A stretch of DNA of 11,954 nt, from NCBI GenBank assembly GCA_002694245.1, contig NZLM01000066.1, forward strand, positions 25,341-37,294, given 5' to 3'. The position numbers and the translations under genes are program-made. This document shows, piece by piece, positions 1-11,954 of this stretch; the first letter of the stretch is position 1, and each line of letters starts with the position of its first letter. This DNA comes from Methanobacteriota archaeon (GTDB lineage Archaea > Thermoplasmatota > Poseidoniia > Poseidoniales > Poseidoniaceae). Under the pieces are notes generated by a model. That model was not told where the DNA came from, did no database searches, and saw only the letters and a program-made list of their open reading frames with translations.

Positions 1-2166
1 CTTGCTTGGTTTAAGGAAGATATGGATGGCGATGGAATGCTGAACGGACCTTCAGACTGGGACACTGACGGAGATGGTATGCCAGACGGATTTGAATTCT
101 GTTATTCACACATACAAGAGCATCCAAATACCGGTACAGCTGTTGCAGCAAGCCAATTACTTGACCCAGCAAATAATTCAGATGGATACGGTGATTGGGA
201 TGAAGACGGTATGAATAATATCGAAGAATACCAAGTAGCCTTCACATTTGGTGAAGAAAAATTCACCTCTCCCTGGCACGCTGATACTGATGAAGACCAA
301 ATGCCAGATGGATGGGAAGCAACTAATGGATTAGACCCAAGAGACGGTTCAAACGGGGATTTGGACTCAGATCGAGATGGATATGATGCTGACGGAGACG
401 GGTCAGTAATGTTCTCTACATTGGAAAATGTTGCACTGGTTGTAGCAATCGATGTTGAATTGGATGATTGGGTAACCGCTAACGAGACAGTCGCCCGTGC
501 AAGAATAACTTTGTCCGGTGGTAATCAACAAGTTGTTCCATTAGTTGCTCCAGTTGATGGTTATGTATATTCAATCAACGTGGAAGTTGGAGACACTATC
601 GAAAGCAGACTCGATGTTTGGATTGAGATTGTTGAACTGGATGAAATGTTCACCAATCTAATGGAATACAATGCAAGAGATTCTGACGGTGATGGCATCA
701 TTGATGGTAGGTCTACTGACCCACTAAACCCGGATACAGATGGAGACGGGCTGAAGGATGGTATCGAAGTCATTGGATGGGACATACTAGTAGTAAATCG
801 TGGCGTTCAAACTGTTAGAGTGACTTCTGACCCAGGCCTTTGGGACACAGATGAGGATGGACTTTCAGACTACAAGGAATTCTATGACGTCTGCGACACA
901 GGATCCAACGCATCCAATGCAGATACAGATGGAGATGGCTTAGGTGATCAAGCCGAAGCCCTGAATGGATTTTCTTGGTATGGAGAAGAGTATTTCACGA
1001 GTCCATGTATGTACGACACAGATAATGATGGCCTAGAGGATGGAGAAGAGGTAATCCTTGGACAGGACAATTTCTTGACCCATGCAAACAACTCAGACAC
1101 AGATGATGATGGACTTATTGATGGGAATGAAGTTTTATTCGTACCTAGACCATTCCAAAACCCCACGAATCCACTAATCAATGACACAGACAGTGATGGC
1201 ATGTTAGATGGTTGGGAGATGCAGGTTGAGTCTGTTGAAGACAATTCAAAATCACACTCGCTTTGGGTTGCAACCGACTTGTGGCTACCGCCAGGCTGTG
1301 ACTCGATGATCGAGTGTGGACTTGATGAGGGTGGATACGTCTGGAAGAACTGGTTAGGTGGATTCATTCTTGAAAAGAAATACGAAGTTTACGAAATGAA
1401 TCTAACGAATTTTGCAGTTCCTATGAACTCTCTTTGTAGCTGTAATGGTCGATGGGCGCTAGACCCTTCAGAGGGATCGATGAAAGACGATACATACGAC
1501 ATCGATAACGATACCCTAGCAAATGGTGCTGAAGCACCGGATAGATGGGACACAAATCCTGTAGATGATGACACCGATGGTGATCTGCTGCCTGATGGTT
1601 GGGAAGTCAAGTACTCAGAGCAAGCGCTAATACTCGGTCTTGTTGACAACTCCACATACAGTGCAAGTGGTGCAAGAGGTGTAATGGACCCTGCGCTCAA
1701 AGATTCAGACGGTAACGGAATTGATGACGGAATGGAAGACCCAGACAAGGATGGTCTTAACCGGACTGGACTGATAGCGAAATACTGTCCATCTTACAAC
1801 GACCCTCAATCCAGTAATTGCCACATAGATCCCGATAGTCCTGATGGCAAAGCATTCTACGATAACTTAGAGAATTATACCAGCTATGAGGAATTTGTTA
1901 ACGGTACAAATCCAATAACCAATGACACAGATGGAGATGAATGGGACGATGGACCAGAGGTTTACTACCAAGATCATGATGATGATGGAATGGCAACAGG
2001 CTGGGAATATTACTTCAACTTCGATCCTTATGACAATGCTGATAGAATGGTAGACACCGATGGAGATGGTCACATAAATTATTGTGAATACAAGTGGGAT
2101 ACTAATCCAAGAGATATCAATAGCTTCCCAGGACAAGGCCAGTTATGCAATGCGTTTGAGGAGTAA
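1..2166 (+). CDS. Secreted calcium-repeat (thrombospondin type 3-like) protein, 5' partial
   Basis: The frame is open from base 1, so the start lies upstream and the ATG at base 22 is very unlikely to be the true start. The 721 visible residues are dominated by about 18 Asp-rich repeats of the form DTDGDGLxDGxE, often preceded by a TNP or TDP turn. These are the signature of TSP3-like calcium-binding stalks on secreted proteins. Two stretches interrupt them. Counting the Met at base 22 as residue 1, residues 129-217 are beta-rich and include a biotinyl/lipoyl-like segment, and residues 400-490 are aromatic and Cys-containing (CSCNGRW). No C-terminal anchor or sorting helix is visible; the protein ends LCNAFEE. 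The signal peptide, if any, is outside the window. The next gene starts 3 bases downstream and encodes a membrane-anchored surface protein, so the two may act together at the cell surface. An adhesin, a matrix protein or the stalk of a larger enzyme are all possible. No catalytic motif was recognised. Confidence 0.85.
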   Translation, partial: LAWFKEDMDGDGMLNGPSDWDTDGDGMPDGFEFCYSHIQEHPNTGTAVAASQLLDPANNSDGYGDWDEDGMNNIEEYQVAFTFGEEKFTSPWHADTDEDQMPDGWEATNGLDPRDGSNGDLDSDRDGYDADGDGSVMFSTLENVALVVAIDVELDDWVTANETVARARITLSGGNQQVVPLVAPVDGYVYSINVEVGDTIESRLDVWIEIVELDEMFTNLMEYNARDSDGDGIIDGRSTDPLNPDTDGDGLKDGIEVIGWDILVVNRGVQTVRVTSDPGLWDTDEDGLSDYKEFYDVCDTGSNASNADTDGDGLGDQAEALNGFSWYGEEYFTSPCMYDTDNDGLEDGEEVILGQDNFLTHANNSDTDDDGLIDGNEVLFVPRPFQNPTNPLINDTDSDGMLDGWEMQVESVEDNSKSHSLWVATDLWLPPGCDSMIECGLDEGGYVWKNWLGGFILEKKYEVYEMNLTNFAVPMNSLCSCNGRWALDPSEGSMKDDTYDIDNDTLANGAEAPDRWDTNPVDDDTDGDLLPDGWEVKYSEQALILGLVDNSTYSASGARGVMDPALKDSDGNGIDDGMEDPDKDGLNRTGLIAKYCPSYNDPQSSNCHIDPDSPDGKAFYDNLENYTSYEEFVNGTNPITNDTDGDEWDDGPEVYYQDHDDDGMATGWEYYFNFDPYDNADRMVDTDGDGHINYCEYKWDTNPRDINSFPGQGQLCNAFEE
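22..2127 (+). repeat. Array of DxDxDG calcium-binding repeats within the first gene
   Basis: About 18 copies of an Asp-rich loop (DxDxDG followed by xxDGxE) are spread along the coding sequence. The densest run is at roughly bases 680-1220, with repeats every 20-40 residues. In DNA this appears as recurring gayacngaygrngatgg words. The copies differ in spacing and codon choice, so this is an old protein-level repeat and not a recent DNA duplication. The array is broken by non-repeat inserts at about 406-672 and 1219-1491. Confidence 0.8.
2158..2163 (+). promoter_or_regulatory. Ribosome binding site for the PKD-like gene
   Basis: GAGGAG lies at the extreme end of the upstream coding sequence, 6 bases before the ATG at 2170. 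It supports that start and suggests translation coupled to the upstream gene, whose TAA lies between the motif and the ATG. Most other starts in the window lack so clear a motif. Confidence 0.5.
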
Positions 2167-2169
2167 TCA

Positions 2170-3711
2170 ATGGCACCAGCACAGAAGACAATTTTTGTAA
2201 TTGCTTCTCTGTTGTTGTTGTCAGTTCCAAATACGGTTGGCTATGAAACATCGAATTACAATAGCAATATACTCACTAGTCAAATGGAAAACGGATTGTG
2301 GATTAATGACACAATCAATATCAACGGGTCAACAACTCTAGACCCAACTTCAGTTGATTGGGTTTTGTATGACGTAACGGACCCTTATTCTGAGTGGGAA
2401 ATCTTGCGGGAGGGTCACTTCTTTACTTCTGTAACACCAGTTTCCGATGATTTGTGGACATGGGAATTGGAGATCGGTGTTGACCAAGTGAATTGTACAT
2501 GTTGGTTAGAAATTGGACAACCGAATGGCTTGTCAAAGGAATTTATGCATAGAATTATTTTCATAGGAGTCGGACCACATAACCCAGTCCTATCCCCTCT
2601 TCATGAAGCATCAGTTATTGTAGACCAACCGATTGATATCTCGGCAGTAGGAATATTGTCTAGTGGAGATATAATTGATTCTCAAATATTGGCTACATGG
2701 TGTTATGCTCCTCAAAACGCTTGCATTGGGAATTCGTCATCTGCCGAATTAGAAATTAGTTGGGACAACCAAACAGGTGAAAATGTAGCGAATATTGAGA
2801 TAGACCCTGAACTTTTCTCAATGACGGATGGAGCATGGAAATTTACTTACACTCTTCAAGGTCCTTCATTACTTCAATCACCTCCTATTCACCTCAGAGT
2901 GTATGTTGACAACACCGATCCCGTTGTTTCACTAATATGTCCAGAAGAAGCAATGGAGGGTGAACAAGTACTCGTTGATGGAAGCGGCTCTAGTGACGGT
3001 GTATGGGGTAACAATTTGCAGTCTATTTGGTATGTCACAGACCCATCAGGGTACACTTGGGTTGAATCTGGTGATGGCTCATCAGGATTGTTGCTGGACT
3101 TCGAACCGGATTTATCGGGTTACTACACTGTAAAACTTGACGTAATTGATACTGTGGGCAGAATGGCAAGTAATTCTGTGAATATATCTGTCAGTAACAT
3201 AGCTCCTCAAATACAACTTAGCATGGAAAACTCACTCATAATAAACCCAGATTCTTGGCAATTTACTGAGGGTGAGGAAATAAATCTGCACCCAAATATC
3301 ATAGAAACCGGGAGAGATGGAGAGGTCATAAACATAGAGTGGACTGTTAACGATGAATTCTTTTCATCAGACACAAACATTTCGATTTCAGATATCGGTA
3401 TTGGAATTCACACTGTAAAATTGGTTGTGACTGATGATGATGGAGATTTTGCTGAACATGAAATTGTCCTTACTGTTAATGCAAAAGCCGAATCAAATGC
3501 CCAAGACATAAATTATGCTGCAATACTAATACTAATTTTGGTTCTTGTAATTACTTTATTCAGCGTAAGAAACAAAACCGCATCAAAAGGTGAAATCAAT
3601 CAGGTTCCAAAATGGTCAAGTAAAACTCGAGCAGAAGAGAAGGATAAATCCGAAACAGAAAAAGAAAGCCTGTTGTGGGATGAAGAAGAATTTAGTGAAA
3701 GAAATGAATAG
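2170..3711 (+). CDS. Membrane-anchored surface protein with PKD-like domains
   Basis: This 513-residue protein has type I membrane topology. Residues 1-24 form a Sec signal peptide, with a hydrophobic core (FVIASLLLLSV) after a Lys. Residues 25-245 are beta-rich, with two nearby pairs of Cys (109/111 and 178/185). Residues about 247-343 and 345-437 look like two PKD/Ig-like domains: the first has VDGSGSSDG and YYTVKLDVIDTVG, the second HTVKLVVTDDDGDF. Residues about 449-466 form one transmembrane helix, followed by Arg/Lys and a charged tail of about 47 residues that should be cytoplasmic. Several N-x-S/T sequons (for example at Asn46, 52, 108, 188, 338 and 403) make N-glycosylation plausible. 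The start is supported by GAGGAG 6 bases upstream. It sits 3 bases after the calcium-repeat gene and 9 before pepP. PKD domains usually mediate protein or glycan contacts. No enzymatic motif is seen, so a receptor, scaffold or cell-wall role is only inference. Confidence 0.85.
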   Translation: MAPAQKTIFVIASLLLLSVPNTVGYETSNYNSNILTSQMENGLWINDTININGSTTLDPTSVDWVLYDVTDPYSEWEILREGHFFTSVTPVSDDLWTWELEIGVDQVNCTCWLEIGQPNGLSKEFMHRIIFIGVGPHNPVLSPLHEASVIVDQPIDISAVGILSSGDIIDSQILATWCYAPQNACIGNSSSAELEISWDNQTGENVANIEIDPELFSMTDGAWKFTYTLQGPSLLQSPPIHLRVYVDNTDPVVSLICPEEAMEGEQVLVDGSGSSDGVWGNNLQSIWYVTDPSGYTWVESGDGSSGLLLDFEPDLSGYYTVKLDVIDTVGRMASNSVNISVSNIAPQIQLSMENSLIINPDSWQFTEGEEINLHPNIIETGRDGEVINIEWTVNDEFFSSDTNISISDIGIGIHTVKLVVTDDDGDFAEHEIVLTVNAKAESNAQDINYAAILILILVLVITLFSVRNKTASKGEINQVPKWSSKTRAEEKDKSETEKESLLWDEEEFSERNE

Positions 3712-3720
3712 TTAGTCCTC

Positions 3721-5097
3721 ATGCAGAGTATCATGTGGGATAGCACATTACGGTCTATTGGCGACGAGCCTTCACCAATTGGGGAAGAGGAATACTACGC
3801 CAGACAAAGGAGATTATTTTCTCAACTTCGTCCAGGTGATTTACTGATTGTCACGGCGCCACATGAGTCTACTAGATCAAACGATGTTCATTATCCCTAT
3901 CGAACAAGCAGCGAAATGTTGTATCTTTGTGGTTGGGAGGACCCAGAGGCAGTGTTTGTTGCTTTTAATTCTGGAGAGGATTGGGTAACAAGTCTTTTTG
4001 TTCAACCAAAGGATGTATTGATGGAAATCTGGGAAGGAAGGAGACCTGGAGTTGATGGTGCCAAAAATGGATGGCCAGTTGATGAGGCCTATTCCCACAA
4101 AGAATTAGATGAGCGACTAGCTAGGATGTTAATTCAAAGTAAGCGTGTTTTTGTTAAGTTGGGAGTGGATTCTGATGTTGACAAACTCGTTGATTATGAG
4201 ATAAAATCAAACTCTCGTGAAAGGCAGAAATTAGGTATTGGACCTGTAAGCATTGTTGACCCTTCTCGTATGATTAATGAACTAAGGTTAAGGAAATCTG
4301 ATGCTGAAATAGCGCTGATGCGGCATTCTGCAAAAATTGCTAGCCAAGCACACATACAAGCCATGGCAAATACAAGACCTGGAGTTGGAGAGTGGCAGTT
4401 AGAAGGCATCATCGAGGGTGTTTTCAAGTATTGCAAAACCTCAGGAATTGCATACCCAAGCATAATTGGTAGTGGAGAAAACGCTACCATTCTTCATTAT
4501 ACTGTTAACAATGATACATGTAATGACGGAGAAGTAATACTCATCGATGCTGGTTGTGAGTACAAAGGTTATGCTTCAGATATAACTCGATCATGGCCTG
4601 TAAATGGTAAGTTTTCAGAGGCACAGGCTGAAATTTATGATATTGTATTGAAATCACAACTTGCAGCAATCGATGCATGTCGTGTCGGTAACCCATATGA
4701 TGCACCACACCAAGCAGCGAGAAGAGTTCTTGCTGAGGGACTAATTGATCTAGGAGTAATAACACAATCCTTGGATGAAGCGCTTGAGAGCAATGGTGAG
4801 CTAAACAAGTGGTACATGCACAATACTGGCCACTGGCTGGGTATTGATGTACACGATGTTGGCGTATACAGACCAGATGGAGAGCCAAGGTTATTCGAAG
4901 AAGGAATGGTGATTACAGTTGAGCCAGGTTTGTACTTTGGAGCATGGCGTCCAGATGTGGAATGCCCGGAAAGATATTCCAATATTGGAATAAGAATAGA
5001 GGATGACGTTTTGATAACTTCTAGTGGCCCTGATGTACTTTCTAGTGACTGTCCGAAAACAATTGCTAATATCGAAGCGATTGTTGGGTCTGCTTGA
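3721..5097 (+). CDS. pepP: Xaa-Pro aminopeptidase (aminopeptidase P, M24B family)
   Basis: This 458-residue enzyme should remove the N-terminal residue from peptides whose second residue is proline, using a dinuclear metal centre, probably Mn. No signal peptide is present, so it is cytosolic. The aminopeptidase P N-terminal domain covers about residues 20-170 and has the family phrase TRSNDVHYPYRTSSEMLYL. The pita-bread catalytic domain follows from about 190. All five expected metal ligands are present: Asp276 (LIDAG), Asp287 (SDITRSWP), His371 (GHWLGIDVHDVG), Glu401 (TVEPGLY) and Glu427 (GIRIEDD). His259 and His378 match the substrate-side histidines. Length and motifs closely follow bacterial PepP (Escherichia coli type) and not the shorter archaeal prolidases, which suggests an origin in bacteria. 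The start at 3721 has no clear ribosome site, and Met5 at 3733 is an alternative. It probably helps recycle proline-containing peptides taken up from degraded protein. Confidence 0.95.
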   Translation: MQSIMWDSTLRSIGDEPSPIGEEEYYARQRRLFSQLRPGDLLIVTAPHESTRSNDVHYPYRTSSEMLYLCGWEDPEAVFVAFNSGEDWVTSLFVQPKDVLMEIWEGRRPGVDGAKNGWPVDEAYSHKELDERLARMLIQSKRVFVKLGVDSDVDKLVDYEIKSNSRERQKLGIGPVSIVDPSRMINELRLRKSDAEIALMRHSAKIASQAHIQAMANTRPGVGEWQLEGIIEGVFKYCKTSGIAYPSIIGSGENATILHYTVNNDTCNDGEVILIDAGCEYKGYASDITRSWPVNGKFSEAQAEIYDIVLKSQLAAIDACRVGNPYDAPHQAARRVLAEGLIDLGVITQSLDEALESNGELNKWYMHNTGHWLGIDVHDVGVYRPDGEPRLFEEGMVITVEPGLYFGAWRPDVECPERYSNIGIRIEDDVLITSSGPDVLSSDCPKTIANIEAIVGSA

Positions 5098-5106
5098 GTG
5101 GACACT

Positions 5107-6273
5107 ATGTCTTGGAGTGAGATACTATCATCACACATGCAAGCAAACACTCGTTTGAGTCCCGAGGATGCTATCATTTTGTACAATGATGCACCTCTTC
5201 ACTCACTTCGTACCGCAGCAAATAAACGAAGAAAGCAAATTAATGGTAATCAAGAGGTTACCTATTTGATTGATAGGAATATCAATTATACAAATGTCTG
5301 CACTATCAACTGTCAGTTCTGTTCTTTTTACAGGCCCCCTGGACACGAAGAAACGTACACACAGACGGTTGAACAGATTAGCGCAAGGATCGACGAACTG
5401 GAAGAAATTGGTGGTGTGAGAATTCTAATGCAGGGTGGAGTAAATCCCGAATTAGGCATCGATTATTACACAGATCTAATCCACGAATTGAGAAATAGGC
5501 ACCCAACAATAGATTTGGACTGTTTCTCTCCGATAGAAATCGAGGGAATTGCTGATGTTACTGGTCTGACTACACTACAAGTGCTGGAGCATTTACAGAA
5601 GGCAGGAATGCATGGTTTGCCTGGAGGAGGTGCTGAAATGCTTGTTGACAATATAAGGAAAGATGTATCACCAAAAAAAGGGTCACCGGATAATTGGTTG
5701 AGAGTGATGTCCGAGGCCCAATCTTTGGGTATGACAACTAGCGCAACCAACGTTTTCGGTTTTGGAGAGTCAAATGCAGACCGAGTAGAACACATGCGTA
5801 GAATAAGAGATTTGCAGGATGAAAGTATTGCAAAGTTTGGAAACGGATTCACATCATTTATCGCTTGGCCAGTTCAACTTGAGAACAATACATACGGAAA
5901 GAGAAATCGAGGTAGAAATAGATTCGAACTGGGTGCAGGACCAAGTGAATATTTACGTCATGTAGCGATATCAAGACTATTCTTTGATAATATTGAGCAC
6001 ATACAAGCATCATGGCCAACGATGGGTCTCTCTGTAGCTCAAATGGCATTGCTTGGTGGTGCAGATGATGCAGGCTCAACAATGATGGAGGAAAACGTTG
6101 TTTCAGCATCCGGAACCGAGAAGATGTCGGCTAGCGAAAATGAGTTACAAGATGCAATAGTTCGTGCAGGTTTTGTTCCTAGAAGAAGAAACTCAAGGTA
6201 TGAATTACTTGATACACCAGAACCAAACACAAAACTAGAGAGACTCGTTGCTCCACCACCAGCTCAATTTTGA
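5107..6273 (+). CDS. mqnC: Cyclic dehypoxanthinyl futalosine synthase (radical SAM, MqnC)
   Basis: MqnC cyclises dehypoxanthine futalosine in the futalosine route to menaquinone. It uses a 4Fe-4S cluster and S-adenosylmethionine, in the cytosol. The radical SAM cluster motif CTINCQFC (CxxxCxxC) follows the family phrase RNINYTNV, and FYRPPG comes directly after it. Further family landmarks are ILMQGGVNPEL, LPGGGAEMLVD, SPKK, NIQASWPTMG (here HIQASW) and GSTMMEENVV near the C-terminus. The FYRP and GSTMMEENVV phrases favour MqnC over the related CofH, CofG and MqnE. The length (388 residues) is normal, with a slightly longer Arg- and Pro-rich tail. ATG 5107 is preferred, with GAGTGG 5 bases before it. 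A GTG at 5098 directly abutting the pepP stop would add three residues. No other mqn gene is in the window. Its 3' end overlaps the convergent lipoprotein gene by 10 bases. Confidence 0.9.
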   Translation: MSWSEILSSHMQANTRLSPEDAIILYNDAPLHSLRTAANKRRKQINGNQEVTYLIDRNINYTNVCTINCQFCSFYRPPGHEETYTQTVEQISARIDELEEIGGVRILMQGGVNPELGIDYYTDLIHELRNRHPTIDLDCFSPIEIEGIADVTGLTTLQVLEHLQKAGMHGLPGGGAEMLVDNIRKDVSPKKGSPDNWLRVMSEAQSLGMTTSATNVFGFGESNADRVEHMRRIRDLQDESIAKFGNGFTSFIAWPVQLENNTYGKRNRGRNRFELGAGPSEYLRHVAISRLFFDNIEHIQASWPTMGLSVAQMALLGGADDAGSTMMEENVVSASGTEKMSASENELQDAIVRAGFVPRRRNSRYELLDTPEPNTKLERLVAPPPAQF

Positions 6274-9254
6274 GCATACCAAACTAACCAGATATTGGCC
6301 CTGATTTCTCTGCCTCCACCATTCGTATCTTGTGGGACATATTCTTGGCCATTGTACAAGCCTCTGTATCTGAGGTTATTTTCGCTGGAATTATCTACCC
6401 AGTCAGTGATATCATAAGTCCACTGCTTTACATCTTGACCAGCACACCAACCTGCTCTACCGTATGGCCATGAACCAAATTGATTTGCAACAACTCCCCG
6501 ATCTACTTCTTTTTCGCACCCTTGATTGTCGTATACGATTGGATGCCATTCATATGCGGTATTTCCATTGAGGTAGTAGTGATGCTCATGGTCACAAAAT
6601 TCTGCACAGTTTGCTTGGTCTTGATTAAACCCATGACCTGTAATAGTTGCCACAATTTTGAGTTTGTAATAATCGCTGAGCGTTGTGAAGTTATGTTGGC
6701 GCTTGTATTGAGACTCGTTATTGTAATCCCCTCTGAACTGTCCACCAGTGAATACTTGTTCTCCACTGAAACTTCTCTCTCCAATATTCCAATTAGAGAA
6801 TAATAATTTTACAGTAAGAGTACCTTTGTTGGCACCTTGATATTTGAAAGTCCTAACATCACTCTCTTCTAACATGAACATGTATGGTGTGATATCGGTT
6901 AACCAGCGTCCTTCCCTACCGTAAGTCGTTATCCAGCGCATAAATTCTGTGCCACACTTGCTGGAGTTATCTCTGTCACAGATTTTCATGTAAGCTAGGT
7001 AATCCCACTCATGGCATCCTCCGTAACTACCATCTTGCTTAGCATAGCGATTTCTTCTCTCTTCGCATGCATGCTCATGGAACACTTCCATTGTATCATA
7101 TGATGATATGTTGTTGGGTAGAGAGATACTGACATTACTGTATGTAGATGTATAACCTCCACCCCATCCACCACTATGCCATGTTTCATCCACGATTGTC
7201 ACAGTATGGATACTTGGGTCTGTTTCCCTGATTTCAGTCTTGAATTCGTAATTATACATTCGAGCCTCATATGCCCAATGTGTAATGTCATTAGATTGTG
7301 TAGTCCATGCGTATATTGAACCAATTTCTCTTGCCCTTTGGAACCTGTCTATACCGTAGTATAGGGAATTCCAGTTATTGATCAAATCTCCAAGACCTCC
7401 ACTTGTAGCAGACATATCCTGGTCGATGTAATGTATTCGATCTTTCCATTTTAGTTCCTCATCTGGATTAAGAGCATTTTCTACAGCCGCCTTTCTACCC
7501 ATGACGTCATTGTAGTATGAATTGTCAAATGAACCATAAAATAGGTGGGCATTATCTGGTAATTGTCTAATCATTGAGCCTGGATTTTTACTCCAATCAG
7601 CATTGTTTCCATTCCCAGATGTATCTGTGTATTTGAATAAAAATATGTAAACATCTTCGCCATTCCACTCGTTTCTAAATGACCAGGTGCCATCAGTTGT
7701 AGGTAGTGAGAAGTGTGCAACAGTATCCATTCGGTCATTACCGTGGCCAGTTTCTTTCCAATTTACAGGCATCTGGTATACTGCACAACCAAACTCATCA
7801 GGTGTCCATTTGGATTCTGTGTTCGGACAATTATCCACATTAGAGAACACACCATCTCCGTCTAAGTCTGCACAACCTACAGAATTAACTGCATTTCCTA
7901 ATGGTGTTCCTGGACAAGCATCATCAGAGTCCATGACGCCGTCAGCATCAGTATCTCTCTCTGTTGAATCACATCCATGCTCATCAACATCTTGTGCGTT
8001 AAGAGGAGTTCTGGGGCACTGGTCGAGAATTACTCCAGTTTCATTAACATCATTAACGCCATCAGAATCATCATCCTCGTCTTCCATTGCATCTTGACAA
8101 CCATCTCCATCATAGTCAAACTCAGAGTTGCTAATCCAATTAGAAAAACCTCTCCAACAAGAGTCAACAGTGTCATTCACCATATCGTTATCATCGTCAG
8201 AATCTTCATCTAAATCACGACATCCGTCGCCGTCCCAATCTGTGTAAGGTTTTGATTCCCAACCAATATTTCCTTTGGGGCATGAATCTAAGAAGTCTAC
8301 GATTCCATCATTATCGTCATCATCTTCCAAAGCATCAGAGCATCCGTCCCTATCATAATCGTTATACTCATCACTGACCCAACCTATCTCCGAATCGCAG
8401 TAATCGTCGATATCAGGAATCATATCATTATCATCATCAAGGTCCTCTTCGAAATCGTGACATCCGTCACCATCTCTATCAGTTGCAGGATTTGGGTTCC
8501 AACCATCTGATTCACCGTAGCCGTTTGGACACGAATCGGCTTCATCTGGTATTCCATCTCCATCCATGTCGTCTCCTGCAAGCAAAATTATCCTGACCAT
8601 CCTTGTGTCAGTAGTTTTAGTCCAGATACCACACTCAGCTTGTATGCTAACACTGTATGACTCCTCGACTACTCCTTGATTTAATGTGAAATCTCCATTC
8701 TCGTCAGCTGTTTGCGTGCTACTACCATCCGAGATTGTACAAGTTTCCGGTGAGGAATGTAATACTGTCCCAGTAATCTTAATTGGCATTGATTGTTCTA
8801 ATTCTATGATTGCTTCAGTAGAGATTATCGTTTCGCCCTCATCAGGCGATTGAACCAAAAACTCTACTTGTTTGATTATTGGATCTTCAATTCCTTCTAC
8901 TATTAACCGAACAGCAGCGGTCCAATCTCCTGGTTCATCTGGCATAAAGACTAGTGAAATAGCGTCTTCTGAGTAAGTAAGAGTACTTTCAATGTCTCTT
9001 ATGCCGCTAGGGGAGAACAATTCATATTCGAAACTAAAATCTACAGTTATGGGTTGAATGTAATATTGGCCAGAGATAAAGAAAATTTCTCCCACTTTTG
9101 CTGGGAGTGGTGATTGGTCTAATTCAAATTCGACATTTTCTACAGCGAGAATTTCTTCTGTAGTTACCTCTTCAACCACTTCCTCTGCACCGATGCAACC
9201 AGAAAGTAGCATAATCAAAGTTAGAATAACGGCGGATATGGCCCTGCCTTCCAT
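6264..9254 (-). CDS. Lipoprotein with TSP3 stalk and C-terminal PNGase F-like domain
   Basis: This 996-residue protein is predicted to be secreted and lipid-anchored: a hydrophobic helix ends in the lipobox LSGC (Cys20), followed by an acidic linker. Residues about 38-225 are beta-sandwich-like. Residues 228-491 form an Asp-rich TSP3 calcium stalk. Residues about 497-680 form an unassigned globular domain that starts HFSLPTTDGTW, like a redoxin edge but without CxxC. Residues about 681-996 resemble peptide:N-glycosidase F, which cleaves N-glycans from Asn as a glycosylamine. CHEWDY (Asp751) corresponds to CDEWD with catalytic Asp60, NCAEFC (Glu885) to GCAEWC with Glu206, GRAGWC (Arg933) to DRAGWC with Arg248, and SNW (Trp822) to TETW with Trp120. 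The cysteines forming the three PNGase F disulfides also have counterparts: 730/747, 883/887 and 913/937. The Glu118 position appears to be Ser820, so activity is uncertain. It may instead bind glycans. The ATG at 9254 gives a standard signal peptide and has no clear ribosome site. Confidence 0.85.
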   Translation of the reverse strand: MEGRAISAVILTLIMLLSGCIGAEEVVEEVTTEEILAVENVEFELDQSPLPAKVGEIFFISGQYYIQPITVDFSFEYELFSPSGIRDIESTLTYSEDAISLVFMPDEPGDWTAAVRLIVEGIEDPIIKQVEFLVQSPDEGETIISTEAIIELEQSMPIKITGTVLHSSPETCTISDGSSTQTADENGDFTLNQGVVEESYSVSIQAECGIWTKTTDTRMVRIILLAGDDMDGDGIPDEADSCPNGYGESDGWNPNPATDRDGDGCHDFEEDLDDDNDMIPDIDDYCDSEIGWVSDEYNDYDRDGCSDALEDDDDNDGIVDFLDSCPKGNIGWESKPYTDWDGDGCRDLDEDSDDDNDMVNDTVDSCWRGFSNWISNSEFDYDGDGCQDAMEDEDDDSDGVNDVNETGVILDQCPRTPLNAQDVDEHGCDSTERDTDADGVMDSDDACPGTPLGNAVNSVGCADLDGDGVFSNVDNCPNTESKWTPDEFGCAVYQMPVNWKETGHGNDRMDTVAHFSLPTTDGTWSFRNEWNGEDVYIFLFKYTDTSGNGNNADWSKNPGSMIRQLPDNAHLFYGSFDNSYYNDVMGRKAAVENALNPDEELKWKDRIHYIDQDMSATSGGLGDLINNWNSLYYGIDRFQRAREIGSIYAWTTQSNDITHWAYEARMYNYEFKTEIRETDPSIHTVTIVDETWHSGGWGGGYTSTYSNVSISLPNNISSYDTMEVFHEHACEERRNRYAKQDGSYGGCHEWDYLAYMKICDRDNSSKCGTEFMRWITTYGREGRWLTDITPYMFMLEESDVRTFKYQGANKGTLTVKLLFSNWNIGERSFSGEQVFTGGQFRGDYNNESQYKRQHNFTTLSDYYKLKIVATITGHGFNQDQANCAEFCDHEHHYYLNGNTAYEWHPIVYDNQGCEKEVDRGVVANQFGSWPYGRAGWCAGQDVKQWTYDITDWVDNSSENNLRYRGLYNGQEYVPQDTNGGGREIRANIWLVWYAQN
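7782..8573 (-). repeat. TSP3 stalk with regular ~40-residue Cys repeat
   Basis: Within the lipoprotein, residues 228-491 are Asp-rich calcium repeats. The first part is strikingly regular: the DGDGC or DRDGC cysteines fall at residues 265, 305, 345 and 386, a period of 40-41 residues (about 120 bases). Each unit also has a second cysteine (residues 242, 286, 325 and 366), a GW or NW pair and a run of 4-6 acidic residues (DDDNDM). From about residue 410 the array turns into the more usual DACPGTP / DNCPNTE type of TSP3 repeat. The alternating cysteines suggest one disulfide per unit, giving a rigid spacer between membrane and enzyme domain. Confidence 0.8.
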
Positions 9255-9269
9255 GGTGTTGGACTATAT

Positions 9270-9296
9270 GGCAAGCAAATGAATCCTTTGCTTACC
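9270..9296 (-). other. Inverted repeat / RNA hairpin between membrane-protein and lipoprotein genes
   Basis: Read on the minus strand, GGTAAGCAAA pairs with TTTGCTTGCC across a 7-base loop (GGATTCA). This gives a 10-pair stem in which the third pair is U-G. The stem contains the TAA stop of the upstream membrane-protein gene (9292-9294) and ends 15 bases before the lipoprotein ATG. There is no following T run, so it is not a classical terminator. A processing signal, an mRNA stabiliser or a control on translation of the lipoprotein would fit its place. Confidence 0.5.
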
Positions 9297-10371
9297 GTGT
9301 GTCATTTTCTGTGCGACCATCAGAAATGAATATTTTATCTGTAATTGTAGCCTCTTTGTTGTGTTCAATAGTTAGAGGTTCTACCCAAAGTAGATCCCCT
9401 CCTTTTTTCCTTTCAATCGATGCAATTAATTCCCAGTGAACCCTAACAAGGTCTCCGTAGAGTGTTCCGGGCCAATCACCATCAGGTGTTTCAATTTCGA
9501 ACTCACCTCCGCCTAAATCAATAGAGACGGATTTGCTCGAGCTCATAATTCGCATTGGTCTGAGAAAAACTCCTCCCGGCACATCGTGTCTTTGCATTGG
9601 TGCGTCTTCACCCATACCGGTTCCATCGTCAAGGCCTTTTTCCCAATGATGAGGTAATGGCGTGGTTAGTCCGGGAGGTGGTTGCCCGTTCGGATCTTTA
9701 CCAAGCGCTTGAAACACCTTGTGACGTGCAGGGGGTAATATGCCAACTCGGCAATATAGTTTCAACGCTGTCCACTCATCAAGTAATTTTGGAAATTCTA
9801 TTTTGCCTTTCAGATTATCCCCACTTCGTGTTTTCATTATTGTAACATTTGGATTTGGAGGTGCGTTAGCTAGGAATGCTTTTTGCCTTCTCAAGTCTCC
9901 AAGATTTGCTGCAACCCTAAGCACTATCGGGGTTATCATAAGGGGCACAACTATCACAGCAAGTATGGGGTAATCTAGTAACCCTAGTCTGATTTTTCCT
10001 GTACCAAATGTCGGTAGGCCGATTGATGATTGTATTGGCGTTGTAAATAAATAAAACAAACAGAATAATAAAATTACGACAACGTAATTTATGAAATTTC
10101 TAGCTTTTGCATGTATTGGATGTGGAAGAAGATACCATCCTGTACGCTGCTTTTCAATAATCTGCGGCGTCTCACCATGATACTCAGTATCAACCTCATA
10201 ATCTCCATCAATTACTCTCTCGACAAGCCACGTATTTTCATTGCCTAATCTAAAGGGTGGGATAACTGGCCCGTCTATTTCGAATTGGTTTTCAACAACA
10301 GGTAACTTTCTGGGCGTAAGATTCGATGGGTCGAAAGGAGGATACCTCACTCGATGAGTAATCTTAACCAT
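9292..10371 (-). CDS. Two-helix membrane protein of unknown function
   Basis: I do not recognise this 359-residue protein. Residues about 1-88 are soluble, Pro-rich and acidic. Two transmembrane helices follow at about 93-113 (INYVVVILLFCLFYLF) and 134-154 (YPILAVIVVPLMITPIVL), separated by a short loop. About 205 soluble residues follow. The tail includes a Gly/Pro-rich low-complexity stretch (PNGQPPPGL, GTGMGEDAP) and ends in a beta-rich segment. There, FEIETPDGDWPGTLYGDLV followed by RVHWELIASI is reminiscent of arrestin/Spo0M-type beta-sandwiches (weak, by eye). Both large soluble parts would lie on the same side, probably cytoplasmic given Arg/Lys next to the helices. ATG 10371 is preferred because it avoids overlap. 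A TTG at 10389 would overlap the reductase gene by 8 bases and add six residues. It sits 10 bases after the reductase gene and 37 before the lipoprotein gene. Confidence 0.8.
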   Translation of the reverse strand: MVKITHRVRYPPFDPSNLTPRKLPVVENQFEIDGPVIPPFRLGNENTWLVERVIDGDYEVDTEYHGETPQIIEKQRTGWYLLPHPIHAKARNFINYVVVILLFCLFYLFTTPIQSSIGLPTFGTGKIRLGLLDYPILAVIVVPLMITPIVLRVAANLGDLRRQKAFLANAPPNPNVTIMKTRSGDNLKGKIEFPKLLDEWTALKLYCRVGILPPARHKVFQALGKDPNGQPPPGLTTPLPHHWEKGLDDGTGMGEDAPMQRHDVPGGVFLRPMRIMSSSKSVSIDLGGGEFEIETPDGDWPGTLYGDLVRVHWELIASIERKKGGDLLWVEPLTIEHNKEATITDKIFISDGRTENDTR

Positions 10372-10381
10372 TTTAATCAGC

Positions 10382-11584
10382 CTATGCAAAAATAAGTTTG
10401 AAACCTGCCTTGATAGCCAACTTCCTGAATTCAGGAACTTTTCGCAACAATGTCATTCCAAGTGGAACAGGATGTTCGATATCCCCAACCGAGTTTATTA
10501 AATCTAAAATTTCAGGGCGATTGAACATCTCGAAATGCGAGTCTAGTTCATCATCATCTGGAATGGTAACCAACAAATCACGTAATGCTCTAGCTCGGTC
10601 TTGTTCTTTCCTAAATGCTTTGAACGGTTTACAGATCTTTTCAAGATCGGAAGAACTCAATTTATCTTTTATGATGGCTACTGACAATTTATCGATAATT
10701 GCTTCAATCTGTCTAAAACCAGGACCTATCCCACCTCCAGTAGTAGGTTTTGCCATGCCTGCAGCATCACCTATTACCATAACTCTGTCTTTGAACGGTT
10801 TTCTTATTGTTCCACAAGGAACTGGGCCACAATATCTGGCAATTTCATTCATGCCTGCAAATCTTTTCTTCCACAAGTCATGAGAAATCAATGATTCATA
10901 GCATTCCTCTACACTTCTTCCATCCAGATCCTGTGGCCTTGCCCACATTCCAACGCGATGTGTGTTGTTCCCCGTTGGAATCACCCATGCGAAAAACCCG
11001 GGTGCAAAATCCTTACCAGTATACATTTCAAGCCAATTGTCTTTGCCTGTTAGTCCAGAAACATCTGCTTGGAATCCAATCATCATTTCTTTTGGCTTAC
11101 CCATTCTAAAGTGGCGTCTAGTCCATGAATGCGCACCATCAGCACCAACTAGCAATCCACATGTTAAATCGATAATTTCTCCTTCACGCTCAACTTTGAC
11201 AATAACACCATCAGTAGTTACAGATGCATCAATTGGCTTCGATTTGAGCCACAGGTGCGCCCCGGCATCCATTGCCTGTGCTACAACACCTTGATCGAAT
11301 CTTTTCCTGCATACTACGTGAGTCCTAACCCTGCCATCCTTGCCAACAGGCAGCATAATTCCGGATGGCGAGTGCATTAATGCACCATCAACACTCTGAA
11401 GAATCGTGTCATGGAGATTAACCATGTTCATCGCAGGTGGGTTTACTAGGCCAGCACATTGAAACGGTCTTCCGATTTCTGCATGCTCCTCAAGCATAAG
11501 AGTGGAAATGCCCCGTGATGCTAATTCAGTTGCAAGTCGTCCCCCAACAGGACCTGCCCCGACTATGACAACTTGGTACATCAT
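10382..11584 (-). CDS. Geranylgeranyl reductase family FAD-dependent oxidoreductase
   Basis: This 400-residue flavoprotein belongs to the family that saturates double bonds of geranylgeranyl chains: archaeal di-O-geranylgeranylglycerophospholipid reductases, and relatives acting on quinone or pigment side chains. The N-terminal Rossmann motif is VIVGAGPVGGRLA (GxGxxG at residues 9-14), followed by LEEH, whose acidic residue fits adenosine ribose binding. FQCAGLV carries the conserved active-site-region Cys43. LLVGADGAHSWTRR (about 144-157) is the family's second FAD motif. GFFAWVIP with a downstream Gly matches the archaeal YxWxFP substrate motif with Phe for Tyr. GDAAGMAKPTTGGGI (272-286) binds the FAD ribityl-phosphate. 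Length is normal. The start is MM at 11584/11581, with no clear ribosome site. It lies 40 bases after the topoisomerase stop. A role in membrane-lipid saturation is likely, but the sequence alone does not exclude a menaquinone side chain as substrate. Confidence 0.9.
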   Translation of the reverse strand: MMYQVVIVGAGPVGGRLATELASRGISTLMLEEHAEIGRPFQCAGLVNPPAMNMVNLHDTILQSVDGALMHSPSGIMLPVGKDGRVRTHVVCRKRFDQGVVAQAMDAGAHLWLKSKPIDASVTTDGVIVKVEREGEIIDLTCGLLVGADGAHSWTRRHFRMGKPKEMMIGFQADVSGLTGKDNWLEMYTGKDFAPGFFAWVIPTGNNTHRVGMWARPQDLDGRSVEECYESLISHDLWKKRFAGMNEIARYCGPVPCGTIRKPFKDRVMVIGDAAGMAKPTTGGGIGPGFRQIEAIIDKLSVAIIKDKLSSSDLEKICKPFKAFRKEQDRARALRDLLVTIPDDDELDSHFEMFNRPEILDLINSVGDIEHPVPLGMTLLRKVPEFRKLAIKAGFKLIFA

Positions 11585-11624
11585 GGTGGGCTACATCAAT
11601 CAAAGATGTCAAGGTTGTGTAGGT

Positions 11625-11954
11625 TCACTTCTTGGCAAAGCGATATCCGATGCTTTGGTTAGCTTTCAGATACAAGATTGCTGTAAACGGTTTTCCTGCT
11701 TTCGAAGTGAAGTCATCGAATGGTCCAACTTTTCTTTTTTCAACCAACTCTTTTGCCTCATCTCTGGTTATTTCTCTCTTGCTAACCTCTCGCATGATTG
11801 AAATTTTACATCCAGCGGAGTTAGGTTCGGCCTGATAATGCGTCGGTGTTTCGATAATTCCAACATTTGTTTTTGGACAGATAGCAAGTATCCCCTCGAC
11901 GACTGGAAATTTTTTCGCATCTGCAGGTGGAGCCCTTGGAGGGAACTCAAATCC
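11625..11954 (-). CDS. Type IA DNA topoisomerase, C-terminal fragment
   Basis: The minus strand is open from the window edge to TGA at 11625-11627, giving 109 residues with no usable start, so the gene begins outside the window. The last about 55 residues (EVSKREITRDEAKELVEK, then GPFDDFTSKAGKPFTAIL) match the C-terminal repeat found at the ends of type IA topoisomerases. Its pattern is a T-x-E-E-A helix, then Leu, a Lys-Gly turn, G-F-x-S-K-x-G-K-P-F-x-A. Just before it, AICPKT and SAGCKI look like a degenerate four-Cys zinc finger in which one Cys of each pair has been lost. Type IA topoisomerases pass strands through a single-strand break; the catalytic part is not seen here. The gene reads towards the reductase with a 40-base gap, so the two may share a transcript. 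Which topoisomerase subclass it is cannot be decided from this fragment. Confidence 0.7.
   Translation of the reverse strand, partial: GFEFPPRAPPADAKKFPVVEGILAICPKTNVGIIETPTHYQAEPNSAGCKISIMREVSKREITRDEAKELVEKRKVGPFDDFTSKAGKPFTAILYLKANQSIGYRFAKK

Follow-up and report, generated by a model that had tools for sequence, protein, structure and literature searches.

PNGase F has been called widespread in bacteria, in an article whose accessible part names no archaeal PNGase (PMC8812541). In the zebrafish acid PNGase Ngly2 (PDB 9lwg), as described in the accessible part of its report, a thioredoxin-like (Tx-like) domain without a CxxC motif precedes the PNGase domain, a protease-associated insert is thought to restrict access, and Asp421 and Glu555 are essential; the same Tx-like plus PNGase module occurs in orthologues from other animals and in some bacteria (PMC12753239). 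PNGaseL and its relatives have in common the active-site pattern of the superfamily, consisting of an aromatic residue, Asp and a positive or aromatic residue, plus a His and a Glu, from which PNGase F deviates at the His (PMC12381499, in its accessible part).

We analysed a stretch of 11,954 nucleotides (the window) on contig C66 of a 1.98 Mb assembly that is 84% complete. One of its genes (Table 1) encodes, with a probability of roughly 0.78, a peptide:N-glycanase of the PNGase F superfamily that is anchored in the membrane, exposed at the cell surface and most similar in its architecture to Ngly2. The initial annotation had proposed that an archaeal surface lipoprotein carries a PNGase F-like module, and this core claim is borne out by the C-domain profile, the predicted fold and the invariant catalytic residues, in addition to the named Poseidoniales among the close full-length relatives, which confirm the archaeal origin.

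As in Ngly2, the Tx-like domain precedes the PNGase domain, and in the window protein it contains no cysteine, hence no CxxC. The distance from the start of the Tx-like domain to the start of the PNGase domain is about 175 residues here versus about 311 in Ngly2 (PMC12753239, accessible part), a gap close to the 133 residues of the Ngly2 protease-associated domain, which indicates that this insert is missing; the predicted structure likewise leaves no room for it, residues 491-681 being filled by the Tx-like strands, a loop and a linker helix. Because the insert is absent, we class the protein as related to Ngly2 and not as an Ngly2 orthologue. Moreover, Tyr752 stands where Ngly2 has His422, and whereas Ngly2 is lysosomal, the archaeal protein would be tethered via a lipobox and a TSP3 stalk. 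PNGase F of Elizabethkingia (PDB 1pgs, 1pnf, 1png and 3pms) lacks both the Tx-like domain and the stalk, its Arg61 and Trp191 are replaced here, and its Glu118 and Trp120 have no clear counterpart. Relatives from Myxococcota and Deltaproteobacteria (e.g. P0146, P0195 and L070) carry the Tx-like plus PNGase module over nearly all of residues 491-996 at about 30% identity, with the same invariant residues as the window protein. The bacterial relatives listed, so labelled from source names available for part of the rows only, are of 500-740 aa and without a long stalk, in a search that admitted only proteins of about 280-890 aa.

Domain layout of the window protein

Table 1. Features of the PNGase gene, with positions in the window.
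Feature	Position	Strand	Evidence
Whole ORF, 996 aa, ATG start	6264..9254	-	ORF listing, full-length relatives, synteny
Signal peptide and predicted lipobox LSGC (17-20, Cys20), residues 1-20	9195..9254	-	lipobox pattern in relatives
N-terminal beta-sandwich 1 (predicted), residues 38-138, fast evolving	8841..9143	-	AF2 full-length model, Foldseek, identity
N-terminal beta-sandwich 2 (predicted), residues 139-224	8583..8840	-	AF2 full-length model, Foldseek, identity
TSP3 repeat stalk, residues 225-490, Asp-rich, Ca-binding type	7785..8582	-	PF02412 E 5e-07
Tx-like domain without cysteine, residues 491-656	7287..7784	-	
Linker helix, residues 657-681	7212..7286	-	AF2 helix 659-678
PNGase F-type double jelly roll, residues 682-996	6267..7211	-	
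CHEWDY, residues 747-752, Trp750 and putative catalytic Asp751 (= Asp60 PNGase F, Asp421 Ngly2)	6999..7016	-	
His874 (= His546 Ngly2, Trp191 PNGase F)	6633..6635	-	alignments, PMC12753239
NCAEFC, residues 882-887, putative catalytic Glu885 (= Glu206 PNGase F, Glu555 Ngly2)	6594..6611	-	
GRAGWC, residues 932-937, with Arg933 (= Arg248 PNGase F)	6444..6461	-	

A lipobox pattern was detected within the first 45 residues of 114 out of 119 full-length relatives (own protein included), compared with 6% of shuffled N-termini. Given its signal peptide with a lipobox cysteine, the protein appears to be an archaeal lipoprotein, and lipidation at Cys20 is probable because of this lipobox. Ig-type Foldseek matches of about 200 columns, for which query ranges were not printed, are ascribed to the two beta-sandwiches. 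Among 57 relatives, mean identity to the window protein was 21% in beta-sandwich 1, 35% in beta-sandwich 2, 64% in the TSP3 stalk, 65% in the Tx-like domain, 70% in the PNGase N-domain and 75% in the C-domain; in the stalk, the repeated Asp/Cys pattern is invariant across the alignment. NCBIfam searches returned TSP3-type matches only, far below cut-off, a PHROGs search gave no matches, and a scan for promoters and terminators found 8 promoter-like sites versus 9.4 in shuffled sequences.

The span first assigned to the PNGase F-like domain (6264-7214) proved too short, given that the module begins near residue 491 (window 7784). It had also been supposed that such proteins would be annotated only as TSP3 repeat proteins; this is not the case, since 5 of the 120 relatives listed are named 'peptide-N-glycosidase F-related protein' by NCBI.

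Superfamily membership and active-site residues

Pfam PF09113 (N-glycanase_C) scored 71.9 bits over residues 844-982 (cut-off 25), phmmer matched the originally assigned span alone to Ngly2 with E 3.9e-40, and the family profile matched PNGase F (1pgs) with E 1.2e-22, scores strong enough that the resemblance is not due to chance. The N-domain model PF09112 gave no match up to E 1 on the window protein, compared with 84.1 bits for Ngly2 and 26.5 bits for PNGase F, was above cut-off in none of five other archaeal or bacterial relatives tried, and had no match in the own genome or in the control genomes. Thus, of the two domain profiles put forward in the initial annotation, that of the C-domain was recovered and that of the N-domain was not. 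Even so, the phmmer match to Ngly2, which starts at residue 706, takes in the N jelly roll, and the predicted structure contains it.

For the catalytic half a deep-alignment AF2 model was used, because the full-length AF2 model built from archaeal rows alone was weaker at the active-site loops (mean pLDDT 77.9). Two consecutive jelly rolls are predicted, which superpose on the solved PNGases, in agreement with the fold anticipated from the sequence. Capsid double jelly rolls were matched by Foldseek at E ~6e-05 and weaker, far behind the PNGases, and a viral origin on the basis of fold was rejected. As originally claimed, all six cysteines of PNGase F (51/56, 204/208 and 231/252) have counterparts (730/747, 883/887 and 913/937), identical in 111/111 aligned sequences and predicted to form disulfides.

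CHEWDY, NCAEFC and GRAGWC had been matched to PNGase F motifs, and they do align with CDEWD (D60), GCAEWC (E206) and DRAGWC (R248) of 1pgs at similar spacing (134 residues from Asp to Glu versus 146 in PNGase F, and 48 from Glu to Arg versus 42). The pairing of SNW with TETW did not hold, since TETW (117-120) falls by residues ~805-807 and SNW (820-822) lies opposite GTP. CHEWD and NCAEFC occur in all 120 relatives listed (window protein included) and GRAGWC in 119, the sole exception being P0112. In an alignment of 111 rows (22 Poseidoniales and 89 others), Trp750, Asp751, Glu885, Arg933, His874, Tyr778, Arg780 and Asp787 were identical throughout; in a wider set of 125 domains including Ngly2 and PNGase F, the first four were found in 125/125 and each of the other four in 124/125. 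With a chain offset of 25, which brings the alignment into agreement with the Ngly2 numbering of PMC12753239, His546 of Ngly2 is retained as His874, and the window protein fits the superfamily pattern given in the accessible part of PMC12381499.

Two positions of PNGase F are more difficult to place. Mutation of its Glu118 to Gln leaves <0.1% activity (PMC9102325, in its accessible part), and this residue aligns with the variable Gln806, in a loop of different length; Ngly2, which is active, has Lys or Thr at this position, depending on the alignment. The platform aromatic for the second GlcNAc (Trp120 in PNGase F, Trp480 in Ngly2) has no certain counterpart in the window protein, Tyr805 being a candidate at a position occupied by Y, F or W in 109/125 rows.

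Distribution, locus and origin of the gene

PF09113 was found in 80/96 sampled genomes of the window's family (f1) and in 18/97 of another (f2), together 98 of the 193 sampled from the order. Some of the misses in f1 may be gaps, because f1 genomes average well below full completeness. All 18 PNGase-bearing f2 genomes fall in four genera (g14, g16, g18 and g21). Genome sizes also differ in f2, being mostly 1.6-2.1 Mb (one of 1.3) with the gene, and for most of those without it mostly 1.1-1.6 Mb (a few of 1.7-1.8). Among 389 genomes sampled from the phylum, all 78 matches lay inside the class, four of them in a family designated f3, and the 14 control genomes, four of them archaea, gave none. 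The tree neighbours P0141 and L084 suggest that f1 is Poseidoniaceae and f2 Thalassarchaeaceae, an assignment that locus L004 does not fit.

The search for loci of relatives returned 75, comprising L001-L069, archaeal loci with the PNGase gene whole or in part, L070, from a proteobacterium, and L071-L075, which match the stalk region only. Of the 61 L001-L069 loci with enough sequence, 60 have a convergent CofH gene within 1.5 kb downstream of the PNGase gene, the exception being L020 (2264-4048), where the 1.8 kb after the PNGase gene contain no match to the window's genes. Directly upstream, in 53/53 such loci with enough sequence, is h365 (window 9292-10389), which encodes a 365 aa membrane-type protein with no Pfam match up to E 1. 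In f2, CofH adjoins the PNGase gene in L083-L085, h365 is absent from L084, where GGR is the upstream neighbour, and in L082 (genome G007, 3994-7854) three extra ORFs, one of which we take by its motif to resemble the start of glycerol-3-phosphate dehydrogenase, separate the PNGase gene from CofH. An M24 gene directly follows the PNGase gene and CofH is absent in L080 (f1, 1980-2075), and in the f3 loci the neighbours are others.

We also examined 13 genomes that lack the PNGase gene. h365 was found in 10 of them, and 10 had h365 and CofH on one contig. The h365 and CofH matches were less than 175 bases apart in nine of these ten, that is, the locus was closed, and therefore the gene comes and goes singly at one site. 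In the remaining genome (G027) the matches are 868 bases apart, and the stretch between them (L088 2124-2519) resembles residues 156-281 and, weakly, 6-41, with a score inflated by an Asp-rich part as the low-complexity filter was off; judging by this resemblance, it is probably a decayed PNGase copy. A glycan operon was considered and rejected, since the surrounding genes encode an M24 peptidase, a radical SAM protein resembling CofH/MqnC, a protein of the FAD-binding/geranylgeranyl-reductase (GGR) kind and the end of a topoisomerase, and CofH and h365 remain adjacent in genomes without the PNGase gene. Recent mobile cargo was rejected in view of the fixed locus, to which L020, L080, L082 and L084 are exceptions. 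Elsewhere in the window, positions 1-2166 encode one end of a long TSP3-type protein, which has at least 721 aa and runs off the window; a PKD-type membrane protein of 513 aa follows at 2170-3711. Where the TSP3-type protein was found at the corresponding place in Poseidoniales loci, its best segment showed 62-93% identity, and on the proteobacterial contig (L070 7006-7290) the end of a TSP3-type protein lies on the opposite strand, directly downstream of the PNGase gene.

In a tree of 85 rows, built by a quick method with SH-aLRT support only, the 31 Poseidoniales rows form a single branch (100), whose sister (96) comprises 11 rows, two from f3 and nine others, one of them a Myxococcota (P0146). 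Together they make one branch (99) among rows partly named Myxococcota or Deltaproteobacteria; the placement of the long PNGase F and Ngly2 branches is unsure. This nesting suggests that the gene entered Poseidoniales from bacteria, with the reserve that source names exist for part of the rows only; f3 would represent either a second entry or a lineage separated by transfer.

Proposed function and significance

Most probably the protein is a surface N-glycanase. After export, the protein would be lipidated at Cys20, and the two beta-sandwiches and the calcium-binding TSP3 stalk would keep the catalytic module off the cell; the cysteine-free Tx-like domain would play a structural part, perhaps in dimerisation, as in Ngly2. 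Asp751 and Glu885 would hydrolyse the Asn-GlcNAc amide bond of N-glycoproteins, and folded or bulky substrates may be accepted because no protease-associated domain lies over the cleft. The likeliest use would be the stripping of N-glycans from eukaryotic glycoproteins, algal or detrital, opening them to the secreted peptidases of the archaeon, a protein eater. GH92 and GH20 were absent from all 21 genomes searched (13 f1 and 8 f2), with matches in 3/14 and 4/14 controls, and although these families do not cover all hexosaminidases or mannosidases, their absence fits glycan removal to free protein rather than sugar use. Extracellular peptidases and proteolysis are described in genome papers on Marine Group II (MGII), in whose accessible main texts the words PNGase, glycosidase and N-glyc are absent (PMC6336850, PMC6461757 and PMC6864105).

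Because the host has an AglB-type protein, its own glycoproteins may also be available as substrates, and the enzyme, being tethered to this cell, could act in turnover, recycling or remodelling of AglB-made glycans on the archaeon's N-glycosylated surface layer or secreted proteins. The own genome encodes an STT3/AglB-type protein with the WWDYG sequence, and STT3 matches were found in 184/193 genomes of the order (95/96 in f1 and 89/97 in f2). PNGase presence, however, does not track AglB, 79 of the 97 f2 genomes being without the PNGase gene and 89 having AglB, and the closed locus in nine of the ten genomes that lack PNGase and have the two flanking genes on a single contig also speaks against such a role. 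In addition, the PNGase F-type enzymes known so far recognise a GlcNAc-GlcNAc core, and many archaeal glycans have no such core. Since STT3/AglB is present with or without PNGase, we consider action on the archaeon's own glycans unlikely, and on the choice between foreign and own glycans, which the initial annotation had left open, the distribution data lean to foreign ones. The STT3/AglB match of the own genome (G000:C21:60925-61827, L077), which carries SWWDYGFQ, sits in an open frame of 3206 aa, and frames of about 3,100-3,270 aa occur in many listed genomes of the order; the usual AglB is far shorter (~850-1000 aa).

A glycan-binding pseudo-enzyme or adhesin, whose double jelly roll would hold N-glycans on particles without cutting them, is in our view decidedly improbable, although the stalk and beta-sandwiches resemble adhesins, a paper on this order connects its thrombospondin-type genes with adhesion (PMC6461757, accessible part) and Glu118 and Trp120 of PNGase F lack clear counterparts. 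Asp751 and Glu885, together with Arg933 and Trp750, are invariant in all 125 domains, and binding alone would hardly preserve the acid pair so strictly. Enzyme or binding protein had both been entertained at first; the former is better supported, because both residues that Ngly2 and PNGase F require are invariant. Least probable of all, at odds we regard as very slight, is a different double jelly-roll enzyme, such as a PHM-type copper monooxygenase or an amidase for some other glycosylated amide.

The family label of the surface N-glycanase is already known through the NCBI name quoted above. What appears new is the domain of life, which our literature searches did not bring up, and the tethered architecture, the catalytic plan being unchanged. 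In the accessible open-licence literature on PNGase or N-glycans and archaea or Marine Group II no report of such an archaeal enzyme was found, and the main texts on Ngly2 (PMC12753239) and PNGaseL (PMC12381499) do not mention archaea. We put at about even odds the wider proposal that MGII, probably via a bacterial gene, made the Tx-like plus PNGase module into a tool on a surface stalk for removing eukaryotic N-glycans in seawater, that this is the first working archaeal N-glycanase of the superfamily in the literature searched, and that it is a family-dividing trait, kept by f1 and mostly lacking in f2. Given that archaea have the module in common with Ngly2, it either predates its lysosomal use in fish or moved between domains.

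Marine Group II have been described as the planktonic archaea most abundant in surface ocean waters, and as having no cultured representatives (PMC6461757, accessible part). A surface N-glycanase would mark a genetic difference between two of their families and would give a concrete step in their access to glycosylated algal protein; if the proposal is true, archaeal peptidases owe part of their algal glycoprotein supply to a single enzyme.
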